This document shows positions 1 to 64,000 of a stretch of 64,000 nt of DNA, in pieces (position 1 is the first letter of the stretch; every line of letters starts with the position of its first letter). The stretch is taken from positions 1,302,001 to 1,366,000 of the forward strand of contig NZ_CP113056.1 in the NCBI RefSeq assembly GCF_026625645.1, read 5' to 3'. Both the position numbers and the translations under genes were made by a program. The notes beneath the pieces are model-generated. The model searched no databases. It had not been told where the DNA came from and saw only the letters and a program-made list of their open reading frames with translations. The DNA comes from Ancylobacter sp. SL191. GTDB taxonomy: Bacteria; Pseudomonadota; Alphaproteobacteria; Rhizobiales; Xanthobacteraceae.

Positions 1-1
1 G

Positions 2-22
2 GCGGGGTGCGTGCCCCGCTTC
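2..22. terminator. Possible hairpin of an upstream transcript
   Basis: A GCGGGG / CCCCGC stem with a 6-nt loop is followed only by TT, so it is at best a weak intrinsic terminator for a gene lying before the window. The rest of 1-235 shows no gene that I can support. Confidence 0.25.
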
Positions 23-235
23 TAGAGCCGCTGGCGCCCGGCCGGCAAGGGGAACCGCACGCCCTCTGTGCCGCGGCCCGCCGGGCTGCGCCGGCTCCTT
101 ACCAGAACGGCGCCGATTGCATGGCTCGACCCGCGGCTTCCGGTTGACAGGCGCGGTGCGCCGATCCCACATCGGGGGACGGCAGGGCGAAGGCCGCGCC
201 GCCGGCACGAGGTCGGTAAGTCAGGATAGGGCATC

Positions 236-1039
236 ATGCGTCCAGTCATCGGCGTGATCAGCGACGTGAAGACCATCAATGGTCAGGTCACGCACGGGGT
301 CACGGAAAAGTACATCTATGCGGTTGCGCGCGGCGCGCAGGCCATGCCGGTGCTGATCCCCGGCACCATTTCGGCGGTCGACGCCGCCATGGCGCCCGAA
401 CGCGTGGTGATCGACGAGATCCTCGACCTCGTCGACGGCATCTTCCTGCCGGGCAGCCCGTCCAATGTCGGCCCCCATCATTATGGCGACCGCCCGCACG
501 ATCCGCCGCTGCCGGCCGATCCGCACCGCGACGACATCTCGCTGCCGCTCATCACCGCGGCGCTGCAGCGCGGCGTGCCGCTATTCGGCGTGTGCCGGGG
601 CTTTCAGGAAATGAATGTCGCGTTCGGCGGCACGCTGTTCCAGAAGCTCTATGAGCAGGAAGGCCGCTTCGACCATCGCGAGGATTCCACCCTCGACCTT
701 AACGGCCAGTACGCGCCGGTTCACGACGTCGCGCTCACCCCCGGCGGCCTGCTGGCGGGCCTTGCCGGGGCCGAGACGTGGCGGGTGAACTCGCTGCACG
801 GGCAGGGGGTCGCCACGCTGGCGCCCGGTCTCGACGTCGAGGCCAAGGCGCCGGACGGCACCATTGAGGCGTTCCGCGTGCCCAACACGCCGGGCTTCAA
901 CCTCGCCATCCAGTGGCACCCGGAATGGCGCTTCTGGGAGGACAAGCTCTCCACCGGCGTCTTTACCGCCTTTGGCGCCGCCGCCCGGCTCTATGCCGAG
1001 GAGCGCCGCGGTAACCCGAAGCTGAAGGCGACGGGCTAA
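236..1039 (+). CDS. Gamma-glutamyl-gamma-aminobutyrate hydrolase family protein (class-I amidotransferase, peptidase C26)
   Basis: A 267-aa cytoplasmic class-I glutamine-amidotransferase fold. The nucleophile elbow GVCRGFQEMN places Cys at residue 120, and the HPEW motif near the C-terminus supplies the catalytic His (about 228) and Glu (about 230). PuuD-family members hydrolyse gamma-glutamyl-GABA in putrescine breakdown, and relatives act on other gamma-glutamyl amides. The ATG at 236 follows AGGATAG at a good distance. The length matches the family (about 250 aa). The next gene, convergent on the minus strand, is a GntR/FCD regulator that may control it. No puuA, puuB or puuC lies nearby, so the exact substrate is uncertain. 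Confidence 0.85.
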   Translation: MRPVIGVISDVKTINGQVTHGVTEKYIYAVARGAQAMPVLIPGTISAVDAAMAPERVVIDEILDLVDGIFLPGSPSNVGPHHYGDRPHDPPLPADPHRDDISLPLITAALQRGVPLFGVCRGFQEMNVAFGGTLFQKLYEQEGRFDHREDSTLDLNGQYAPVHDVALTPGGLLAGLAGAETWRVNSLHGQGVATLAPGLDVEAKAPDGTIEAFRVPNTPGFNLAIQWHPEWRFWEDKLSTGVFTAFGAAARLYAEERRGNPKLKATG

Positions 1040-1060
1040 GCGAACCTACGACGGTCTCTT

Positions 1061-1149
1061 GTCATGGCCGGGCTTGTCCCGGCCATCCACGTCTTGTTCC
1101 CCTGCCGCAACGAAGTCATGGATGCCCGGGCCAAGCCCGGGCATGACGA
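1061..1149. repeat. REP-like palindromes (two units)
   Basis: Two palindromes lie between convergent genes: ATGGCCGGG..CCCGGCCAT at about 1064-1086 and ATGCCCGGG..CCCGGGCAT at about 1122-1144. The same sequence family recurs near 17.6-18.2, 33.6 and 62.9-63.4 kb. Such elements are often dispersed in Hyphomicrobiales intergenic DNA and may act as bidirectional transcript ends. Confidence 0.8.
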
Positions 1150-1163
1150 TGGGTCTCGGTTCC

Positions 1164-1838
1164 CTACCCCAGCCGCGCCATGAGATGGCCGATGCCGTCG
1201 CGGATGTCCGCCTCGATGGCGCCGCGTAGCCCGGCCTCGTCCTTCGCCTCCAGCGCGGTCAGCGCCTGAACATGGCGATCGACCGGGTAATGCGTCTCCA
1301 GATCCTCCAGCGCGAGGCGCATGAACGGGCCGATCTGCAACCAGACCGATTCGATCAGCGGCAGCAGCACATTGTCCGGCCGCCCGCCATAGAGCGCGCC
1401 ATGGAAGGCGAGGTTGGTCTCGATCATCGCCTCGACGTCGTTCGTCTCCACCGCCGCGTCCGAATCGCGGTTGAGCGCGTGCAGGCGACGCAGGAACACC
1501 TTGTCCGCGACGGCGAGGGCGCGCGCGGCGGCCTCGCATTCCAGCAAAGTGCGCGTCGCCACCAGTTCCTCGAAGCGGCGGGCGGTCATCTCGGGCACGC
1601 GCACCCGGCGATTGTCGAGCAGCACCAGCGCCCGCTCGGCCACCAGCCGGCGCAGCGCCTCGCGCACCGGCATGGCGGAGACGCCCAGCGCCTCGGCAAG
1701 CCCGCGAATGGTCACCGCCTGGCCGGGCGGGAAGCGCCCGCTCATCACCGAGCGGCGCAGGCGGCGGAACACCCATTGCTGCACCGTCTCGCCATGCAGG
1801 CGCGGCTCAAAGACGAGATCGAGCGGGGACGTGTCCAT
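1164..1838 (-). CDS. GntR family transcriptional regulator (FCD type)
   Basis: A 224-aa DNA-binding repressor-type protein. The N-terminal winged helix-turn-helix (about residues 20-85) contains the GntR recognition segment LAEALGVSAMPVREALRRL. An all-helical FCD ligand domain follows, with the usual N..FH pattern (NLAFHGALY) and late His residues that bind metal or a carboxylate effector. FCD regulators usually sense organic acids. It faces the amidotransferase gene tail to tail and diverges from the Trm112-like gene at 1976, so it could control either. The effector cannot be read from sequence. Confidence 0.87.
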   Translation of the reverse strand: MDTSPLDLVFEPRLHGETVQQWVFRRLRRSVMSGRFPPGQAVTIRGLAEALGVSAMPVREALRRLVAERALVLLDNRRVRVPEMTARRFEELVATRTLLECEAAARALAVADKVFLRRLHALNRDSDAAVETNDVEAMIETNLAFHGALYGGRPDNVLLPLIESVWLQIGPFMRLALEDLETHYPVDRHVQALTALEAKDEAGLRGAIEADIRDGIGHLMARLG

Positions 1839-1975
1839 GGCGGCTCGCGGAACGGCAGGGCAAGGAGGGTGGCGCGGGTGAGGTGAGCGGCGGGTGACGT
1901 GAGAATGTCAGCCGGCTGCGTTATATAGCGCAGTTGAGGCGTCCCGCACGCCGAACCGACACGGGGAGAACATCC

Positions 1976-2215
1976 ATGGCCGATACCGACCTCCAGCCGA
2001 CCGGCCGCGCCGGCTATGAGCTCGATCCCAAGCTTCTGGAGATCCTGGTGTGCCCGGTCACCAAGGCGCCGCTGGATTATGACCGCGAGTCGCGCGAGCT
2101 GATCTCCCGGCCGGCGCGCCTCGCCTATCCGATCCGCGACGGCATCCCGATCATGCTGGCGGACGAAGCCCGCTCGCTGACCGAGGACGAAGCCGAGCGC
2201 CGCTGGGGGGCGTGA
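1976..2215 (+). CDS. Trm112 family protein
   Basis: A 79-aa small protein. The core [20 protein letters not shown] followed by [17 protein letters not shown] is the Trm112/UPF0434 signature (YcaR-like). In eukaryotes and archaea Trm112 activates methyltransferases; the bacterial role is poorly defined. The ATG at 1976 is preferred over the upstream ATG at 1934 because GGGGAGAA lies at the right distance and the added 14 residues look non-coding. Only one Cys of the zinc-type motif is present, as in many bacterial members. It is convergent with the UbiH-like gene. Confidence 0.88.
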
Positions 2216-2240
2216 GCGGCGCCCGCGCTGCGGCCTGACT

Positions 2241-3473
2241 TTAGAGCGCCTCGCCGCGCAGCAGGCGCGGGGCCTGCCCGACAATGCCGGCGGCGTCGCG
2301 GATGAAGAAGTCCTTCAGCCGCGGCAGGCGCTCGACCACGCCCAGCCCGACATCGCGCACCAGCCGGGCAATGTCGTTGCGCTGGCCGAACAGCCGGTTC
2401 AGCCCGTCGGTCGCCACGCCCATGGTCAGCGTGTCGAAGCGCCGCCAGCGCTGGTAGCGCTCCAGCACATCCGGTCCGCCAATATCGAGGCCGAGCCGTG
2501 CGGCGTCCGTCACCGTCTCGGCGAGGGCGGCGACATCCCGCAGGCCCATATTGATGCCCTGCCCGGCGATGGGATGGATGGTGTGCGCGGCGTCGCCCAC
2601 CAGCGCGAGGCGCTCGGCGACGAAGTGCCGCGCCATCTGGAAGCCGAGAGGGAAGGCCTTGGGCTCGTCAAGGATCTCCAGCGCGCCCCATTCCAGCCCG
2701 AAGCGCCGCTCCAGCTCGTCGAGCAGCAGGATGCGCGGCAGGCGCAGGAGGCTCTGCGCGGTCTCCGTGGTCTCGGTCCAGACGATGGAGGAGCGGTTGC
2801 CGGTGAGCGGCAGGATGGCGAAGGGGCCGGCCGGCAGGAAATGTTCGATCGCCTTGCCCTCATGCGGGCGCTCATGGCCGACCGTCAGCACGATCGCCGA
2901 CTGCTTGTAGGACCAGCCGACCACGCCGATGCCGGCCATGGCCCGCAGCTTCGAGCGCCCGCCATCGCAGGCGGCGAGCAGCGCCGCGCGGGCGCCCGCG
3001 CCGTCCGATAGCGTGACGTCGACCGCGCCCGGCCGCGCCGCATAGGCGGCGATGCCGGCGGGGATGAGGGCGACGCCGCGCGCGCGGGCGAGCTCGGTCA
3101 TGGCGTCCTGCAGTACCGCGTTCGGCACCATATGGGCGAAGGGTTCGCCCGGCGCGACCTCGCCGTCGAAGGACAGGAACACTGGCCGCGCCGCGTCGGT
3201 GAGCTTGGAATCGGTGATCTCCATGGCGAGCATGGGCTGCGCCTGCCCGGCGATCGCCTCCCACACGCCCAGCGTCTCGAACAGGCGCCGCGCCCCGGCG
3301 GCGAAGGCGGAGGCGCGCATGTCGCTGCTCTTCACCTGTGCGTGGGCGAACACCGGATCGGCGACGGCCAGCCGGGCGCTGTCGCCCAGCCCCTGGCGCA
3401 GCGCGAGGGCGAGGGTGAGCCCGGCGAGCCCGCCGCCGGCGATCACCGCGTCGTAAGCCTGCGTCTGCTCCAT
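2241..3473 (-). CDS. FAD-dependent UbiH/UbiF/VisC/COQ6-type hydroxylase
   Basis: A 410-aa flavoprotein monooxygenase that probably hydroxylates the aromatic ring in ubiquinone biosynthesis. The N-terminal dinucleotide motif is AVIAGGGLAGLTLALALRQ. The second FAD motif ALVGDAAHTIHPIAGQGINMGLRDVAALAE (about residues 290-320) carries the UbiH-family GDAAH..P..GQG..G pattern. The start at 3473 is chosen because AGGAGAATA lies just upstream on the minus strand; the longer start at 3497 adds only a basic leader. Which ring carbon it hydroxylates (UbiH, UbiF, UbiI or UbiL role) cannot be assigned from one sequence. Confidence 0.88.
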   Translation of the reverse strand: MEQTQAYDAVIAGGGLAGLTLALALRQGLGDSARLAVADPVFAHAQVKSSDMRASAFAAGARRLFETLGVWEAIAGQAQPMLAMEITDSKLTDAARPVFLSFDGEVAPGEPFAHMVPNAVLQDAMTELARARGVALIPAGIAAYAARPGAVDVTLSDGAGARAALLAACDGGRSKLRAMAGIGVVGWSYKQSAIVLTVGHERPHEGKAIEHFLPAGPFAILPLTGNRSSIVWTETTETAQSLLRLPRILLLDELERRFGLEWGALEILDEPKAFPLGFQMARHFVAERLALVGDAAHTIHPIAGQGINMGLRDVAALAETVTDAARLGLDIGGPDVLERYQRWRRFDTLTMGVATDGLNRLFGQRNDIARLVRDVGLGVVERLPRLKDFFIRDAAGIVGQAPRLLRGEAL

Positions 3474-3695
3474 GGCTATTCTCCTTCGCGCTATCATCCC
3501 GGCCGGATGCCGGACCGGTTCTACCGCCCCGCGCCCTACGCTTCACTACGCAGGAGCCCGGAGCCCGGACCGGTGCCGGCCGAGGGCCCCATGCGCGATG
3601 CATTGTGCGCCGCCCCTCCTATGCCTTAGCTACGGGGAGGGGACAATGCGCGCGCCGCCTGTCCCTCCGCCGCCGCCACAGCCGGAGCCGCCGCC

Positions 3696-4598
3696 ATGAG
3701 TCCGTCCGACGCCACGTCGCCCGCTTCCGGCCCGACCGGGTCCAGTGCCGCCGAACTCGTCAATCTGCTCGATCTCGAAACCCTTGAGGTCAATCTGTTC
3801 CGCGGCAGCAACCCGCCGGAATCCTGGCCGTTCCGCACGCGGGTGTTCGGCGGGCAGGTGCTGGCGCAGGCGCTGGTCGCCGCCCAGCGCACGGTCGACC
3901 TCGCGGCCCATTCGCTGCACGCCTATTTCCTGCTGGCCGGCGATCCGGCCGCGCCGATCCTCTACGAGGTCGAGCGCGTGCGCGACGGGCGCTCCTTCGC
4001 CACGCGGCGCACCGTGGCGATCCAGCACGGGCGGCCGATCTTCATCATGTCGGTGTCGTTCCACCGCGAGGAGCCGGGCCTCGACCATCAGCTCGATCTC
4101 GAGGGCGAGGTGCCCGCGCCGGAGGATGTGCCCGGCATTCACGACCTTCCCGCGAACGTGCTTGCCAGCCTGCCGGAGCCGGTGCGCGCCTATTGGTTGC
4201 GCCCGCGCCCGATCGAGCTCAAGCCCATCGGCCTCGGCGAGCGGCGCAGCGTGCCCCGCCGCATGGTGTGGTTCCGCGCCGCGCAGGCGCTGCCGGACGA
4301 TCCGGCGCTGCACCGGGCGGTGCTGGCCTACGCCACCGACATGACGCTGCTCGAGGCCACCACCGTCGTTCACGGCACCAGCGTGCTCGGCGCGGGCATC
4401 CAGGCCGCCAGCCTCGACCACGCGCTGTGGCTGCACCGCCCCTTCCGCGCCGATGGCTGGCTGCTCTATGTCCAGGACAGCCCGAGCGCCTCCGGCGCGC
4501 GCGGATTGGCGCGCGGGCTGATCTACGACCAGGCCGGTCGCCTCATCGCTTCCGTGGCGCAGGAAGGGCTCATACGCCCGGTTGGTCAGGCCGACTGA
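3696..4598 (+). CDS. tesB: Acyl-CoA thioesterase II
   Basis: A 300-aa double hot-dog thioesterase that hydrolyses acyl-CoA to free fatty acid and CoA in the cytosol. Recognisable segments are the first hot-dog VFGGQVLAQALVAAQRTV with HSLHAYFLLAGDP, and the second repeat with the catalytic Asp in YATDMTLL and the SLDHALWLHRPF..ARGLARGLIY segment that holds the Gln/Ser-type catalytic partners. Length is typical (about 285-300 aa). The ATG at 3696 follows a GC-rich proline-encoding stretch with no strong ribosome site. It is divergent from the UbiH-like gene across about 220 bp. Confidence 0.92.
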   Translation: MSPSDATSPASGPTGSSAAELVNLLDLETLEVNLFRGSNPPESWPFRTRVFGGQVLAQALVAAQRTVDLAAHSLHAYFLLAGDPAAPILYEVERVRDGRSFATRRTVAIQHGRPIFIMSVSFHREEPGLDHQLDLEGEVPAPEDVPGIHDLPANVLASLPEPVRAYWLRPRPIELKPIGLGERRSVPRRMVWFRAAQALPDDPALHRAVLAYATDMTLLEATTVVHGTSVLGAGIQAASLDHALWLHRPFRADGWLLYVQDSPSASGARGLARGLIYDQAGRLIASVAQEGLIRPVGQAD

Positions 4599-4784
4599 CG
4601 CGATCTGCCTAAAAATGTGGCGCCGTGTGTCAATTTCTGGGCGCCGTCTCGGGGCGTGAATCGCCGCCGATCAAGAATTGTGCACCGCGCCGCCGCCCGC
4701 GCCGGGCTGAATCAGGGCGTCGCCCCTGCATGCGCGGCCTCCGGCACCCCCTTCGGATGCATCAAAGGGTTGTCCCGCCTCGGT

Positions 4785-4800
4785 TGGCACGCGAATTGAT
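4785..4800 (+). promoter_or_regulatory. Sigma-54 (-24/-12) promoter of glnK-amtB
   Basis: TGGCACGCGAATTGAT matches the sigma-54 consensus TGGCACG-N4-TTGC at every conserved position except the final C of the -12 GC. It lies 114 bp before the glnK start. A TGCACC half-site at 4681-4686 resembles one arm of an NtrC site. Established knowledge: glnK-amtB is NtrC/RpoN controlled in many proteobacteria. The 315-bp gap 4599-4913 holds nothing else that I can support. Confidence 0.65.
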
Positions 4801-4862
4801 TCCCTTTCCCCGGATTGACCGAAAGGGTCGGGAGTAAGCCCGCCTGGCCGAGTCCGACATGA

Positions 4863-5252
<390 letters not shown>

Positions 5253-5303
5253 GCCAGCGCCACTGATCCCGATCTTTTCCGATTGCGACGGAGCATTGAA
5301 CCC

Positions 5304-6776
5304 ATGACGACGAAGAAGTGGATGAGCGCGGGTCTTCCCGCGCTGGCGGTGACGACGCTGGCTTCGGCCGCCGCTTTCGCCCAGGACGCGGCCCTTGCCG
5401 CGGCGCCGGCGGCGCCGACCATCAACAAGGCCGATACGACCTGGATGCTGCTCAGCACCATCCTCGTGCTGATGATGGCCGTTCCCGGCCTCGCTTTGTT
5501 CTATGGCGGCCTTGTGCGCGCCAAGAACTTCCTCTCGGTGATCGCGCAGGTCTTCTATTCGGTCTGCGTCGTCACGATCATCTGGTTCGCCTATGGCTAC
5601 AGCCTCGCCTTCACCGGCGGCTCGTCCTTCATCGGCGGCTTCTCCAAGGCCTTCCTGCACGGCGTGACGCTGGAATCGCTCGGCGCGACCTTCTCGGTCG
5701 GCGTGGCGATCCCCGAGCTGGTGTTCATCGTCTTCCAGCTCACCTTCGCCGCCATTACCCCGGCGCTGATCGTCGGCGCCTTCGCGGAGCGCATCAAGTT
5801 CTCGGCCGTCGTGCTGTTCATCCCGCTCTGGGTGACCTTGATCTACTTCCCGATGGCCCACATGGTTTGGTACTGGGCCGGCCCGGATGCGGTTGACGCC
5901 GCTGCCAAGGCTCTCGCTGCCGCCACCGACCCGGCCGCCAAGGAGGCCGCGCAGGCCGCCCTCGACGCCGTGCTCGCCGATACCGGCCTGATCTTCTCCT
6001 TCGGCGCGATCGACTTCGCCGGCGGCACCGTCGTTCACATCAATGCGGGTATCGCCGGCCTCGTCGGCGCCCTGATCATCGGCAAGCGCACCGGCTACGG
6101 CAAGGAGCTGATGCCTCCCCACTCGCTGCCCTTCGCGCTGGTCGGCGCCGCCCTCCTGTGGGTCGGCTGGTTCGGCTTCAACGCCGGTTCCAACCTCGAA
6201 GCCTCCCCGCTCACCGTCCTCGCCGTGCTCAACACCTTCGTGGCCCCGGCCGCGGCGGCTCTGGGCTGGGCGCTGGTCGAGTGGCTGGCCAAGGGCAAGC
6301 CGAGCCTGCTCGGTCTCGCCTCGGGCGTCGTCGCCGGCCTCGTGGCGGTCACCCCGGCGGCGGGCTTCGCCGGCCCGATGGGCTCCATCGTGCTCGGCTT
6401 CGTCACCGGCATCATCTGCTTCTTCTTCTGCACCACCGTGAAGAACGCGCTGGGCTATGACGACAGCCTCGACGTGTTCGGCGTCCACTGCGTGGGCGGC
6501 ATCGTCGGCGCCATCGGCACCGGCATCGTGGTCAGCCCCGCCCTCGGCGGCACCGGCATCTATGACTACGTCGCCGGCGCGGTCGCGTCCTACGACATGG
6601 CCACCCAGGTCACGGCGCAGATCAAGGGCGTGCTGGTCACGCTGGTGTGGTCGGGCGTCGGCTCCGCGATCCTGTTCTGGATCGTCAATCTCATCGTCGG
6701 GCTGCGTCCGTCGGTCGAGAAGGAGCGCGAGGGTCTCGACATCGTCGATCACGGCGAGCGCGCCTATCACAGCTGA
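5304..6776 (+). CDS. amtB: Ammonium transporter
   Basis: A 490-aa inner-membrane ammonium channel, trimeric in known relatives. A cleavable signal peptide ends near ..AAAFAQ. The mature part begins ADTTWMLLSTILVLMMAVPGLALFYGGLVR, the Amt signature, followed by about 11 membrane helices. The two pore histidines are seen in FPMAHMVWYW and VFGVHCVGGIVGA. A lineage-typical alanine-rich loop lies at about residues 195-225. The start at 5304 is preferred over 5283 because ACGGAG sits before it and the signal peptide then begins correctly. It is cotranscribed with glnK and ends before a clear intrinsic terminator. Confidence 0.95.
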   Translation: MTTKKWMSAGLPALAVTTLASAAAFAQDAALAAAPAAPTINKADTTWMLLSTILVLMMAVPGLALFYGGLVRAKNFLSVIAQVFYSVCVVTIIWFAYGYSLAFTGGSSFIGGFSKAFLHGVTLESLGATFSVGVAIPELVFIVFQLTFAAITPALIVGAFAERIKFSAVVLFIPLWVTLIYFPMAHMVWYWAGPDAVDAAAKALAAATDPAAKEAAQAALDAVLADTGLIFSFGAIDFAGGTVVHINAGIAGLVGALIIGKRTGYGKELMPPHSLPFALVGAALLWVGWFGFNAGSNLEASPLTVLAVLNTFVAPAAAALGWALVEWLAKGKPSLLGLASGVVAGLVAVTPAAGFAGPMGSIVLGFVTGIICFFFCTTVKNALGYDDSLDVFGVHCVGGIVGAIGTGIVVSPALGGTGIYDYVAGAVASYDMATQVTAQIKGVLVTLVWSGVGSAILFWIVNLIVGLRPSVEKEREGLDIVDHGERAYHS

Positions 6777-6827
6777 TCGGGCGCCGGCGCCTCTCGCGCC
6801 GGCTGCCTCCCGCTTCTCACGCGGCTC

Positions 6828-6858
6828 AAACCCCGGCGCTCCCCGCGCCGGGGTTTTT
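6828..6858 (+). terminator. Rho-independent terminator after amtB
   Basis: AAACCCCGGCGC / GCGCCGGGGTTTTT forms a strong GC stem with a short CCCC-type loop and a T run, about 50 bp beyond the amtB stop. Confidence 0.88.
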
Positions 6859-7030
6859 CTTTGCCCGGTTATCGCGGCCGGGTTTTTCGCGGCCGGGATT
6901 TTCGTTGGATCGGCCCGCCGCGTGCCGCATCCCCGGCCAAATCCATGCGCATGGTTAAGAACGCCTTTACCGCGGGCGCGCTATCCTGACGGGAAGACCC
7001 CGCATTCCGCGGGCGTGCCGGAACCGTTTC

Positions 7031-8326
7031 GTGACCGACCCTATGCGCCATGGCGACGCCCGCCACCCCGTCCCCGCGGCTGCCGATTCACCGGCGGCCT
7101 CGTCCCCGGCTGGCGCCTCCCCGGCGGGCGATGCCGGGCCGGCGGCGCGTTCTCCCTTCATCCGCCTCAACGAATTGCTGGCCGACATCGCGCCCGGCAA
7201 GACGCCGCTGAGCCTCGCCGTCGGCGAGCCGCGCCACGCCATGCCCGGTTTCGTCGGCGAGGTGCTGGCCCGTCATCTCGACGGTTTCGGTCGCTACCCC
7301 GCCGGCAAGGGGCTGCCGGAGTTCCGCCGCGCGGCCGCCGACTGGTTCGCCCGCCGTTACACGCTGCCGCGCCCGCTCGATGCCGAGCGCGAGGTGCTGG
7401 TGCTCAACGGCTCGCGCGAGGGGCTGTTCTTCGCCGCGCTGATGGCGCGCCGCCTCGCCTCGCCGCGCAAGCAGGCGCAGCTTGCCGGCGCCGCGCCGGC
7501 GGTGCTGCTGCCCAACCCGTTCTATGCCGCCTATGGCGCGGGCGCCGAGGCTGCCGGCTGCGAGAGCGTCTCGCTGCCGCTGCCGCCGGGCGGGGGCTGG
7601 CTGCCCGATCTCGACGCGCTGGACCCCGCTTTGCTCGAGCGCGCCATCGCCATCTATTTCGCCTCGCCCGCCAACCCGCAGGGCACCATCGCCCCGCGCG
7701 CCTATCTCGAGCGGCTGGTCGCGCTGTGCCGCCGTCACCAGGTGATGGTCTTCGCGGACGAATGCTATTCGGAGATCTGGCTGGGGGACGCACCGCCGAC
7801 CGGCATCCTCGAGGTCGCCGGGCCCGATTATGCCGGCGTCGTCGCCTTCAATTCGCTGTCGAAGCGCTCCAGCCTGCCGGGCCTGCGCCTCGGCTTCTGC
7901 GCCGGCGACGGCCGCTTCATGGAAGCCTTCGGCGATTTCCGCAACGTGGCGGCGCCGCAGGTGCCGGAGCCCCTGCAGCATGTCGGCATCGCCGCGCTGG
8001 CGGACGAGGCGCATGTGAGCGCCAGCCGCGACCTTTACATGGCGAAATTCGACGTGGCCGACCGGCTGCTCGCCGGGCGCTTCGGCTATCAGCGGCCCGA
8101 TGGCGGCTTCTTCCTCTGGCTCGACGTGGCCGAGCTTGGCGGCGGCGAGGCCGCCTGCCGCCGGCTCTGGCAGCGGGAGGGGCTGCGCACCGTGCCCGGC
8201 GGCTATCTGTGCCGCAGCGAGGCGGACGGGCGCAATCCGGGCGAGACCTATCTGCGCATCGCGCTCGTTCATGACCTCGCCACGACCGAGGCGGCGCTCG
8301 CGCGCCTTCTCGCCGGGCTGGGCTGA
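7031..8326 (+). CDS. Class I/II PLP-dependent aminotransferase, DapC-like
   Basis: A 431-aa fold-type I aminotransferase. The PLP lysine lies in VAFNSLSKRSSLPGLRLGF; the cofactor Asp/Tyr region is VFADECYSEIW; the substrate-carboxylate Arg is expected in the late YLRIALVHD segment. In related genomes this gene beside ftsK is annotated as succinyldiaminopimelate aminotransferase, a lysine-pathway step, and lysA lies 5 kb downstream, which is consistent. A Pro/Ala-rich stretch of about 40 residues precedes the conserved domain; the GTG at 7031 and an ATG at 7043 are both possible starts, neither with a strong ribosome site. The exact substrate is an inference. Confidence 0.82.
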   Translation: MTDPMRHGDARHPVPAAADSPAASSPAGASPAGDAGPAARSPFIRLNELLADIAPGKTPLSLAVGEPRHAMPGFVGEVLARHLDGFGRYPAGKGLPEFRRAAADWFARRYTLPRPLDAEREVLVLNGSREGLFFAALMARRLASPRKQAQLAGAAPAVLLPNPFYAAYGAGAEAAGCESVSLPLPPGGGWLPDLDALDPALLERAIAIYFASPANPQGTIAPRAYLERLVALCRRHQVMVFADECYSEIWLGDAPPTGILEVAGPDYAGVVAFNSLSKRSSLPGLRLGFCAGDGRFMEAFGDFRNVAAPQVPEPLQHVGIAALADEAHVSASRDLYMAKFDVADRLLAGRFGYQRPDGGFFLWLDVAELGGGEAACRRLWQREGLRTVPGGYLCRSEADGRNPGETYLRIALVHDLATTEAALARLLAGLG

Positions 8327-8353
8327 CGGGCCATCGAAAGGGCGGGCGAGAGC

Positions 8354-10996
8354 ATGGGCCGGACACAGACGACGATGCGGGCGCCGCGCCTCGAACCCGA
8401 GGCGCCCCGCGCCGCGCGCGCCCCCCGCAAGGGAGGCGGCGCCGCCTCCGCTCCGCCGGCGGGGCCGGCGCGCGCCCCTCGTCGCCGGCAGAAGGTCGGC
8501 GGCTTCCTGCCCGAGGAGGTGAAGGGCGTCCTGGGTCGCCGGGCCGAGGAACTGATCGGTCTGACGCTCCTGATTGGCGCGATCGTCCTCCTCACTGCAC
8601 TCATTAGCTGGTCCGCCGACGACCCGAGTCTCAGCCGTTCCAGCGCCGCCGCGCCGGCCAATCTGCTGGGCCTGCCGGGCGCCGTGATGGCCGATCTCAT
8701 CATCCAGCTCTTCGGTCTGGCCGCCCTCGCTTTCGTCCTGCCGATCGGTATGTGGGGGTGGCTGTGCCTCACGCATCGCCGGCCTAACCGCTTGCGTCCA
8801 CGCTTCTTTTGCTGGATTGCCGGCTTGGTCTTCGCCAGCGGCTTCGCCGGCTGCCTGCCCCGCTTCGGTGCCTGGCCGCTGCCGATCGGGCTCGGCGGTG
8901 TGCTGGGCGAAGGGGTGCTCGCCATCCCCGACGCGCTGCGCTCCAACTGGCTCGGCACCTTCGACTATGCCGTGGTCGGCGCGCTCTGCCTGTTCGGCAT
9001 GGTGCTGACCCTGCCGATCGCCCTCGGCATGGGCCTGCGTTCGGCGCAAGTATCTGACGAATATAACGAATCGAGCGAGTTTGAGGATGACGAGCCCGGC
9101 CGGCTGGCCTTCCTTTTCGGCATGGCGACCCATGGTTTCCTGAACCTTCGGGCGCGTTTCTCCAGCCGTAATCGTCGGTCGACCCGCGAGCGCCCCAGGC
9201 GCAACCTGCTCGCGCGCCTGCTCGGCATTGGCGCGGAGGAGGTAGAGAATTACCGACCCTCGGCCCGGCTGGAGCCGAATTTCCACGACCGCGTCGAACT
9301 GCCGGGCATTGATACGGCGGGCTTCGCCAGCGATCTCGGGCCGCTGGATGACGAGCCATTCGAGGCGCCGACCGCACCCGCTCCCCCCGCCGCTCCGGCG
9401 GCGGCCCCCGGTCGTCGCCCGCCGCTGCGCTCGATCCGGGGCGGGCGCGCCGCGCTGGAGGAACAGCGCCGGCGCTATATGCTTCCCCCGCTTGATCTTT
9501 TGACGCCGGCCGCCGCCCGCAGCGGTCCGGCCCTGTCGCGTGAGATGCTCGACCAGAACGCCCGCGACCTGGAAGGCGTGCTGGAGGATTTCGGCGTGCG
9601 CGGCGCCATCGTCAATGCACGTCCCGGCCCGGTGGTAACATTGTACGAGCTGGAGCCGGCGCCGGGCATCAAGTCGAGCCGCGTTATCGGTCTCGCCGAC
9701 GACATTGCCCGCTCCATGAGCGCGGTCTCGGCCCGCGTCGCGGTGATCCCCGGCAAGAACGCCATCGGCATCGAGCTGCCGAATCCCAAGCGGGACAAGG
9801 TCTTGCTGCGGGAGATCGTCGCCGCCAAGGATTTCGGCGAGGCCGCGCACAAGCTCGCCATCGCGCTCGGCAAGACCATTGGCGGCGAGCCGGTGATCGT
9901 CGATCTCGCGCGGATGCCGCATCTGCTGGTCGCCGGCACCACCGGCTCGGGCAAGTCGGTCGCCATCAACACCATGATACTGTCGCTGCTCTACCGCCAC
10001 CGGCCCGAGCAGTGCCGCCTCATCATGATCGACCCGAAGATGCTGGAGCTTTCCGTCTATGACGGTATCCCGCACCTCCTCTCTCCCGTCGTCACCGACC
10101 CCAAGAAGGCGGTGGTCGCCCTCAAATGGGCGGTGCGCGAGATGGAGGAGCGCTACAAGAAGATGTCCAAGGTCGGCGTGCGCAACATCGACGGTTTCAA
10201 CGCCCGCGTGGCCGAGGCCATCGCCAAGGGTGAACAGATCGTCCGCACCGTCCAGACCGGCTTCGACCGCGAAACCGGCGAGGCGATCTATGAGCGCGAG
10301 GAGATGGACCTCTCGCCCATCCCCTACATCGTCATCGTCGTCGACGAGATGGCCGACTTGATGATGGTGGCTGGCAAGGACATTGAAGGCGCGATCCAGC
10401 GCCTTGCCCAGATGGCCCGCGCTGCCGGCATCCACCTGATCATGGCGACGCAGCGGCCGTCGGTCGACGTCATCACCGGCACCATCAAGGCGAACTTCCC
10501 GACCCGCATCTCTTTCCAGGTGACGAGCAAGATCGACTCGCGGACCATTCTTGGCGAGATGGGCGCCGAGCAGCTGCTGGGCCAGGGCGACATGCTCTAC
10601 ATGGCCGGCGGCGGGCGCATCTCGCGCGTCCACGGCCCCTTCGTCTCCGACCAGGAAGTTGAGCGCATCGTCGAGCACCTCAAGGCGCAGGGGGCCCCCG
10701 ATTATCTCGATGCCGTCACCGCCGATCCCGACGAGGAGGGCGAGGATGGTGCGGTGTTCGACAAAGGCGGGATGGGAGCCGCCGATGAGGGCGGCGACCT
10801 CTATTCGCAGGCGGTGGCGGTGGTGATGCGCGACAAGAAGTGCTCCACCTCCTACATCCAGCGCCGGCTGCAGATCGGCTACAACCGCGCCGCCTCCCTC
10901 GTCGAGCGCATGGAACGCGAGGGCCTCGTCGGCCCGTCCAACCATGCCGGCAAGCGCGAGATCTTGATCGAACCGGGCGGGGGCGACAGTTATTGA
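8354..10996 (+). CDS. ftsK: DNA translocase FtsK
   Basis: An 880-aa septal DNA pump that moves chromosomes and activates XerCD recombination at dif. A basic Ala/Pro-rich N-terminus precedes four or so membrane helices (about residues 65-225), then a variable linker, the alpha/beta motor with Walker A GTTGSGKS at about 528-535 and Walker B YIVIVVDEMADLMM, and the C-terminal gamma winged helix (LYSQAVAVVMRDKKCSTSYI..RRLQIGYNRAA) that reads KOPS sites. The linker is short (about 130 residues) compared with E. coli. The gene lies between the aminotransferase and lolA, the common order in Hyphomicrobiales. Confidence 0.95.
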   Translation: MGRTQTTMRAPRLEPEAPRAARAPRKGGGAASAPPAGPARAPRRRQKVGGFLPEEVKGVLGRRAEELIGLTLLIGAIVLLTALISWSADDPSLSRSSAAAPANLLGLPGAVMADLIIQLFGLAALAFVLPIGMWGWLCLTHRRPNRLRPRFFCWIAGLVFASGFAGCLPRFGAWPLPIGLGGVLGEGVLAIPDALRSNWLGTFDYAVVGALCLFGMVLTLPIALGMGLRSAQVSDEYNESSEFEDDEPGRLAFLFGMATHGFLNLRARFSSRNRRSTRERPRRNLLARLLGIGAEEVENYRPSARLEPNFHDRVELPGIDTAGFASDLGPLDDEPFEAPTAPAPPAAPAAAPGRRPPLRSIRGGRAALEEQRRRYMLPPLDLLTPAAARSGPALSREMLDQNARDLEGVLEDFGVRGAIVNARPGPVVTLYELEPAPGIKSSRVIGLADDIARSMSAVSARVAVIPGKNAIGIELPNPKRDKVLLREIVAAKDFGEAAHKLAIALGKTIGGEPVIVDLARMPHLLVAGTTGSGKSVAINTMILSLLYRHRPEQCRLIMIDPKMLELSVYDGIPHLLSPVVTDPKKAVVALKWAVREMEERYKKMSKVGVRNIDGFNARVAEAIAKGEQIVRTVQTGFDRETGEAIYEREEMDLSPIPYIVIVVDEMADLMMVAGKDIEGAIQRLAQMARAAGIHLIMATQRPSVDVITGTIKANFPTRISFQVTSKIDSRTILGEMGAEQLLGQGDMLYMAGGGRISRVHGPFVSDQEVERIVEHLKAQGAPDYLDAVTADPDEEGEDGAVFDKGGMGAADEGGDLYSQAVAVVMRDKKCSTSYIQRRLQIGYNRAASLVERMEREGLVGPSNHAGKREILIEPGGGDSY

Positions 10997-11112
10997 CCGG
11001 GCGCCTGGGCGTCCCGCCCCGGGCAGGGCCACAGGATCGACACAGCGGGGTTTTAACCCTGCGACCTACCGTCAACCGCGTCGCGTGCCGCGCGCGACCG
11101 CTGCGAGGCATC

Positions 11113-11816
11113 ATGCGCCATCTCACCGTGCTTAGCGTCGCCTCCCTCCTTGCCGCGCTGACCGTCGGCAGCGCGCTCGCGCAGGTGCCGGCTCCGCCCT
11201 TCGCGCCCGCGAAGAAGCCGGCCCCCCCGCCGCGTCGGCAACGAAGCCGGCGGCGGATCCGAACATCCAGATGTCGGCGAATGCCGGCCAGCAGGCCGCC
11301 GCCGTCACGGTTCAGCGCATCAACGACTACTTCAACAGCTTCCGGGCGATGAGCGGCAATTTCGTGCAGGTGGACCCGGACGGGACGCGGCGCGAGGGCG
11401 AGTTCTACATTCTGAAGCCCGGCCGCGTGCTGTTCGAATACGCAGCGCCCAGCCCGATCGAGCTGGTGGCCGATGGCCGCTCTGTCGCGGTGCGCGACAA
11501 ACGGCTGAAGACGCAGGACATCACCCCGCTCTCGGCCACCCCGCTGCGTTTCCTGCTGGCGGAGAATTTCGATCTCGCCCGCAACGCCAATGTCACCGGC
11601 GTCTACCAGGACGACATCTTCGCGACAGTGGTGATCGAGGAGAAGCAGCCGATGGTGGGTACGTACCGGCTGATGATCATGTTCGACGCCAAGACCATGC
11701 AGCTCAAGCAGTGGACGGTGACGGACCCGCAGGGCTACGACACCACGGTGGCGGTTTCGAACCTGAACACCAGCGAGCGGCCCGACCCGATGCTGTTCGT
11801 CATCAACCGCGATTGA
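11113..11816 (+). CDS. lolA: Outer-membrane lipoprotein carrier protein LolA, frameshifted in this sequence
   Basis: LolA ferries lipoproteins through the periplasm from LolCDE to the outer membrane. The signal peptide (MRHLTVLSVASLLAALTVGS then ALA-Q) starts at 11113 in one frame, while the mature LolA domain (VQRINDYFNSFRAMSGNFVQ to the end) is in the frame that stops at 11816. The switch falls at a run of seven C at 11222-11228. One extra base there would give a continuous protein of 234 aa, a normal length. Because LolA is usually essential, an assembly or sequencing error in the homopolymer is likelier than a true null. Shine-Dalgarno-like GCGAGG precedes the ATG. Confidence 0.82.
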
Positions 11817-11870
11817 CGAAGGGCGCCATCCGGCGCGCGGCTCAGCGTCGTTCGGACTGTTGGAAGCCGC

Positions 11871-11917
11871 ATTTTGGACGAGCGAAGGGCAGGCGCTTTC
11901 GCGCAAAATGCTCTAGG
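11871..11917. repeat. Degenerate dispersed repeat (GCGCAAAATGCTCTAGG type)
   Basis: The stretch ending in CGCAAAATGCTCTAGG resembles the ends of the dispersed palindromic element seen best at 20843-20889. It lies between lolA and xth. Confidence 0.4.
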
Positions 11918-11950
11918 GTCGCGCGCGCTTTATTCGAGGACGTCCCGCCC

Positions 11951-12769
11951 GTGCCGCTGACCATCGCTACCTGGAACATCAATTCGGTGCGTCTGCGCAT
12001 CGAGCTCGTCGCCAAGCTTGCGGCCGAACACCAGCCGGATGTCATCTGCCTGCAGGAGACCAAGACGCCGGATGACCGATTCCCGCTCAAGGATGCGGCG
12101 CGGTTCGGCTACCCCCATGCGGCGATCCACGGCCAGAAGGGCTATCACGGCGTCGCCATTCTCTCGAAGCGTCCCTTCGAGGCGGTGAGCCGGCAGGGCT
12201 TCTGCGACATGGGCGATGCCCGCCACATCTCGGTGGTGCTGGGCACTGAGGCGGGGCTCGCCACGCCGGTGACCATCCACAATTTCTACATTCCGGCGGG
12301 CGGCGATATTCCCGATCCTGAGGTGAACGACAAGTTCCGGCACAAGCTCGCCTTTCTCGATGAAGCGACGGCCTGGGAGGCGCTTCACCCGACGGCGCCG
12401 GACGCGCGCTCGGTGCTGGTGGGCGACCTTAACATCGCACCGTTGGAGGCGGATGTGTGGAGCCACAAGCAGCTCCTTGATGTCGTCAGCCACACGCCGA
12501 TTGAGGTCGACAAGCTTGGTCGCCTGCAGGGGGCGGGCAACTGGGTGGACGTGATGCGCAATTTCGTCCCGCCGCAGGAGAAGCTCTACACGTGGTGGAG
12601 CTACCGCGCCGCCGATTGGGAGGCGTCGAATCGCGGCCGGCGGCTCGATCACGTATGGGCAACCCCGGCACTAGCCCCGACGGCCCGATCGATGACCGTG
12701 GTGCGCGAGGCGCGCAGCTGGGAGCGGCCTTCTGATCACGTGCCGGTGGTCGTGACCTTCGACGCCTGA
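11951..12769 (+). CDS. xth: Exodeoxyribonuclease III
   Basis: A 272-aa exonuclease III-type AP endonuclease of the EEP superfamily for base-excision repair. Metal and catalytic motifs are visible: the N-terminal ATWNINSVR (Asn), ICLQETKTPDDRFP (metal Glu), VLVGDLNIAPLEADVW (Asp/Asn) and the terminal RPSDHVPVVV (Asp-His). The start is taken as GTG at 11951, which gives the standard PLTIATWNINSVR start; the open frame extends further upstream through lolA but that part is not coding for this protein. It follows lolA by 134 bp. Confidence 0.93.
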   Translation: MPLTIATWNINSVRLRIELVAKLAAEHQPDVICLQETKTPDDRFPLKDAARFGYPHAAIHGQKGYHGVAILSKRPFEAVSRQGFCDMGDARHISVVLGTEAGLATPVTIHNFYIPAGGDIPDPEVNDKFRHKLAFLDEATAWEALHPTAPDARSVLVGDLNIAPLEADVWSHKQLLDVVSHTPIEVDKLGRLQGAGNWVDVMRNFVPPQEKLYTWWSYRAADWEASNRGRRLDHVWATPALAPTARSMTVVREARSWERPSDHVPVVVTFDA

Positions 12770-12924
12770 GACGGCGTCAGTCTGTCCCTGTCCGCCTCTC
12801 GCCTTTCGCGGCATCGCGTTATAGGTTGCGCCGTGCCTCGATGCTGGAGCGTTGCCGGAGTTTCCTGCCGCGTCGTCACGTCGAGCCGTCTTGTCGCGCG
12901 TTTCCTGCCGAACCGAGGTCGCCC

Positions 12925-13131
12925 TTGTCTCGTCCACGCTCTTTTCTCCGCGTCGCCGCTGTCGCCGTCCTGATGGGGGGAGCCCTGGCGCTCGCGGGCT
13001 GCGGCGTGCGAGGGCCGCTGGAGCCGCCGCCGGATTCGGCGCTCGGCCAGCCCGGCCCGGATGGCAAGATGCCGAAGGACACTGGGCCGGTGAAGCCGAA
13101 CAAACCGTTCATCCTCGACCCGCTTCTCTGA
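12925..13131 (+). CDS. lptM: Small lipoprotein LptM (YifL family)
   Basis: A 68-aa lipoprotein with a signal peptide and lipobox LALAGC, followed by the short GVRGPLEPPP segment typical of LptM, which helps assemble the LptD outer-membrane LPS transporter. A TTG at 12925 preceded by GAGG (12915-12918) gives a canonical signal peptide; longer ATG starts at 12826 or 12841 would put about 30 odd residues before it. It sits 57 bp before lysA, the usual arrangement in this order. The family call is confident; the start codon is moderately sure. Confidence 0.85.
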   Translation: MSRPRSFLRVAAVAVLMGGALALAGCGVRGPLEPPPDSALGQPGPDGKMPKDTGPVKPNKPFILDPLL

Positions 13132-13188
13132 GCCGACCGCCTTTCTGCGCCGATCTCGCGCCCGACCCCGCGCTCCCGAGCCATAACG

Positions 13189-14457
13189 ATGCATCATTTC
13201 GCCTATCGCGACGGCGTTCTCCACGCGGAGGACGCCAACCTTCTCGACATCGCGCGGGACGTCGGCACGCCTTTCTATGTCTATTCCACGGCGACGCTGG
13301 AGCGGCACCACCGGGTGTTCACGCAGGCTTTCGCCGATACGCGCACCACGCTCTGCTACGCGCTGAAGGCCAATTCCAACCAAGCGGTGATCCGCACCCT
13401 CGCCAAGCTCGGCGCGGGCGCTGACATCGTCTCGGGCGGTGAGCTCAAGCGCGCGCTGGCGGCGGGCGTCGATCCGCACAAGATCGTGTTCTCCGGCGTC
13501 GGCAAGACGCGCGAGGAGATGGCGGCGGCGCTCGATGCCGGCATCATGTGCTTCAATGTGGAGAGCGAGCCGGAGCTGCTGACGCTCTCCGAAGTCGCGG
13601 TCAGCCATGGCGTCGCCGCGCCGATCTCGATCCGCGTCAACCCGGACGTCGACGCCAAGACCCACGCCAAGATCTCCACCGGCAAGTCGGAGAACAAGTT
13701 CGGCATCCCGGTGTCGCGCGCCCGTGAGGTCTACGCCCATGCCGCCGGGCTGCCGGGCCTGCGCATCACTGGCGTCGACATGCATATCGGCAGCCAGATC
13801 ACCGATCTCGAACCCTTCGACAACGCCACGGCACTGCTGGCTGAACTGGCCCGCGATCTGATGGCGGATGGCCACCGGCTGACCCATCTCGATCTCGGGG
13901 GCGGGTTGGGCGTGCCTTATGTGGCTGGCGAGGCCGAGCCGCCGCTGCCTTCCGCCTATGCCGCGCTGGTGAAGCGCCACACGCATAATCTCGGCCTCGG
14001 CCTCGTCTTCGAGGTCGGCCGGATGCTGGTGGCGAATGCGGGCATCCTGGTCACGCGCGTCATCTATGTGAAGGAAGGCGCCGGCAAGCATTTCGTCATC
14101 GTCGATGCGGCGATGAACGACCTGATCCGGCCGACACTGTACGACGCTCATCACGAAATTTTGCCCATCCGCGAAGCATCGTCCGACGGTAGCTCGATGG
14201 TGGCGGATGTCGTCGGGCCGGTATGTGAAACCGGCGATTTCCTGGCGCTCGGGCGGCGCCTGCCGGCGCTGCGGGCAGGCGATCTCGTCGCGGTCATGAC
14301 CGCTGGCGCCTATGGCGCCGTGCAGGCCTCGACCTACAACACCCGCGCGCTGGTGCCGGAAGTGCTGGTGAAGGGCGGGGATTTCGCCGTTGTGCGCCCG
14401 CGTGTCGAGGTCGAGCAGCTCATCGCGCTCGACCGCGTGCCGGCCTGGCTGGCCTGA
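13189..14457 (+). CDS. lysA: Diaminopimelate decarboxylase
   Basis: A 422-aa fold-type III PLP enzyme that converts meso-diaminopimelate to lysine. The PLP lysine is in CYALKANSNQAVI; the glycine-rich phosphate loop is LDLGGGLGVPY; the active-site Cys of the partner subunit is in GPVCETGDFLALG. The length is standard. The ATG at 13189 begins MHHFAYRDGVLHAEDANLLD, the common N-terminus. It is probably cotranscribed with lptM. Confidence 0.96.
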   Translation: MHHFAYRDGVLHAEDANLLDIARDVGTPFYVYSTATLERHHRVFTQAFADTRTTLCYALKANSNQAVIRTLAKLGAGADIVSGGELKRALAAGVDPHKIVFSGVGKTREEMAAALDAGIMCFNVESEPELLTLSEVAVSHGVAAPISIRVNPDVDAKTHAKISTGKSENKFGIPVSRAREVYAHAAGLPGLRITGVDMHIGSQITDLEPFDNATALLAELARDLMADGHRLTHLDLGGGLGVPYVAGEAEPPLPSAYAALVKRHTHNLGLGLVFEVGRMLVANAGILVTRVIYVKEGAGKHFVIVDAAMNDLIRPTLYDAHHEILPIREASSDGSSMVADVVGPVCETGDFLALGRRLPALRAGDLVAVMTAGAYGAVQASTYNTRALVPEVLVKGGDFAVVRPRVEVEQLIALDRVPAWLA

Positions 14458-14609
14458 ACAGGCCCGCCACATTCCCGGCGCCTCCCGGGCTCACAATCTG
14501 ATGATGTCTTGGGCTCGCCCGTTTCCGCGGCAGGGCTGGCGCGTGCCGGACCTCATGTTAAGGTGACGTTGGGGCTGGTGTGGGGCGCAGGCGTCGGAGG
14601 TTCGATCGC

Positions 14610-17351
14610 GTGACGGCGACACCGGAAGGACAGTCGGAAAAGGGCGCGGACGCTCGTTCCGAGGCCACTTATACGCGTGCCCTGCCCGCGGAGCGGCAGC
14701 TGACCAGCGCCCTGCAGCGCGCCTGGGCCGCCCTGCTCTGGGAGCGCGTGTGGCCGGCCGTGGTCGCCGTCGGCGCGGCGGTCGGCTTGTTCCTCATCGT
14801 TTCCTGGCTCGGCCTGTGGCTCGCCCTGCCGCCCTATGGGCGGATGATAGGCCTTGCCTTCTTCGCCGGGCTTCTCCTCGTCGCTCTCATTCCCGCCCTG
14901 CGCATCCGCGCGCCGAGTTCCGGTGAGGCGCTGTCGCGGCTCGACCGTGAGAGTCGCCTGCCGCACCGGCCGGCGACCGCGCTGTCCGACCATCTCGCGA
15001 CCCGTCCGGACGACCCGGTGGCCGCTGCCCTCTGGCGCGCGCACATCACCCGCATGACCGCCCAGCTCGGCAGCCTGCGCGTCGGCCTTCCCTCGCCGCG
15101 CCTCGCGGCGGTCGACCGCAAGGCGTTGCGGGCACTCGTTCTTCTCGGTGTCGTCGCGACCTTCTTCATGGCGCCGGGCGATCATCTGCTCCGCATGGGC
15201 GCGGCCTTCGACTGGTCGGTATTCAGCCCGCCCCCGCCCTACCGGATCGACGCCTGGGTCACGCCGCCTGGCTATACCGGCCGCCCGCCGGTGATGCTGC
15301 CGGGCCTTCGTTCGCAGGAGGCGACGCAGACCGCCGCGGTGGCCGATGACCGCGTACCCCAGGACTTCGAGGCGACCGCGCTCACCGTCCCGGTGGGTTC
15401 GGAACTCGTCGTGCGCATTACTGGCCTCAGGGAAGCTCCGCTGTCGGTGGCGGGCGGCCTCGCGTCACCCAAGCCCAAACCCGTCGCCGAGGGTGGCGCA
15501 CTTCCCACTCCGCCAGCGCCCAATGCCACGCCCGGCGAGGAGCGCCGCTTCGTCATAGCCTCCGACGGCTCCGCTCGCATCGAAGGGCCGGACGGGCGCA
15601 GCGTGGCCTGGCATTTCCGTGCCCTGCCGGACCAGCCGCCGACGATCGAGCTCACCAAGGAGCCGCAGGCCTCCGGGCGCACAGCGCTGGCGCTGAACTA
15701 CAAGGCGCAGGACGACTACGGCATCGTCAGTGCGCAGGCGAAATTCACCCCGCTGCCGCCGTCCGCGCCGCTGCATGCGCTGAAGAACGCCGCGCCGAAA
15801 CCTCCGGCCCGCCCGCTTGTCGAGGCGCCCGATTTCCCGCTGCCGCTCAGTGGCGCGCGCGGCAAGATCGCCACCGGCCAGACCGTCAAGGATCTCACCG
15901 AAAGCCCCTGGGCCGGAACACGCGTGTCCATGGTGCTCACCGCGCGTGATGAGGCGGGTCAGGAGGGGCGTTCGTCGCCGCGCAGCTTCGTGCTGCCCGC
16001 CCGCGTCTTCGCCAATCCGCTCGCTCGCGCGCTGATCGAGCAGCGGCAGGTGCTGGCGCTTGACGCCAATCAGCGCGAGCGCGTGCAGACGGCGCTGGAC
16101 GCACTGGCCATCGCGCCGGAGCGTTTCACGCCCGATCCGTCCCAGTATATGGGCCTGCGTTCAGTCTATTGGCGCCTCGCCAATGCGCGCAGCGACGAGG
16201 ATCTGCGCGGGGTTGTCGACTATCTCTGGGACATCGCGGTCCGGATCGAGGATGGCGATCTCTCGGATGTCGAGAAGCAGCTCCGCGACGCGCAGCAGGC
16301 CTTGCAGAACGCGCTGGAGAACGGCGCCAGCGACGAGGACATCCAGCGCCTGACGCAGGAATTGCGCGAGGCGATGGAGAAGTTCATGCAGGCGCTCGCC
16401 GAGGAGGCGCAGCGCAACGCCCAGCGCGGCGACAATAACCAGCCGATGGATCCCAACGCCCGCACGGTCCGTCCGCAGGATCTGCAGAAGATGCTCGACC
16501 GCATCGAGGACATGGCGCGCAACGGGGCCCGCGACGCCGCCCGCCAGATGCTGAGCGAATTGCAGAACATGCTCAACGGGTTGCAGGCGGGACGGCAGCA
16601 GCAGCGCCGCCAGCAGGGGCAGAGCCAGATGTCCCAGGCGCTCGATCAGCTCGGCGACATGATCCGCCGCCAGCAGCAGCTGCGCGACCGCACCTTCCGC
16701 GAGGGGCGCGAGGACGGTCAGCAGGGTCAACAGGGCCAGCCCGGCCAGAATGGCGAACAGAACCAGTCGTTCAACGATTTGCGCCAGAATCAGGAGCAAC
16801 TGCGCGAGCAGCTCCGCCAGCTGCGCGAGCGGATGCAGCAGGCCCAGCGCGGGCGGCAGCAGGGTGAGCAAGGCCAGCAGGGCGAGTCCGGCCAGGAGGG
16901 GCAGCAAGGTCAGCAGGGTCAAAAAGGCCAGCAAGGTCAAGGCGGTACGCCCGGCGATGGCGGGCTCGGCGAGGCGGAGCAGGCGATGCGGGAGGCGGAG
17001 GAGGCGCTCAGCCAGGGCGATGGCACCGGCGCGGTCGACGCCCAGAGCGAAGCCCTGCAGGCGCTGCGCCGCGGCGCCCAGCAAATGGCCGAGGCGATGC
17101 AGCAGCAGGAAGGCGGCCCCGGCGGCGAGCAGCCCGGCGGGCCCTCGGGCCAGCAGGCCGAGCGCACCGACCCGCTCGGCCGGCCCCTGCGCTCGCGCGA
17201 TTATGGCGACGATACAACGGTCAAGGTGCCGGACGAGATGGACATGCAGCGCGCCCGCCGGGTGCTCGAGGAGCTGCGCCGCCGCTTCGGCGAGCCCGAC
17301 CGGCCGCGCCTCGAGCTCGATTATCTGGAGCGCCTGCTGCGCGATTTCTGA
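14610..17351 (+). CDS. TIGR02302 family (DUF4175) membrane protein
   Basis: A 913-aa protein of unknown function found in Hyphomicrobiales next to lysA. Two adjacent membrane helices lie near residues 45-95 and a third near 175-195. A large soluble part follows, then a helical region, then a Gln/Gly-rich low-complexity stretch (16590-17160; QQGQQGQ-type repeats), and a conserved tail ending DYLERLLRDF. The GTG at 14610 is preferred over the GTG at 14580 because CGGAGG lies 9 nt before it. Envelope function is suggested by topology and by lptM-lysA context only. Confidence 0.83.
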   Translation: MTATPEGQSEKGADARSEATYTRALPAERQLTSALQRAWAALLWERVWPAVVAVGAAVGLFLIVSWLGLWLALPPYGRMIGLAFFAGLLLVALIPALRIRAPSSGEALSRLDRESRLPHRPATALSDHLATRPDDPVAAALWRAHITRMTAQLGSLRVGLPSPRLAAVDRKALRALVLLGVVATFFMAPGDHLLRMGAAFDWSVFSPPPPYRIDAWVTPPGYTGRPPVMLPGLRSQEATQTAAVADDRVPQDFEATALTVPVGSELVVRITGLREAPLSVAGGLASPKPKPVAEGGALPTPPAPNATPGEERRFVIASDGSARIEGPDGRSVAWHFRALPDQPPTIELTKEPQASGRTALALNYKAQDDYGIVSAQAKFTPLPPSAPLHALKNAAPKPPARPLVEAPDFPLPLSGARGKIATGQTVKDLTESPWAGTRVSMVLTARDEAGQEGRSSPRSFVLPARVFANPLARALIEQRQVLALDANQRERVQTALDALAIAPERFTPDPSQYMGLRSVYWRLANARSDEDLRGVVDYLWDIAVRIEDGDLSDVEKQLRDAQQALQNALENGASDEDIQRLTQELREAMEKFMQALAEEAQRNAQRGDNNQPMDPNARTVRPQDLQKMLDRIEDMARNGARDAARQMLSELQNMLNGLQAGRQQQRRQQGQSQMSQALDQLGDMIRRQQQLRDRTFREGREDGQQGQQGQPGQNGEQNQSFNDLRQNQEQLREQLRQLRERMQQAQRGRQQGEQGQQGESGQEGQQGQQGQKGQQGQGGTPGDGGLGEAEQAMREAEEALSQGDGTGAVDAQSEALQALRRGAQQMAEAMQQQEGGPGGEQPGGPSGQQAERTDPLGRPLRSRDYGDDTTVKVPDEMDMQRARRVLEELRRRFGEPDRPRLELDYLERLLRDF
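16590..17160 (+). repeat. Low-complexity Gln/Gly coding repeats
   Basis: Short CAG/GGC-rich direct repeats inside the TIGR02302 gene encode alternating Gln-Gln-Gly blocks, clearest at 16715-16950. Such tracts are prone to length change by slippage. Confidence 0.7.
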
Positions 17352-17594
17352 GTTGCGCGGGCCGCGCGCGTCTTCGCCCGAAATGGGCGATTTTGACGTG
17401 ACCGATGAGTGCAGTGAGGTGAACAGTCAGGCCGAAGAGGCCGAGACGCGTGGCCGATCCGTGCGGATCGCCCCAGACGCTCCGCCTCGCCCGATACGGG
17501 GAGGGAAGGGGGCCGGTCGACAAACCCGACAGGTCCGCGCCAGCCCTACGCCGCCCCTTCAGCCCTCCGCGTCGGACTGCGGCTGATGAGGGGA

Positions 17595-18200
17595 CGTCGT
17601 CCCCGAGCTTGGCCCGGGGATCCACGACTTCCCCCGACCGTCCCTGCCACGCACGAAGGCGTGGATGGCCGGGTCAAGCCCGGCCATGACGGTGTGTGAG
17701 CGGTAACGTCGGAAGTAGGAGCAGCAGCGACGTTGCGTCTGTCCCCTTCGGGCCCTGCCCCCCGCGCCATGCAGGGAAGACGTGGATGGCTGGGTTAAGC
17801 CCGGCCATGACGGTATGTGAGCGGTAAAATCGGCAGCAAGACTACCAGCGACGTGCTGCCTGTCTCCTGCGGGCCCCGCCCGCCCCCGCGCCACGCACGA
17901 AGACGTGGATGGCCGGGTCAAGCCCGGCCATGACGGTGTGTTAGCGGTCAACGTCTGCAGCAGGGCCAGCAGCGACGTGGCACCTGTCCTCTCACGGGGG
18001 GCGCGCCGTCCGCCTCCCTTCGCGCTCGGCGTTGAACTGTGGCTGATGTCGGGACGTCATCCCCGGGCTTGGCCCGGGGATCCACGACTTCCCCCCCGCG
18101 CCACGCAGGGAAGCCGTGGAGGGCCGGGCTGATCCCCGGATCACGTCCGGGGACGGCCATGACGGTGTGTGAGCGGTAACGTCGGAAGCAGGGCAACCAG
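17595..18200. repeat. Tandem array of REP-like palindromes with about 121-bp period
   Basis: The 944-bp gap between the TIGR02302 gene and hpt holds no supportable gene. It contains GTGGATGGCCGGGTCAAGCC-type palindromes at about 17661, 17782 and 17904, each followed by a related spacer with GAGCGGTAA and CAGCGACGT, so the period is 121-122 bp. A fourth, diverged unit lies at about 18115-18190. Two copies of the sister palindrome (ATCCCC/GGGGAT type with GGATCCACGACTT) lie at about 17595-17628 and 18055-18090. Confidence 0.88.
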
Positions 18201-18295
18201 AGACGTGGTGCTTGTCCCATCCGGGGGGATGTGGCGTCTGTCCGCTTCGGGGACCACGCGGGCCCTCGCTCGCGCGTCTTCAAATCTCCCGCCCG

Positions 18296-18901
18296 TCAGC
18301 CCTCGGCGTCGGGGATGTAGCCGATGAAGGGGAGCTGCCGGTAGGCGTGCGAGACGTCCATGCCGTAGCCGACGACGAAATAATCCGGGCATTTGAACCC
18401 GACGAAATCGGCGTCGATCTGCACCGCGCGCTTGTGCGGCTTTTCCAGCAGCACGCAGACCATCACCCGGTTGGCGCCGCGCGCCGCCAGCAGATCCTTG
18501 GCGAAGGCGAGGGTGCGGCCGGATTCGAGGATATCGTCCACCAGCAGCACGTCGCGCCCGCGCACCTCGGTCTCAATGTCCCGGAGCACGGTGACATGGC
18601 CGGAGGAGACCCGCGCGTCGCGGTAGCTCGACAGGGTGATGAACTCGACCTCCGGCGCCAGCCCCGCCTCATGCATGGCGCGGATGAGGTCGGCGGCGAA
18701 GACGAAGCTGCCCTTGAGCACGGCGATGACGACGAGCTTTTCCGGCTTTTGCCCGACGATCTCGTCCACCAGCTCGCGGTTGCGCGCGGCGATGGTGCCG
18801 GCGTCATAGAGCACCTCGATGTGCGGCGCCGGCTTCTCGGGGGTGTCGCCGTGGGGCTCGCTGGGGGCGCCCGCGGCGCGGGTCTCGGTCGGCTCGGTCA
18901 T
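18296..18901 (-). CDS. hpt: Hypoxanthine phosphoribosyltransferase
   Basis: A 201-aa purine salvage enzyme forming IMP (and GMP) from PRPP. The PRPP-binding loop is DVLLVDDILESGRTL; the pyrophosphate-side loop is VVIAVLKGSFVFAADL; the purine pocket includes FVGFKCPDYFVVGYGMD near the C-terminus. The start at 18901 (MTEPTET..) has AGGA at the right distance on the minus strand; further upstream ATGs encode an unlikely leader. About 20 Ala/Pro-rich residues precede the domain. It diverges from ftsE across about 230 bp. Confidence 0.93.
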   Translation of the reverse strand: MTEPTETRAAGAPSEPHGDTPEKPAPHIEVLYDAGTIAARNRELVDEIVGQKPEKLVVIAVLKGSFVFAADLIRAMHEAGLAPEVEFITLSSYRDARVSSGHVTVLRDIETEVRGRDVLLVDDILESGRTLAFAKDLLAARGANRVMVCVLLEKPHKRAVQIDADFVGFKCPDYFVVGYGMDVSHAYRQLPFIGYIPDAEG

Positions 18902-19134
18902 GCGTGTCCTCATGCGTGGCGGCCCTTCTGGGCCGTCCCTTTGCTCGGCCGCCACCATGGACGCATGCACGCGCGCCGTCCAGTTGGCGCCGATCGGCGC
19001 CGGCATTTAGATACCGCGCCACGCCTTTGGGCGCCGGGGTGCGCCCATGGCCGCGCGCTCTGTGCTAGGAGTGCTGCGCACCAGAATCATCCGCCCCGGG
19101 CGGAGCGTCGGCAAGAGCTCGTCGAGGGAAGAAC

Positions 19135-19794
19135 TTGGTCCGATTCGAAAATGTCGGCCTGCGCTACGGCATGGGGCCGGAAGTGCTGCGGGACGTCACC
19201 TTCGGCATACCGCCGCACTCGTTCCAGTTTCTCACCGGCCCCTCGGGCGCCGGCAAGACGACGCTGCTGCGCCTGCTGTTCCTGTCGTTGCGCCCGACGC
19301 GCGGCCTCATCAACATCTTCGGCCGCGATGCGGCCAAACTCGGGCCCGATGAAACCGCGGCGCTGCGCCAGCGCATCGGCATCGTGTTCCAGGACTTCCG
19401 CTTGCTCGACCATCTCACGACCTATGAGAATGTCGCCCTGCCGCTGCGCGTGCAGGAGAAGGAAGAGGCGAGCTACCGGGCCGAGGTGCGCGAGCTGCTG
19501 AACTGGGTGGGGCTCGGCGAGCGCATGCATGTGCTGCCGCCTGTGCTCTCCGGCGGCGAGAAGCAGCGCGCCGCGATCGCCCGCGCCCTCATCAGCCGCC
19601 CGGAGATCCTGCTGGCCGACGAGCCGACCGGCAATGTCGATCCCGGCCTGGCGCGTCGTCTCATGCGGCTGTTTCTCGAACTGCACAAGACCGGCACGTC
19701 GGTGCTGATCGCCACCCATGATATCGGGCTGATGGACCAGTTCGATGCCCGCCGCCTCGTCATCAACCAGGGGCGGCTGACGGTTTATGACTGA
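19135..19794 (+). CDS. ftsE: Cell division ATP-binding protein FtsE
   Basis: A 219-aa ABC-type ATPase that works with FtsX at the divisome to control peptidoglycan hydrolases. Walker A is GPSGAGKTTLLRLL, the signature is LSGGEKQRAAIARALI, Walker B is ILLADEP, and the H-loop is IATHD. The first codon is TTG with GAGGGAAG upstream. The stop overlaps the ftsX start by 8 bp, which implies translational coupling. Confidence 0.95.
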   Translation: MVRFENVGLRYGMGPEVLRDVTFGIPPHSFQFLTGPSGAGKTTLLRLLFLSLRPTRGLINIFGRDAAKLGPDETAALRQRIGIVFQDFRLLDHLTTYENVALPLRVQEKEEASYRAEVRELLNWVGLGERMHVLPPVLSGGEKQRAAIARALISRPEILLADEPTGNVDPGLARRLMRLFLELHKTGTSVLIATHDIGLMDQFDARRLVINQGRLTVYD

Positions 19795-20788
19795 GACGCG
19801 CACCCGCCACCCCTTCGCCCTGTTCTCGCGCCTGCGCGGCCGCACCGCCGCGACGGAGGAGGGCACGGACGCCCATCACGACCCGCGCCCCGGGCGGGGC
19901 CAGCCGCATTCCATCGTGCCCGGCGCCACCATCACCGGCAGCGCGCTGGTCGCGGTGGTCGCCATCATGACCTTTCTCGCCGGCCTCACCATTGGCAGCG
20001 TCGCGGCGGTGCGCACCGTGGCGGCGGACTGGACGTCGCAGATCGCCCGCGAGACCACCATCCAGATCAAGCCGGGCGACGGGCTCGACATCAAGGCGGC
20101 GCTCGACGCGGCGGTGATGGTGGCGAAGGGCACGGAGGGCGTGGCCGATGCGCGGGCACTGGGCGACGCCGAGACCGCCGCGCTGCTGGAGCCCTGGCTC
20201 GGCTCGGGGCTTGATCTCAGCAGCCTCCCAGTGCCGCGCCTCGTCATCGTCAAGCTCGGGCCGGAGGCCGGGCCGCAGACCCTGCTCGCCCTGCGCGCCG
20301 GGCTCGCCGCGCAGGTGCCCTCGGCGACCTTCGACGATCACCGGCAATGGTCCGACCGGCTGATCGCCACGGCCCGCCTGGTGGTGCTGATCGGCCTTGC
20401 CGTGCTGGCGCTGGTCGGGGCCGCCACGGTGCTCTCCGTGGTGTTCGCCACCCGCGCGGCGGTGGATGCGGCGCGGGCGATCGTCGAGGTGCTGCATTTC
20501 GTCGGCGCCCGCGACAATTTCATCGCCGCCGCCTTCCAGCACCATTTCCTCTGGGTCGGGCTCAAGGGCGGCATGATCGGTGGTGGAGCGGCGATGGCGC
20601 TGTTCTTCCTGGGCGCGACGCTGCCGGGCTGGCTCGGGCTGACCAGCCGGGCCGATACGCTGATCGGCGCGGTCGGGCTCGACATGCGCGGCTATGGCGG
20701 CATTCTCGGCGTGTCGGTGCTGGTGGCGCTGGTGACGGCGATCACCTCGCGCATCACGGTCTATCGCACCCTGCGCCGGATCAGCTAG
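19787..20788 (+). CDS. ftsX: Cell division protein FtsX
   Basis: A 333-aa inner-membrane partner of FtsE. A basic cytoplasmic N-terminus of about 45 residues precedes the first helix (ITGSALVAVVAIMTFLAGLT), a periplasmic loop of about 100 residues, then three further helices including LVVLIGLAVLALVGAATVL and the final ILGVSVLVALVTAIT. The FtsX-family core AARAIVEVLHFVGARDNFIA is present. It is coupled to ftsE by overlap. Confidence 0.94.
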   Translation: MTETRTRHPFALFSRLRGRTAATEEGTDAHHDPRPGRGQPHSIVPGATITGSALVAVVAIMTFLAGLTIGSVAAVRTVAADWTSQIARETTIQIKPGDGLDIKAALDAAVMVAKGTEGVADARALGDAETAALLEPWLGSGLDLSSLPVPRLVIVKLGPEAGPQTLLALRAGLAAQVPSATFDDHRQWSDRLIATARLVVLIGLAVLALVGAATVLSVVFATRAAVDAARAIVEVLHFVGARDNFIAAAFQHHFLWVGLKGGMIGGGAAMALFFLGATLPGWLGLTSRADTLIGAVGLDMRGYGGILGVSVLVALVTAITSRITVYRTLRRIS

Positions 20789-20842
20789 GGCTTTTCCCGA
20801 GAAAGCCCGTTCGCCAGAAGAGCTCTAGCTCTCTGATTTTAC

Positions 20843-20889
20843 GCAATTCCTCCCGCAAAACCGCTACGCACTTTTGCGGGAATTGCTCT
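20843..20889. repeat. Dispersed palindromic element (core CAAAACCGCTACGCACTTTT)
   Basis: Arms GCAATTCCtCCCGCAAAA and TTTTGCGGGAATTGC flank an 11-nt loop and end in CTCTAG. A second member is at 56850-56892 and degraded ones at about 11871 and 49169. It lies between ftsX and the YdcF-like gene, 13 bp before the latter. Confidence 0.72.
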
Positions 20890-20901
20890 AGGCTGACGAC
20901 C

Positions 20902-21591
20902 GTGACGCGCCGCGCTTTGCCCTCTTCCGCTTCTGACCCGCGCCCGCCGCGCCCCAGCGCGCTGCTGCGTGTCCTGCGCGCCGGCTTGCTGTTCGGCGCG
21001 GCCGGGGCCGTGCTGGTGCTGGCCGGCTTCGCTGCCTTTCTCTTCGCGCTGGAACGCGAGGCGACGCCGCAGGCACCCGCCGCCGACGGCATCGTGGTGC
21101 TGACCGGCGGGGCCGACCGCATCACCGCGGCGACGGTGCTGCTGACCGAGCGGCGCGGCAAGCGCCTGCTCATCACCGGCGTGCATCCCGACACGACGCT
21201 GCCCGAGATCAGCCGCACCGTGCCGGCGACGCAGGAGCAGCTGGAATGCTGCGTCGAGCTTGGCCGCTCGGCGCTCAACACGCGCGGCAACGCCATCGAG
21301 ACCGCCGTCTGGGCGCGCGCCCACGACTTCCGCTCGCTGATTGTGGTGACCTCGGCCTGGCACATGCCGCGCGCGCTGGTGGAGCTGTCGCGCGCCATGC
21401 CGGACATCGCGCTGCTGCCCTATCCGGTGGTGGCGCGCCTGCCGCGCGACACGGGCTGGCGCGGGGCGCTGGCGAGCGCGCGGCTGCTCTTCGTGGAATA
21501 TGTGAAGTTCGTCGCCGCCTATGTCGGCATCGGCCCCTGGCCCGCCGTCACTGCCAAGGTCGGCGAGGGCATCACCAGCCCGGCGCCCTGA
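20902..21591 (+). CDS. YdcF family protein (DUF218)
   Basis: A 229-aa membrane-anchored protein. One helix (LLFGAAGAVLVLAGFAAFLF, about residues 28-50) precedes the DUF218 domain with GIVVLTGGADRI, NTRGNAIETAVWARAH and LIVVTSAWHMPRALVEL, where the conserved Asn/Glu and Ser/His residues cluster. Related proteins (SanA, ElyC) affect envelope integrity, but the reaction is not known. The start is GTG at 20902. It commonly follows ftsEX in Hyphomicrobiales. Confidence 0.85.
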   Translation: MTRRALPSSASDPRPPRPSALLRVLRAGLLFGAAGAVLVLAGFAAFLFALEREATPQAPAADGIVVLTGGADRITAATVLLTERRGKRLLITGVHPDTTLPEISRTVPATQEQLECCVELGRSALNTRGNAIETAVWARAHDFRSLIVVTSAWHMPRALVELSRAMPDIALLPYPVVARLPRDTGWRGALASARLLFVEYVKFVAAYVGIGPWPAVTAKVGEGITSPAP

Positions 21592-21722
21592 GCCCGGCGC
21601 CGTAAGCCCGGCGCGCTGGCGGGGACATTCCCGGAACAGCCCGCGGGAACATTCTGGCACGCTCGCGGATTCACGCTGCGAGACCTGTTGACGATGCCAA
21701 TGGATGTTCTAGATTTGTTCTC

Positions 21723-22049
21723 ATGCTGACACACCCTGTGACGTCGAGCGATTCGCTGAAAGATGATGGCCCGCTGAGCGCCGCGGACGCGCTGCTGGCG
21801 CGCCGTTTCCGTCTCTGGCGCGGGCCCGACGGCCGGCGGCAGGTCTATTCGGTCTATGGCGTCGACGAGGCGCCCGACTACCCGGACGCGGTCGCCATGG
21901 CGGTCCGCACCGAGGGCGGGCGGCGCGTCGCGCTGTGGAGCGGGCCGGCCGGCGCACGGGCGCGCGCGGCCTGCTACGCCATGGGCGCGCAGGAGATCCA
22001 TCTGCGCATCCTGCCGGAGACCGACAGTGGCGCCCTCGCGCCAAGCTGA
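21723..22049 (+). CDS. Hypothetical protein
   Basis: A 108-aa protein with no family that I recognise. It has an acidic/basic mixed composition and no membrane segment. The segment RRFRLWRGPDGRRQVYSVYG and the aromatic-acidic rest look like a small folded domain. Codon use matches the neighbours, and it begins 130 bp after the YdcF-like gene. It is convergent with the ChaC-like gene. Confidence 0.6.
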   Translation: MLTHPVTSSDSLKDDGPLSAADALLARRFRLWRGPDGRRQVYSVYGVDEAPDYPDAVAMAVRTEGGRRVALWSGPAGARARAACYAMGAQEIHLRILPETDSGALAPS

Positions 22050-22085
22050 CGCGCTAAGCTGACGCGCCACGCTGACAGGGCGGGC

Positions 22086-22622
22086 CTAGAGCCGCTCCAC
22101 CAGCCAGCGCAGTTCGGCATCGTGGATGCCGAGTTCCGCCAGATGGCTCGCGGTGGCGGTGACATAATCGACGTTCGGGCCGCCCACGCCATGGCCCTGG
22201 CGGATCAGATGCAGCCGCTCCTCGCGCGAGAGCTTGCCGGCATATTGGCTGTGGCCCCGGTCGACCAGGAAGGTCACGGCGGCGACCGCGCGCGCGCTGC
22301 CATCCTTCAGCCAGACCCGGCGCACCGCTTCGCGGTAGATGTTCGTGACCTGCTCGCGCTCGCGCAGATAATCCAGCGTCGCCTGCGCCCGCTCTGGCGC
22401 GATGCGGAAGGCGATGCCGATGCAGGCGCCGCCCTGGTCGAGGCCGAGCACGAGGCCGGGCTTTTCCGGCGTGCCGCGCCAATGCACCGATTTCACGCAG
22501 AAGGAGCGGTGCGCGCCAATGAGCTTAGCCGCGACGCGCTCCTCATAGTCGAAGCCCGGATTCCACATCAGCGAGCCATAGCCGAAGACCCAGAGCTCGG
22601 CGGGGGGAGGGACGGCACTCAT
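22086..22622 (-). CDS. Gamma-glutamylcyclotransferase (ChaC-like)
   Basis: A 178-aa cytosolic enzyme expected to split glutathione into 5-oxoproline and Cys-Gly. The glycine-rich FGYGSLMWNPGFDYEE near the N-terminus and the catalytic Glu in LDYLREREQVTN are characteristic of ChaC/GGCT proteins. Length (about 180 aa) fits. It diverges from the DUF2125 gene. Glutathione as substrate is inferred from the family. Confidence 0.9.
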   Translation of the reverse strand: MSAVPPPAELWVFGYGSLMWNPGFDYEERVAAKLIGAHRSFCVKSVHWRGTPEKPGLVLGLDQGGACIGIAFRIAPERAQATLDYLREREQVTNIYREAVRRVWLKDGSARAVAAVTFLVDRGHSQYAGKLSREERLHLIRQGHGVGGPNVDYVTATASHLAELGIHDAELRWLVERL

Positions 22623-22838
22623 CGGGGCACCCGGAAGGAGAGGGGAATCGGCGCGGTGGCGCTGCGAGACTAGGGCGCCGCAGGCCGGGCGTTAAGGCAG
22701 GGAGCGCGCGGAGCTTTGGACAATCGCGCTTCCGACGTAGAAAGAACCGCGCCGCCGCCCGCCTCGCGGGCCCGGCGCCCGCCATATCGCCGCCGCACCG
22801 GCGGAAGAACGTGCCGCGCCGTTTCACAGGAGTTCCTC

Positions 22839-23906
22839 ATGAGCCAGCAAGAAGCCCCGGTCTCGGGCGCCCCGGCTTACGCCCCGCCGCCCGCCGCGCG
22901 CCGGAAACCCTGGTTCCTGATCGGTCTGCTGGCGTTCATCGTCATCGGTGGCGCCGGCTGGACCGCCGCCTGGTTCTACGCCTCCGGCCGCGCGGTGCAG
23001 GAAATCGACCGCTGGATGGCCGCCGAGGCGGAGAGGGGACGCAGCTGGAGCTGCGCCGACCGGCAGTTCGGCGGCTTCCCCTTCCGCTTCGAGCTGATCT
23101 GCACCGAGCCGACCGTGACCTTCACCGGCCCGGCCGGCGGCTCGGCCAAGGCGACGCGCGCCCATGCGGTGGCGCAGGTGTGGAACCCCCGGCACATCAT
23201 CGCCGAATTCGACGGGCCCGGTGTCATCAGCAGCCCGCAGGCCGGCGAGATCACCGCCACCTGGTCGCTGCTGCAGGTGAGCGGCGTCGGGCGCGGCAAT
23301 GATCTCGATCGGCTGTCCGTCGCCGCCGATGATTACGCGCTGACGCAGGGCGGCACCGTGTTCTTCGGCGCGCGCCATGCCGAGTTCCATGTCCGCCACA
23401 CGCCGGGCTCCGATGCCGCGACGCTCGATATCGCCGCCGGGGTAAAGGGCGCGACGGGGGTGACGACCGCCGCCGGCGGCGCCGCGCCGATCGACGGGGC
23501 GCTGGAGATGACGGCGACGCAGGTGCCGGAGTGGCGCGCCGTGCTCGCCCCGGCCGCGCGGCTTCAGGCCTGGCAGGCGGCGGGCGGGCGGGTGAAGCTG
23601 CTCGAGGCCCGGCTCAGCGGCGGCGGCGGGGCGATGAACGCCACCGGCGAGATCGGCCTCGACCCTGAGCGCCGCCCGAGCGGCACGATCAACCTCACCA
23701 TGGCGAACGCGCCGGCGCTGATGTCGGCGCTCTCCGCCGCCGGGCTGATGCCCGCCTTCATGGTGAACCTCGCCCCGGCGCTGGCGGTGGTCGGCATGCC
23801 CGGCACGCTTGACGGCGCGCCGGCCAGCACCTTCCCCTTCACCTTCCGCGACGGGCGGATCTCGCTCGGCATGCTGCCGCTCGGCAAGATCGGCCCGGCT
23901 TTCTAG
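22839..23906 (+). CDS. DUF2125 domain-containing protein
   Basis: A 355-aa protein with a Pro/Ala N-terminus, one membrane anchor ([20 protein letters not shown], about residues 24-46) and a periplasmic DUF2125 domain that begins [20 protein letters not shown] and holds a Cys pair (SCADRQ..ELICTEP). The ATG at 22839 follows ACAGGAG. Function is not known. It is convergent with edd with 16 bp between stops. Confidence 0.85.
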
Positions 23907-23922
23907 GCGGGCCTCTCGAACG

Positions 23923-25761
23923 TCAGACCGCGAAGATGCTCGCGCCCGTGTCCGCCGTGCCCACGGCGGCGCGGAAGGCGGTGAACAGCTCGCGCCCGAC
24001 GCCGACATGCGCGGCGGAAAGGTCCGCCGGGACCGGCGCCCGCTCGGCCCAGGTCTCGGCGTCGATCAGCACGGTGAGCGTGCCGGCGACCGCGTCGACG
24101 CGGACGATGTCGCCGTTCTTGATGCGGGCGATCGGCCCGCCATCGGCGGCTTCCGGCGTGACATGGATGGCGGCCGGCACCTTGCCGGAGGCGCCCGACA
24201 GGCGGCCATCCGTCACCAACGCGACCTTGTGCCCGCGATCCTGCAGCACGCCGAGCGGCGGCATCAGCTTGTGCAGCTCGGGCATGCCATTGGCCTTCGG
24301 GCCCTGATAGCGCACCACGGCGACGAAATCGCCGGTGAGCGTGCCCGCCTTGAACGCCGCCTGAAGCTCCTCCTGGCTGTGGAACACGCGGGCCGGCGCC
24401 TCGATGATGTGGCGCTCGGGGGCGATGGCGGAGGTCTTGATCACCGCCTTGCCGAGATCGCCCGCCAGCAGCTTGAGGCCGCCGGTCGCCTGGAAGGGCG
24501 CGTCCGCGCCCCGCAGCACCGCCTCGTCGCCGCTGGCCGACGTGCCGTCGCGCCAGGCGAGCGTGCCGTCCTCGGCGAGCACCGGCTCCTGCGTGTAGAC
24601 GCCGAGATCGCCGCCCCAGACGGTCTCGACATCCCGGTGCAGCAGCCCCTCGCCGAGCAGCGAGCGGATGACGAAGGCCATGCCGCCGGCGGCGTGGAAA
24701 TGGTTCACGTCGGCCTTGCCGTTCGGGTAGACGCGGCAGAGCAGGGGGGTCACATCCGCGAGGTCCGAGAAATCGTCCCAGGTCAGCCTTATGCCGGCCG
24801 CTGCCGCCATGGCGACGATGTGCAGCGTGTGGTTGGTCGAGCCGCCAGTGGCGTGCAGGCCGACAATGCCGTTGACGAAGGCCTTCTCGTCGAGCATCCG
24901 GCCGACCGGCGTGTAGTCATTGCCCAGCGCGGTGATCGCCATGGCGCGCTCGGCGGCGGCGGTGGTCAGCGCCTCGCGCAGCGGGGTGTTCGGGTTGACG
25001 AAGGAGGCGCCGGGCAGATGCAGGCCCATGATCTCCATCATCATCTGGTTGGTGTTGGCGGTGCCGTAGAAGGTGCAGGTGCCCGGCCCGTGATAGGACT
25101 GGCTCTCGGCCTCCAGCAGCGCTTCGCGGCCGACCTTTCCTTCCGCGAAAAGCTGGCGGATCTTCGCCTTCTCGTCATTGGGCAGGCCTGAGGTCATCGG
25201 CCCGGCCGGGATGAACACCGCCGGCAGATGGCCGAAGGACAGCGCGCCGATGACGAGGCCCGGCACGATCTTGTCGCAGATGCCGAGGAACACCGCCGCG
25301 TCGAAGGTCTGGTGCGAGAGGGCTACCGCCGTGGCCAGCGCGATGACGTCGCGCGAGAACAGCGAGAGCTCCATGCCGGCCTCGCCCTGGGTGATGCCGT
25401 CGCACATGGCGGGCACGCCGCCCGCGACCTGCGCCACGCCGCCGGCGGCGCGCGCGGCGGCGCGAATCAGCTCCGGGTAGTTCTCATAGGGCTGGTGGGC
25501 GGAGAGCATGTCGTTATAGGCGGTGACGATGGCGAGGTTGGCGCCGGCGCCGGCGCGCAGCATCGCCTTGTCGGAAGGGCCGCAGGCGGCGAAGCCATGC
25601 GCCTGGTTGGCGCAGCCGAGCTTGGCGCGGCTCGGGCCGCGCTCGGCGGCGGCGGCGATCCGCTCCAGATAGCGCGTGCGGGCGTCATGCGAGCGCTTGA
25701 CGATGCGCTCCGTGACCTCGCCGATACGGGCGTTCACGCTGGACGGGATGGCGGTTGCCAT
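23923..25761 (-). CDS. edd: 6-phosphogluconate dehydratase
   Basis: A 612-aa IlvD/Edd-family iron-sulfur dehydratase that makes 2-keto-3-deoxy-6-phosphogluconate in the Entner-Doudoroff pathway. Cluster and active-site cysteines are seen in [29 protein letters not shown] and [12 protein letters not shown]. The length is that of Edd (about 605) rather than IlvD. AAGGAG precedes the ATG. It follows pgl by 77 bp and zwf further upstream on the same strand; the aldolase gene eda is not in the window. Confidence 0.95.
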
Positions 25762-25838
25762 GCGGCTCTCCTTCAGGTGGTCAACGGCCGGAAAGGACGC
25801 CGGCCGCGTCGTCGCTCAGATGGGGTGGGCGTGAAGGC

Positions 25839-26537
25839 TCACGGGCACCAGAAGATGTCGAGCGCCGGGCGCGCGCGCAGCACGGCGCGGATCGGCATGT
25901 CGGTGGCGGGGCCATCGCCCAGCGCGGCGTCCAGCACCGGGCGTTTGGCCGCGCCTTCGATATGCAGCGCCAGCGCGTCGGCGGCGAGCAGCACGGGCAG
26001 GGTCAGGGTGATGCGCGGCTCGCCGGCGGCGGGGGCATGCATCGGCAGGAGGCCGAGCGCGCCATCGGGGTCGATGGCTTCCTCAAGATGGTCGCCGCCC
26101 GGAAAGAAGGAGGCGGTGTGGCCATCGTCGCCCATGCCGAGCACGGCGGCCGCGAGCGGCCAGGGCAGGTCTTCCAGCGCCTCATTGACGGCGAACAGCC
26201 CATCCTCGGGCGTCGGCGCGTCATTGGCGAGCGCCACGAAGCGGGCCCCGGCGGCCTTGTTGGTCAGGAGGTGCTGGCGGACCAGCCGGGCATTGGAGCG
26301 CTCCGAGGTCTCGCGCACCCAGCGCTCATCGACGAGGGTGATGAGGATCTTGTCCCAGGGCAGGTCGCGGGTGGAGAGCGCGTCGAAGAAGCGGGTGGGG
26401 GTGCGCCCGCCGGAGACGGCAAGGCTCGCCAGCCCGTCGCGCTGCACGCGCGCGCCCAAGGCCGCCGCCACATAATCGGCCAGCGCATGCGCCACTGCCG
26501 CGCTGTCGGCAAACTCCTGGAAATTCGGCACGCTCAC
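25839..26537 (-). CDS. pgl: 6-phosphogluconolactonase
   Basis: A 232-aa DevB-type lactonase hydrolysing 6-phosphogluconolactone. It has the SGGRTPTRFFDAL motif, LVDERWV and GMGDDGHTASFFPG, all typical. The start is GTG (MSVPNFQEF) with GAGGGAG ahead. It lies between zwf and edd in the same orientation, which supplies the substrate of edd. Confidence 0.94.
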   Translation of the reverse strand: MSVPNFQEFADSAAVAHALADYVAAALGARVQRDGLASLAVSGGRTPTRFFDALSTRDLPWDKILITLVDERWVRETSERSNARLVRQHLLTNKAAGARFVALANDAPTPEDGLFAVNEALEDLPWPLAAAVLGMGDDGHTASFFPGGDHLEEAIDPDGALGLLPMHAPAAGEPRITLTLPVLLAADALALHIEGAAKRPVLDAALGDGPATDMPIRAVLRARPALDIFWCP

Positions 26538-26698
26538 GCTCCCTCACTGTGCCGCCGGCTGGTGCCGGCGGGTCTGCCTGTCGCCAGCCTCGCTGCGGCC
26601 CGGCGCCGCCCGCGAGTCTAGCCTTGCCCCGCAATCCGCGCGCTACACGAGCGCGTCACGCGGGGCCGGCGCGCTCTTGCGCCGTCCTTTTAACCACG

Positions 26699-26790
26699 GG
26701 CGCCGATCAGGCGCCGTCTTCCAGCCCGAAGGCGCCGGTCAGGCGCCGTCTTCCAGCCCGCAGGCGCCGGTCAGGCGCCGTCTTCCAGCC
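26699..26790. repeat. Three tandem 32-bp repeats overlapping the zwf 3' end
   Basis: GGCGCCGRTCAGGCGCCGTC-type units begin at 26699, 26731 and 26763, exactly 32 bp apart. The last copy contains the final zwf codons (Leu-Glu-Asp-Gly-Ala-stop), so the two other copies are duplicated gene ends in the zwf-pgl gap. Each unit contains GGCGCC twice and can fold. Confidence 0.92.
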
Positions 26791-28246
26791 ACGTCCGGCC
26801 ATCGCGCTCGATGAGGGCGATGGAAGCCGACGGGCCCCAGGTGCCCGCCGTGTAGGGCCGGGGCGGCTCCTTGGCGCCGCGCCAGGCCTGCAGGATCGGG
26901 TCGACCCATTTCCAGGCCGCCTCGACTTCGTCGCGGCGCATGAACAGGGTCTGGTTGCCGCGCACCACGTCGAGAATCAGCCGCTCATAGGCGTCCGGGT
27001 TGCGCACCTTGAACGCCTTGGCAAAGCTCATGTCGAGCGGCACATGGGTGAGGCGGATGCCGCCCGGGCCGGGATCCTTGATCATCAGCCACAGCTTCAC
27101 ACCTTCATCCGGCTGCAGGCGGATGACGAGGCGGTTGGGCTCGATGGCGCCGACCGCATCGCCGAACACCGAATGCGGCACATGGCGGAAGCCGATGACG
27201 ATCTCGGAAACGCGCGAGGCGAGGCGCTTGCCAGTGCGCAGATAGAAGGGCACGCCGGCCCAGCGCCAGTTCTCCAGCTCGGCCTTCACGGCCACGAAGG
27301 TCTCGGTCTCGCTGCGGGAGGAGCCGAGTTCCTCCAGATAGCCGGGCACGGCACCGCCGGCCGAGGCGCCGGCGCGGTACTGCCCGCGCACGGTGAGCTG
27401 GGCCATATTGTGGTCGGCGATGGGCTTGAGCGCGCGCAGCACCTTCAGCTTCTCGTCGCGCACCGCGTCGGCGTCGAGCGAGGCCGGCGGCTCCATCGCC
27501 ACGAGGCAGAGCAGCTGGAGCATGTGGTTCTGCACCATGTCGCGCATGGCGCCGGCGGTGTCGTAATAGCCGGCCCGCTCCTCGACGCCGAGCGCCTCGG
27601 CCACCGTGATCTGCACATGGTCGATATGGGCGTTGTTCCACAGCGGCTCGAACAGGGCGTTGGCGAAGCGCAGCGCCATCAGGTTCTGCACCGTCTCCTT
27701 CCCCAGATAATGGTCGATGCGGTAGACGCGCTCTTCCGGGAAGATGCGGCCGACCTGCTCGTTCAGCGCCACGGCCGAGCTCAGATCCTTGCCGATCGGC
27801 TTCTCGATGACGACGCGGCCCTTCTCGGCCAGGCCATATTTGCCGAGCCGCTCGCAGATCGGCCCGAACAGATGCGGCGCGGTGGCGAGGTAATAGACCG
27901 GGATCATATCGCCGGCGTTCGCGACGCGGGTGGCGAGTTCCGACCAGCCGGGCTCGGCATCGGCATCGGCCGCGACATAGGAGAGGCGGCCGAGGAAGCG
28001 CTCGAGCTCCGGCTCCTTCAGCTCCGCGGCGGGGATGTGATCGGTCAGCGCCTGATGGGCGAAGGCGCGGAACTCGGCATCGCTCATCGCCCGGCGCGAC
28101 ACGCCGATGATGAGGGCCTCGTCGGGAATCTGGCCGTCCGCGTCGCGGTGGAACAAAGCGGGGATCAATTTGCGCCGGGAGAGGTCGCCGGTGGCTCCGA
28201 ACACCGTCAGCACGAAGGGCGGAACCGGAATCAGGCGGCTGGTCAT
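26771..28246 (-). CDS. zwf: Glucose-6-phosphate 1-dehydrogenase
   Basis: A 491-aa enzyme oxidising glucose-6-phosphate to the lactone with NAD(P)+. The N-terminal FGATGDLSRRKLIPALF is the coenzyme motif; RIDHYLGKETVQNLMALRFAN is the active-site signature; EKPIGKDL is also present. AGGAGAG precedes the ATG. It is the first gene of zwf-pgl-edd, the three steps from glucose-6-phosphate to KDPG. Confidence 0.96.
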   Translation of the reverse strand: MTSRLIPVPPFVLTVFGATGDLSRRKLIPALFHRDADGQIPDEALIIGVSRRAMSDAEFRAFAHQALTDHIPAAELKEPELERFLGRLSYVAADADAEPGWSELATRVANAGDMIPVYYLATAPHLFGPICERLGKYGLAEKGRVVIEKPIGKDLSSAVALNEQVGRIFPEERVYRIDHYLGKETVQNLMALRFANALFEPLWNNAHIDHVQITVAEALGVEERAGYYDTAGAMRDMVQNHMLQLLCLVAMEPPASLDADAVRDEKLKVLRALKPIADHNMAQLTVRGQYRAGASAGGAVPGYLEELGSSRSETETFVAVKAELENWRWAGVPFYLRTGKRLASRVSEIVIGFRHVPHSVFGDAVGAIEPNRLVIRLQPDEGVKLWLMIKDPGPGGIRLTHVPLDMSFAKAFKVRNPDAYERLILDVVRGNQTLFMRRDEVEAAWKWVDPILQAWRGAKEPPRPYTAGTWGPSASIALIERDGRTWLEDGA

Positions 28247-28649
28247 GGACGAACTCTCCTCAGGGCTCGGCAGGCCGTCGGGCCCGCCGCGGACACGGCA
28301 CGGGTAACGCCGGCGGCAAGCCTAGCTCCACCATTCCGGCGTCATTGCGGTGGCGCCCGGCCTCACGTTCCTGCGCCGGGCTCTGCCTAGCAAAAACGAG
28401 TCCGTGCCGGAACGTCCTCCCGGTAGCACGGAGCCGGTCTAGCCGCCTCCCGCGACGGGGCGATGATCACAGCCTTGCGCGCGGCCGTCGAGCCTTTCGA
28501 CGCTGCATTGCAGCATTATGGCGCAAAAAAGGGATTTGAGCGGGCGAATTCGGGCGGCAAAGACCGCCGGCAAGTATTCGCGTGAGCCGCTGCACCGGAG
28601 TTGGCGCTGGGGCGCTGGGTGTGCGCCGAGGTGGCGTAAAGCGGCGCGG

Positions 28650-28870
28650 CGCGGGGATGCGGCGCGCGGCGCGAGGGAATAACGAGATAGCTCAACGGCT
28701 TACTTAATAAGGTATGCCTACGCACATTATGCAATATTAAGTATGCCAAAGTCTGTATGCCACATACAAAATTCCTATAATACGTAATACAAACTGACCT
28801 TGCGCCGCACCATTGAACTTTAGAATTAGCTCTTGGCTTTGTTCTAATCTTGGTACAACTTATTACACGG
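28650..28870. promoter_or_regulatory. AT-rich regulatory island upstream of tctC
   Basis: The 760-bp gap between zwf and tctC has no supportable gene. Within it, about 28680-28870 is far richer in A+T than its surroundings and contains three GTATGCC copies (28712, 28741, 28755) and a perfect TATAAT (28776-28781). It probably carries the tct promoter and sites for regulators. Confidence 0.6.
28754..28768. promoter_or_regulatory. Candidate operator TGTATG-CCA-CATACA
   Basis: A perfect 6-bp inverted repeat with a 3-nt spacer lies just before a TATAAT at 28776, covering the place of a -35 element. Short palindromes with T-G-T..A-C-A are typical of GntR/FCD operators, and such a regulator is encoded at 32670 behind tctCBA. 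The link is inference. Confidence 0.5.
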
Positions 28871-29006
28871 AGTATCCGGCGGAGAGACGAAGCAATCGGC
28901 CTGCCGGCTATGACGGATCCGCTCCGGTATCGCGAAGCGGAACGCAAAAACAAGACCGACCAAAGATCGGTTGAACGCCAGAATCCTTTTGGGAAGGAAA
29001 CGCCAA

Positions 29007-30017
29007 ATGAAACATTTCCATGCTCTTGGTCTGGGCGCCATTACCGCCCTCGGCATGACGGCGCTCTCCATGCTGCCGGCCTCGGCCGCCTGGGCGCCGA
29101 CCAAGCCGGTTGAGTTCATCGTGCCGGCCGGTACGGGTGGTGGCGCCGACCAGATGGCGCGCACGCTCCAGGGCATCATTGCCAAGCACAATCTGATGTC
29201 GACGCAGCTCGTCGTCATCAACAAGTCGGGCGGCGCCGGCGGCGAGGGCTTCCTCGACGTCAAGAGCAACAAGGGCAACCCGCACAAGATCGTCATCTCG
29301 CTGTCGAACCTGTTCACCACCCCGCTGGCGACCGGCATTCCCTTCAACTGGAAGGATCTCACCCCCGTCGCCATGCTGGCGCTGGACGAGTTCGTCCTGT
29401 GGGTGAACGCCCAGGAGCCCTACAAGACCGCGCAGGAATATGAGGCGGCTATCAAGGCGGCGCCGGACGGCACCTTCAAGATGGGCGGCACCGGTTCCAA
29501 GCAGGAAGACCAGATCATCACCGTCGCCATCGAGAAGGCGCTCGGCAAGAAGATGACCTACATCCCCTATAAGGGCGGTGGCGAGGTCGCGGTGCAGCTG
29601 GTCGGCGGTCACATCAATTCGAGCGTGAACAACCCGATCGAGGCCGTCTCGCAGTGGCGCGGCGACAAGCTGCGTCCGCTCTGCGTGTTCGATTCCAAGA
29701 CCCTGCCCTACACCGACAAGATCCTCGGCGACCAGTCCTGGTCCTCGATCCCGACCTGCATCTCGGCGGGCCTCAACGTCGAATATCTCATGCTGCGCGG
29801 CATCTTCATGCCCCCGGGCGTGACCGACGAGCAGGTCGCCTACTTCATCGACCTGTTCAAGAAGGTCCGCGAGACCCCCGAGTGGCAGCAGCTCATGAAG
29901 GACGGCGCCTTCAACCCGACCTTCATGGCCGGCGCGGAGTTCAAAACCTGGCTCGATCAGGCTGAAGCCAAGCACAAGACCCTGATGCAGGAAGCCGGCT
30001 TCATCGCCGGGAACTGA
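29007..30017 (+). CDS. tctC: Tripartite tricarboxylate transporter substrate-binding protein (TctC/Bug family)
   Basis: A 336-aa periplasmic binding protein. The signal peptide ends ..LPASAA-W. The Bug-family start KPVEFIVPAGTGGGADQMART, the ligand-loop segment GGTGSKQEDQIITVAIEKAL and YIPYKGGGEVAVQLVGGHI are present. Ligands of this family are mostly carboxylates; the actual one here cannot be read. The ATG at 29007 with AAGGAA upstream is preferred over 28971. It is the first gene of a tctCBA set. Confidence 0.9.
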   Translation: MKHFHALGLGAITALGMTALSMLPASAAWAPTKPVEFIVPAGTGGGADQMARTLQGIIAKHNLMSTQLVVINKSGGAGGEGFLDVKSNKGNPHKIVISLSNLFTTPLATGIPFNWKDLTPVAMLALDEFVLWVNAQEPYKTAQEYEAAIKAAPDGTFKMGGTGSKQEDQIITVAIEKALGKKMTYIPYKGGGEVAVQLVGGHINSSVNNPIEAVSQWRGDKLRPLCVFDSKTLPYTDKILGDQSWSSIPTCISAGLNVEYLMLRGIFMPPGVTDEQVAYFIDLFKKVRETPEWQQLMKDGAFNPTFMAGAEFKTWLDQAEAKHKTLMQEAGFIAGN

Positions 30018-30030
30018 ACGACCTCGCTCC

Positions 30031-30053
30031 CCGGGCCGGCTTTGCCGGCCCGG
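30031..30053 (+). promoter_or_regulatory. Strong intergenic hairpin between tctC and tctB
   Basis: CCGGGCCGGC-TTT-GCCGGCCCGG is a perfect 10-bp stem 13 bp after the tctC stop, without a T run. Such hairpins often protect the binding-protein mRNA and reduce expression of downstream membrane genes. The rest of the 248-bp gap has no gene. Confidence 0.6.
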
Positions 30054-30265
30054 TTGGAGCCGGGCTTCCCACGGGGAGCCCGTTGACGTTTTCGACCGAG
30101 CGCCGCTGCGGACAGCGGCACTGCCGCCGGCACCGTTCCGGCCGCACCTGTCCCGGGCGCCGGGAAACAGCAAGAACGAACGTTAGAGCAAGCTGACGTC
30201 CAACGTGCCTCCGGCGGGTCGCCCTCGCCGGACACTCCTTTGCGCGGATTTTTCGGAGACAATCT

Positions 30266-30769
30266 ATGGAACAGGCTCACCATGGGGCGGGCGGGGGAGG
30301 CCCTAAGCAGCGCACCGTCGAAATCGGCACCGCACTGCTGACCCTGCTCTTCGGCCTCATCGTTATCTATGGCAGCTACCTGGTCGGGGTCGGCTGGAGT
30401 TCGGACGGCCCGCAAGCCGGGTTCTTTCCGTTCTATGTCGGGCTGATCATCTGCGGGTGCAGCCTGATCAACCTCGTGCATGGCATGCGCGAGAGCTCCG
30501 AGCCGCTCTTCGCGGAATGGAGCCAGCTCGGCCAGGTGCTCCGGGTGCTCATCCCGGCCTGCATCTATGTCGGGCTCGTGCCGTTCCTCGGCATCTACAT
30601 CCCCTCTGTCGCGCTGATCCTCGGCTTCATGATGTGGATCGGCAAATACAAGCTGCCGCTGTCGCTCACCGTGGCGGTCTGCGTGCCGGTCTTCTTCTAC
30701 ATGACGCTCGAGCGCTGGTTCATGATTCCGCTCCCCAAGGGGCCGATCGAGGCGATGCTCGGACTGTGA
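30266..30769 (+). CDS. tctB: Tripartite tricarboxylate transporter small membrane protein (TctB family)
   Basis: A 167-aa inner-membrane protein with about four helices: IGTALLTLLFGLIVIYGSYL, an AGFFPFYVGLIICGCSLINL helix, and a hydrophobic pair near LRVLIPACIYVGLVPFLGIY and SLTVAVCVPVFFYMTLERWF. The PQAGFFPFYVG motif is typical of TctB. It lies between tctC and tctA; TctB is the small permease partner. Confidence 0.9.
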   Translation: MEQAHHGAGGGGPKQRTVEIGTALLTLLFGLIVIYGSYLVGVGWSSDGPQAGFFPFYVGLIICGCSLINLVHGMRESSEPLFAEWSQLGQVLRVLIPACIYVGLVPFLGIYIPSVALILGFMMWIGKYKLPLSLTVAVCVPVFFYMTLERWFMIPLPKGPIEAMLGL

Positions 30770-30819
30770 CCACCGACAGATAAGGCGGGCACCGCGAGCC
30801 GCCTGCCAGGGAAACGCCC

Positions 30820-32331
30820 ATGCTTGAGAATTTCACCTATCTCTACCACGGGTTCGGTATCGCATCCGACCCGTTCAACATCCTCCTGATGGCCATCGGC
30901 ATCCTGCTCGGCGTCATCATCGGCGTGCTGCCGGGACTTGGCGGCGCCAATGGCGTTGCCATCCTGCTGCCGCTCACCTTCTCCATGTCGCCGACCTCGG
31001 CGATTATCCTGCTGACCTGTATTTACTGGGGCGCCCTGTTCGGCGGCGCCATCACCTCGGTGCTGTTCAACATCCCCGGTGAACCCTGGTCGGTGGCGAC
31101 AACCTTTGACGGGCATCCAATGGCCCGATCAGGACGAGCCGGTGAAGCGCTTACCGCGGCCTTCACCTCGTCCTTCATCGGCGCCTTCTTCGCGGTGGTG
31201 ATGATCACCCTCATCGCGCCGCTGGTCGCCCAGTTCGCCCTGCAATTTGGTCCAGCCGAGAAGTTCGCGGTCTACTTCCTCGCCTTTGCCTCCTTCGTGG
31301 GCATGAGCAAGGAGCCGCCGGCCAAGACCATCGTGTCCATGATGATCGGCTTTGCCCTCGCGGCGGTCGGCCTCGACATGGTCACCGGTCAGCTCCGCCT
31401 GACCTTCGGCGTCACCGAACTGCTCAACGGTTTCGACTTCCTCATCGCGGTCATCGGTCTCTTCGGCATCGGCGAGATCCTGCTGACCATGGAAGAGGGC
31501 CTCGAATTCCGCGGCAAGTCGGCGAAGATCGACCCCAAGGTGGTGTGGAAGACCTGGCTGACGCTGCCGCGTTACTGGATGACCTCGCTGCGCTCCATCA
31601 TCATCGGCTGCTGGATGGGTATCACCCCGGCCGGCGCCACCCCGGCCTCCTTCATGGCCTATGGCATCGCCAAGCGTGTGTCGAAGAACGGCAAGAACTT
31701 CGGCAATGGCGAGATCGAGGGCGTCATCGCCCCCGAGACCGCCGCCCACGCCGCCGGCACGGCCGCCATGCTGCCCATGCTGGCGCTGGGCGTCCCCGGT
31801 TCGCCGACCGCCGCGGTTCTGCTCGGCGGCCTGCTGATCTGGGGTCTGCAGCCCGGTCCGATGCTGTTCGTCGAGCAGGCCGAGTTCGTGTGGGGCCTCA
31901 TCGCCTCCATGTATCTCGGCAACATTGTCGGCCTCATCCTCGTGCTGACCACGGTGCCGCTGTTCGCCTCGATCCTGCGCATCCCCTTCTCGATCATCGC
32001 CCCGGTGATCCTGGTGGTCTGCGCCATCGGTGCCTACACGGTGAACAACAACGTGTTCGACGTGCTGATGATGATGGTCTTCGGTGTCCTCGGCTACCTG
32101 CTGAAGAAGACCAACTACCCGCTGGCGCCGCTGGTGCTCGCGATCGTCCTCGGCGACGCCGCCGAAGAATCCTTCCGCCAGTCCCTGCTTGGCTCGGGCG
32201 GTTCGATCTCGGTGTTCTGGTCGAACGGCCTCGTGGCCTCGATCATGGGCCTCGGTGTCCTCGCCGGCATCTGGCCGATCCTCGGCCACCTGTTCGGCAA
32301 GCTGCGCGGCACGTCCGCCCAGCCGGCCTGA
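30820..32331 (+). CDS. tctA: Tripartite tricarboxylate transporter large permease (TctA family)
   Basis: A 503-aa permease of about 12 helices. The family motif GVIIGVLPGLGGANGVAILL lies near residue 30-50, with YWGALFGGAITSVLFNIPGE after it and a second related repeat (LPMLALGVPGSPTAAVLLGG) in the C-terminal half. The stop is followed by an intrinsic terminator. Transport is driven by an ion gradient in known members. Confidence 0.95.
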   Translation: MLENFTYLYHGFGIASDPFNILLMAIGILLGVIIGVLPGLGGANGVAILLPLTFSMSPTSAIILLTCIYWGALFGGAITSVLFNIPGEPWSVATTFDGHPMARSGRAGEALTAAFTSSFIGAFFAVVMITLIAPLVAQFALQFGPAEKFAVYFLAFASFVGMSKEPPAKTIVSMMIGFALAAVGLDMVTGQLRLTFGVTELLNGFDFLIAVIGLFGIGEILLTMEEGLEFRGKSAKIDPKVVWKTWLTLPRYWMTSLRSIIIGCWMGITPAGATPASFMAYGIAKRVSKNGKNFGNGEIEGVIAPETAAHAAGTAAMLPMLALGVPGSPTAAVLLGGLLIWGLQPGPMLFVEQAEFVWGLIASMYLGNIVGLILVLTTVPLFASILRIPFSIIAPVILVVCAIGAYTVNNNVFDVLMMMVFGVLGYLLKKTNYPLAPLVLAIVLGDAAEESFRQSLLGSGGSISVFWSNGLVASIMGLGVLAGIWPILGHLFGKLRGTSAQPA

Positions 32332-32344
32332 GGGCGACAATGAC

Positions 32345-32379
32345 AAGGCCCGCCGCGCTCACCGCGCGGCGGGCTTTTG
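32345..32379 (+). terminator. Rho-independent terminator after tctA
   Basis: GCCCGCCGCG..CGCGGCGGGC with a short loop followed by TTTT, 15 bp beyond the tctA stop. Confidence 0.8.
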
Positions 32380-32669
32380 GGCCGAACGGAAGCTGACGCA
32401 GCGTCAGGTACGTCCGGCGCCCAGGCGAAGAGCGGGGCAAATCGCTCTTCCGCCGAATCCCTCGCCCCCGGAGAGGGAGATCGGGCAACACACGGCCGCC
32501 GCAGGAACCCGCCCCGCAGACGAGCCATAGAAGCTCGATGGAGGCGCGCTGGCGGACCGAGGTATCGGGGGGTTCGGGAGGCAACGCCAATGTTCTGTGC
32601 CAAAACCAGGCTTCATCATCTCCGTCCGGCCGGCGCCCGGTCGGTCACGGACTCCGGGACGGACGCTGC

Positions 32670-33401
32670 ATGATGAGCATCGAAAGCACCATTCGCCGGG
32701 TGAATGGCGGGGCTGCGAAGCTCTCCGTAGCGCCGCTGGAGGACACGTCCACTTTCAAGAACCGCGCCTATACCGCGCTCAAGGAAGTCATCGTCTCGCT
32801 CAACATCTACGACCAGACCCAGGAAGTGCGGCTCGACGAGCGCCAGCTCGCCCAGAGCCTCGGGGTCAGCCGTACCCCGGTGCGCGAGGCGATGGCGCAG
32901 CTGGAGCGCGAGGGCTTCGTCCACTCGGTGCCGCGCCGCGGCATCTATGTGGTGCGCAAGACCAAGCGCGAGGTCATCGAGATGATCCAGGTCTGGGCGG
33001 CGCTGGAAAGCCTTGCCGCCCGGCTCATCACCCAGCACGCCACCGATGACGAGATCGGCCGGCTGCGGGAAATGTTCGCCTCATTCGACGATCCCAATGG
33101 CGCCCCGCACGCCAAGCTCGACGAGTATTCCGAGGTGAACATCCAGTTCCACCAGACCATCATCGCCATGGGCGGCAATGGCATCCTGGTGAATCTCGCC
33201 GAGAACCTGTTCACCCATATGCGCATGATCCGCCGCAAGACGATCGGCGAGGAGGATCGGGCCGACCGCTCGATCCAGGACCACCTCGCCATCATCCAGG
33301 CGCTGGAGGCCCGCGACACCGACCTTGCCGAGGTGCTGGTGCGCAACCACGCGCTCGGCCTTGCCGACCATGTCGCGCGTTTCGCCGACTATCTGGAATA
33401 G
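32670..33401 (+). CDS. GntR family transcriptional regulator (FCD type)
   Basis: A 243-aa regulator. The wHTH contains LAQSLGVSRTPVREAMAQLE followed by the wing RRGIYVVRK. An FCD ligand domain follows, with N-x2-FH (VNIQFHQTIIAMGGN) and the late H-region DHLAIIQALEARD and NHALGLADH. The ATG at 32670 (or the adjacent 32673) is preferred over 32538, whose extra 44 residues are low quality. It lies 338 bp after tctA in the same direction and is the likely regulator of tctCBA. It ends before a terminator. Confidence 0.87.
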   Translation: MMSIESTIRRVNGGAAKLSVAPLEDTSTFKNRAYTALKEVIVSLNIYDQTQEVRLDERQLAQSLGVSRTPVREAMAQLEREGFVHSVPRRGIYVVRKTKREVIEMIQVWAALESLAARLITQHATDDEIGRLREMFASFDDPNGAPHAKLDEYSEVNIQFHQTIIAMGGNGILVNLAENLFTHMRMIRRKTIGEEDRADRSIQDHLAIIQALEARDTDLAEVLVRNHALGLADHVARFADYLE

Positions 33402-33459
33402 GCGATCACCCATCGGCGCCGGCCGGAAGCAACCGGCCGCGCCACCGCTCTACCTCTCC

Positions 33460-33492
33460 CCGGCGGGTTCCTCGACCCCGCCGGCTTTTTTT
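33460..33492 (+). terminator. Rho-independent terminator after the GntR gene
   Basis: CCGGCGGG / CCCGCCGG stem with an 8-9 nt loop followed by TTTTTTT, about 60 bp past the stop. Confidence 0.9.
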
Positions 33493-33592
33493 GTTAGCGC
33501 GTCCGGTGACCCTGAGGGCTGGCTCACCCGTCAGAGTGCTTTCGCCGGACCCACCCACCCATCACACCGTCATCCCTGTCCATCCCTCACGC

Positions 33593-33687
33593 CGTCATCC
33601 CCGGGCTTGGCCCGGGGATCCACGTCTTTGGCCGCGTGCGACGGCAGGGAGTCGTGGATGGCCGGGCCAAGCCCGGCCATGACGGTG
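33593..33687. repeat. REP-like palindrome pair
   Basis: One GTCATCCCCGGGCTTGGCCC unit (33593-) and one GTGGATGGCCGGGCCAAGCC unit (to 33687), facing each other, as at 17.6-18.2 and 62.9-63.4 kb. The 448-bp gap 33402-33849 holds no other feature besides the terminator. Confidence 0.85.
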
Positions 33688-33849
33688 CGCGCGGCCCTGC
33701 CAACGCCCCCGTTGAGCGTGGTGCCGCCCGTTGCGCGGGGGCGGTGATTCGGCTACGCACAATCACCTAGATTCATCCCGGTAAGGCCGGCCGCCGCGAG
33801 GCGGGGCGGCCCTGCCATTCCCCGCGCCCCTCGACGAGAGCCCGCCAGC

Positions 33850-34314
33850 ATGCTGCGCAGCCTGACCGATTTCATCGCCGAGATCGCCGGCGGCACGCGC
33901 GAGGCGGCCTTTGCCGAGAATGATTACCGGCTCGCCGCCGCCGCGCTGCTGGTGCATGTCGTCACCATTGACGGGGTGATCGGCACTGAGGAGCTGGCCA
34001 AGCTGCGCGGCATTCTCGGGGCGCATTTCAAGCTCGACGCGGCGGAGGCCGAGCGCCTGCTGGAGGCGGCCATCGCCCGCGATGCCGAGGCGGTCGACCT
34101 TTACGCCTTCACCAGCGTGCTCAACCGCGCCATGGATGATGAGGGCCGCAAGCGCGTCGTCGCCATGATGTTCGAGGTGGCCTATGCCGATGGCGGGCTC
34201 ACCGAGTTCGAGGACAATCTGGTCTGGCGCGCCGCCGAGCTGCTGAACGTCGCCTCGCGCGACCGCGTGCAGATCCGCAAACAGGTTCGCGCCAGCTTCG
34301 ACGCGGAGAGTTGA
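33850..34314 (+). CDS. TerB-like tellurite resistance family protein
   Basis: A 154-aa all-helical cytosolic protein. Two similar halves each carry a D-G pattern (VTIDGVIGTEELAKL and VAYADGGLTEFEDNLVWRAA), the TerB metal-binding signature. Despite the name, isolated TerB-like proteins in Hyphomicrobiales have no shown role in tellurite resistance. No other ter genes are near. Confidence 0.85.
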   Translation: MLRSLTDFIAEIAGGTREAAFAENDYRLAAAALLVHVVTIDGVIGTEELAKLRGILGAHFKLDAAEAERLLEAAIARDAEAVDLYAFTSVLNRAMDDEGRKRVVAMMFEVAYADGGLTEFEDNLVWRAAELLNVASRDRVQIRKQVRASFDAES

Positions 34315-34446
34315 GCACGATACGGGCGGCTTGATGCCGGTGCCCAACTGGCGCCATCCTTGCCTGTGACCTGTTGAGTCGCGGTCGGCAACGCCCGCGC
34401 TCCGTGCACCCCGAACCAAGCGACGCCCGCCCGGCGCCTGGAGACC

Positions 34447-35193
34447 ATGCCGCATCCCGTGCTGATCGTGCTCCATCAGGAGCATTCCTCACCCGGACGA
34501 ATCGGACGCCTGCTGACCGAGCGTGGCTACCGGCTGGATATTCGTCGCCCCTGCCTCGGCGAGACGCTGCCGGCGACGCTGGCCGAGCATAGCGGCGCCA
34601 TCATCTTCGGCGGGCCGCAAAGCGCTAATGACTGCCACGCCTATGTCCGCTCGGAGATCGACTGGATCGGCGTGCCGCTCGCCGAGGGCAAGCCCTATCT
34701 CGGCATATGCCTCGGCGCGCAGATGCTCGCCCGCCACCTCGGCGCGCCGGTGGCCCGCCACCCGGAAGGGCTGGTGGAGATCGGCTATTACCCGATCCGC
34801 GCGACGCAGGCCGGCGCCGCGCTGCTGGCCGAGGGCGGAGTGGGCGAGGGCGGAGTGGCCGAGATCGCCTGGCCCGAGCATGTCTATCACTGGCACAATG
34901 AGGGCTTTGCCCTGCCGGCGGGGGCGGAATTGCTGGCGGAAGGCGAGGCCTTCCCCAACCAGGCCTTCCGCTACGGCCCGGCGGCGCTCGGCATCCAGTT
35001 CCACCCGGAAGTGACGCACCACATGATGTGCCGCTGGACGGTGACCGCGGCCGACAGCTTCCATCTGCCCGGCGCCCGCCCGCCGCGCGCCCATTTCGTC
35101 GACCGCCTCCAGCATGACGGCCGCATCCGGCTCTGGCTCGACGCCTTCCTCGACCGCTGGCTCGCCAGCGGCCAGCCAATGGCGGCGGAGTGA
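34447..35193 (+). CDS. Glutamine amidotransferase (class-I GATase, GMP-synthase-like)
   Basis: A 248-aa free-standing GATase domain. The nucleophile Cys is in YLGICLGAQMLARHLG and the His-Glu pair in GIQFHPEVTHHMMCRW. The N-terminal HQEHSSPGRIGRLLTERGY is a common feature of this GMP-synthase-like subgroup. An in-gene duplication gives GEGGVxE twice near residues 135-145. Its acceptor substrate is not known. It follows the TerB-like gene by 132 bp. Confidence 0.87.
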   Translation: MPHPVLIVLHQEHSSPGRIGRLLTERGYRLDIRRPCLGETLPATLAEHSGAIIFGGPQSANDCHAYVRSEIDWIGVPLAEGKPYLGICLGAQMLARHLGAPVARHPEGLVEIGYYPIRATQAGAALLAEGGVGEGGVAEIAWPEHVYHWHNEGFALPAGAELLAEGEAFPNQAFRYGPAALGIQFHPEVTHHMMCRWTVTAADSFHLPGARPPRAHFVDRLQHDGRIRLWLDAFLDRWLASGQPMAAE

Positions 35194-35262
35194 GCGGTTA
35201 GCGCTTTTCCAGCGACAAGGACTCCGGCCCGCGTGAGAAAAAGATGCTCGCGCGGACGGTCT

Positions 35263-36144
35263 TCAGTCGCGGGTCGGCGTGCCGCCGAGCCGCAACCGCG
35301 CGATCTCGCCCACCGCGCTGAACCAGAGCCGGGTAATGAGGGCGACGATGCGCAGCCGCAGCAGCGGCGGGATGCCTTTGGTACGCAGCATGTGACGGGT
35401 CTCGCCGGCGCAGCGCCGGCTCTCGCGCAGCAGGAGCTGCGGCGCGGTCAGCGGCACCGGCTGCTTCATCCAGCCGCCGCCGACGATGCGCCGGCGCTTG
35501 CGGGCGATATCGTCGAAAGTTGCGCGCACCGGATGGCCGATCACCATGTCGGTGACGAAGGCCAGCGTATAGCCGGCTTCGCGCACGCGCCGGCAGAAGT
35601 CGCGGTCGCCACCGGACTTGAGCTGGGCGTTGAAATTGTCGACCTCGGCCAGCACGCCGCGCGGGCACATGAGGTTCGCCGTCACGAAATGCCCCTGGCT
35701 CATGAACAGGGTCTGGTTGAAGGCGAAAAGCAGCTCGTGCTGGATGCACTCCGGCGCGCCGCCGCCTTCCGGCACGAACAGCTCGATCGGCCCGCCATAG
35801 ATGCCGTGGCCGGGATTGTCGCGCGTCGCCTCCACGGCCGCCTCGATCCAGCGCGGCGCGGGCACGCAGTCGGCATCGGTGAAGGCGATCCACTCGCCCC
35901 TGGCGACCGCGATGCCGGTGTTTCGCGCGCGGTAGGAGCTCGCCACCGGCTCGACCAGCAGGCGGGCCCAGGGGAAGGACTGGATGGCGGCCACCGTGCC
36001 GTCGGTCGACCCGTTGTCGACCACGATCACCTCGTAGCGATCCTTCGGGTAGGTCTGGGCCTCCAGCGCGCGCAGGCATTTGACGATGAGCTTTTCGCCG
36101 TTCCAGACGGGAACGATGACGCTGACGAAAGGCAATTCGCTCAT
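35263..36144 (-). CDS. Glycosyltransferase family 2
   Basis: A 293-aa GT-A glycosyltransferase. It begins VSVIVPVWNGEKLIVKCLRA, has VVDNGSTDGT and the metal motif FTDADC, and a late GGDRDFCRRVREAGY (ED/W-like acceptor segment). One helix near the C-terminus may be membrane-associated (LLRLRIVALITRLWF). The start at 36144 overlaps nothing and lies 22 bp past the preceding stop. It is the last gene of the minus-strand polysaccharide operon; sugar specificity is not known. Confidence 0.87.
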   Translation of the reverse strand: MSELPFVSVIVPVWNGEKLIVKCLRALEAQTYPKDRYEVIVVDNGSTDGTVAAIQSFPWARLLVEPVASSYRARNTGIAVARGEWIAFTDADCVPAPRWIEAAVEATRDNPGHGIYGGPIELFVPEGGGAPECIQHELLFAFNQTLFMSQGHFVTANLMCPRGVLAEVDNFNAQLKSGGDRDFCRRVREAGYTLAFVTDMVIGHPVRATFDDIARKRRRIVGGGWMKQPVPLTAPQLLLRESRRCAGETRHMLRTKGIPPLLRLRIVALITRLWFSAVGEIARLRLGGTPTRD

Positions 36145-36166
36145 GGCATGAGGCCCGTTGGTGATG

Positions 36167-37282
36167 TCACTGCGTGAGGGAGGAGGTGGGCGCGCCGGCG
36201 AGGTGGCGGAAGAACGCGTCGAGCCGTCGGCCGATTTCGTCCCACTCATGCGCCGACAGATCGGGCTCGGTCCCGCGCGGGGTCGCGCGGAGCCAGCGGG
36301 TGAAGTCGGTCACGACCTCGGCGGTCAGCTCGCCCTCATAGAGATAAAGCCACGCGGCGCCGACCTGCGCCTGCAGCTCCACCAGACTGCCGAGCCGCGG
36401 CGCCAGAACCGGGCGCGCGCGCGACAGGGCGTAAAGCGCGGCGCCGCTGTTGAGAATGTCGCGATAGGGCAGGGCGACCGCGTGCGCGGCATCCACGCGC
36501 TGCTCCATGTCGGCATCCGACAGCCGGCCGATGGAAAGCCGGACATGCGTCCTGTCGCCGACCAGCGCCGTGAGATGCTCGGCGAAGTCGGCGCTGTTGC
36601 AACTGCCGCCAATGTCCAGCCGCACCGTTTCCGCCGGCAGCGATCCCACCACTTCGATGAGCGTGTCCGCTGCCTTGTAGCGGCGGAGCTGGCCGATATA
36701 GGCGAGCTTGACGGGCCCCTCATCGAGCGCGGGCAGGGGAACCTGCGGGGCGAGCGCCTGCCCCTTGTAGTGGCCGTGCGTGATCACCGCATAGGCCTTG
36801 CCGCGCAGTTCCGGCCAGCGCCGGTACAGCAATTCGCGGGAGGTCTCCGACAGGAAGATCAGCCCGTCCACCGCGCGGAACAGCCAGCGCCGGGCGAGGG
36901 GAAATGGCCGGTGGTTCTTCTCATGCGGCTCGATGTTGTGAACCACCCAGACGAGCTTCTGGCCGCGAAGCGCGGCGAGAGCGGTCTTGATGGCCAGAAA
37001 CAGCAGCGCGCGAATATTGGTCTTGAGCGAGCGCGCGACGAAGAACTCGTCGGGCCAATGCAGCACGATGATGTCGGCGTCGCGGGGATATTGCCAGAAG
37101 CCGCCGGCAAAACCCCTGACCGCGTGGCCATGGGCGGCGATGGCGTCCGCGAACATGCCGGTAAAAGGGTTCGGCCCATCCCAGGCCGGACGCAGCGCAA
37201 TGGCGAGGCGCCGCGCTTTGCTGGGCGGCACCTTGCCCTGGGAGGGGCGCGGCGCGGGAGAGGCGGCGGGGGCCTGGCTCAT
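36167..37282 (-). CDS. Glycosyltransferase (GT-B fold, GT4-like)
   Basis: A 371-aa protein with the pattern of a GT-B enzyme. The N-terminal part has HWPDEFFVAR and VVHNIEPHEKNHRPF; the C-terminal part has LAYIGQLRRYKAADTLIEV and VALPYRDILNSGAALYALSRARPVLAP, the usual donor-site region. It resembles the plus-strand gene at 46450 in order of motifs (HVHW.., H..P, FFGKIRPYKG, LPF..), so the two are probably paralogues. A Pro/Ala leader of about 20 residues precedes the domain. Linkage and donor are not known. Confidence 0.8.
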   Translation of the reverse strand: MSQAPAASPAPRPSQGKVPPSKARRLAIALRPAWDGPNPFTGMFADAIAAHGHAVRGFAGGFWQYPRDADIIVLHWPDEFFVARSLKTNIRALLFLAIKTALAALRGQKLVWVVHNIEPHEKNHRPFPLARRWLFRAVDGLIFLSETSRELLYRRWPELRGKAYAVITHGHYKGQALAPQVPLPALDEGPVKLAYIGQLRRYKAADTLIEVVGSLPAETVRLDIGGSCNSADFAEHLTALVGDRTHVRLSIGRLSDADMEQRVDAAHAVALPYRDILNSGAALYALSRARPVLAPRLGSLVELQAQVGAAWLYLYEGELTAEVVTDFTRWLRATPRGTEPDLSAHEWDEIGRRLDAFFRHLAGAPTSSLTQ

Positions 37283-37339
37283 GACGTTGCGGGATCTTCC
37301 TGCGGAAGGGAGAGGAGGTCGGCGACAGGATGGCGCCGC

Positions 37340-39184
37340 CTAGGCGACGAACGCGGAGACCGCCTCCTGCGGGGCACCGGACGACGCGTCGATATTGGCC
37401 AGTTCGCGGAACTCGGGGCAGGTCGCCAGCAACTCGTCAAAGGTGCCGGAGGCCAGTACGCGACCGGCCTTGATGAAGAAGATGCGGTCGCAATTGCGCA
37501 CCGTCGACAGGCGGTGGGCGATCATGATGAGGGTGCGGTCGCTCTTGGCATGCTCGATCGCCGCCATGAGGCGGGTCTCCGTCGCATTGTCGAGCGCGGC
37601 GGTCGCCTCGTCGAGAACGAGCACCTGCGGCGTGTAATACAGCGCGCGGGCGATGCCGATGCGCTGGCGCTGGCCACCGGAAAGGCGCACGCCGCGCTCG
37701 CCGACATTGGTCTGGAGCCCTTCGGGCAGGCCACGGACATAATCGGCGAGCTGCGCCGCCTCCAGCGCGCGCCAGACCGCGTCGTCGTCGATCTCGCCTT
37801 CGGGAACGCCGAGCGCGACGTTGCGCCGGATCGAGGCGTCGGTGAGATAGATGACCTGCGGGATGTAGCCGATGAGACGCTGCCAGCCCGGCAGATTCTC
37901 ACGGATGGAGCGCCCGCCCACGGAGATGTCGCCGGCGCTGTACTCCAGAAAGCCCAGCATCACGTCGACGGCGGTGGTCTTGCCCGATCCGGTGGGGCCC
38001 ACAAAGGCGACGGAGCTGCCGGCGGGAATGGTGAGGTTCAGATCCTGCAGCGCCGCCCGCTCCTGCCCCTCATAGCGGAAGGTAACGTCCTTGAAGACGA
38101 TGTCGCCCATGCTCATCGGCTCATGGGCGGCGGTGTCGGTGGGGAGCGGCATGCCCGGCGCGATGCCGAGGGTCTTGTACTCCTTGACCAGATTGTTCAC
38201 GGCCGACAGGTTGGACCGCATGGTCCCGAGCTGGGCGGCGAGCTGGTTCAGTGTCGGCAACATGCGCACGGCGACAGCGCCCAGCATGGCGAGGGTCGGC
38301 ACCACGAGGTCCGGTGAGCGCCCCTGCAGCAGCATGATGAAGACGAGCAGGATGAGGGCGGTAAGGCCCACCGTCTCGAAAACCGGCTTGGACAGGCCCT
38401 GATTGAAGCGAATGGTGCGCTGGGCCGCCTCGCGCCGGTCGGCATGGTGGGAGAATTCGCGGCGAATATCGCCTTCCAGACCGCGCAGGCGCGTGTGCTT
38501 GAAGGAGCCCAGGCCTTCGTTGAGCGTCTGCGTCAGCCGGCGGTTGCGGTCGCTGAACTCCGTGCCGACCCGGTGCAGCCGGTCGCGATGCGCGCGGACG
38601 AACAGAAAGCAGCCGCCCCCCGCCGTCACGCCGAGGATCAGGGCCATGGTGGGGTCGGAGATGACGACCAGGAGGGTCAGTGAGGCCAGGATGAACACCG
38701 CCTGCGCTGAATTCAGCAGCGGCTGCATGTAGTTAGCCACCATCCGGGCCGATTCGCCCATGACCAGATGGGTGAAGTGTGCGGTGTTCTGGCTCAAATG
38801 GAACATGTAGGGCGCGTGCAGATAGGCGGTGAACAGGCGCAGCGCCGTCTCCCCGCCGACAGCGGCCATGAAGCGTGCCTGCACGCGCAGCAGGACGAGA
38901 TTGAAGGCGCCGCGCACCAGAAACAGCCCGATGACGATCGCGCCGCTGACATAGAGCAGCGTCGTCACGTCATGAATGCCGATCCAGTCGAGCCAGGCGC
39001 GCACGCGCGGCATCGCCATCACCTCGGTCGAGCGGCTCATCAGCAGCACATAAGCGGGCACAGCGCCGACCGCGACGAATTCGAGCGCGCTGGACGTGAT
39101 TTGCAGGGCGAGGAGCCCCAGCATCTGGCGCTGCCTCTCCCGGGTCAGCAGACCCCACATCTCGGCCAATCCGTCGATCTTCAT
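37340..39184 (-). CDS. ABC transporter ATP-binding/permease (MsbA/PglK-like exporter)
   Basis: A 614-aa half-transporter. About six helices lie within residues 20-320. The NBD has Walker A GPTGSGKTTAVDVML, signature VRLSGGQRQRIGIARAL, Walker B VLVLDEATAALDN and H-loop IAHRLST. The overall arrangement is that of lipid-linked oligosaccharide flippases and lipid A exporters. Its place between glycosyltransferases and the fusion protein suggests that it flips the product of this locus. Substrate is inferred from context. Confidence 0.9.
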   Translation of the reverse strand: MKIDGLAEMWGLLTRERQRQMLGLLALQITSSALEFVAVGAVPAYVLLMSRSTEVMAMPRVRAWLDWIGIHDVTTLLYVSGAIVIGLFLVRGAFNLVLLRVQARFMAAVGGETALRLFTAYLHAPYMFHLSQNTAHFTHLVMGESARMVANYMQPLLNSAQAVFILASLTLLVVISDPTMALILGVTAGGGCFLFVRAHRDRLHRVGTEFSDRNRRLTQTLNEGLGSFKHTRLRGLEGDIRREFSHHADRREAAQRTIRFNQGLSKPVFETVGLTALILLVFIMLLQGRSPDLVVPTLAMLGAVAVRMLPTLNQLAAQLGTMRSNLSAVNNLVKEYKTLGIAPGMPLPTDTAAHEPMSMGDIVFKDVTFRYEGQERAALQDLNLTIPAGSSVAFVGPTGSGKTTAVDVMLGFLEYSAGDISVGGRSIRENLPGWQRLIGYIPQVIYLTDASIRRNVALGVPEGEIDDDAVWRALEAAQLADYVRGLPEGLQTNVGERGVRLSGGQRQRIGIARALYYTPQVLVLDEATAALDNATETRLMAAIEHAKSDRTLIMIAHRLSTVRNCDRIFFIKAGRVLASGTFDELLATCPEFRELANIDASSGAPQEAVSAFVA

Positions 39185-39216
39185 GAGTCCCTACTTGATC
39201 AGAGCGCCGATGCCGG

Positions 39217-41988
39217 TCAGGCCCGCCGGTGTCGCAGTTTGTTCAGCACCTTGGCCAGGGAGCGCCGGACAAGGCCCATCCAGCGTTCGCGCAGCAGCCA
39301 GGCGAGGATCAGCCCGCCGGCCACGGCCTCGGTGTGCAGCGTCCCGGCCGGCGATGCAAGGAGCGTTCCGGCGGCGAGCACGATGAAGCTCACCGCGCGC
39401 ACGGTGTTGCGCGGCACCTTCTCCTTGTCGCCGCCCGCGCGGTAGACCGCATAGGTCATCCACATCGCCACGGTCTGCGCCAGCAGCAGCGCCGCGCCGA
39501 GCGCGAGGCCGGGGAGCAGCAGCAGCGGCGCCAGCAGCTTGGCGGACTGCAGCAGCGGATAGAGCAGAATGCGCCGCGGCTCCGGCAGCCGGTTATAGCC
39601 ATAGAACAGCCCGCGCACTGCCAGCAGCGCCGCCAGCCAGAGGCCGGCGAACAGGGCGAAGACACCCGTATCGAGCGTGCCGCCGGTGGCGCGCAGGCTC
39701 GCCAGCAGCGCGCCGACAAGGCCGAGCGCGATGGCCCAGCTCCACGCATGGCGGGCGAGCGGGAAATCGCGGAAGCGCGCGGCCATCGGCGTCAGCGTCG
39801 GGTTCGCCTCGCGCGCGGCGGCGACCTGATCGTTCTCGAAATAGCCGATCTCGTAGACCGCGAGCATGGAGACGAACAGCGCCAGCGCCGCGCCGAGCCA
39901 CAGCCAGGGCGCGCCGGCGAGCGGCAGGGTCGCGAGCAGCAGCAGCGGCAGCTCGACGAACAGCGTCTGCTTGCGCACATAATAGGCGTTGTATTTCGCC
40001 AGCGCCGTGTAGCGCATCGGCAGGTAGAAGGATTCCTCCGCCGCGCTCTTCTCGCCGACCGGCTCGACCAGCAGCGGGATCTTCACCTGGTCGAGCAGGT
40101 CGCGGTCGTCCTCCGAATCGGTCACCAGCGCGGCGGTGGCGACGACGCGCGGCGGGAACAGCCCGCCAATGAGCCGCGCCTTGCCGTGCCGCAGCGTCTT
40201 CAGCACGCGCGGGTGCAGCTGGAACGGCACGCAGGCGCGCCGGCAGCTCTCCCAATGCGTGCCCTTCACCAGCGGGCCGATCAGCATGTCGAAGCCGAAG
40301 GAGACGATGACCGTGCGCTCGGCCGGCACGACTTTCAGCGCCTGCGCCAGCTCATGCGCGCCGCGCGCGGCGAACAGCGCCGGGGCGTTGCGGCGCCAGC
40401 GGGCGAGGTTCCACGGCATGAGCAGCGTCACCGCGACCACGGCGGCGTAGTCGCGGAAGCGGAACCAGTGCTTGCCGAAGAATTTGCGCCACGGCAGGAA
40501 GCCGCGCACGAAGGCGAGGATGAGGCTGACCAGCAGCGCCGGGCGGGCCTGCCGCAGATATTCCTCGGTGGTGTTGCCGGCGAACAGCGTGTGGTCGAAA
40601 TCGAGGAACACGGTGCGCCCGGACGGCCCGGCAAGCGCAGCGCGGACCTCCTCCGGCGTCACCGGCGGCAGCGGGAAGCCGGCCGCGCCGGACGGTTCGC
40701 GCACCACCTCCTCGCGCCGGAAGGCGGGTGCCGCCTCGGCCGACGGGGCGGCGGGCAGCGCGCTTTCCAGCAGCGCGACCGCGTCAGCGACGCCGCGCGT
40801 GCCGTCCTGCATTGACGGGTGGCAGATGTAGTAATCGCGGATCAGATAGCCGCTCAGCGCGTCGAAGCGCGCGCGGCGGGCCTCCAGCTCGGCGGGTGTC
40901 GCGCTTGCGGCCAGCTCGATGCAGCGGGCGAGGTCGTCCGGCCCCTCCGGCTCGAAGAAGACGCCCTTGCCGCTGAACGGATCGCGGACCAGATGCACCA
41001 GCGGCGTGCCGAGCCGCACCGCCATCACATTGAGCGAGCCGCCCATGCTGACCGCGAGGTCCGCCTCGCGCAGCAGTTCGAGCGGCGGGGTGTCGACGAT
41101 GCGGGCATTGGCCGGCAGGTCGTCGACATCGGTGAGGTGGGTGATCGAGGGATGCGCCTTGATCAGCACCTGCGCCTGCGGGCAGGCCAGCGCGACGGCG
41201 CGGGCCGCTTTGAAGCTGTCGGCGACATGCGGCATGTAGAGCGGCCGGTCGGGATTGCCCGCCGGGAAGGTGCCCACCGTCGCGTCATCCGTGGTGAGGA
41301 AGGCGATGAGGCGGGCATCGGCGCCCGCCGCGTGCGTGCCCTCTGGCGCCGTGCGGGGCGCCTTCTCGGTGATGCGGGCGAGGCTTTCCAGCGGCCAGTT
41401 CTCGACATAGGCCGCGCCGGCCCGCGCCGCCTCCGGCCAGTCGGCGGCCGGCAGCAGTTCTTCCAGCGCGACGCCCGCCACCGCGCTGGCGCCGAGGAAG
41501 CCGCTGCGGTCGAGATGATAGGTCGCGGGCAGCAGGCCCCGCTCCAGCGTCGCGGTGGCGATGCCCGCCGCCCGGCACAGCGCATAGGCGACGCCGGTAT
41601 GCGGGGCATAGGGATTCCAGGCGACGAACAGATCGGGCCGCGTCGCCTCCAGCACCTGCTCGCTCGCCGCCCGCAAGGCCGCGTAGAGCGCGGGCGCCTG
41701 GCTGGCGGGAGCGCCCTGCCTGGCCAGATGCGCGATCCGCCCGCTCCACAGCGCGGCGTCGACCTCCAGCGCGCTGAAACGCGTCGGTCCGCTCGCGGGA
41801 TAGAGCCCCGCGAGCTTGTGCAGCGGCCAGGGCAGAGGCAGGCACTGCGCCTCCCGCCCCGCCAGCGGCTCGGGCGCCCACAGCACGACACTATGCCCGC
41901 GCGCTTCGAGCTGGCCGATCAGGTCACCGAAGAACTGGCCGACCGGTCCCCGCGGCGCGAGGAGGGTGGAGAGGAGGAGACGTGCCAT
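39217..41988 (-). CDS. Three-domain fusion: capsule-type glycosyltransferase, HAD hydrolase, UbiA-like membrane domain
   Basis: A 923-aa protein. Residues about 1-415 look like a GT-B capsule glycosyltransferase related to Capsule_synth/KpsS proteins: ATLERGLLPATYHLDRSGFL, LIKAHPSITHL and VSMGGSLNVMAVRLGTPLV. Residues about 455-640 are a HAD domain with FLDFDHT (Asp463, Asp465), VSFGFD, a Lys region and TDSEDDRD. The rest has about eight helices and a polar YEIGYFENDQ motif (Asn719-Asp720) like UbiA prenyltransferases. It lies 32 bp before the ABC gene. I know of no named family for this combination. The glycosyltransferase and UbiA calls are moderately sure, HAD is firm. Confidence 0.7.
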   Translation of the reverse strand: MARLLLSTLLAPRGPVGQFFGDLIGQLEARGHSVVLWAPEPLAGREAQCLPLPWPLHKLAGLYPASGPTRFSALEVDAALWSGRIAHLARQGAPASQAPALYAALRAASEQVLEATRPDLFVAWNPYAPHTGVAYALCRAAGIATATLERGLLPATYHLDRSGFLGASAVAGVALEELLPAADWPEAARAGAAYVENWPLESLARITEKAPRTAPEGTHAAGADARLIAFLTTDDATVGTFPAGNPDRPLYMPHVADSFKAARAVALACPQAQVLIKAHPSITHLTDVDDLPANARIVDTPPLELLREADLAVSMGGSLNVMAVRLGTPLVHLVRDPFSGKGVFFEPEGPDDLARCIELAASATPAELEARRARFDALSGYLIRDYYICHPSMQDGTRGVADAVALLESALPAAPSAEAAPAFRREEVVREPSGAAGFPLPPVTPEEVRAALAGPSGRTVFLDFDHTLFAGNTTEEYLRQARPALLVSLILAFVRGFLPWRKFFGKHWFRFRDYAAVVAVTLLMPWNLARWRRNAPALFAARGAHELAQALKVVPAERTVIVSFGFDMLIGPLVKGTHWESCRRACVPFQLHPRVLKTLRHGKARLIGGLFPPRVVATAALVTDSEDDRDLLDQVKIPLLVEPVGEKSAAEESFYLPMRYTALAKYNAYYVRKQTLFVELPLLLLATLPLAGAPWLWLGAALALFVSMLAVYEIGYFENDQVAAAREANPTLTPMAARFRDFPLARHAWSWAIALGLVGALLASLRATGGTLDTGVFALFAGLWLAALLAVRGLFYGYNRLPEPRRILLYPLLQSAKLLAPLLLLPGLALGAALLLAQTVAMWMTYAVYRAGGDKEKVPRNTVRAVSFIVLAAGTLLASPAGTLHTEAVAGGLILAWLLRERWMGLVRRSLAKVLNKLRHRRA

Positions 41989-42018
41989 GCCGCCGTGTTC
42001 AATCCTTCGTAGGGCGCG

Positions 42019-42288
42019 CTAGTGACGGGTGACCATCAGCAGCGCGTCGCTGGTGCGGGCCGCCTCGCGCGCCGCCCGCCATGAGGCTTCCAGCCACCAG
42101 CGGTCCGTCCCCTCGAAAAGGTCGGGATTGGCGCCCTGCGGCTTGTTGAAATGGATCCAGTGAAAATAGTTGAAGAGGCCGTAGCGCTGATAGCCGTACA
42201 CGTTGACAGAGCCATGATGGCCCGCGCGGCGGGTGACGTTCTCCAGCAGGGGCGCGAAGGCCCGGTGAGGAACCAGCGCTTCCGTCAT
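42019..42288 (-). CDS. Hypothetical protein, translationally coupled
   Basis: An 89-aa protein with no recognised family. It is rich in aromatic and His residues (YGYQRYGLFNYFHWIHFNKP, TDRWWLEASWRAAREAART), with no signal or membrane segment. Its ATG overlaps the stop of the KdsB-like gene by 4 bp (ATGA), which strongly supports translation. It could be a remnant of a larger enzyme or a small partner protein; no homologue comes to mind. Confidence 0.6.
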   Translation of the reverse strand: MTEALVPHRAFAPLLENVTRRAGHHGSVNVYGYQRYGLFNYFHWIHFNKPQGANPDLFEGTDRWWLEASWRAAREAARTSDALLMVTRH

Positions 42289-43043
42289 AGCTGGATGTTT
42301 CTGGCTTGAACGATCTCGATCACGCGGTGCAGGTCTTTCGGCGTGTCGACCGAGAGGGTCTCGTCGGATTCCACCACCACCATCTTCAGGGGAATGCCGC
42401 GCTCGATGAAGCGCAGCTCGTTCACATCCTCGACCTGCTCGACCGGGCCGCGCGGTGTCGAGGCGAAGAAGGCCAGCGCCTGCCGATTATAGATGAGCAC
42501 GCCGACATGCTTGTAATAGTCGAAGGAAAGGCTCGACTTGGGATACGGGATCGGGCTGCGCGAGAAGAAGACCGCATTCATGTCCGGGCCCCAGACCACC
42601 TTGATATTGGTGGAGTCGAGAACTTCCGGCGCGGATTTGATCCTGCTGGTCAGATTCGCGACATAAGGAGCATCGGCCGGCCATTCGGTCGGAATGATCT
42701 TTTCGATGACCCTGTAGTCGATGAGCGGTTCATCGCCGTTCACAACGATGAACAGATCGCCGTCGATCTTCTGCGCGACCTCGTTGACCCGCTCGGTGCT
42801 GGTGCCGTGCTTGTCGGAGGTGACGATGTAGGGGATGCCGCGCTCGCGGCAGACCGCCTCCACCCGTTCGTCGTCCAGGGCCACGATCACCTGGCTGATC
42901 CGCTCGCTCATGGCGACGCGCCGGTAGACCCATTCGATCATGGGAGCGCCGGCGATCATCGCCAGCGGCTTTCCCTGATAACGGCTGGAATTATAGCGGG
43001 CGGGAATGACCGCCACTACTCGCGGGTCGCGCGCGACCGACAT
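42285..43043 (-). CDS. KdsB-like CMP-ulosonic acid synthetase (cytidylyltransferase)
   Basis: A 252-aa nucleotidyltransferase. It begins VVAVIPARYNSSRYQGKPLA, with VNGDEPLIDYRVIEKI and the C-terminal ETLSVDTPKDLHRVIEIV, all as in 3-deoxy-manno-octulosonate cytidylyltransferase; it activates an ulosonic acid with CTP. KdsB is usually a housekeeping LPS gene placed elsewhere; this copy is within a surface-polysaccharide operon directly after a NeuB-like synthase, so its substrate could be Kdo or a different ulosonic acid. GAGGG lies before the ATG at 43043. Confidence 0.85.
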   Translation of the reverse strand: MSVARDPRVVAVIPARYNSSRYQGKPLAMIAGAPMIEWVYRRVAMSERISQVIVALDDERVEAVCRERGIPYIVTSDKHGTSTERVNEVAQKIDGDLFIVVNGDEPLIDYRVIEKIIPTEWPADAPYVANLTSRIKSAPEVLDSTNIKVVWGPDMNAVFFSRSPIPYPKSSLSFDYYKHVGVLIYNRQALAFFASTPRGPVEQVEDVNELRFIERGIPLKMVVVESDETLSVDTPKDLHRVIEIVQARNIQL

Positions 43044-43065
43044 GCTTCGCCCTCGTGTCCGTGTA

Positions 43066-44604
43066 TCACCCCGCCTTGCGGCGGTATTTGTGGTGCTCGC
43101 TTGAATTGACCTTCTTTTCTTCCTCGCCGACGATGCGCTCCGCCTCGCGGATGCGGTCGACATATTCCTTGAAGGCCGGCGTGGTGAGGTCGACGGCGAC
43201 GGCGTCGAAATGCGCCCACTCGGTGTTGCCGAGCTTCACATGCTTCTCGACCATGCGCGCGCCCGCCGCGACCGCCAGCGCCGAGCCGAGCCAGCCGAAA
43301 TCATGGCTCGAATAGGCCGGCATGAGGTGCGGGTATTGCTTGGACAGCTCGTGATAGTGCCGGACGATACCGACTCCGCAATCTTCCAGCGGCGTGGGAT
43401 AGGCCGAGTTCGCCTGCATCAGCACCAGCTTCTCGCAGGCGGTGAAGGTCTCCAGCACCCAGCGCTCATAGGCGTCGTCGGTCATGCCGGTCGAGAGCAC
43501 CACCGTGCGGCGGTAGTTCTTCGAGACATGGTCGAGATAGTCGCGGTGCTCGGAAATGGTCGAGGGCAGCTTGATGATCGGCGGGTCGAATTCCTGCAGG
43601 AACTCGAAGGAGGGTTGGTCCAGCACCGAGACGAACCAGCCGATATTGAGGTCGCGGCACAGCTTGTCGACGAAGGCGAAATCGTCGCGCGAGAGTTCGA
43701 GCTGCTGGCGATACTCGCCGAAGGTCTTGCCGAAGGGCGAGACATAGGGCGCCGAGAGCTGCTCGGGCGCATAGAAGCTGGCGACATCGCGCTTCTGCAG
43801 CTTGATGTAGTCCGCCCCCGAGGCCTTGGAGGAGCGGATCATCCGCTCGAGCCGCAGCCGGTCGCCGAAATGGTTGGTGGTCAGCTCGGCGATCACCGAG
43901 ACCTTGTTCGGGCGCCCGTCATTGGCCGGCTCCAGCTGGCGGCCGAACAGGTGGTTCAGCTCGGTCGGCGAGAGCACGCTGAAGGGCTTCGCGCCGACAT
44001 GCTTCACCTCCAGCTCCGATCCCTTGAGGATGTAGAGCGCGTTGATGAAGAAGAATTCCTGCATGGTGAAGACGAGGCGCCGGTCATTGTCGGTCGCCCC
44101 GGTGAAGTCGCGCTCCACCCGCTCGCTATAGGCGTGCCCGGCCTCGAAGCTGAAATCGAAGCCGACCATGTAGACGGTTTGCCGGCGCCCGCGAATGGCG
44201 GCGACCTGGCGGGCCACCTGCAGCGCGGTCATGAACAGCACATCCTCGATCTTCAGCACGCCCGCCTGGAAGCGCTGCATCATCAGATCGGTGGATTCCT
44301 GCGTCAGCGGCACATGCTCGACATGCGCCACCTCGCGCTGCGGCGCGGTGAAATCGGCCGAGGTGAGATAGGCGCGCGAGCGGTAGCCATTGGCGGCGAT
44401 GCCCGCCTTGGCCCAGTCGGCATGGAACACGGTGATGTCGGCCGGGGCGATCTGCTCGGCATCGTTCAGCGCGATGACCAGCGCCGAGGAAAACACCTGC
44501 GGGTCGATCAGATCGGCCGAGGGGCCCTTACCCAGGATGAAGATCGTATCGGTGGCGTATGTCGAAGCGATATTTGCGATCAGGTCGGAGATAGTGTCCG
44601 CCAT
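43066..44604 (-). CDS. NeuB-like ulosonic acid synthase with N-terminal MptE/MAF-like domain, SAF domain absent
   Basis: A 512-aa fusion. Residues about 17-225 look like a MptE/MAF (DUF115-type) Rossmann domain: FILGKGPSADLID, ALNDAEQIAPADITVFHADW and VYMVGFDFSFEAGHAYSE. Residues about 233-505 are a NeuB barrel with AELTTNHFGD (Glu240), YIKLQKR, YSSHDFG (His434) and VEKHVKL (Lys454), so catalytic residues are present. The protein ends KYRRKAG where the C-terminal SAF (antifreeze-like) domain normally begins. The start overlaps the upstream gene by 77 bp. Product may be a sialic-acid-like or other nonulosonic or octulosonic acid; not decided by sequence. Confidence 0.82.
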   Translation of the reverse strand: MADTISDLIANIASTYATDTIFILGKGPSADLIDPQVFSSALVIALNDAEQIAPADITVFHADWAKAGIAANGYRSRAYLTSADFTAPQREVAHVEHVPLTQESTDLMMQRFQAGVLKIEDVLFMTALQVARQVAAIRGRRQTVYMVGFDFSFEAGHAYSERVERDFTGATDNDRRLVFTMQEFFFINALYILKGSELEVKHVGAKPFSVLSPTELNHLFGRQLEPANDGRPNKVSVIAELTTNHFGDRLRLERMIRSSKASGADYIKLQKRDVASFYAPEQLSAPYVSPFGKTFGEYRQQLELSRDDFAFVDKLCRDLNIGWFVSVLDQPSFEFLQEFDPPIIKLPSTISEHRDYLDHVSKNYRRTVVLSTGMTDDAYERWVLETFTACEKLVLMQANSAYPTPLEDCGVGIVRHYHELSKQYPHLMPAYSSHDFGWLGSALAVAAGARMVEKHVKLGNTEWAHFDAVAVDLTTPAFKEYVDRIREAERIVGEEEKKVNSSEHHKYRRKAG

Positions 44605-45250
44605 AGCTTGCCCCCTCCACGTCGATGTCACAGCCGTGCTCGCGCGCCAGCATGAGACCCGCAAGAATGTCCCAGCTCTTGGCGCCGGCCGGATTTGAGA
44701 ACCCCGCCAGCGCCCCGCGCGTGACGTTGAACAGATTATAGGCCGCGCAGCCCATGATCCGCGCTTCCCCGGCCCGCGCCACGCGCGCGGCCAGCTCGTC
44801 GGTGATCGAGGAGGAGAAGCCGATGATGCGCGAGCGCTGATAGGGGATGGAATCCCCGCTCATCAGCCGGTCGCCGAGCTCCGGCAGGAAGATCGCGCTG
44901 CCCTGGTGCGCCCCGTCGCGCCAGAGGGAGAGCGAGACGCCCCATTCCTTGAAGCCGGAGCAGAAATTCTCGGTGCCGTCGATCGGGTCGAGCACGGCGG
45001 TCCAGCCCGCGGCGGTCTCGGCCGCCTCGCCCTCCGCGCCGGGCGCGTAGCTCTCTTCGCTGATGAAGGTGAGGCCCGGCAAATGCTGGGCGAGATAGGC
45101 GTGGACGTTCTTCTCCACGCGCAGATCCGCCTCCGTCACCGGGCTGCCATCGTCCTTCCATGTGATGTTCCGGCGCATGGAGAGGATGGTCGGCAGGTCT
45201 TCGGTTATCAGGCCGCCGACCGAATGAAGTAGATCGTTCACGATTGTCAT
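44528..45250 (-). CDS. Inositol monophosphatase / CysQ family phosphatase
   Basis: A 240-aa Mg-dependent sugar or nucleotide phosphatase. Metal motifs are complete: EESYAPG (Glu), LDPIDGTENFCSGF and the late AKSWDILAGLMLARE (Asp). GSPVTEADLRVE also fits. It is the first gene of the polysaccharide operon; with the following synthase and CMP-sugar synthetase it could remove the phosphate from an ulosonic acid phosphate. Start at 45250 is preferred on alignment to relatives; 45280 is possible and neither has a strong ribosome site. Its 3' end overlaps the synthase by 77 bp. Confidence 0.85.
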   Translation of the reverse strand: MTIVNDLLHSVGGLITEDLPTILSMRRNITWKDDGSPVTEADLRVEKNVHAYLAQHLPGLTFISEESYAPGAEGEAAETAAGWTAVLDPIDGTENFCSGFKEWGVSLSLWRDGAHQGSAIFLPELGDRLMSGDSIPYQRSRIIGFSSSITDELAARVARAGEARIMGCAAYNLFNVTRGALAGFSNPAGAKSWDILAGLMLAREHGCDIDVEGASYGGHYLRPDRKYRFDIRHRYDLHPG

Positions 45251-45473
45251 TGGTTTTGCCGCAGTGCGATATAAGGTCATTTACACGGTCGCGGGCGGGC
45301 GTCCAAGGCGCTTTTACCGATTTGTGGTATCAGCGGGCACCTGGCCGCTCCCGGCGGCCGGGGCGGCGCGGCGGCTGGCTATCGAGTTTGTGTAAAGGGG
45401 GCATCCCCCATCTGGCGGTCTTCTGCCGGTGTGCGATGTCGGGATGTAACGACGCTGGGCGGGATTGTGAAGA
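45251..45473. promoter_or_regulatory. Divergent promoter region of the polysaccharide locus
   Basis: These 223 bp separate the eight-gene minus-strand operon from two plus-strand glycosyltransferases, so both transcripts should start here. It has no ORF that I accept. No clear -35/-10 pair is seen by eye. It lies 2.7 kb from mucR, a known class of exopolysaccharide regulator. Confidence 0.5.
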
Positions 45474-46433
45474 ATGCCAGAGACGGCGGTTAGCGTTGTC
45501 ATTCCTTTGTATAATAAAGAAAAATCGATCGAGAGATGCCTGAATTCGATTATTTCTCAGACATTTGCAGATTTTGAAATCATCATCGTCAATGACGGAA
45601 GCAGCGATAAAAGCGTCGAGATTGTCGCCGGGTTCAGTGATCCGCGCCTGACGCTGATACATCAGGAAAACAAGGGTCCAGGAGCGGCGCGCAACCGGGG
45701 CGTTGCGGCGGCTCGATCCCCGTTTATTGCGTTCATCGACGCCGATGATGAGTGGGACGCGGATCACCTTGCCATTGCCGTGGCGCGACTGACCGCCCAA
45801 CAGGATGCGGCGGCACATATCTGTGGGTATTACATTGGGCCGGCGAAGGAGAGCCGCGAAGATCTCAACAGATCACGCGGCATCGTGCCTGGCGCCGCCC
45901 CGATACTGGCTCACCGCGATCCGGTCGGGTTGAAGTTCCTCGTCGATTTCATGCATTCGAGCTGCATTGTCTGCCGGCGCGACGTGGTGCTCAGCTATGG
46001 CGGCTATTACGACGCGTTCAAGTGCCTCTATGGCGAGGACAGCTATCTGTGGCTGCAGATCCTGTTCGCCGAGACGGTGCTGTTCGACCCGGTGCCGCAT
46101 GTCTGGTTCCACACCGAGTTCTCCGATCTCGGCGCCAAGAATATGGGCCGGCACCCGACCCGTCCGGCGCTGACCGATCCCGCGCCGCTGCGCCGCGCCG
46201 TGCCGGCCGCGCAGCAGCGCAACCTCGCCTGTCTGCTGGCCCTGTACCGCCTCATCGAGACGGAGAAGCTGGTGCGCTCCGGCGACGGCACGCTCGGCCG
46301 GATCCGCGAGTTGCGGGCGCAGTTTCCCTGGCCTGACGCGCCGCCGGCGCGGATCCGCTACCGGGAGGCGCGCGTCAGCGCCAAGGCGGCCGTCGCGCCC
46401 CTCCGCCATGCCCTTTCCCACTGGCTTCGATAG
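45474..46433 (+). CDS. Glycosyltransferase family 2
   Basis: A 319-aa GT-A enzyme. The start VSVVIPLYNKEKSIERCLNS, IIVNDGSSDKSVEIV and FIDADDEWDADHL are the nucleotide-sugar motifs; GEDSYLWLQI is the ED-type acceptor motif. The first about 200 bp are markedly A+T-rich (codons AAA, AAT, ATT, GAT), unlike the rest of the gene, which suggests a recombined or recently gained 5' part. It lacks a strong ribosome site. It is followed by a second glycosyltransferase after 16 bp. Sugar not known. Confidence 0.88.
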   Translation: MPETAVSVVIPLYNKEKSIERCLNSIISQTFADFEIIIVNDGSSDKSVEIVAGFSDPRLTLIHQENKGPGAARNRGVAAARSPFIAFIDADDEWDADHLAIAVARLTAQQDAAAHICGYYIGPAKESREDLNRSRGIVPGAAPILAHRDPVGLKFLVDFMHSSCIVCRRDVVLSYGGYYDAFKCLYGEDSYLWLQILFAETVLFDPVPHVWFHTEFSDLGAKNMGRHPTRPALTDPAPLRRAVPAAQQRNLACLLALYRLIETEKLVRSGDGTLGRIRELRAQFPWPDAPPARIRYREARVSAKAAVAPLRHALSHWLR

Positions 46434-46449
46434 ACCAAGGCGCACGACG

Positions 46450-47532
46450 ATGCGGATTCTCGCCTGGCCGGCGTTCAGCAACAAGAACGACAATCCCTAC
46501 CAGTACAACCTGTATCAGGAGATGCTGGCCGACAGTGACGTGGTCGAATGCCGAAGCGGGCCGCGCAGCATTTTGCGGCTGATGGGTCAGCGCTTCGACA
46601 TCTTTCACGTCCACTGGATCGACAAGGTTCTGTGGCGGGACAGCCGGCGGCAAATCGCCCTGGGCTGCCTGCTGCTGTCGGCCCTGCTGCTGAGGCTGCG
46701 GCTGGGTGGCACGAGCGTGGTGTGGACGGTCCACGATCCCCAGCCCCATCGCATTGTCGCCAATGAGCGCAGCACGCGGTTTCCGGTCAACCTGCTCTGG
46801 CGCGCCTATCATGCGATCATGATGCGCTCGATCGGCGGGCTCATCTTCCTGAGCGCGACCCATCGCGACATGATCTATGCCGCCTATCCCCGGCTGGCGC
46901 GTCTGCCCTACTGCGTGGTGCCGCACCCGAGCTATATCGGTTCCTATCCCGACACGGTGGACGGCCCCACGGCGCGCCAGGCATTGAGCCTCGATCCCGA
47001 CGCCCGGTGCGTGGTCTTCTTCGGCAAGATCCGTCCCTATAAGGGCGTGGAAGCTCTGATCACGGCCTTTCGCGGCCTGCGGGATGAGGATGCCCGGCTT
47101 CTCATTGCCGGGGAGCCGGACAGTCCGGACTATCTCGCCGCGCTGGTGGCGTTGGCGGAAGGCGATCCGCGCATTCGTTTCGAGGCGCGGTTCATCGCCG
47201 GCGAAGACATCCAGCTCTTCATGCGCGCGGCGAATGTGGTCGTGCTCCCCTTCGCCAAGGCGACCAATTCGGGCTCGGTGGCCCTCTCCCTCTCCTTCCG
47301 CTGCCGGACGGCGGTGCCGGACATTGCGGTCTTCCGGGAAGTGCAGGAGGTGGTGGGCCCTGAGTGGCTCCACCTCTATGAGGGCGGGCTCACGCCGGAC
47401 AAGCTGGCGGGCATCCTCGGCTGGAGCGAGGAAGCACCGATCCCGCCCGGCTCCCCCCTGGCCGAGCTGAGCTGGAGCCGCGCCGCGGCCCGGACGCGCG
47501 CCTTCTTCGACGAGCTGCGGCAGACCCATTGA
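46450..47532 (+). CDS. Glycosyltransferase (GT-B fold, GT4-like)
   Basis: A 360-aa GT-B enzyme. HVHWIDKVLW and WTVHDPQPHRI form the N-terminal acceptor side; VVFFGKIRPYKGVEALITAF and VVLPFAKATNSGSVALSL form the donor side. The motif order and spacing match the minus-strand gene at 36167, a likely paralogue. The ATG at 46450 with AAGG upstream is preferred over 46408, which overlaps the previous gene. Donor and linkage are not known. It ends before a terminator. Confidence 0.83.
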   Translation: MRILAWPAFSNKNDNPYQYNLYQEMLADSDVVECRSGPRSILRLMGQRFDIFHVHWIDKVLWRDSRRQIALGCLLLSALLLRLRLGGTSVVWTVHDPQPHRIVANERSTRFPVNLLWRAYHAIMMRSIGGLIFLSATHRDMIYAAYPRLARLPYCVVPHPSYIGSYPDTVDGPTARQALSLDPDARCVVFFGKIRPYKGVEALITAFRGLRDEDARLLIAGEPDSPDYLAALVALAEGDPRIRFEARFIAGEDIQLFMRAANVVVLPFAKATNSGSVALSLSFRCRTAVPDIAVFREVQEVVGPEWLHLYEGGLTPDKLAGILGWSEEAPIPPGSPLAELSWSRAAARTRAFFDELRQTH

Positions 47533-47613
47533 GCAACTGGGCGTCGTTCCGCGGCCCCGACCGGCGCGGCGGAGCGGGCCACAAGTCTCTCAAACGATAG
47601 CGCGCCCAAACAG

Positions 47614-47648
47614 AAAAGCCCCGGCAGGCGGACCTGCCGGGGCTTTTT
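47614..47648. terminator. Bidirectional rho-independent terminator
   Basis: AAAAGCCCCGGCAGG / CCTGCCGGGGCTTTTT is an almost perfect stem with A and T runs on both sides, placed between the convergent glycosyltransferase (46450) and mucR. Confidence 0.92.
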
Positions 47649-47684
47649 CATGGATCTTGGGCAAGCTGACGGGGCGTAGCCCGA

Positions 47685-48143
47685 TCAGGCGGCCTTCTTG
47701 CGGGTGCGGGGCTTCGGCGCCGGGGCGACGGGCTTCTTGCGCTGCTGGCCGAGGCCCATCTTCTTGGCGAGGTTGGAGCGCGCTTCCGCATAGCTCGGCG
47801 CGACCATCGGATAGTCGTTGGGAAGGCCCCACTTCGCCCGGTATTCCTCGGGCGTCATGTTGTACTTCGTGCGCAGATGGCGCTTCAGCGACTTGAACTT
47901 CAGGCCGTCCTCAAGGCAGATGATATATTCCGGCGTCACCGACTTCTTGACCGGGATCGCCGGCTTCAGCACTTCTTCCACCGCTGCCGGCGCCGGGGCC
48001 GTGAGGCGAAGCAGAGCGCCATGCACCTTGGCGATGAGATCGGGGAGCTCTGTCGCCGGGACGCTATTGTTGCCGACAAAGGCGGCAACCACATCAGCGG
48101 TAAGGCCGAGATAGTCGACCGACGAGCTTTCCTGTTCCGACAT
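47685..48143 (-). CDS. mucR: MucR/Ros family transcriptional regulator
   Basis: A 152-aa zinc-finger regulator. The core [41 protein letters not shown] is the MucR domain at about residues 68-112, with an N-terminal oligomerisation region and a basic C-terminal tail ([10 protein letters not shown]). Members act as H-NS-like silencers of A+T-rich promoters and control exopolysaccharide, motility and cell cycle genes. The second ligand is Asp (C-x2-D) and the place of the last His has Lys, so zinc binding may be altered. GGAGGAAAT lies before the ATG. Its position beside the polysaccharide locus fits regulation of it. Confidence 0.93.
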
Positions 48144-48496
48144 ATATTTCCTCCATCGCGAACGTCATCGGTGTAACACCGTCGCGCCGCAGGTCAATAA
48201 GTAATCAAAAAAAATAGTTGTCACGGTCAAGATAAAAACATCGTGCCTGGCATACACGATCTGGCTTGAAACTGTGCTCATTCGCTCCACCGCCGGTTTC
48301 CGCGAGGACACCTCGTTACGGAAGCCTTGAGGCGCCTCGCTTTTCCAGCGTCGTCCGGTGGCGGTCGTGGCTAAGCATAAAAAAAACGGATGCAGTGGCG
48401 AATTATGTCCAAAGTTGAACTAGTGCATCCAGAGGTGGTGGCGACCGAATACGCCCGCCACCCTTGGGAGGGATGGCAGGCGCCGAAAAACGCCCC
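48144..48496. promoter_or_regulatory. mucR upstream region
   Basis: A 353-bp gap without a gene. The part next to mucR (about 48195-48250) is A+T-rich with an A8 run and probably contains the mucR promoter and its own binding sites, as MucR autoregulation is common. GGATGCA and TGCATCC near 48387-48430 form a loose inverted repeat. Confidence 0.45.
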
Positions 48497-49141
48497 TCAG
48501 GCGTAGATGTGATCGAAGAAGGCGCGCTCAAATACCACGGCGCGCGAGAAGAAATCGGCGGCTGATTCGCGTCGCCGGGGATCGCTGGCCGCGCCGACAC
48601 GGTCGAGTTCGCCGCGCAGCCAGGTAACAAAGCTGCGAAAACCATCATTATTATGCAGCGTGATCCATTCGGCATGGACGAAGCTTGGCGGCAGTGCCGC
48701 GCTGGGGCGGTCGGCCCAGTCGAGATAGAGCCATTCGGCGACGGTGAGCACGGCGAGGGCGTTAGCATAGTCGCGGCTGGCCGCCGCCTCCTGCATGAGC
48801 GCTTGCAGACCGGCCGTCGCCGTGGTGATGGCGGGGGCGTGGCGCTCGGCCTCGGGCACGCCGAGCGCGTCGAAGGCGCGCAGGAAATAGGTGTTCTCGT
48901 CGCTGGTGATCATCGCCGCGAACTGGGTGAAGCGCACCCGCGCCTCGAAGCGGTCGGCGGTGGCGATGGCGGTGCCGAGCAGGGCGACGAAACGGTCGAC
49001 GAACTGGTAGTCCTGCACGAGATAGCGGCGCATCACCGCTTCCGGCACGGCGCCGGCGAAGATCTCATCGACAAAACGGTGATTTTTGGCCGCGTCCCAA
49101 TCGTCCGCGTTGGTCTCGCGCAGCGCCTCGCTGAAGCTCAT
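48497..49141 (-). CDS. TenA family protein (TenA_E-like)
   Basis: A 214-aa all-helical TenA fold. RRYLVQDYQFVDRFVALLGT holds the Asp of the pyrimidine site and FDHIYA ends the protein, as in the family. The usual catalytic Cys region is here LTVAEWLYLDWADRP, without Cys, which points to the TenA_E subgroup that uses Glu and hydrolyses aminopyrimidine breakdown products of thiamin. No thi genes are near, so a role in thiamin salvage is inferred from family alone. It follows the SDR gene (49243) after 101 bp. Confidence 0.85.
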   Translation of the reverse strand: MSFSEALRETNADDWDAAKNHRFVDEIFAGAVPEAVMRRYLVQDYQFVDRFVALLGTAIATADRFEARVRFTQFAAMITSDENTYFLRAFDALGVPEAERHAPAITTATAGLQALMQEAAASRDYANALAVLTVAEWLYLDWADRPSAALPPSFVHAEWITLHNNDGFRSFVTWLRGELDRVGAASDPRRRESAADFFSRAVVFERAFFDHIYA

Positions 49142-49168
49142 CCGGTCCTCCCTGGTCTGGCGGGGACC

Positions 49169-49215
49169 GCTCTAGAGCATTTCGCGGCAAACTTCTTGGA
49201 CTTTCCGTTCCGAAA
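49169..49215. repeat. Degenerate dispersed repeat
   Basis: TCTAGAGCATTTCGCGGCAA with the following CTTTCCG stretch resembles an end of the dispersed palindromic element at 20843. Weak similarity only. Confidence 0.35.
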
Positions 49216-49242
49216 CGGCGGCTGCTTCTTCGCGAGGCGCGC

Positions 49243-50022
49243 TCACATGCGCACGGTCTGCCCGCCATCGACCACCAGCACATGGCCGTTGACGAAGGAG
49301 GCCTCATCCGAGGCGAGGAACACCGCCGCCGGGCCGAGTTCCTGCGGGCGGCCCCAGCGGCCGATGGGGATCCGCATGTCGACGAAGGCGGCGATCTCGG
49401 GATTGGCGACCATCGCCGCGTTGGTCTCGGTGGCGAACATGCCCGGCGCGATGGCGTTGGTGGTGATGCCGGCGCGGGCATAGTCGATGGCGAGCGCCCG
49501 CGTCAGCCCGTTCAGCCCGGCCTTGGCGGTGCTGTAGACGGGATCATGACCATAGATCACGTCGGCGGCGATGGAGGAGACATTGATGATGCGCCCGTGG
49601 CGGTGGCGCGCCATCACCTCCGCCGCTTCGCGCGCCAGCAGGGCCGGGGCGACGAGATTCGCGCCGAACAGCGCCTGCATCTCGCTTTCCGTGAAATCCT
49701 TCAGCGGGCGTCGGTCGCGCATGCCGACATTGTTGACGAGAATGTCGAGCCGGCCGAAGCGGCGGTCGAGATCGCCGATGGCGGCGCGCCCGGCCGCGCT
49801 GTCGCCGACATCGAAGATGGAGGTTTCCACCACGCCGCCCGTCGCGTCCCGGAGCGCGGCGGCGGCCGTATCGAGCCGCCCGGCGTCGCGGCCATTGATC
49901 ACGACGGTCGCCCCGGCCTGCGCCAGCGCCTTGGCGATCTCGAAGCCCAGCCCGCGCCCGGCGCCGGTCACCAGTGCGACGCGGCCATCGAGGGCGAAGA
50001 GGCGGCGGGGGGCGTCAATCAT
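49243..50022 (-). CDS. SDR family oxidoreductase (gluconate 5-dehydrogenase-like)
   Basis: A 259-aa short-chain dehydrogenase. The cofactor motif is VTGAGRGLG; NNVG, the Ser of ISSIAAD-type strand and YSTAKAGLNGL supply the catalytic Ser-Tyr-Lys. The C-terminus (VNGHVLVVDGGQTVRM) is typical. The start at 50022 has GAGGAG at good distance. Substrate is likely a sugar acid or polyol but not decided. It lies divergent to uricase with about 220 bp between. Confidence 0.88.
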   Translation of the reverse strand: MIDAPRRLFALDGRVALVTGAGRGLGFEIAKALAQAGATVVINGRDAGRLDTAAAALRDATGGVVETSIFDVGDSAAGRAAIGDLDRRFGRLDILVNNVGMRDRRPLKDFTESEMQALFGANLVAPALLAREAAEVMARHRHGRIINVSSIAADVIYGHDPVYSTAKAGLNGLTRALAIDYARAGITTNAIAPGMFATETNAAMVANPEIAAFVDMRIPIGRWGRPQELGPAAVFLASDEASFVNGHVLVVDGGQTVRM

Positions 50023-50240
50023 CGGGCGGTTCTCCTCAAGTGGCGTGACGCATCGTGCCGTGGCCTCGAAGCGTCGGCCACCCGCTTTCGGCACGGGGCC
50101 GCTTTTCTCGTCCCGACGCTTCATGCCTAATGGCGCAAAGGCCGTGCCGACGCCAGCCGCAGACGGTGCCGGGGCGCTGGCATCGCTTTCGCATGGCCCG
50201 GCCGGACAGGGACGGGCGGTGAGCCCGAGGGGAGACGAGC

Positions 50241-51080
50241 ATGACGCTGATCCGCAACAGCTATGGCAAGGGCCGCGTGAGGGTGATGCGGGTGAAGCGC
50301 GACAGCGCGCGGCATGAGGTGCGCGAGCTGAATGTGCAGGTCATGCTCACCGGCGCTTTCGATGCCGCCTATACGGAAGGCGACAACCGCTCGGTGATCG
50401 CCACGGATTCGGTCAAGAACATCGTCAACTTCCTCGCCCGCGACCATGTCGGGGCGGAGAATGAGGTGTTCGCCGGGGTGATCGCCGATCATTTCCTCGC
50501 GCGCTACGACCATGTGACGGGCGTCGAGGTGAGTGCGAGCGAGACGAAGTGGAGCCGCATCCTCGTCGACGGCGCCGCGCATGACCACGCCTTCACCCTC
50601 GACGGCAATGGCCGGCCCTTCGTGAAGCTCGTCGCCACACGCGAGAGCCGCACGCTCACCTCCGGCGTCAGCGGCTTCACCTTTCTGAAGACCACGGAAT
50701 CGGGCTGGGAGGATTACTGGTTCGACGAGGCGACCACGCTGAAGCCGACCGCCGACCGGCTCTTTGCCACGGCGATGGAGGCGGGCTGGCTCTGGGCGGG
50801 CGTGCCGGCTTCCTATGAGGCGGCGAATGCGGCCCTCATCGAGGCGGCGCTCAAGGTCTTCGCCACCACCTACAGTCCGGGCGTGCAGAACACCATGTAT
50901 CTGATGGGACAGGCGGCGCTCGCCGCCGTGCCGGAGATCGCGGAAATCTCGCTCGCCTGCCCGAACAAGCATTATCTGCCGATCGACCTCTCGCCCTTTG
51001 GCCGCTCTTTCGACGGGCAGGTGTTCACGCCCACCGACGAGCCGCATGGCCAGATCGAATGCACGGTGGGACGGGGCTGA
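50241..51080 (+). CDS. Cofactor-independent urate oxidase
   Basis: A 279-aa uricase that oxidises urate to 5-hydroxyisourate. Two T-fold halves are seen. Active-site segments are the N-terminal YGKGRVRVMRVKR, ATDSVKNIVNFLAR (Thr/Asp), SGFTFLKTTESGWEDYW, QNTMYLMG (Gln) and CPNKHYLPIDL (His). GAGGGGAGACGAGC lies before the ATG. It begins a five-gene plus-strand purine operon that ends with the enzyme acting on its product. Confidence 0.93.
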   Translation: MTLIRNSYGKGRVRVMRVKRDSARHEVRELNVQVMLTGAFDAAYTEGDNRSVIATDSVKNIVNFLARDHVGAENEVFAGVIADHFLARYDHVTGVEVSASETKWSRILVDGAAHDHAFTLDGNGRPFVKLVATRESRTLTSGVSGFTFLKTTESGWEDYWFDEATTLKPTADRLFATAMEAGWLWAGVPASYEAANAALIEAALKVFATTYSPGVQNTMYLMGQAALAAVPEIAEISLACPNKHYLPIDLSPFGRSFDGQVFTPTDEPHGQIECTVGRG

Positions 51081-51087
51081 GCGCGGG

Positions 51088-51906
51088 GTGGATCTCAATG
51101 CGGTACAGGCGGTTCTAAAGCCCCGCGCGCGCGATGAACTCGCGCTGGCGCCGGGCGATGTGTGCCTCGCCGGCGGCACCTGGCTGTTCTCCGAGCCGCA
51201 GCCGGCGGCGCGGCGGCTCATCGATCTCTCGCGCCTCGGCTGGGCGCCGCTGGAGCTGGGCGAGGCGGGCCTCACCATCGCCGCGACCTGCACGGTGGCA
51301 AATCTCGACGGGCTGGAACTCCCGGCCGACTGGCGCGCCGGCTGGCTGGTGCGCGAATGCTGCCGGGCCTTCCTCGCCTCCTTCAAGATCTGGAACATGG
51401 CGACGGTCGGCGGCAATATCTGCCTCGGCCTGCCGGCCGGGCCGATGACCTCGCTCGCCAGCGCGTTGGAGGGCGAGGCGCTGATCTGGGGGGCGGACGG
51501 GGCGGAGCGGCGTATGCCGGTCGCCGCTTTCGTGCGCGGGCCGCTCGATGTCGGGCTGGCGCCGGGCGAGGTGCTGCGGGCCATCGAAATCCCCGCCCGC
51601 GCGCTGCGCCGGACTGCTGCCTTCCGCCGGGCCTCGCTCACCCCGCTCGGCCGCTCGGGCGTGCTGCTCATCGGCACGCAGGACGCAGAGGGGTTTCATC
51701 TTACCGTTACCGCGTCGACCCGCCATCCGGTGGTGCTGGCCTTCGATCACCTGCCGGGCGGGGACGAACTCGCGGCCCGGCTCGGCGCGGCGATCCCGGA
51801 CGCGCTCTATTATGACGACATCCATGGCCGGCCCGACTGGCGGCGCCACATGACCTTTCTGTTCGCGCAGGAAATCCGCGACGAACTGGCGGGAGCCGCG
51901 CCATGA
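51088..51906 (+). CDS. FAD-binding subunit of a molybdenum hydroxylase (CoxM/XdhB-type)
   Basis: A 272-aa FAD subunit. VCLAGGTWLFSEPQPAARRL and the isoalloxazine-site segment KIWNMATVGGNICLGLPAGP are FAD-binding motifs of the CoxM/xanthine dehydrogenase class. The start is taken as GTG at 51088, 8 bp after the uricase stop; an ATG at 51046 within uricase is possible. The stop overlaps the next start by 4 bp. It likely passes electrons from the fused Mo/Fe-S subunit to NAD+ or another acceptor. Confidence 0.85.
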   Translation: MDLNAVQAVLKPRARDELALAPGDVCLAGGTWLFSEPQPAARRLIDLSRLGWAPLELGEAGLTIAATCTVANLDGLELPADWRAGWLVRECCRAFLASFKIWNMATVGGNICLGLPAGPMTSLASALEGEALIWGADGAERRMPVAAFVRGPLDVGLAPGEVLRAIEIPARALRRTAAFRRASLTPLGRSGVLLIGTQDAEGFHLTVTASTRHPVVLAFDHLPGGDELAARLGAAIPDALYYDDIHGRPDWRRHMTFLFAQEIRDELAGAAP

Positions 51907-54599
51907 GGCTGGTCGTCAATGGCCACCCGGTCGAAGCCGCGCCGCGCCCCGGCCAGTGCCTGCGCACGCTGCTGCGCGAGCTTGGCTGGTTCGGGGTGAA
52001 GAAGGGCTGCGATGCCGGCGATTGTGGCGCCTGCACCGTCCATGTCGACGGCGCGCCGGTGCATAGCTGCCTCTACCCGGCCTTCCGGGCCGAGGATGCG
52101 GCGGTGACGACCATTGAGGGGCTGGCCGATCTTGACCCCGAGCCCGGCCTGCACCCGATGCAGCAGGCCTTTCTCGACGCGCAGGGCTTCCAGTGCGGCT
52201 TCTGCACGGCCGGCATGGTGATGACCGCCGCCGCGCTCGACCAGAGCCAAACGCATGACCTCGCCAGCGCGCTGAAGGGCAATCTGTGCCGCTGCACCGG
52301 CTACCGCGCTATCGCCGATGCGGTGGCGGGCGTCGCTCATTGTCATGCGGACGCGGCGGGTGGCGCGGTCGGGCGCAACGTGCCCGCCCCCGCCGGGCCG
52401 GCCATCGTGACCGGCGCGGCGCGCTACACCATGGATGTCGCGCCGGAGGGCGAACTCGCCGGGCTGCTGCACATGAAGATCCTGCGGGCGGAGGTGCCCC
52501 ATGCCCGCATCCGCGCGATTGACGCGGCGGCGGCGCGGGCGCTGCCGGGGGTGGTGGCGGTGCTCACTTATGAGGACGCGCCTGAGCGCCTGTTCTCCAC
52601 CGCCCGGCATCACCACGCCACGGATGATGTGGACGACACCCGCGTGCTCGATCCCGTCATCCGCCATATCGGCCAGCGCGTCGCCGCGGTGGTGGCGGAG
52701 AACGAGGCGGTGGCGGAAGCGGCCTGCGCTCTGATCCGCGTCGATTACGAGCCGCTGCCGGCGGTGTTCGACCCCGAAGCGGCGATGGAAGAGGGCGCGC
52801 CCGCGCTGCATGGCGAGAAGGGAGCGGAATCACGCATCGCCGATCCCGCCCGCAACATCGTCGCCCGGCTTCACAGCGAGACCGGCAATGTCGCGGCGGG
52901 CTTTGCGGCGGCCGATGTCATCCACGAGGCGAGCTATCAGAGCCAGCGCCTCCAGCATGCGCATCTGGAAACCCATGGCGCCATTGGCTGGCTGGATGGC
53001 GATGGGCGCCTCACCTTGCGCAGTTCGACCCAGACACCCTTCCTCACCCGCGACGCGCTCGCCGACCTCATGGGGCTACCGCGCGACAAGGTGCGGGTCT
53101 TCGCCGCCCGCGTCGGCGGCGGCTTCGGCGGCAAGCAGGAAATGCTGGTCGAGGATATCGTCGGGCTCGCCGTGCTGAAGACCGGCCGCCCGGTGAAGCT
53201 GGAATATACCCGCGCCGAGCAGTTCGCCGCCTCCACCAGCCGCCACCCGATGCGGGTCAAGGTGAAGCTCGGCGCGACGCGGGACGGGCGGCTGACCGCT
53301 ATCCAGCTCGACATGCTCCTGAACACCGGGGCTTACGGCAATCACGCGGTGGGCGTGCTGTTCCATGGCGCGGGCGAGTGCGTCGCGCTTTATCGCTGCC
53401 CGAACAAGCGCGTGGACGGGCGCAGCGTCTACACCAACAGCCTGCCGAGCGGCGCCTTTCGCGGCTATGGGCTGAGCCAGACCATCTTCGCGGTGGAATC
53501 GGCGCTGGACGAGCTGGCGCACAGGCTCGGCATCGACCCGTTCGCGCTGCGCCGGCTGAATGTCATCACCCCCGATGACCATGCCGGGCATGATGATGTG
53601 GAGATCGGCAGCTACGGGCTCGACCAGTGCCTTGATGCCGTCGAGGCGGGTTTGCGCGGGCCGCTTCCCGCGCTTGGCCCGGACTGGGCGGTGGGGCGCG
53701 GCATGGCGGCGGCGATGATCGACACCATTCCCCCACGCGGCCATGTCGGGCAGACCCGGCTGCGCCTCACCGCTGAGGGGCGGTACGAACTTGCCACCGG
53801 CACGGCGGAATTCGGCAATGGCACCACAACCGTCCACGCGCAGATCGCCGCCGGCGCGCTCAATGCCGCCATCGCTCAGATCAGCATCCGCCAGTCCGAC
53901 ACCGACCATGTGACGCATGACACCGGCGCCTATGGCTCGACCGGCACGGTGGTGGCGGGCGCCGCGACGCAGCGGGCGGCCGAGGCGCTCGCCCTGATGA
54001 TCCGGCAGGCGGCGGGCGCGCGGCTCGGCGTGCCGCCGGAGGCATGCCGGATCGCGGGTGATGACGTGATCGCGGGCGAGGCGCGCCTGCCGCTCGGCGA
54101 TCTCGCGCCGCTCGAGGCGGTGGGCGAGGCGAATGGCACGCCGCGCTCGGTCGCCTTCAATGTGCAGGGCTTCGAGGTCGCGGTGAACCGGCGCACGGGT
54201 GAGATCCGCATCCTGCGCTCGGTGCATGGCGCGGATGCCGGCACGGTCATCAATCCCCTGCAGTGCCGCGGGCAGGTGGAAGGCGGCGTCGCCCAGGCGA
54301 TCGGCGCGGCGCTCTATGAGGAGTTGCGCATGGACGGGCAGGGCGCGGTGAGCAACCCCAGCTTTCGCGGCTACCACATCCCCGCCTTCGCCGATGTGCC
54401 GGTGACGCAGGTGTTCTTCGCCGACACCCATGACCGCATCGGCCCGCTCGGCGCCAAATCGATGAGCGAGAGCCCGTTCAACCCGGTGGCGCCGGCGCTG
54501 GCCAACGCCATCTTCGATGCCACCGGCGTGCGGCTGCGGGCGACGCCCTTCACCGCCGACCGGCTCTATACGTTCCTGATCGAGAAGGAGCCGGCATGA
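51903..54599 (+). CDS. Molybdenum hydroxylase with fused 2Fe-2S and molybdopterin domains (xanthine dehydrogenase-like)
   Basis: An 898-aa fusion. The N-terminal 150 residues hold the plant-type 2Fe-2S domain (CDAGDCGACTVHVDGAPVHSC) and the second cluster (CGFCTAGM..CRCTGYRAI). Then a short linker and the molybdopterin part with GGGFGGKQEMLVEDIV, FRGYGLSQ and the active-site Glu in GAKSMSESPFNP. In most xanthine dehydrogenases the Fe-S domain is with FAD; here it is with Mo. Operon context (uricase, guanine deaminase) argues for xanthine/hypoxanthine oxidation to urate. It overlaps both neighbours by 4 bp. Confidence 0.9.
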   Translation: MRLVVNGHPVEAAPRPGQCLRTLLRELGWFGVKKGCDAGDCGACTVHVDGAPVHSCLYPAFRAEDAAVTTIEGLADLDPEPGLHPMQQAFLDAQGFQCGFCTAGMVMTAAALDQSQTHDLASALKGNLCRCTGYRAIADAVAGVAHCHADAAGGAVGRNVPAPAGPAIVTGAARYTMDVAPEGELAGLLHMKILRAEVPHARIRAIDAAAARALPGVVAVLTYEDAPERLFSTARHHHATDDVDDTRVLDPVIRHIGQRVAAVVAENEAVAEAACALIRVDYEPLPAVFDPEAAMEEGAPALHGEKGAESRIADPARNIVARLHSETGNVAAGFAAADVIHEASYQSQRLQHAHLETHGAIGWLDGDGRLTLRSSTQTPFLTRDALADLMGLPRDKVRVFAARVGGGFGGKQEMLVEDIVGLAVLKTGRPVKLEYTRAEQFAASTSRHPMRVKVKLGATRDGRLTAIQLDMLLNTGAYGNHAVGVLFHGAGECVALYRCPNKRVDGRSVYTNSLPSGAFRGYGLSQTIFAVESALDELAHRLGIDPFALRRLNVITPDDHAGHDDVEIGSYGLDQCLDAVEAGLRGPLPALGPDWAVGRGMAAAMIDTIPPRGHVGQTRLRLTAEGRYELATGTAEFGNGTTTVHAQIAAGALNAAIAQISIRQSDTDHVTHDTGAYGSTGTVVAGAATQRAAEALALMIRQAAGARLGVPPEACRIAGDDVIAGEARLPLGDLAPLEAVGEANGTPRSVAFNVQGFEVAVNRRTGEIRILRSVHGADAGTVINPLQCRGQVEGGVAQAIGAALYEELRMDGQGAVSNPSFRGYHIPAFADVPVTQVFFADTHDRIGPLGAKSMSESPFNPVAPALANAIFDATGVRLRATPFTADRLYTFLIEKEPA

Positions 54600-55942
54600 G
54601 CGCGCTCACCGCCTTGCGCGGGCCCGCCGCGACGCTGACCGACGATCCCTTCGACAAGCCCTCGCGCGGCTGCCTCGCTTTTCACGAGGACGCGCTGGTG
54701 GTGATCGAGGATGGCATCATCCGCGCCTTCGGCCCCTATGCCGAGCTGGCTCCAAGCCTGCCGGACGGGCTGGAGCCGGTGCATTACCCGCACCACCTCA
54801 TCGTGCCCGGCTTCATCGACGCGCATGTGCATTACCCGCAGCTTCAGGTGATCGGCGCCTATGGCACGCAACTCCTGGACTGGCTGACCACCTATACCTT
54901 CCCGGCCGAGCAGGGCTTCGCCGATGAAGGCCATGCCGCCCGCGTCGCCAAACTGTTCCTGCGCGAATTGCTGCGGGCGGGCACCACGACGGCGATGGTC
55001 TATTGCACCGTGCACCCGCAATCGGTGGATGCGTTCTTTGCCGAATCCGAGCGTTTCAACACCCGCATGATCGCCGGCAAGGTGCTGATGGACCGCCACG
55101 CCCCGGCGGCGCTGCTCGACACCGCCCAGCGCGGCTATGATGAGAGCCTCGCTTTGATCGAGCGCTGGCATGGGCGCGGGCGGCAGCTCTATTGCGTCAC
55201 CCCGCGCTTCGCCCCGACCTCGACCGACGCTCAGCTCGAGGCGGCCGGCGCCCTGCTCAAGACCCGCGACGACCTCTTTCTCCAGACCCATCTGTGCGAA
55301 AATACCGACGAGATCGCCTGGGTGCGCGAGCTTTTCCCGGCGCGGCAGAGCTATCTCGACGTCTACGCCCATGCCGGACTGGTGCGTCCGCGCTCTATGT
55401 TCGGCCACGCCATCCATATGCATGAGGGCGATTTCTGCACCTGCCACCAGAGCGGGGCAGCACTCGCCCATTGCCCGACCTCCAACCTCTTCCTCGGCAG
55501 CGGCTTGTTCCCGCTGTTTCAGGCGGTTGACCCGCGCCGGCCGGTGAAGGTGGGGCTGGGGACGGATGTCGGCGGCGGCACCAGCCTCTCGCAATTGCAG
55601 ACCCTAAACGAGGCCTACAAGGTTGCGGCCATGGCCGGGCACAAGCTCGACGCGGTGCAGGCCTTCTATCTGGCGACGCTCGGCGGGGCGCGGGCGCTGC
55701 ATCTGGATGACCGCATCGGTATTTTGGCACCGGGGCGCGAGGCGGATATCTGCGTGCTCGACCCGCATGCGACGCCGCTGATGGATTTCCGCGCCGGCTA
55801 TTGCGCCTCGGTCGAGGAATTGCTGTTCATGCTGATGACGCTGGGCGATGACCGGGCGGTGCGGGCGACCTATGTCGCGGGCGCCCCAGTCTATGACCGC
55901 GCGCGGGCGGGCGATCCGTTCCGCTCATTCGCCGAGGCGTGA
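54596..55942 (+). CDS. guaD: Guanine deaminase
   Basis: A 448-aa amidohydrolase converting guanine to xanthine. Zinc ligands are in FIDAHVHYPQ, in the GHAIHM region and in GLGTDVGGGTSLSQLQTL; the CVTPRFAPTSTDAQLEAAG segment is a GuaD hallmark. Its start overlaps the hydroxylase stop by 4 bp. It supplies xanthine to the preceding enzyme. Confidence 0.94.
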   Translation: MSALTALRGPAATLTDDPFDKPSRGCLAFHEDALVVIEDGIIRAFGPYAELAPSLPDGLEPVHYPHHLIVPGFIDAHVHYPQLQVIGAYGTQLLDWLTTYTFPAEQGFADEGHAARVAKLFLRELLRAGTTTAMVYCTVHPQSVDAFFAESERFNTRMIAGKVLMDRHAPAALLDTAQRGYDESLALIERWHGRGRQLYCVTPRFAPTSTDAQLEAAGALLKTRDDLFLQTHLCENTDEIAWVRELFPARQSYLDVYAHAGLVRPRSMFGHAIHMHEGDFCTCHQSGAALAHCPTSNLFLGSGLFPLFQAVDPRRPVKVGLGTDVGGGTSLSQLQTLNEAYKVAAMAGHKLDAVQAFYLATLGGARALHLDDRIGILAPGREADICVLDPHATPLMDFRAGYCASVEELLFMLMTLGDDRAVRATYVAGAPVYDRARAGDPFRSFAEA

Positions 55943-55951
55943 GGAGGCCAC

Positions 55952-56839
55952 GTGACCGAAACCCTTTCGCTGCAACAGCTTAACGCGCTCGACGAGGCCG
56001 GCTTCATCGCGGCGCTGGACGGGATTTTCGAGCACGCGCCCTGGGTGGCGGCGGGTGCCTTAACGCACCGCCCCTTCGCCACAGTGACGGCGCTGCACGA
56101 GGCGCTGATGCAGGCGGTGCTGGAGCGGCCGGAAGAGGAGCGCGTCGCCTTCGTCGCCGCCCACCCGGACCTTGCCGGCAAGGCGGCGCGGGCCGGTAGC
56201 ATCGCACCGGCCTCGGTTTCCGAACAGGCGGGGCTTGGGCTCGACCGGCTACCCGACGCGGAGTTCGAGCGGTTCGAGCGGCTGAACGCCGCCTATCGCG
56301 CGCGCTTCGGCTTTCCCTTCGTGATCTGCGTGCGGCGCCAGACGCGCGACGCCATTCTCGACGCCTTCGAGGCCCGGCTGGCCCATGAGCGGGCGCAGGA
56401 GCTGGCCACCGCACTCGCCGAGATCGGCCACATCACAAGGCTGCGGCTGGTGGAGCGGGTGACCGGCGCGGGCGTGCCGAAGACCACGGGGCGGCTCTCC
56501 ACCCATGTGCTCGACACCCATAAAGGCGCGCCGGCACAAGGGGTTGCCGTCACGCTCTATGAGGTTGGCGCCTCCGGGCGGGCGCTTCTGCGCGAGGCCT
56601 TCACCAATGCGGATGGGCGCACCGATGAGCCGCTGATCGGCGGCGTGCCGCTGCGCGTCGGCACCTATGAGATCGTGTTCGCCATCGGCGCCTATTTCGC
56701 CGCGCGCGGGCTCGACCTGCCGGAAAAGCCGTTCCTCAATGAGGTGCCGATCCGCTTCTCCATCAGCGAGCCGGAAGGGCACTACCATGTGCCGCTGGTC
56801 GCAACCCCCTGGAGTTACTCGACCTATCGCGGAAGTTGA
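55952..56839 (+). CDS. Bifunctional OHCU decarboxylase / 5-hydroxyisourate hydrolase (UraD-UraH fusion)
   Basis: A 295-aa fusion that completes urate conversion to S-allantoin. Residues 1-165 are UraD, with the catalytic His in AAHPDLAGKAARAG and FGFPFVICVR. Residues about 180-295 are the transthyretin-like UraH with STHVLDTHKGAPAQGV, EGHYHVPLVATPWSYSTY and the terminal YRGS. The start is GTG with GAGGAGG upstream. Domain order matches the known bacterial fusion. It ends the operon and is convergent with the LldD-type gene. Confidence 0.95.
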   Translation: MTETLSLQQLNALDEAGFIAALDGIFEHAPWVAAGALTHRPFATVTALHEALMQAVLERPEEERVAFVAAHPDLAGKAARAGSIAPASVSEQAGLGLDRLPDAEFERFERLNAAYRARFGFPFVICVRRQTRDAILDAFEARLAHERAQELATALAEIGHITRLRLVERVTGAGVPKTTGRLSTHVLDTHKGAPAQGVAVTLYEVGASGRALLREAFTNADGRTDEPLIGGVPLRVGTYEIVFAIGAYFAARGLDLPEKPFLNEVPIRFSISEPEGHYHVPLVATPWSYSTYRGS

Positions 56840-56849
56840 TTCTTAGAAC

Positions 56850-56892
56850 GCATTTCCTGGCACAAAACCGCTTCGCGCTTTTGCTGGAAAGG
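56850..56892. repeat. Dispersed palindromic element (second clear copy)
   Basis: GCATTTCCTGGCACAAAA and TTTTGCTGGAAAGGC flank CCGCTTCGCGC. It shares the CAAAACCGC..CTTTTGC core with 20843-20889. It lies exactly between two convergent genes and may end transcripts. Confidence 0.72.
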
Positions 56893-56893
56893 C

Positions 56894-58036
56894 TTAGCGG
56901 GGACGGAGTGCTGCCGGGCCGAGCTTTTTGAGTTGGTCGATGGAGGTCAGCCCCATCAGACCCAGAGTGAGGCTCACCTCTTCGGTGAGATGGGCGATGA
57001 TGCGGGCGACGCCCGCCTCGCCGGCGGCCGCGAGGCCATAGATATAGGCGCGGCCGAGCAGCACGCCGGAGGCGCCGAGCGCCAGCGCCTTGATGATGTC
57101 CGCGCCGCGCCTGATCCCACCGTCGAACAGTATTTCAATACCGCCATCGACCGCCTCGGCGATGCCGGGCAAAGCAGCGATGGTCGAGGTCGCGCCATCG
57201 AGCTGGCGGCCGCCATGGTTGGAGACGACGATCCCGTCCGCCCCCGCCGCGCGGGCGAGGCGGGCATCCTCCGGCGAGAGGATGCCCTTGAGCACGAGGC
57301 GCCCCTTCCAGCGGGCGCGCAGGCGCTCAACATCGGCCCAGGAGAGGCGCGTGTCGATCCGCCGGGAGAGGTTACTCGCCTGTTCCAACACGCCTTTTCC
57401 GAACTCCGGGCGGTGCGCGACGGCGCCCACTTCCGGCATTCCGGCGCTGAGCATGTCGAGGCACCAGGCGGGGCGGGTGAGCAGGCGCAGCCCGAGCGCG
57501 GGCGATATGCGGGTGAGCGCGCGAAAACCGTTGCGCACATCGCGCTCGCGCACCGAGGTAATGGCGGTGTCGACGGTGAGGAACAGCGTCTCCACGCCCG
57601 CCTCCTCCGCCTGCGCCAGCAATTCGTCGCCGATGGCGCGGTCGGAGAGCACATAGAGCTGGAAGGCCAGCGGGCCGGAGGTGGCGGCGCGCAGCTGGCC
57701 CAGCGAGGCGATGGAGAAGGTGGAAAGGCACAGCGGCACCCCCGCCGCATGGGCGGCGCGGGCCGCCGCGATCTCGCCCTTGCCGGCATAAAGCCCAAGG
57801 AAACCAACGGGTCCGAGCATGAAGGGCAGGGGGTGGGAGGCGCCGAGATAGTGCGTGGTGAGGTCGCGGGCTGAGACGTCATTGAGCACGCGCTGCACCA
57901 GCGTCCAGCGGGCGAAATCGGCCCGGTTGGCGGCCAACGTTTCCTCGCCGAAGGCACCGCCATCGACATAATCGAAGAAGATGCGCGGCAGGCGGGCTTT
58001 GGCGGCGGCGCGGGCATCCTCGACATTGACGATCAT
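56894..58036 (-). CDS. FMN-dependent alpha-hydroxy-acid oxidizing protein (LldD family)
   Basis: A 380-aa TIM-barrel flavoenzyme oxidising an L-2-hydroxy acid to the 2-oxo acid. The substrate Tyr region FFDYVDGGAFGEET, LKGILSPEDARLA (FMN Lys), and the catalytic His-Arg loop VSNHGGRQLDG are present, followed by the FMN-phosphate loop DGGIRRGADIIKALALGA. The start at 58036 has GGGAGA upstream. Substrate may be lactate, glycolate, mandelate or a sulfo-hydroxy acid; the neighbouring genes leave this open. Confidence 0.9.
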   Translation of the reverse strand: MIVNVEDARAAAKARLPRIFFDYVDGGAFGEETLAANRADFARWTLVQRVLNDVSARDLTTHYLGASHPLPFMLGPVGFLGLYAGKGEIAAARAAHAAGVPLCLSTFSIASLGQLRAATSGPLAFQLYVLSDRAIGDELLAQAEEAGVETLFLTVDTAITSVRERDVRNGFRALTRISPALGLRLLTRPAWCLDMLSAGMPEVGAVAHRPEFGKGVLEQASNLSRRIDTRLSWADVERLRARWKGRLVLKGILSPEDARLARAAGADGIVVSNHGGRQLDGATSTIAALPGIAEAVDGGIEILFDGGIRRGADIIKALALGASGVLLGRAYIYGLAAAGEAGVARIIAHLTEEVSLTLGLMGLTSIDQLKKLGPAALRPR

Positions 58037-58067
58037 GGGTGGCGTCTCCCGGCGGACGGTCGTCGTC

Positions 58068-59378
58068 CTATAGACCCGGCCGGCGGTCGGGGTCGATGGC
58101 CTCAAGGAAGCGGGTGACGGTATCATCGCCCTCCACCGGCGCGGAACCGACCATCACCGCCACGCAAAGCCCTATCAGCGAAGAGATTTCCGTGTGGGCC
58201 CGCACGCCGGCGCGCAGGTTCATCACGAGAGTGGGGCACAGGAACAGGCCGAGGCGGATCACCTGCCGCCAGTCCGGCGGTAGCATGTTGCTGTTTTTGA
58301 GATCGGCCAGCAGGGGGCGCCACACCTCGCGCGCCTTCACGGCCAGCAGCTCGGCGCGGATGGGCGAGAGCCGCCAGTCGGTCTCGACAATGAGGCGGCC
58401 GGGCTCCAGCGCCATCTCGGCGCTGAACCACTCGCTCGCCAGCGACGGCTCATAGAGCCAGAACGGATGGGCGAAGATGTTGTGAAAGCTGGTCTTTATC
58501 TCCGCCAGCAGGCTCGGCACGTGCTCGCCGGCAAAGGCCGGATCGAAATAGGAGAGGGTTGCCCGCTCGCCCTCCCGGCTGAACCAGACATTGGCGTTGT
58601 GCGCGTCGCCATGGGCGACCACGCCGCCGGCATCCGCAAGATGTTCCGGGCGCAGGCGTTCTTCGGCGGCGGTGAAGAGCTCGCCCAGCGTGCTGGCATA
58701 GGTAAGGCCGTTCACGGTGAAGCGGCGGGTGGAAAGATCGTCCCACTCAAGCACATGGCCGGGCAGCGGGAAGCTCTGGCCGACATAGAAGTCGCGGTAG
58801 CGCCCGCCGGGGAAGGCGTAGGGAGCGCGGTCGATCAGCCGCTCATGGAACAGGCGGTGGATCGGCTCGGCGCTCGCCTCAGCCGCTGAGATCGGGTGCA
58901 GCGTGTCGCGATAGGTGGCGCTAAGGCTTTGGGAAAGCTGGCGTTCTGCTTCCACCGCGATGGCGCGGGACACGGGGTCGTCGGCGAGGTCGAGGGTGCG
59001 CAGCACGTCGGAAAAGCGCGGCTCGTCGCGGCGGCGATAGATCAGGATCTGCTCGCCGGGCAGGGTCGACATCAGCACCGGCTGGTCCACCGGCAGGCCG
59101 GCGCGGGCGAGGATGTCGGCGCGGTAATATTCTCCGGCCATGCCTTCCTCGCCTTCCTCCTGATGGAACTTGAAGAAGAAGGCGCCGTCCTGCGTGTCGA
59201 AGAATCCGTTCAGCGAATTCAGGCTGTACTGATCGAGATTGACCGTCAGATTCAATGGCTTGATGGCGAAGAGGTCGGCCAGCAGGGCAGCCAGCGGTGC
59301 CTCCGCCGCCGCCGGATCGCGCAGCGCCAGAGCGCGGATATGGGCGGTGCGGCTCGGCGTCGGATTGTCGGGTGTCAT
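58068..59378 (-). CDS. APH-fold (aminoglycoside phosphotransferase-like) protein
   Basis: A 436-aa kinase-like protein. The catalytic loop VVAHGDAHNANVWFS (HGDxxxxN) and the metal Asp in LSYFDPAFAGEH are those of the APH/choline kinase superfamily; the N-terminal GAFFFKFHQEEGEEGMAGEY fits the ATP-binding Lys/Glu lobe. No subfamily is recognised. Its start overlaps the stop of the dehydrogenase at 59375 by 4 bp, so it is likely part of that operon and may phosphorylate a small hydroxylated compound or act on a related metabolite. Confidence 0.75.
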   Translation of the reverse strand: MTPDNPTPSRTAHIRALALRDPAAAEAPLAALLADLFAIKPLNLTVNLDQYSLNSLNGFFDTQDGAFFFKFHQEEGEEGMAGEYYRADILARAGLPVDQPVLMSTLPGEQILIYRRRDEPRFSDVLRTLDLADDPVSRAIAVEAERQLSQSLSATYRDTLHPISAAEASAEPIHRLFHERLIDRAPYAFPGGRYRDFYVGQSFPLPGHVLEWDDLSTRRFTVNGLTYASTLGELFTAAEERLRPEHLADAGGVVAHGDAHNANVWFSREGERATLSYFDPAFAGEHVPSLLAEIKTSFHNIFAHPFWLYEPSLASEWFSAEMALEPGRLIVETDWRLSPIRAELLAVKAREVWRPLLADLKNSNMLPPDWRQVIRLGLFLCPTLVMNLRAGVRAHTEISSLIGLCVAVMVGSAPVEGDDTVTRFLEAIDPDRRPGL

Positions 59379-60394
59379 GATACCCCTTGCGGGCGCAGGA
59401 TCGTCTTCAACCCGGTCGCCTCGCCGGCGAGAAGCCGGGCATAGGCGGCGGGCGCGGCGTCCAATTCCACCTGCTGATCCACGAGGCCAGTCAGTGCAGT
59501 GTGGTGGACGGTCAGTGCAGTGAGTGCAGTGGGGAGTTCATCGGTGAAGGCGTGGCAGCCGATCAGGCTCACCTCGCGCTCGACCAGCAGATTGGGGTCG
59601 ATGTCGAGCCGGCCGTGAAAAATGCCGACGAGGCCGATCCGCCCGCCGCCCTCGACACAGCCGATGAGATGGCCGAGCGCCGCCGTGCTCCCCGTGGCCT
59701 CGATGGCGGCCATGGGCAGGCCCCCCTTGAGCGCCGCGCGGATCGCTTCCGCCTCCAGCGGGACGATGGTCGCCCCGGTCACCTCAGCCACCCTTTGGGC
59801 GCGAGCGGCGTTGCGGTCGGCGACCAGCAGGGGCCCGTCATGCTGGCGGGCGATGAGCAGGGCGCAGAGCCCGCCAATGGTGCCGCAGCCGAGCACCAGC
59901 ACCGGCTCGCCGGGCTGGAGCGCGAGGCGCCGCAGCGTGTGCAGGGCCACCGCCAGCGGCTCGGCCATGGCGGCCACCGCCGGGTCGATGGCGGGGTCGA
60001 CCGGCAGCAGCAGGCGCGCGGGCAGGTTCACCTCTTCGGCGAAGCCGCCATCGCAGGCCTCGCCGACAAAGCCGAGTTTTTCGCAGAGGTGATGGCGCTG
60101 GCCGAGGCAGGCCGGGCACGTCCCGCACCAGAAGCGGGAATCGGCGACGACGCTCTGGCCGACGCTCAGTCCCTCAACGCCCTTACCCAGCTCCGCGACG
60201 ATGCCGGTAAGTTCATGGCCGGCGACGGAAGGGGCGCGGGTGATCCATTGCCCGGTGCGGAAATTATGCAGGTCCGAGCCGCAAATGCCGGCCGCCGTCA
60301 CGGTGAGCCGCACCCAGCCGGGCGCGGGCGTGCCCGGCGCGGGGATGTCCTCGACGCGCAGGTCGCCAGCGGCGTGCAGGCGGACGGCTTTCAT
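59375..60394 (-). CDS. Zinc-binding alcohol dehydrogenase (sorbitol/idonate dehydrogenase-like)
   Basis: A 339-aa medium-chain dehydrogenase. Catalytic zinc ligands are in GICGSDLHNF and VAGHELTGIV; the structural zinc loop is CGTCPACLGQRHHLC; the cofactor motif is VLVLGCGTIGGL. Near the C-terminus a TALTALTVHHTALTG stretch arises from short tandem TCAGTGCAGTG repeats at about 59490-59532. It is on the same strand as the HisD-like and SDR genes upstream. Likely substrate is a polyol or sulfonated diol. Confidence 0.88.
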   Translation of the reverse strand: MKAVRLHAAGDLRVEDIPAPGTPAPGWVRLTVTAAGICGSDLHNFRTGQWITRAPSVAGHELTGIVAELGKGVEGLSVGQSVVADSRFWCGTCPACLGQRHHLCEKLGFVGEACDGGFAEEVNLPARLLLPVDPAIDPAVAAMAEPLAVALHTLRRLALQPGEPVLVLGCGTIGGLCALLIARQHDGPLLVADRNAARAQRVAEVTGATIVPLEAEAIRAALKGGLPMAAIEATGSTAALGHLIGCVEGGGRIGLVGIFHGRLDIDPNLLVEREVSLIGCHAFTDELPTALTALTVHHTALTGLVDQQVELDAAPAAYARLLAGEATGLKTILRPQGVS

Positions 60395-60445
60395 AGCGAA
60401 CGGTCCCTGATTGTTCCCGATGCCGAGGATGCCAAAGACTCGTGC

Positions 60446-60550
60446 GCTGGATCCCGGATCGGCGTTCCGCCTTCGGCGTCACTGGTCCGGGACACGGGGG
60501 TTGTTTCCCGGACAAGCTGCGCGCCGCGCGGCGCCGATCCGGGATCCAGC
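60446..60550. repeat. Nested inverted repeat (19-bp perfect arms)
   Basis: GCTGGATCCCGGATCGGCG at 60446-60464 has its exact reverse complement at 60532-60550. Inside, TCCGGGA and TCCCGGA form a second stem. The element fills most of the gap between the HisD-family gene and the zinc dehydrogenase gene, so it would be transcribed within the operon. Confidence 0.88.
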
Positions 60551-60577
60551 GGAAAACCCTTCGGCCAAATCCTCAAC

Positions 60578-61906
60578 TCACCCCTTCAGCAATTCGTCGC
60601 GGATTTCCGACACCGCGTTCTCGTGGCTGGAGAAGCCCTCATAGCGGGCGAGGCGGCGGGCGTGCTGGGCGAATTCGGGATAGGCGCCGGCGGTGACATA
60701 GCCGATGGAGGAGCGCTTGAGGAAATCCGTCACCGAGAGCGGGCCATAGGTGCGGGCCCAGCGGCTGGTCGGCAGCACGGCGTTGGGGCCGAGCACGAAA
60801 TTGGCGATGGTGACCGGCGTGTGCGGCCCCATCAGCACTTCCGCCGCCTCGGTGATGCGGCCGAGATGGGCGAAGGGGTCGGTGGAGAGGATTTCCAGAT
60901 GCTCGGGCGCATAGGCGTTGATGAAGTCGATGCTCTCCTGAACGGATGAGGTCAGCACGATGCCGCCGCACTTGCCGGTGAGGACCGCTTTGGAGAAGGC
61001 GACGCGCTGCTCGCTCATGCGCGCCCAGAGGCCCGGCAGGGCTTTCAGCGCGGCCTCGGCCACCTCGCGCGAATGGGTGACGAGATAGGCGGAGCTGTCC
61101 GGCCCATGCTCGGCCTCGATCAGCAGGTCCAGCGCGGCGACCGCGCCATTCACCGTGCCGTCGGCGAAGATGATGGCTTCCGATGGGCCAGCCGGCAGGC
61201 CGGTGTCGATGATGTCGGAGAGCAGCCGCTTGGCCGCCACCAGCCAGGGCGAGCCGGGGCCGACGATCTTGATCGCCTTGCCGACGGTCTGCGTGCCATG
61301 GGCGACCGCCGCCACGGCCTGCGCGCCGCCGCTTTTATAGACCGTCTCGACGCCAGCGAGCCGGGCGGCGACCAACGTGGCCGCGTCCACGCCGCCATCC
61401 TCGGTCGGCGGCGTCACAATCGCGATGTTCGGCACCTTGGCGACGCTCGCCGGCACGGCGGTCATCATGGTGACGGAGGGAAAGGCGCCCTTGCCGCGCG
61501 GCACATAGAGCGCGACGGAGGAAATCGGCGTCCAGCGGTCGCCGGCGAAGGCGCCGGGGCGCACCTCCTTCAGCCACATCGGCTCGGGCGCCTGCTCCTC
61601 ATGGAAGCTGCGGATGTTGGAGATGCCGAAGCGGATGCTGTCGATCACCTCGGGGGCGACCTTGGTGAAGGCCTCGTCGAACTCGGCCTCGGTCGCCTTG
61701 ATCCGGTCGGGCGACAGATTGGCCTTGTCGAAATCGCGGGCGAAGCGGGCCAGCGCCGCGTCGCCCTCGGTGCGCACCGCCTCGATGATCGGGCGCACCT
61801 TGTCGATGAAGCCGGAGAGATCGGTTTCCGAGCGCTTGAGCAGGGCGGCGCGGCCGGTCGCGTCCAGCGTCGCCAGCTCGTGAAGGTTGCAGATGGAATC
61901 CGCCAT
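60578..61906 (-). CDS. HisD-family NAD-dependent dehydrogenase
   Basis: A 442-aa protein of the histidinol dehydrogenase family. It has SVALYVPRGKGAFPSVTMMT, KIVGPGSPWLVAAKRLL, the Zn-Gln/His region LLIEAEHGPDSSAYL and the catalytic YAPEHLEIL (Glu-His). No other his gene is here; the neighbours are an SDR and a zinc dehydrogenase, as in hpsN-O-P of dihydroxypropanesulfonate catabolism, where HpsN is a HisD homologue. So it may oxidise a diol or sulfonated diol to the acid. True HisD is the alternative. The GTG/ATG at 61906 with no strong ribosome site is used. Confidence 0.85.
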   Translation of the reverse strand: MADSICNLHELATLDATGRAALLKRSETDLSGFIDKVRPIIEAVRTEGDAALARFARDFDKANLSPDRIKATEAEFDEAFTKVAPEVIDSIRFGISNIRSFHEEQAPEPMWLKEVRPGAFAGDRWTPISSVALYVPRGKGAFPSVTMMTAVPASVAKVPNIAIVTPPTEDGGVDAATLVAARLAGVETVYKSGGAQAVAAVAHGTQTVGKAIKIVGPGSPWLVAAKRLLSDIIDTGLPAGPSEAIIFADGTVNGAVAALDLLIEAEHGPDSSAYLVTHSREVAEAALKALPGLWARMSEQRVAFSKAVLTGKCGGIVLTSSVQESIDFINAYAPEHLEILSTDPFAHLGRITEAAEVLMGPHTPVTIANFVLGPNAVLPTSRWARTYGPLSVTDFLKRSSIGYVTAGAYPEFAQHARRLARYEGFSSHENAVSEIRDELLKG

Positions 61907-62062
61907 GGTTCAGGCCCTCAACATCACGTGTCGCGGGGCAATATGTACATACATATTAGCCCGCCCGTGAGACCAAAATTTTCGCGCCACCTGCCCAATT
62001 CGCGGGCGGGTGGGACGCGGCGCGGGCCCCAGATCGAAGCCAAAATCAGATTGAGGCCAAAA

Positions 62063-62842
62063 TCAGATTGAGGCCAGGAAGCCGCCATCGACCGGGAAGC
62101 ACTGGCCGGTGATGTAGCCGGAGGCGTCGCTGGCGAGGAAGATGACAAGGCCGGCGAGGTCGCCCAATTCGCCGAACCGGCCGAGCGGGATTTTCGGCAG
62201 CATGGCCGCCTGCCAGGCGGGATCGGCGTAGAACACTTCCGTCATCGCCGTGCGGAAATAGCCGGGCGCGATGGCGTTGACGCGGATGCCGAGCGGCGCC
62301 CACTCCGTCGCCAGCGCGCGGGTCATGCCGAGCAGGCCGGTCTTGGACGAGCCATAGGGCACGGCGGTTGGGATGCCGACCTCGGAAGTGAGCGAGCACA
62401 GATTGATGATGGCGCCGCCGCCTTTGCCTGCGCCGCCCGCGCGCATCGCCTTCGCGGCCGCCTGCGCGCAGAAGAAGGCGCCCTTGAGATTGGTGTCGAG
62501 AATGGCGTCCCACAGCGCCTCCTCCACCTCCAGCGCCGGGCAGACCTGCTCCATGCCGGCATTGTTGACGAGGATGTCGAGCCCGCCCAGCGCGGTGGCC
62601 GCCGCCGCGACGGTTGAGCGGATGCCGGCGACATCGGTGACGTCGAGCGCCAGCGGGATGGCCCGTCGGCCATGGGCTTCGATGGCGGCTTTCGTCTCCG
62701 CGAGGGAGGCCGCGTCGCGCGCGGTGATCGCCACATCCGCCCCGGCGGAAGCCAGCGCGGTCGCCAGCGCCGCGCCGATGCCGCGGCTGGCGCCGGTGAC
62801 GAGGGCGGTGCGGCCGGTGAGGTCGAACAGGGGCTGGGTCAT
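62063..62842 (-). CDS. SDR family oxidoreductase
   Basis: A 259-aa short-chain dehydrogenase. The NAD motif is VTGASRGIGAALA; NNAG, INLCSLTS (Ser), and YGSSKTGLLG (Tyr-Lys) give the catalytic triad; the C-terminus GQCFPVDGGFLASI is typical. The start at 62842 is chosen because the longer frame upstream is built of REP-like palindromes. It precedes the HisD-family gene on the same strand with 156 bp between. Family fits HpsO-like and gluconate 5-dehydrogenase-like enzymes. Confidence 0.88.
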   Translation of the reverse strand: MTQPLFDLTGRTALVTGASRGIGAALATALASAGADVAITARDAASLAETKAAIEAHGRRAIPLALDVTDVAGIRSTVAAAATALGGLDILVNNAGMEQVCPALEVEEALWDAILDTNLKGAFFCAQAAAKAMRAGGAGKGGGAIINLCSLTSEVGIPTAVPYGSSKTGLLGMTRALATEWAPLGIRVNAIAPGYFRTAMTEVFYADPAWQAAMLPKIPLGRFGELGDLAGLVIFLASDASGYITGQCFPVDGGFLASI

Positions 62843-62878
62843 CGGAGGTTCACTCGGGTCGGCGTTGTCGCGGCGGGA

Positions 62879-63398
62879 CGTCGTGGATGGCCGGGCCAAG
62901 CCCGGCCATGACGGTGTTCTTTTGGCTGTCGGGCCATTCCCCCCGCACGACGTCATCCCCGGGCTTGGCCCGGGGATCCACGACTTGGGGCCGGGCGCAG
63001 GGCGGGAAGGCGTGGAGGACCGGATCAAGTCCGGCCATGACGGTGTTCTGTTTCATCGGGCGTCGTCTCCCAAGAGGACGCCCTGACGGTTGTTCTGTGG
63101 GCTGTCGGGGCATCCTACCTCCCAAACCACGTCATCCCCGGGCTTGACCCGGGGATCCACGACTTGGACCAGATGCGCCGTGGAAGTCGTGGATGGCCGG
63201 ATCAAGTCCGGCCATGACGGTGTTCTGTTTCATCGGGCGTCGTCTCCCAAGAGGACGCCCTGACGGTGTTCTGTGGGCTGTCGAGGCATCTCACCCCCCG
63301 CACGACGTCATCCCCGGGCTTGGCCCGGGGATCCACGCTTTTGGGCCGGGTGTGTGACGGCAAGTCGTGGATGGCCGGGCCAAGCCCGGCCATGACGT
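62879..63398. repeat. REP-like palindrome cluster with a 177-bp duplication
   Basis: The 626-bp gap between the SDR and the ABC ATPase gene has no gene. It has GTGGATGGCCGG..CCGGCCATGAC units at about 62883, 63012, 63188 and 63366 and GTCATCCCCGGG..GGGGATCCAC units at about 62950, 63130 and 63306, in alternation. A segment with TTTCATCGGGCGTCGTCTCC and AAGAGGACGCCCTGACGG occurs twice, 177 bp apart (about 63022 and 63199). Confidence 0.9.
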
Positions 63399-63468
63399 GG
63401 TTCTGTGGGGTGGGCGACTGGCATTTGGCGGAAGGGGTAGTCGTCCGCGCCGCCCCTCAATCCCGCCC

Positions 63469-64000
63469 TCAGTGCTCATCGTCCTTGATCTCGTTCTTCA
63501 GGAGCTCAAGGATCTGCCGCTTCACCGCGATGAAGGCGGGGTCCATCACCATGTCCATCGAGCGCGGGCGGGCGATGGGGACGATGATCTCCTCCTTCAG
63601 CCGGCCGGGGCGGGCGGTCATCACATAAATGCGGTCGCCGAGCAGGATGGCTTCGTCAATGTCATGGGTGACGAAGAGGACGGTCTTGCGGTTCTCCTCC
63701 CACACCCGCAGCAAGAGCTTCTGCATGGTGTTGCGGGTCTGGCTGTCCAGCGCGCCGAAGGGCTCGTCCATCAGCAGGATCTTCGGGTCGTTGGCGAGCG
63801 CGCGGGCGATGGCCACGCGCTGCATCATGCCGCCGGAGAGCTGCTTGGGGTAGGCGTCGTGGAAGGCGGCGAGACCGGTCTCGTTGAGGTAGCGGTTGAC
63901 GATCTCCTCGCGCTCGGCCGCCGGCACCTTGCGGCGCTTCAGCCCGAACTCGACGTTCTCCCGTACGGTGAGCCAGGGGAACAGCGTGTAGGACTGGAAC
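63469..64000 (-). CDS. ABC transporter ATP-binding protein, nitrate/sulfonate/taurine type (partial)
   Basis: The C-terminal 177 residues of an ATPase; the 5' part lies past the window end. The Q-loop FQSYTLFPWLTVRENVEFGL is at the very edge, then signature LSGGMMQRVAIARALA, Walker B ILLMDEPFGALD, H-loop FVTHDIDEAILLGDRIYVMT and the typical PGRLKEEI tail. This is the SsuB/TauB/NrtD class, which imports sulfonates, taurine, nitrate or related anions. It is upstream of the SDR-HisD-ADH set on the same strand. Confidence 0.92.
   Translation of the reverse strand, partial: FQSYTLFPWLTVRENVEFGLKRRKVPAAEREEIVNRYLNETGLAAFHDAYPKQLSGGMMQRVAIARALANDPKILLMDEPFGALDSQTRNTMQKLLLRVWEENRKTVLFVTHDIDEAILLGDRIYVMTARPGRLKEEIIVPIARPRSMDMVMDPAFIAVKRQILELLKNEIKDDEH

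Follow-up and report, generated by a model that had tools for sequence, protein, structure and literature searches.

An overlapping gene pair for an IMPase-family phosphatase and a two-domain NeuB-type synthase in Ancylobacter: a candidate phosphorylated route to nonulosonic acids

Introduction

Synthases of the NeuB family usually carry a C-terminal SAF domain, and the solved synthases nearest to the one described here, NeuB and PseI, act on unphosphorylated sugars. In the Kdn route of Bacteroides thetaiotaomicron and Prymnesium parvum the phosphatase is of the HAD type, and the Kdn-9-phosphate synthase is not known to be fused to a Maf/GT42-like domain. The chain leading from mannose-6-phosphate through Kdn-9-phosphate and Kdn to CMP-Kdn has been established experimentally and follows the same logic as the route proposed below, with a phosphosugar being condensed with PEP, dephosphorylated and then activated with CMP (PMC6200933). 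A second comparison is the Serratia marcescens KL1/KL2 capsule (neuA-neuB), which contains Kdn and some Neu5Ac at about 20:1 and likewise depends on a NeuB of two domains, encoded next to a cytidylyltransferase (PMC9000132). The extra domain of the Serratia NeuB is described as a COG1082 sugar-phosphate isomerase/epimerase, unlike that found here, and the main text of the Serratia report never speaks of a phosphatase (PMC9000132).

The window analysed in this study, a stretch of 64,000 nucleotides from Ancylobacter sp. SL191, includes three consecutive genes for an IMPase-family phosphatase, a NeuB-type synthase and a KdsB-like cytidylyltransferase. The original prediction saw in them a cassette for the synthesis, dephosphorylation and CMP activation of an ulosonic acid, which fits the gene families and their linkage and whose reactions we infer throughout. 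It had also singled out the IMPase-type phosphatase as an oddity in an ulosonate route. We know of no described ulosonate route with a phosphatase of this type, and a search of titles and abstract openings in open-access literature returned nothing on topic for a pair of IMPase and fused synthase. On balance we favour a model in which the module provides a phosphorylated nonulosonic-acid route within a surface-glycan locus, based on PEP, a phosphosugar, the IMPase and CMP activation.

Results and discussion

All three genes are real, lie on the minus strand in the order first proposed and exceed the Pfam cut-offs of their families by far (Inositol_P PF00459, NeuB PF03102 and CTP_transf_3 PF02348). 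The IMPase-family gene (44528..45250, 240 aa), which encodes the proposed ulosonate-phosphate phosphatase, scores 94.1 bits against a PF00459 cut-off of 27. It ends at 44528 and its start was taken at the ATG at 45250, with a longer start at 45280 in the list of open reading frames. The synthase (43066..44604, 512 aa) scores 137.9 bits against a PF03102 cut-off of 22.1. It probably begins at 44604 rather than at the longer open reading frame start of 44664, as the homologues among the matches listed are nearly all 499–528 aa in length. The 3′ end of the IMPase gene and the 5′ end of the synthase gene overlap by 77 bp out of frame (44528..44604, minus strand). Within the synthase, an N-terminal domain of residues 1–228 (43921..44604, minus strand) precedes a NeuB-type TIM barrel (43069..43920, minus strand). 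The third gene encodes a KdsB-like cytidylyltransferase of 252 aa (42285..43043, start taken at 43043), which scores 134.4 bits with PF02348 and belongs to a divergent subfamily marked by its motif signatures. The original prediction missed both the fused N-terminal domain, which makes the synthase more than a plain NeuB, and the overlap between the two genes.

A search for the same genes in other genomes, which had been proposed as a check, recovers an IMPase relative within the DNA covered at 44 of 47 loci and a cytidylyltransferase at 40 of 47, more than chance would give, the loci themselves having been found by synthase similarity. The core of the trio is the IMPase/synthase pair, which is tightly linked and occurs in several bacterial phyla. 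An out-of-frame overlap of 56–95 bp recurs in 39 of the 44 relatives, again across several phyla, which argues for a joint step of IMPase and synthase. The divergence of the two proteins is correlated (Spearman 0.725 over 44 rows, a value that none of 500 permutations reached), with shared ancestry contributing in part; L031, whose IMPase is truncated where its contig stops, was left out. The motifs EE, DPIDGT and WD, which we take to be metal ligands, are kept in no fewer than 43 of the 45 family members aligned. CysQ-type models match the IMPase as well, with scores far under their cut-offs. These matches would suit an alternative in which the module follows the ordinary route to Neu5Ac, legionaminate or pseudaminate, starting from free or UDP-linked HexNAc, while the IMPase acts elsewhere, for example in nucleotide phosphate recycling; the conserved overlap, in pointing to a joint step, speaks against it. 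A place for the IMPase in a sulfation/PAP recycling route was considered and seems less likely.

Of 8000 sequences scored against the synthase, 962 are homologues at E ≤ 0.001; the best 120 of these are 60–92% identical over 88–97% of the query, and an alignment of 26 sequences shows invariant residues. Its best structural matches are NeuB and PseI, a further point for the ordinary route from HexNAc. It scores under the equivalog cut-offs for both N-acetylneuraminate synthase (TIGR03569, 117.3 bits vs 399.65) and pseudaminate synthase (TIGR03586, 102.6 bits vs 340.25). The window synthase differs from PseI, NeuB and SpsE in its extra N-terminal domain and in the SAF domain, which a Pfam search at E 0.1 did not detect; the chain stops 15 residues past the NeuB match. 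A solved synthase of only 290 aa is on record (6ncs). One Actinoplanes locus (L047) has the synthase barrel with no IMPase match and no N-terminal domain.

No Pfam family matches residues 1–228 of the synthase over its cut-off, and searching PDB sequences with the profile of this domain gave nothing meaningful (best E 1). When the domain alone was submitted to Foldseek, no match fell below E 0.001 and dehydrogenase- and epimerase-type folds ranked first. A second alignment against Foldseek's own top 1000 chains matched the predicted fold to the Maf flagellin glycosyltransferase and the GT42 and GT29 sialyltransferases, and equally well to the pyrophosphokinases HPPK and TPK. Profile comparison yielded matches at motif level only, Maf-like at 30% and CST-I-like at 25% probability. 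The likeness to HPPK and thiamine pyrophosphokinase would fit a kinase or pyrophosphokinase that acts on the sugar ahead of condensation, a single protein thereby carrying out both of the first two steps and the IMPase later removing that phosphate, which we regard as very unlikely. Under the favoured phosphosugar model, the Maf/GT42-like domain may instead bind the CMP-sugar, or else a related nucleotide, and serve as feedback sensor or transferase.

The KdsB-like protein has KpsU as its best solved relative and scores over the cut-off of NF003952, a Kdo cytidylyltransferase subfamily model (234.9 bits vs 193), while missing that of the kdsB equivalog TIGR00466 (133.3 bits vs 155.2). The original prediction hinged on the KdsB-like gene not being the sole copy in its genome, and a separate gene there is over both cut-offs (TIGR00466 205.7, NF003952 254.5 bits), so a housekeeping KdsB role for the third gene of the module is ruled out. 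A third PF02348 match in the same genome, of 34.1 bits, lies in a 485-aa frame. The third protein shares family and fold with the KdsB and KpsU CMP-Kdo synthetases and differs from them in its motifs. All 17 rows of its subfamily carry NGDEP and NE[LI]R (ED[IV]NE[LI]R), and in none of them were the canonical QGDEP and LEQLR found; these canonical motifs, which presumably line the Kdo site, occur in the five solved KdsB/KpsU chains compared, two of which are one protein. None of 384 other genomes sampled across the class yielded a member of this subfamily at E 1e-60.

The kinship with KpsU and the NF003952 score favour a Kdo or Kdo-variant cassette, in which arabinose-5-phosphate and PEP would give Kdo-8-phosphate, the IMPase would act as Kdo-8-phosphate phosphatase and CMP-Kdo would supply a capsule or O-chain. 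The Ancylobacter genome has a KpsF/KdsD-family gene adjoining KdsA, so arabinose-5-phosphate is probably at hand, and it has no KdsC over cut-off, a gap that another phosphatase must fill. Against such a cassette stand housekeeping KdsA and KdsB genes elsewhere in this genome, both over their equivalog cut-offs, as well as the NeuB type of the synthase, the altered QGDEP and LEQLR positions, and polysialyltransferase-family genes (PF07388, over cut-off) beside four copies of the module (L006, L018, L039 and L043), which as members of a CMP-sugar transferase family also speak for the phosphosugar model. Nesterenkonia halophila has the pair with no KpsF over cut-off, although the KpsF test exceeds its cut-off in just 3 of the 10 genomes and 3 of the 14 controls to which it was applied; it covered 10 of the 46 other genomes, plus the window genome through the gene next to KdsA. 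Finally, the cytidylyltransferase belongs to a non-KdsB group at 38 of the 41 labelled loci. We therefore hold a Kdo cassette to be decidedly unlikely. Where the original prediction had left the choice between a Kdo variant and an undescribed sugar, the former is now disfavoured, and Kdn or an undescribed sugar is proposed.

It is the cytidylyltransferase that varies from locus to locus. At the 40 loci where one was recognised by similarity to nine seed proteins (Pfam confirmation was run for six), the gene lies directly downstream on the same strand in 29. For the five other groups, of which one representative each was examined, the best NCBIfam match is PseF, below cut-off. Along the synthase tree the group changes 21 times, against a mean of 23.2 for shuffled labels; this is a quick tree of 45 rows (4 unlabelled) in which 12 of the 42 inner branches are drawn open, and it omits L047 with its single domain, L050 with its fragmented gene and L051, which is 27% identical. 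The pairing with KdsB, one of the oddities first pointed out, is not what defines the module; the cytidylyltransferase is swapped freely around the IMPase/synthase core. Such free exchange may indicate that several sugars are fed by the module. Carried further, IMPase and synthase would make one constant intermediate and the exchanged enzymes would activate differently decorated derivatives, making the module a platform for new ulosonic acids. The methyltransferases recurring next to the module (L005, L010 and L017 checked) and a hexapeptide-transferase-type gene beside it (a 10-locus blastp cluster, one member checked) are in keeping with this; capsule loci recombine, and exchange by itself requires no change of sugar. 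We consider this extension highly improbable.

One exchange may have left a trace in the window. In the nearest relative (L005), the place of the KdsB-like gene is taken by a PseF-like gene together with the greater part of a methyltransferase. In the window, an 89-aa frame on the minus strand (42019..42288) begins on the KdsB-like stop codon (ATGA), and its product is 80% identical over 74 aa to residues 241–314 of the 315-aa L005 protein, which matches Methyltransf_23. This match identifies the frame as the C-terminal remnant of a class I methyltransferase and rules out an unrelated small gene. The KdsB-like enzyme of the window would then have replaced a PseF-like one.

The precursor genes bear on which sugar the module makes. 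At E 0.001 the window genome has neither Epimerase_2 (PF02350, the hydrolysing 2-epimerase of the Neu5Ac and legionaminate pathway) nor PseG of the pseudaminate pathway (TIGR03590). Epimerase_2 is present in 26 of the 46 other genomes, with none in 20, which leaves other precursor routes open in those 26 and supports the ordinary route from HexNAc there. PseG and NanE are each over cut-off in 5 of 47 genomes. In 15 of 47 genomes none of the three enzymes scores over cut-off; among the 45 genomes that carry the pair the number is 14, the window genome included, or 13 when every match at E ≤ 0.001 is counted; the window genome is complete, most others are drafts or MAGs, and the genome of L051 was left out of these searches. 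This absence in Ancylobacter and 13 further genomes with the pair, together with the conserved overlap, makes the ordinary route an unlikely explanation. For the phosphosugar model we propose instead that the NeuB domain would join PEP to an aldose phosphate, for which mannose-6-phosphate is the likeliest candidate, and so yield an ulosonate phosphate, in all likelihood Kdn-9-phosphate. The IMPase, translated together with the synthase, would take off the phosphate, at the step performed by HAD phosphatases in known routes, and the PF02348 enzyme would produce the CMP-sugar for local glycosyltransferases.

The surroundings on the minus strand fit a surface-glycan locus. A 923-aa protein (39217..41988) is a putative glycosyltransferase with a HAD-like segment (weak Pfam HAD match, 21.2 bits, cut-off 27). 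Its first 420 aa give weak UDP-glycosyltransferase matches in a PDB search (best E 0.012), it has a syntenic relative in L005 that is 59% identical, and it is a candidate user of the activated sugar. An MsbA/PglK-like ABC exporter (37340..39184; PF00005 90.7 bits; TIGR02203 288.8 bits, below its cut-off of 602) is probably the glycan flippase. Two glycosyltransferases follow, one GT4-like with Pfam matches below cut-off (36167-37282) and one of the GT2 family (35263-36249, 97.5 bits). Beside other copies of the module, a blastp cluster had placed GT29 neighbours at four loci, of which Pfam supports L027 alone (PF00777, 51.4 bits, just 51 residues aligned; a second CMP-sugar transferase family near the module), as four of the five cluster proteins (L028 twice, L029 and L032) have no Pfam match. 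MptE-like (Maf-type) neighbours at L034 and L048 score 31.1 and 28.7 against a cut-off of 34.6 and were not counted as evidence.

Taken together, we advance a broader and more tentative proposal, somewhat less likely than not, of a further bacterial nonulosonate route. In it, a widespread overlapping gene pair would combine a synthase fused to a CMP-sugar-binding, sialyltransferase-like domain with an IMPase acting on a phosphosugar, would lead to Kdn or an undescribed sugar, and would use interchangeable CMP-synthetases as specificity cassettes. If this is true, Kdn-type sugars would be commoner in bacteria than supposed, IMPases would take their place among the enzymes of ulosonate biosynthesis, and the CMP-synthetases, being exchangeable, would offer a natural set for studying the evolution of sugar activation. 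Existing annotations of the homologues would be misleading: among the best 120, nearly all named ones are called N-acetylneuraminate synthase or SpsE, with one ‘hypothetical protein’, although 14 of the 45 pair-bearing genomes show no known precursor enzyme for that function. Plasmids of E. coli and Enterobacter carry a more distant form of the module within capsule-type loci.

Gene organisation

Three consecutive genes on the minus strand lie where the original prediction placed them and encode, in order, an IMPase-family protein of 240 aa (45250-44528), a synthase of 512 aa (44604-43066) and a KdsB-like protein of 252 aa (43043-42285). The longest synthase reading frame has 20 extra codons at its 5' end; the ATG at 44604 is preferred as start because homologues are about 512 aa. 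The IMPase and synthase genes overlap out of frame by 77 bp. A small frame whose ATG overlaps the KdsB-like stop codon runs from 42288 to 42019. The original interpretation, a putative ulosonic acid cassette, holds in outline, but its stress on KdsB was misplaced. The unusual features are the IMPase/synthase pairing, its conserved gene overlap and the fused domain of the synthase. Among the titles and abstract openings that searches of open-access papers brought up, none concerned this pair.

Distribution of the IMPase/synthase pair

Scanning one genome per species with two barrel peptide patterns gave 47 loci, a sample rather than a census, which span Alpha-, Beta- and Gammaproteobacteria, Cyanobacteria, Actinomycetota, a Deinococcales MAG and a Balneolales MAG, among others. 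Within the locus DNA examined, an IMPase relative was found at 44 of the 47 synthase loci. At 39 of these 44 the genes share 56-95 bp, at three they abut (overlap 4, 1 and -2 bp) and at two they are separated by 0.85 and 3.5 kb. An RHRYDLHPG-type IMPase tail is absent from the five loci without the 56-95 bp overlap, so its conservation in the other IMPases probably reflects the synthase frame. Divergence of IMPase and synthase is correlated (Spearman 0.725, 44 rows; none of 500 permutations reached this value), with a contribution from species history.

In Actinoplanes aureus (L047:9968-10840) the synthase is the barrel alone (290 aa, 61% identical), and the locus DNA examined has no match for the IMPase or the N-terminal domain. 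The Nesterenkonia pannonica synthase (L050:10001-11536) is in pieces, frameshifted or degraded, with no IMPase match in the locus DNA examined.

A plasmid collection holds three records with a form 44-45% identical to the window synthase. Two of these are annotated plasmids, one from E. coli and one from Enterobacter, that carry a cytidylyltransferase-type gene, IMPase and synthase next to polysaccharide export genes. Of 5426 complete E. coli genomes, 4 contain the E. coli form, counting that of the query; three copies are plasmid-borne and one is chromosomal at 87%.

Exchange of the cytidylyltransferase gene

Cytidylyltransferases, recognised by similarity to nine seeds and assigned to six groups by best seed, occur in the locus DNA of 40 of 47; 29 loci have the gene immediately downstream in the same orientation. 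The KdsB-like group consists of the genes in the window, in L049 (adjacent) and in L009, where the gene lies upstream of the synthase at a distance of about 3 kb. L038, assigned to another group, has an additional KdsB-like gene about 6 kb downstream. For one tested member of each of the other five groups, the best NCBIfam match is PseF, below cut-off. On a quick synthase tree with 41 labelled rows, the group changes 21 times, which is near random: shuffling gave a mean of 23.2, and 25 of 200 shuffles were as low.

The window is collinear with its nearest relative, Ancylobacter radicis (L005), across 34.0-54.6 kb, interrupted by stretches without a match. The largest of these lie at 45.2-47.6 kb, where the window has two further glycosyltransferase genes, and around 35.2-36.2 kb. 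Over IMPase and synthase the DNA of the two is 88% identical. In the interval 42248-43056, which contains the KdsB-like gene of the window, L005 instead carries a PseF-like gene followed by the initial three quarters of a methyltransferase. The final 74 residues of that methyltransferase persist in the window at 80% identity as a class I methyltransferase remnant (42019-42288, minus strand, by similarity to the L005 protein). The swap points to the KdsB-like enzyme having assumed the activating step, although it does not prove that the sugar is the same. The remnant may mark lost glycan methylation. Longer methyltransferase relatives lie beside the module in L005, L010, L013, L015, L017 and L027 (blastp cluster; Pfam-checked for L005, L010 and L017).

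Three Asticcacaulis loci (L006, L039, L043) have near-identical synthases (end branches about 0.005-0.011) and differing downstream cytidylyltransferase groups. On sequence comparison, this is a second very recent cytidylyltransferase exchange.

KdsB-like protein and Kdo genes

The original prediction would have failed were the KdsB-like gene the genome's sole copy and its product just CMP-Kdo for lipid A core. It is not the sole copy: another KdsB at C1:2143529 exceeds both KdsB equivalog cut-offs (400.9 vs 281 and 205.7 vs 155.2), whereas the window protein, 33% identical to it, falls under both (145.8 and 133.3). The window protein still scores above the cut-off of the Kdo cytidylyltransferase subfamily model NF003952, so its substrate may be Kdo or another sugar. 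All 17 rows of its subfamily show NGDEP and NE[LI]R, in place of the QGDEP and LEQLR of the five solved KdsB/KpsU chains compared. Two Clostridiales-type MAG records (P0173, P0233) are among the 120 relatives listed; Gram-positives are not known for Kdo. Elsewhere in the genome KdsA (over cut-off) adjoins a KpsF/KdsD-family gene that passes TIGR00393 and not the KdsD equivalog. Despite these genes and KdsB, the genome has no KdsC over cut-off, and the Kdo-8-P phosphatase of the lineage is therefore not evident.

Candidate sugar

The complete, one-contig window genome has no Epimerase_2, NanE or PseG at E 0.001. Across 47 genomes (the window's and the 46 of L005-L050), Epimerase_2 was not found in 21, while NanE and PseG were each missing over cut-off in 42. 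On these criteria 15 of the 47 lack all three. Among the 45 genomes that carry the pair the figure is 14, or 13 when every match at E <= 0.001 is counted as present; absence is firm for the window genome only, as most are drafts. The two without the pair are Actinoplanes (single domain) and N. pannonica (synthase in pieces). KpsF/KdsD exceeds its cut-off in 3 of 10 genomes tested, with none over cut-off in the Nesterenkonia and Actinoplanes genomes, and in 3 of 14 controls.

Given the phosphatase in the pair, the simplest candidate route is one in which the synthase would convert mannose-6-phosphate to Kdn-9-phosphate. One study describes a Prymnesium synthase that, of seven sugars, converted only Man-6-P, and a Kdn-9-P phosphatase in Bacteroides (PMC6200933). 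Another describes a capsule of Serratia in which Kdn and Neu5Ac occur at about 20:1 and which depends on a NeuB whose extra domain differs from that of the window synthase (PMC9000132).

Neighbouring glycan genes

By Pfam, polysialyltransferase PF07388 lies over cut-off beside the module in four loci (L006, L018, L039, L043). Neighbour clusters had placed GT29 at four loci, which Pfam reduced to a partial match in one, L027. In the window, a 923-aa protein (39217-41988) without an NCBIfam match has a putative glycosyltransferase N-terminal part, a HAD-like segment (21.2 bits, below cut-off) and a hydrophobic-looking C-terminal part. A ROS/MUCR transcriptional regulator (47685-48143; PF05443, 172.2 bits) adjoins the glycan locus.
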